From JBFLYE01 sp040756715 [NCBI: bacterium] (lineage in GTDB: Bacteria > UBA9089 > UBA9088), in assembly GCA_040756715.1 (NCBI GenBank), contig JBFLYE010000056.1, forward strand, positions 1 through 5,112: a stretch of DNA of 5,112 nucleotides. Direction: 5' to 3'. Below, in pieces: positions 1 through 5,112 of the stretch (position 1 is the stretch's first letter; each line of letters starts with the position of its first letter). Made by a program: the position numbers and the translations under genes. The notes under the pieces were generated by a model. It saw nothing but the letters and a program-made list of their open reading frames with translations, made no database searches and was not told the DNA's origin.

Positions 1-60
1 CTTTTTTAAAAGATCCTCTTTATATTTTTTTACCCTCAAAACAGCCTCATATCTAAACAT
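1..60 (-). CDS. fliJ: FliJ, flagellar export chaperone/ATPase stalk, N-terminal fragment (cut by window edge)
   Basis: An ATG at 60 opens a frame that runs off the left edge. The 20 visible residues are MFRYEAVLRVKKYKEDLLKK. The pattern Phe-Arg-(Tyr/Phe)-x-x-(Val/Leu)-Leu-Arg-(Val/Leu)-(Lys/Arg) followed by a charged helix is the typical beginning of FliJ, a coiled-coil protein of about 150 residues that acts as the central stalk of the FliI ATPase and escorts export chaperones. Its position directly after fliI is the usual place for fliJ. The start lies 69 bp after the fliI stop, and no clear ribosome binding site precedes the ATG, only a U-rich stretch ending in AAG. Identification rests on the short motif plus gene order. 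Most of the protein, including its coiled coil, is outside the window. Confidence 0.72.
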   Translation of the reverse strand, partial: MFRYEAVLRVKKYKEDLLKK

Positions 61-63
61 CTT

Positions 64-112
64 AAAAACTAAAAACTGTGGTTATATTTTATTAAATCCT
101 TACCACAATTTT
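64..112 (-). terminator. Hairpin with U-rich tail between fliI and fliJ (possible weak terminator or attenuator)
   Basis: In the minus-strand transcript, bases 112-102 (AAAAUUGUGGU) can pair with 82-72 (ACCACAGUUUU). This gives an 11-bp stem with a single G-U wobble and a 19-nt loop. The 3' arm continues as UUUUU-AG-UUUUU just before the fliJ start, so a U-rich tract follows the stem. The GC part of the stem is only three G-C pairs, so it would be a weak intrinsic terminator. It could instead partly attenuate fliJ or protect an mRNA end. The right arm overlaps a degenerate heptad array, so the symmetry could be partly accidental in AT-rich DNA. Confidence 0.35.
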
Positions 113-126
113 GACTTTTGCATTTA
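106..126 (-). repeat. Degenerate 7-bp tandem repeat downstream of fliI
   Basis: Read on the minus strand, three contiguous heptads occur: TAAATGC (126-120), AAAAGTC (119-113) and AAAATTG (112-106). They resemble the AAAATGC and GGAATGC units at the other junctions of this operon, but have diverged. On its own this would be dismissed as AT-rich sequence. It is listed because better preserved arrays of the same period and related unit occupy the other gaps. Confidence 0.4.
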
Positions 127-129
127 TTT

Positions 130-1440
130 TCATCCTTCCTTTCCCTGAAATATTTTCATCAAACCAGTCAATGTGCTTTGATAATCAGATTTCTCCCATA
201 TCCCCTGCTTTAAAAAATCCAAAACACTATCAATTTTCAATAATGCATAATCTATCTTTGGATTGCTTCCTTTCGCATATGCACCAATGTTTATCAGGTC
301 TTCTGCATCCTGAATTATAGCAAGAACCTCCCTTAATTGCCTTGCTGCCTGTTCCTGTTTTTCCTCGGTAATGTCAATCATAACCCTTGAGATGCTTTTT
401 AAAACATCAATAGCTGGGTAATGGTTTTTTTCAGCCAAATTCCTCGATAAAACAATATGCCCGTCAAGGATTGCCCGAATATTATCAGAGATTGGTTCAT
501 TCATATCATCAGCATCTACAAGGATGGTATATATCCCTGTGATTGTTCCTTTAGGCGATGTTCCAGACCTTTCCAAAAGCTTCGGCAATATTGCAAATAC
601 AGATGGCGTAAAACCCCTTGTGGCTGGCGGCTCCCCAATTGAAAGCCCAATTTCCCTCTGCGCCCTTGCAAACCTTGTTACAGAATCCATCATAAGCATA
701 ACATCCATCCCAAGGTCTCTAAAATATTCAGCAATGGCTGTAGCAACAAATGCAGCCCTTACCCTTGTAAGGGGAGGTTCATCCGATGTTGCAACCACCA
801 TAACAGACCTTTTAAGCCCTTCCTCCTGTAGGTCCTTCTCAATAAACTCCCTTACCTCCCTTCCCCTCTCACCAACCAAGGCAATAACATTTATATCAGA
901 TCTTGTAAATCTAGCAAGCATTCCTAGAAGGGTGCTTTTCCCAATTCCAGAGCCAGAGAATATCCCAAGTCTCTGTCCTCTACCAATGGTTAAACAAGAA
1001 TCAATTGCCCTTATTCCTGTTTCTAGTATCTTCTCTATCCTTGGTCTTTTTAATGGGTCAGGAGATTCTGCAAATATAGGATAAGAGGCATCTACAATAA
1101 TTGGATCTTTTCCATCAATCGGCATACCCATCCCATTTAATACCCTTCCCTTTAGCCCTTCTGAAACACCAACCCTTAAAGGCGAGCCGGTTGCGGAAAC
1201 CTCATCAAAAGCCTTTATTCCCTCTGTCTCTCCTATTGGCATCAATAGAATATTTTTATCCCTAAATCCAACAACCTCTGCCATAATCCTCTTATTTAAA
1301 GAGGAAATAAAGCATATCTCACCAATTGAAGCAGAAGGTCCCTCTGATTCTACAACAAGACCAATTACTTGTTTCACCCTTCCCTTTACTTGAATTGGGT
1401 CAATCCCTTCAATTCGTGCTTTAAGGCTTTGTGCACCCAT
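130..1440 (-). CDS. fliI: FliI, flagellum-specific ATPase of the type III export apparatus
   Basis: 436 residues, the usual FliI length. FliI is a cytoplasmic F1-beta-like ATPase that, as a hexamer with FliH and FliJ beneath the export gate, aids delivery of flagellar subunits. Residues 1-90 are the N-terminal beta-barrel domain. The P-loop SGSGIGKST is at 162-170, the catalytic-glutamate segment GERGREVREF starts at 190 (Glu191), and Walker B MLMMD ends at Asp252. PPATRGFTPSVFAILPKLLE follows at 271-290. The ATPase alpha/beta signature PAIDVLKSIS is at 342-351. EKQEQAARQLREVLA and the NIGAY helix region (385-389) are typical of the FliI C-terminal domain. GEPPATRGFTPSVF favours flagellar/T3SS ATPases over F1 subunits. 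The ATG at 1440 overlaps the end of fliH by 20 bp, suggesting translational coupling. The preceding GTGATAAAAG is at best a weak ribosome binding site. No motif is missing, so the enzyme should be active. Confidence 0.97.
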   Translation of the reverse strand: MGAQSLKARIEGIDPIQVKGRVKQVIGLVVESEGPSASIGEICFISSLNKRIMAEVVGFRDKNILLMPIGETEGIKAFDEVSATGSPLRVGVSEGLKGRVLNGMGMPIDGKDPIIVDASYPIFAESPDPLKRPRIEKILETGIRAIDSCLTIGRGQRLGIFSGSGIGKSTLLGMLARFTRSDINVIALVGERGREVREFIEKDLQEEGLKRSVMVVATSDEPPLTRVRAAFVATAIAEYFRDLGMDVMLMMDSVTRFARAQREIGLSIGEPPATRGFTPSVFAILPKLLERSGTSPKGTITGIYTILVDADDMNEPISDNIRAILDGHIVLSRNLAEKNHYPAIDVLKSISRVMIDITEEKQEQAARQLREVLAIIQDAEDLINIGAYAKGSNPKIDYALLKIDSVLDFLKQGIWEKSDYQSTLTGLMKIFQGKEG

Positions 1441-2134
1441 CTTTTATCACATTAAGCTGATTATCAATTGTAGCATCAATTATCCCAAAATCAAAATAAA
1501 TTTTGCATCCACCTGGCTCAATAGATGAGGAAGAAACAATATCTGTTTCTTTCAGAAATCCCTTTGCAATTTCTATATCATCTGGATTTAAAAGAAGCTT
1601 TATTTTGCTATTCTGTGCCTTTTTTATTGCCTCCTTTATATTTCTTAATACTATTTCCTTTTTAATTGATACCTCATCCTTTACTATCCTTTTTGCTATT
1701 AAAAAGGAGAGTTCAAGGACAATGTTTTCATCCATCTTCTTCAAGGAAGAATCATACAACGAATTTAGGGATGATAAAATTCCCTTTATTGATGCAATAA
1801 TCCTTGTTATTTCAGTTTCGCCCTTTCTTTTTCCCTCCTCAATTCCATGGGCAAATCCCTCCTTATATCCTTTATCTTTTATCTCATCTTGCTTTTTAAG
1901 GGCTTCATCCACAATAGACCTTGCCTTTTCTTCTGCCTCTTTTCTAACATATTCTTCTATATTTAAAAGGTTTTTTCTCTTTTCTGAAATCTCGTCCTCA
2001 AGTTTCTTTAGAATTTCATTATCCTGCTTTATTTTATTCTCCAGCCTTTCAATTAAGGTTCTTCCCTCTCCAATAAAAGCCTCTCTTGCTTTTATAACAA
2101 CCTCTCCATTTATAGATGGCGATTTATAAATCAT
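1421..2134 (-). CDS. fliH: FliH, flagellar export ATPase regulator/stator
   Basis: 237 residues. FliH dimers bind the N-terminus of FliI, restrain its ATPase and tether it to the C-ring; the family resembles the b/delta peripheral stalk of F-type ATPases. A long charged helix or coiled coil spans about 25-88 (rich in Lys/Glu, as in LENKIKQDNEILKKLEDEI). It is followed by the family hallmark, a GxxxG run with glycines at 89, 93, 97, 101 and 105 (GYKEGFAHGIEEGKRKG). The C-terminal globular domain (about 110-237) ends with the typical EPGGCKIYFDFGIIDATID segment (206-224), like SPGGCRIETDFGxIDA of other FliH proteins. The sequence is diverged, as usual for FliH, but the GxxxG run, the C-terminal motif and the position just before fliI agree. 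The ATG at 2134 has no Shine-Dalgarno sequence. A good promoter lies close upstream (2154-2182), so the transcript leader may be only about 13 nt. Confidence 0.93.
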   Translation of the reverse strand: MIYKSPSINGEVVIKAREAFIGEGRTLIERLENKIKQDNEILKKLEDEISEKRKNLLNIEEYVRKEAEEKARSIVDEALKKQDEIKDKGYKEGFAHGIEEGKRKGETEITRIIASIKGILSSLNSLYDSSLKKMDENIVLELSFLIAKRIVKDEVSIKKEIVLRNIKEAIKKAQNSKIKLLLNPDDIEIAKGFLKETDIVSSSSIEPGGCKIYFDFGIIDATIDNQLNVIKDGCTKP

Positions 2135-2153
2135 TATTAAAAAATTTTAAATT

Positions 2154-2182
2154 ATTATAGTATCTTCCATCACTTAGTGCAA
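2154..2182 (-). promoter_or_regulatory. Putative sigma70-type promoter for fliH-fliI(-fliJ)
   Basis: On the minus strand, TTGCAC (2182-2177) and a perfect TATAAT (2159-2154) are separated by exactly 17 bp. The expected start of transcription is near 2147, about 13 nt before the fliH ATG. The 141-bp fliG-fliH gap is the largest in the window, which gives room for a promoter. The -35 box matches TTGACA only in its first three bases, and the region is AT-rich, so a chance TATAAT is possible. I saw no sigma28 (TAAA...GCCGATAA) or sigma54 (TGGCAC...TTGC) motif here. Confidence 0.42.
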
Positions 2183-2201
2183 AAATAGTATTTAAGAAAT
2201 T

Positions 2202-2229
2202 TTGCATTCTAAATTTTGAATTTTGGATT
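2202..2229. repeat. 7-bp tandem array in the fliG-fliH gap
   Basis: Four contiguous heptads on the plus strand: TTGCATT, CTAAATT, TTGAATT, TTGGATT (minus-strand units AATCCAA, AATTCAA, AATTTAG, AATGCAA). A possible fifth, decayed copy is GAAGGTT at 2230-2236. The period of 7 and the unit are related to the arrays at 3302-3334 and 3534-3561. Its last 13 bases also form one arm of an inverted repeat with 2263-2275. Confidence 0.6.
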
Positions 2230-2275
2230 GAAGGTTAAGTTTTATAAAATTTTTCCCCTTTTAATTCAAAATTCA
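2217..2275. repeat. Inverted repeat flanking the 3' side of fliG
   Basis: TGAATTTTGGATT at 2217-2229 and AATTCAAAATTCA at 2263-2275 are inverted copies matching at 12 of 13 positions, with a 33-bp spacer. The second arm abuts the fliG stop codon (TGA at 2278-2276 on the minus strand). In the transcript this could form an AU-rich stem just after fliG, but no U-tract follows, so it does not look like an intrinsic terminator. Each arm is about two heptad units, so it may be two arrays of the same repeat family lying in opposite orientation rather than a selected hairpin. Confidence 0.5.
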
Positions 2276-3295
2276 TCATTCTATTATCGCCTCTTTTCCC
2301 TTTCCTCCACGAGAGATCATAATTTCACCAGATTCTTCTAATTGCCTGATTGTGCCTATTATCTTCTGTTGGACCTCCTCTACCTCAGATAGCTTCTTTG
2401 GACCTAAATATGATATTTCCTCTTTAAGCATCTCCTGTGCCCTTTTTGGCATATTGCGAAATATAAGATTTTTTATTGTATCAGATGCTCCCTTAAGGGC
2501 TAATGCCAGATCCTTTGAATCAACCTCCCTTAAAACCCTTTGCACTGTTCTATCATCAAGCTTTGTAAGGTCATCAAAGGTAAACATTCTCTTCCTTACC
2601 TCTTCTGCCAATTCTGGATTTTCTTCTGAAATAGCGTCAATTATTGCTTTTTCTGTCTCCCTGTCGGATTCTTGAAGAATCTTTACCATAGAATCTACGC
2701 CATCTGTTTGAACAATATTTGCCTCTGCAGCACCTATCTCCTTTTCATATCTCTCTTTTAGGGTATCCTCTATTGATGAAACAAAATCTCCTGAAATGCT
2801 TTTCATTGATGCTATCCTTCTTGATACATCCTTTCTTATATCCTCAGCAAGGTTAAGGAGAACATCGGATGCCTTTGCGGCAGGAAGATTAGAAATAACA
2901 AAGGCTATTGTTTGAGGATGCTCATTTGAAAGAAAGCTTGCCAATCTAGATGGATCTGCCTTCTTCATAAAATCAAATGGTTTAATCTTTAATATATTCA
3001 CAGCTTTATCAATTGTCCTATTTGCACCCTCCTCTCCCATAGCCCTCTTTAAAACCTCTCTTGCATAATCAATCCCTCCCTTCAAGATAAATTCTTGGGC
3101 AAGGAGCAATTCCCTAAATTCAGCAATAATCTCCTTCTTTTGCACAGGTTCAATTTTTGGAAGCTTTGCTATTTCAAGGGTAAGTTGGTCTATTTCTTTC
3201 TCGTCTAAATGTTTAAATACAGGCCCTGCAATATCAGAACCCAATGCCATAAGAAGCATTGCTGCCTTTTGTGGCCCTGTTGCTTTAATAGCCAT
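2276..3295 (-). CDS. fliG: FliG, flagellar motor switch/rotor protein
   Basis: 339 residues from the ATG at 3295, matching the family length. FliG sits between the MS ring (FliF) and FliM of the C-ring, and its C-terminal helix meets the stator. The N-terminal domain (about 1-100) begins TGPQKAAMLLMALGSDIAG, the usual FliG opening that binds FliF. The middle domain carries the EHPQT motif (125-129), which contacts FliM. The C-terminal domain has MFTFDDL (237-243) and the torque helix. Charges equivalent to E. coli K264, R281, D288, D289 and R297 are kept as K268, R285, E292, E293 and K301. I reject a longer reading from a TTG at 3331, because its 12 extra residues only translate a 7-bp repeat array. 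The ATG has no Shine-Dalgarno sequence (CTTATT precedes it). The gene follows a small FliG-N-like ORF by 53 bp. Confidence 0.97.
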   Translation of the reverse strand: MAIKATGPQKAAMLLMALGSDIAGPVFKHLDEKEIDQLTLEIAKLPKIEPVQKKEIIAEFRELLLAQEFILKGGIDYAREVLKRAMGEEGANRTIDKAVNILKIKPFDFMKKADPSRLASFLSNEHPQTIAFVISNLPAAKASDVLLNLAEDIRKDVSRRIASMKSISGDFVSSIEDTLKERYEKEIGAAEANIVQTDGVDSMVKILQESDRETEKAIIDAISEENPELAEEVRKRMFTFDDLTKLDDRTVQRVLREVDSKDLALALKGASDTIKNLIFRNMPKRAQEMLKEEISYLGPKKLSEVEEVQQKIIGTIRQLEESGEIMISRGGKGKEAIIE

Positions 3296-3301
3296 AATAA
3301 G

Positions 3302-3334
3302 AAAATGCAAAATGCAAAATGCAAAATGCAAAAT
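3302..3334. repeat. AAAATGC heptanucleotide tandem array upstream of fliG
   Basis: Four perfect plus-strand copies of AAAATGC (3302-3308, 3309-3315, 3316-3322, 3323-3329) plus five bases of a fifth (3330-3334). The array fills most of the 53-bp gap between the small ORF and fliG and ends 6 bp before the fliG ATG, so it occupies the place where a ribosome binding site would be. Translated on the minus strand it gives the artefactual extension HFAFCILHF upstream of FliG. Confidence 0.95.
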
Positions 3335-3348
3335 AAAATAGATAAATT

Positions 3349-3528
3349 TTAAACATTTTCCTCTCCTACAAGAGATAGAATAAAATTTGTTTTTTCTTCG
3401 GAAACAAGACTTGCACCCTCTTTTATCTTTATCTTCTCATCGCTTGTGAGATAGCTCATAACCTCTCTTGCTTCCTCTTCTTCTAAAGAGGATAAAAGAA
3501 CACAAGCCTTTTTAAGCCCCTCTTTCAT
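3349..3528 (-). CDS. Small protein resembling the FliG N-terminal domain
   Basis: 59 residues from the ATG at 3528 (MKEGLKKACVLLSSLEEEEA...). I do not recognise a named family of this size, but residues 7-31 align without gaps to FliG residues 10-34 from the next gene. Identities are K7, A8, L11, L12, L15, A20, V23, L27 and E31 (9 of 25), with hydrophobic positions also kept. The tail LVSEEKTNFILSL resembles the following FliG helix region. FliG's middle and C-terminal domains are absent. No signal peptide or membrane segment is visible, so it is probably cytoplasmic, and it is acidic (about 13 Asp/Glu against 8 Lys/Arg). It lies 39 bp after fliF and 53 bp before fliG. By inference it may bind the FliF C-terminus. 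It could alternatively be a decayed duplicate of the fliG 5' end. A longer TTG start at 3555 only adds translated repeats (RNAECGII) and is rejected. The repeat-derived GGAAT before the ATG might serve as a weak ribosome binding site. Confidence 0.68.
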   Translation of the reverse strand: MKEGLKKACVLLSSLEEEEAREVMSYLTSDEKIKIKEGASLVSEEKTNFILSLVGEENV

Positions 3529-3533
3529 TATAA

Positions 3534-3561
3534 TTCCGCATTCCGCATTCCGCAATCCGCA
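3534..3561. repeat. TTCCGCA heptanucleotide tandem array between fliF and the small ORF
   Basis: Three perfect plus-strand copies of TTCCGCA (3534-3540, 3541-3547, 3548-3554) and one variant ATCCGCA (3555-3561). On the minus strand the unit is TGCGGAA, equivalent by rotation to GGAATGC, which shares AATGC with the AAAATGC array upstream of fliG. It occupies 28 of the 39 bp between the fliF stop and the ATG of the small ORF. Its G+C content is clearly higher than that of its surroundings. Confidence 0.95.
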
Positions 3562-3567
3562 TTTGTT

Positions 3568-5112
3568 TTATTCTTCTTCAGAAAGCCAATCTCTTATAAG
3601 CTTGGCAACAAGGCTTGGTTTCCTCTTTGCGGTTTCTAATGCTTGGATTTCCTCTTCAGAGAGGGATATTCCCTCTGCTGCTAATTGGGTTGCAAATGTC
3701 GGAAGCTCCTTTTCTGCTTTTGCTACCTCTGGCTTTATCTCTTTTTTCATAAATTGCCTCATTATTGAAAGCACAATTAGACCCATTACAATGAGAAAAA
3801 TAAGACCAGCACCGCCGATTCCTGCTGTAGTTATTGTTTTTCTTGTTTTCTCTTTCTTTTCCCTTTCTGTCTCAAGCCATTCCTGGCTTCTATCAAATTG
3901 GACATTCTCAACCTCAACAAGGTATTCCCTCTCTAGGTATTCCTTCCCTTTTTCAGCACCAATAGCTGCCCAGACAAGCTTTTTAAATTTTTCCATCTCA
4001 TCATTTGTCCTTGGCTGATATATAGGATTTCCCTTTTCATCCCTTTTTATTTGACCCTTCTCATCTAGCTCATATTTTCCATCTACAAAGACTCCCACAG
4101 ATATTTTTGAAATGGATGGCGCCTTAACAAGGCTTGTTTCCTCCTTATCAGCATAATAATTAACACGGGATTCCTTTTTGTTATATTCAACAGGGCCTTG
4201 TGTCTTTGCTATCTCTTTATAACCAGGGATTTGAGATTCAAGGCCTGGCTGTCCTTCTGGTTTTACCCCTTCTCCTTTAAATGCCTCATCCACCTTTTCT
4301 TCACTTATCTTTAATTGCTCAAAACCTGGCATTGAATACTTCTCAAGCCTCGTTTCCTTTCTATCAAAGTTCATTTCACACTTTACAATAACCTCTACCT
4401 TATCATATCCAATAACCCTTCCTAGCCTATCCCTTATCCTCCTTTCAAGGCTTTTTCTCTCCTCCTCCTGTAGAGCAAGCTGCTTTGAGGTTATTGCTTC
4501 TTGTTTTTCTTCGCCTATATCCTCTGAGAGAATCCTACCCCTATTATCAACCACTGTGATATTATTAGGCTTTAGCCCCTCAACCGCAAATGAAACAAGG
4601 TTCATTATCCCAGCAACCTGCTCTTTATCAATACTAGCATAGGGAGCCATCGTTAGCTTAATAGAGGCAGTAACCGGTTTTTCTTCCTCAATAAATAGCT
4701 TTTTCTCTGGAAGGACAAGGAGAACCCTTGCATCTTTTATGCCTTCAATAGATTCTATGGTTCTTTCAAGCTCACCTTGAATGGCTCTTAAATAGTTTAT
4801 CCTCCTTTCATAATCTGTCATGGTAAGCTTTGTTGTATCAAAAAGCTCCCATCCCTTTATCCCTCCGGTGGGTGCAAGTTTTCCTGAGGCAAGTTTAAGC
4901 CTTAATTTGTCCCTGTCAGCTATAGGAACCTTGATGGTTGTTCCCTCTAATTTATATGGTTGTTTCCATTCCTCAAACTTGCTTGTGATTCTTCCTGCCT
5001 CCTCAGGGGATATATTTGTATATAAATCAGCATATTCTGCCCTGGTTATGTATGAAATAAGAAAAAGAAGGAGGATAAAGGAAAGCAATCCACCGCCTAC
5101 AATGGTAATTTT
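3568..5112 (-). CDS. fliF: FliF, flagellar MS-ring protein (5' end cut by window edge)
   Basis: 514 residues are visible; the frame is open to the right edge, so the true start lies outside. A TTG at 5088 inside the first membrane segment is not the start. FliF oligomerises in the inner membrane into the MS ring, the platform for rotor and export gate. Numbered from the first full codon (AAA at 5112): membrane helix 1 at about 1-22 (KITIVGGGLLSFILL); first ring-building motif from about 27 (EYADLYTNISPEEAGRI); YscJ/FliF-type second ring-building motif at about 100-205 (RINYLRAIQGELERTIESIE, DARVLLVLPEK); third motif at about 230-345 (GYDKVEVIVKCEMNFD, SRVNYYADKEE, ISVGVFVDG); membrane helix 2 at about 427-451 (GIGGAGLIFLIVMGLIVLSI). 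The C-terminal tail KPSLVAKLIRDWLSEEE (498-514) is the conserved FliG-binding segment. Roughly the first 20-30 residues should be missing. It heads the visible part of the operon. Confidence 0.97.
   Translation of the reverse strand, partial: KITIVGGGLLSFILLLFLISYITRAEYADLYTNISPEEAGRITSKFEEWKQPYKLEGTTIKVPIADRDKLRLKLASGKLAPTGGIKGWELFDTTKLTMTDYERRINYLRAIQGELERTIESIEGIKDARVLLVLPEKKLFIEEEKPVTASIKLTMAPYASIDKEQVAGIMNLVSFAVEGLKPNNITVVDNRGRILSEDIGEEKQEAITSKQLALQEEERKSLERRIRDRLGRVIGYDKVEVIVKCEMNFDRKETRLEKYSMPGFEQLKISEEKVDEAFKGEGVKPEGQPGLESQIPGYKEIAKTQGPVEYNKKESRVNYYADKEETSLVKAPSISKISVGVFVDGKYELDEKGQIKRDEKGNPIYQPRTNDEMEKFKKLVWAAIGAEKGKEYLEREYLVEVENVQFDRSQEWLETEREKKEKTRKTITTAGIGGAGLIFLIVMGLIVLSIMRQFMKKEIKPEVAKAEKELPTFATQLAAEGISLSEEEIQALETAKRKPSLVAKLIRDWLSEEE

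What the first reader, a model, noticed from the sequence alone, without database searches (positions are those of the whole stretch)
3349..3528. Free-standing FliG-N-like microprotein between fliF and fliG
Seen: a 59-codon ORF whose residues 7-31 align ungapped to FliG 10-34 of the neighbouring gene with 9 of 25 identities and matching hydrophobic spacing, and nothing of the other FliG domains. Known: the FliG N-terminal domain binds the FliF C-terminal tail, and that tail (KPSLVAKLIRDWLSEEE) is intact here; the standard operon passes directly from fliF to fliG. Inference: the small protein could cap or compete for FliF tails, set FliG stoichiometry, act as an assembly chaperone, or bridge rings. 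The plainer alternative is a relic of a partial fliG duplication. I know of no described flagellar component of this form.
Basis: partly seen in the sequence, partly recalled or inferred. Interest (0 to 1): 0.72.

Follow-up and report, generated by a model that had tools for sequence, protein, structure and literature searches.

The report
Tiny FliG-N-like gene beside fliG
In a small group of uncultured bacteria the flagellar gene set carries an extra, conserved 59-residue protein that looks like just the FliF-gripping tip of the rotor protein FliG, a possible extra rotor part that has not been tested in the laboratory.

Summary
Window 3349-3528 (-) is an intact 59-codon ORF between fliF and fliG, and it is a real gene: homologues (83, 51, 38, 36% identical) sit at the same place in all 4 other held genomes of its order, overlap fliF or fliG in three of them, and show purifying selection in two close pairs. 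Only FliG subdomain D1 (four helices) is present; D2, which FliG donates to its ring neighbour, and M and C are absent. Most likely it binds FliF C-tails as a D1-only FliG mimic (assembly chaperone, cap or ring spacer); this is inferred, not shown. It is not the E-ring protein, which is a separate downstream gene in three of the genomes. One genome of another family of the phylum has a longer FliG_N-only ORF before fliG. Five full-text searches (listings only) showed no description of such a protein.

The parts
3349..3528 (-). 59-codon ORF with stop: free-standing FliG-D1-like protein (P0001)
   Evidence: FliG_N profile hits; conserved at the same place in 5 of 5 genomes of the order
2276..3295 (-). 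fliG, complete N-M-C protein (P0002)
3568..5112 (-). fliF (5' end outside the window; name by recall and position); the C-terminal tail KPSLVAKLIRDWLSEEE is intact
   Evidence: tails of relatives
1421..2134 (-). fliH-position gene between fliG and fliI (name by position and recall, not by a family search)
130..1440 (-). fliI-like flagellar ATPase (name by recall of its motifs and position)
3302..3334 (.). tandem array of AAAATGC (4.7 copies) between the ORF and fliG
3533..3563 (.). tandem array of ATTCCGC (4.4 copies) between fliF and the ORF

Best explanation
The ORF is a real, old, order-specific flagellar gene that makes a four-helix protein equal to subdomain D1 of FliG, the part that FliF's C-terminal helices wrap around. 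It most likely binds FliF C-tails in place of FliG D1 but recruits no torque-generating FliG domains. Because it keeps helices 1-4 (the acceptor part) and lacks helices 5-6 (D2, which each FliG donates to its neighbour's D1), it would act as a cap or temporary holder of FliF tails, or as a spacer that ends or interrupts the FliG D1-D2 chain. Shown: the gene, its conservation, its position, its relationship to FliG_N, and the absence of D2/M/C. Inferred: FliF-tail binding, and the chaperone, cap or spacer role.
For: Same place between fliF and fliG in 5 of 5 held genomes of the order. In G001 its ATG overlaps the fliF stop (ATGA); in G002 its GTG overlaps the fliF stop by one base and its end overlaps the fliG start; in G004 its end overlaps the fliG start; in G003 its stop lies four bases before the fliG ATG: operon-style coupling. 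NG86 dN/dS 0.30 (G000/G001) and 0.205 (G004/G003), against 0.116 and 0.101 for fliG; neutral simulation P 0.0025-0.023 and 5e-5-0.00125 over four transition biases. hhalign FliG_N 91.6%, E 8e-7, cols 3-40; FliG_M 23.5%; FliG_C 1%. Profile of 24 FliG_N: none of 3980, 3916 and 3978 scored shuffles reaches the real score for 3 of 5 members; 7 and 15 do for the other two. Best PDB sequence hit 5tdy FliG_N, E 0.0012 for the whole sequence (best stretch alone 0.067). AF2 model pLDDT 90, four helices; best VIA-align row 5tdy_D, Z 5.5, model 1-45 on chain 5-49. G4, K7, L15, L27, E31 are invariant in all five and match FliG's G7, K10, L18, L30, E34. D1 = FliG 1-67, wrapped by FliF_C, and D2 completing the next D1: passages of PMC11087270; alpha5-6 packing on alpha2-3 of the neighbour: passages of PMC11528121. 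Tethered FliF tail plus ORF: pTM 0.65, tail helices about 78 pLDDT.
Against: No binding, expression or phenotype data. Of FliG_N's invariant positions, G19 is kept in none of the five and E41 in 2 of 5, so the FliF-binding face may have changed. Similarity fades after about residue 40, so helix 4 is D1-like by model only. Two of 5 members do not hit FliG_N in Pfam at E<=1, and one member hits an unrelated family (BET) at 7.4e-5, which shows how much a short charged helical protein can score by chance. Foldseek E-values are above 0.3 and VIA Z under 6, and unrelated helical solenoids (ArpC5) match the tethered model as well as or better than MgtE and FliG. The tethered prediction has no negative control. 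dN/dS is two to three times that of fliG, and YN00 gives 0.55 and 0.32 for the two pairs.
Confidence: 0.5

Rival explanations
1. The protein kept the D1 fold but lost FliF binding; it now works elsewhere in the flagellar system, for example docking on FliG's own D2 or M domains, on FliH, or on a polar-localisation factor.
For: Helix 3-4 positions differ from FliG; G19 is kept in none and E41 in 2 of 5; sequence drift is faster than in fliG.
Against: Always next to fliF and fliG in the 5 genomes; the five shared invariants are FliG_N's own.
Confidence: 0.27
2. Non-functional or marginal relic of a partial fliG duplication.
For: Small size, similarity limited to FliG_N, flanking repeats; another FliG_N-only ORF stands before fliG in G005.
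Against: Open in 5 of 5 genomes of two families; purifying selection in two independent pairs; start/stop overlaps with fliF or fliG in three genomes. It is not closer to its own order's FliG than to others.
Confidence: 0.08
3. A translated extension of FliF (stop-codon readthrough) giving a FliF-FliG_D1 fusion.
For: In G000 and G004 the ORF is in frame with fliF through one stop codon.
Against: In G001 and G002 it is in another frame, and in G003 several stops and about 400 bases intervene. All five have their own start codon.
Confidence: 0.03
4. A cut-down relative of the E-ring protein (MotE/FlgY/FlbB/YlxF, MgtE_N domain) rather than of FliG_N.
For: The FliF-YlxF model 9a67 is the top Foldseek row for the AF2 model, E 0.31; one of 5 members hits MgtE_N at E 0.0015; MgtE rows are within 1 Z of the FliG_N row.
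Against: An MgtE_N-type protein (192-193 aa, membrane helix, coiled coil by eye) is encoded separately downstream in G001, G002 and G004 (in G000 and G003 no hit, but there the contigs end before that place). hhalign of the ORF family with it gives 0.7%, while FliG_M with it gives 89%. No strongly hydrophobic segment in the ORF.
Confidence: 0.04

Closest known systems
FliG N-terminal domain (Pfam PF14842), subdomain D1 (FliG 1-67), PDB 5tdy
   Same: Four helices (model), matching sequence over the first 35-40 residues, G/K/L/L/E invariants, genetic neighbourhood with fliF
   Different: Free-standing, 59 aa; no D2, M or C; FliG invariant G19 lost in all five, E41 kept in 2 of 5
FliG (TIGR00207)
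   Same: Encoded next door; shares D1
   Different: FliG has five subdomains and drives torque; this has one
E-ring protein MotE/FlgY/FlbB/YlxF (MgtE_N, PF03448)
   Same: Armadillo-like helical domain, flagellar operon, reported to sit around FliF's ring (passages of PMC13023049)
   Different: Has a membrane helix or signal and a coiled coil; the local one is related to FliG_M, not D1; present here as a separate gene
FliG_N-only ORF of G005 (L037:144-533, 129 aa)
   Same: FliG_N without M and C, directly before fliG
   Different: Has D1 and D2 and a short tail; FliG_N score 96.8 bits; only one genome; its upstream flank is cut by the contig end

Membership tests
FliG_N domain (PF14842) | Score over Pfam's curated cut-off (25 bits) | tested here: inconclusive
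   Window protein 23.4 bits, below; homologue in G002 25.4 bits, above; 3 of 5 members hit at E<=1
FliG_N domain (PF14842) | Profile-profile relation to FliG_N above that to FliG_M and FliG_C | tested here: met
   91.6% against 23.5% and 1%; shuffles
FliG_N domain (PF14842) | Full domain with D1 and D2 (about 100 residues) | tested here: not met
   59 residues, D1 only (domain limits)
FliG_N domain (PF14842) | Binds the FliF C-terminal tail | not testable with these tools
   Tethered AF2 model compatible, no control
FliG (TIGR00207) | N, M and C domains, score over 226.7 bits | tested here: not met
   No NCBIfam hit for the ORF; the neighbour scores 354.7
E-ring protein MotE/FlgY/FlbB/YlxF | Membrane helix or signal peptide plus coiled coil | tested here: not met
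   Max Kyte-Doolittle over 19 residues 0.63 or less in 5 of 5; 55-59 aa as scanned, too short for helix plus coiled coil plus domain
E-ring protein MotE/FlgY/FlbB/YlxF | MgtE_N (PF03448) domain | tested here: inconclusive
   1 of 5 members at E 0.0015; not among the hits of the window protein; hhalign to the local E-ring-type protein 0.7%

The most novel reading that the evidence does not exclude
A previously undescribed rotor component: a 'dummy FliG' made of D1 only, built into the FliF-FliG inner ring at some positions, accepting a neighbour's D2 but donating none and carrying no torque domain, so that it sets ring closure or the FliF:FliG ratio (symmetry adaptor). The 129-aa FliG_N-only ORF of G005 would be a longer version of the same idea.
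Probability: 0.2. Interest if true: 0.78.

Novelty: new variant of a known kind. Interest (0 to 1): 0.57.

Why it matters
How the FliF ring sets the number of FliG subunits, and how mismatched ring symmetries are tolerated, is an open matter in motor assembly (33-mer MS ring against 34-mer C ring in Salmonella particles, passages of PMC11087270). A natural D1-only FliG would be a ready-made probe: it separates FliF binding from FliG ring formation and torque. It would also be an addition to the flagellar parts list in an uncultured lineage.

Tried and rejected
Pairwise BLASTP of the ORF with its neighbouring FliG gave only a 7-residue match, E 4.7, so I moved to profiles. The pairwise 9/25 was tested and found weak alone.

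One search read minus-strand loci unturned and is superseded. Alignment A4 misplaced the small proteins and was dropped; A5 was used instead; A3 and A6 were not used further. A2 used 24 of the 30 FliG loci (left out: L037, because its match holds a TGA, and the more distant L041-L045). A5 used 3 of the 22 FliF tails extracted, three small proteins and the two read-through rows.

Readthrough of fliF, E-ring membership and recent duplication were considered and rejected (see rivals). Weak A1 hits outside the phylum: G182 (FliG_N-like start of a CAAX-protease-type membrane protein) and G150 (a 116-aa ORF whose neighbours do not look flagellar by eye) are not the same gene; G097, G229 and G174 lie at FliG N-termini, where PF14842 also hits; G270 (1188-aa frame) was not examined. 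Foldseek on the two AF2 models gave no E of 0.001 or below. Literature: nothing on a free-standing FliG_N protein in the listings (titles and starts of abstracts; one search listed 10 of 19); the library holds open-licence papers only. Lynch 2017 and Xue 2018 are not held, so I saw of them only what other papers say. Papers seen as passages only: PMC7355467, PMC6079021, PMC11087270, PMC13023049, PMC11528121, PMC11484514; in PMC11236974 the terms I asked for were not found. Taxonomy look-up of UBA9088 found no entry. A tree of D1 sequences was not tried: about 40 alignable columns.

Full report
What is there. The window carries, all on the minus strand, fliF (3568 to beyond 5112), a 59-codon ORF (3349-3528 with its stop), fliG (2276-3295), a fliH-position gene (1421-2134) and a fliI-like gene (130-1440). 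Names other than fliG rest on position and recall. The neighbouring FliG is complete (FliG_N, M and C in Pfam; TIGR00207 354.7 bits). The ORF is flanked by two short tandem arrays of 7-base units.

Is the likeness real? In the fixed N-to-N register 1 of 20000 shuffles reaches it. Profiles are clearer. Pfam FliG_N is the first hit of the window protein (E 9.4e-5, 23.4 bits, cut-off 25). Three of 5 family members hit FliG_N, best E 2.5e-6; against that, two members do not, and one member hits the unrelated BET family at 7.4e-5. The G002 homologue passes the cut-off in a genome-wide search (25.4 bits). A FliG_N profile from 24 FliGs scores three members above every scored shuffle (3980, 3916 and 3978 of 4000 each were scored); for the other two, 7 and 15 shuffles reach the real score. 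hhalign gives 91.6% (E 8e-7) with FliG_N, 23.5% with FliG_M and 1% with FliG_C. A profile of the five against PDB sequences puts T. maritima FliG_N (5tdy) first, E 0.0012 (best stretch alone 0.067), then MgtE at 0.21. Searched back over 19 genomes of the phylum, the five-member profile finds the five genes at E 8e-28 or better; outside the order its top three rows are FliG N-termini (G014 and G018 E 0.005, G008 E 0.023), G015's FliG start and G005's FliG_N-only ORF come lower (0.09, 0.24), and the remaining weak rows (0.03-0.8) lie elsewhere.

Is it a gene? Homologues stand between fliF and fliG in all 4 other held genomes of the order (two families, three genera): 83, 51, 38 and 36% identity, no internal gap, 13 invariant columns counting the start. 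In G001 its ATG overlaps the fliF stop (ATGA); in G002 its GTG overlaps the fliF stop by one base (an ATG a little upstream is also possible) and its end overlaps the fliG start; in G004 its end overlaps the fliG start; in G003 its stop lies four bases before the fliG ATG, while some 400 bases separate it from fliF. NG86 dN/dS is 0.30 (G000/G001) and 0.205 (G004/G003); fliG gives 0.116 and 0.101; YN00 gives 0.549 and 0.315 for the ORF. Neutral simulation with four transition biases: P 0.0025-0.023 and 5e-5-0.00125. So it is selected, less strictly than fliG.

How far does it reach? Of 19 genomes of the phylum, 17 have FliG_N hits; the 59-aa gene is in 5 of these, all in one order. In the 10 other genomes of the phylum where the fliF end lies on the fetched locus, the spacer has no such ORF. 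Over 386 genomes the profile finds 11 at E<=0.001, the five plus six weak others. With the FliG_N model over 118 genomes, only two matches lie in open frames under 200 aa: the G002 gene and an ORF of G005; over 386 genomes the listed rows (the list is cut) add one more such frame, G355, at a contig edge. The G005 ORF, in another family of the phylum, is 129 aa, intact, FliG_N 96.8 bits, directly before fliG and 36% identical to it. A scan of GTDB 220 contigs with one peptide pattern returned 1 locus, MAG UBA9088 (contig DNCM01000143.1, 7121 bases, the length of the G002 contig).

What part of FliG is it? The AF2 model (pLDDT 90, pTM 0.73) has four helices, 2-13, 17-25, 29-39 and 44-54. Foldseek gives no E below 0.3; its first row is a FliF-YlxF model (9a67), followed by MgtE and 5tdy. 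VIA-align's best row is 5tdy_D, FliG_N bound to FliF, Z 5.5, rmsd 2.7, 45 aligned residues, model 1-45 on chain 5-49; the rows tied within 1 Z are MgtE cytosolic domains, 9a67, a C-ring FliG (8wiw) and one clathrin chain. Z of this size is common for helical folds, so this supports but does not prove. [quoted passage not shown] passages of PMC11528121 describe helices 5-6 of FliG_N packing on helices 2-3 of a neighbour. The ORF therefore corresponds to D1 alone. Five positions invariant in the family match strongly conserved FliG positions (G7, K10, L18, L30, E34); of FliG's other invariants G19 is kept in none and E41 in 2 of 5.

Is it old? A FliG_N profile from the order's own five FliGs scores the ORFs lower than one from the other FliGs (for the window protein 7.2 against 14.4 bits). 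The narrower profile is part of that, but nothing points to a recent copy of the neighbour.

Does it bind FliF? In the window the ORF is in frame with fliF through one TAA, and in L004 through one TGA, so tail and ORF could be modelled as one chain. The model has tail helices at about 78 pLDDT, a disordered linker, the ORF domain mostly at 83-89, and pTM 0.65. It aligns with MgtE's N domain (Z 7.0) and with FliG around residues 96-169 (Z 5.4-6.4), the shape that passages of PMC6079021 report for the FliF-FliG_N co-fold, but ArpC5 of Arp2/3 scores as high or higher (Z 7.4), and Foldseek finds nothing convincing. No control tail was run. I take this as compatible, not as evidence of binding.

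What it is not. Readthrough of fliF is excluded as a general case by the frames in G001, G002 and G003. An E-ring-type protein (192-193 aa, N-terminal membrane helix, MgtE_N/FliG_M-like end) lies downstream in the operon in G001, G002 and G004 and is related to FliG_M (hhalign 89%) rather than to the ORF (0.7%). FliM is found in 4 of 5 genomes of the order (the fifth is 78% complete).

Verdict. A real, conserved small flagellar gene of one order, related to FliG_N and equal to its D1 subdomain, with no description found in the searches named. The relationship and the selection are shown; FliF-tail binding as a cap, chaperone or ring spacer is the leading inference at about even odds.

Noticed in passing
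L037:144-533 (+), genome G005: Intact 129-aa FliG_N-only ORF (D1+D2) directly before fliG, 36% identical to the downstream FliG, in another family of the same phylum. Possibly a longer version of the same idea.
   Followed up: partly
window 3302-3334 and 3533-3563: Arrays of 7-base units (AAAATGC; ATTCCGC) flank the ORF; other short repeats are seen in fliF-fliG spacers of some relatives (e.g. L023, L025). In the same-genus G001 the fliF-side array is absent and the genes overlap.
   Followed up: partly
L067:838-1659 (-), genome G182: 273-aa protein with a FliG_N-like start (E 0.0039, profile 2-62, below cut-off) joined to a CAAX-protease-type (Rce1-like) membrane domain.
   Followed up: no
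L077:3538-4116, L078:1125-1703, L079:2075-2656 (-): E-ring-type (MotE/FlgY/YlxF-like) gene in the same fli operon; in L077 a FliK-like gene follows.
   Followed up: partly
L080 (G003:C199) 2041-2989: Second copy of the end of fliG and of the fliH-position gene downstream of the intact pair: partial tandem duplication or assembly artefact.
   Followed up: no
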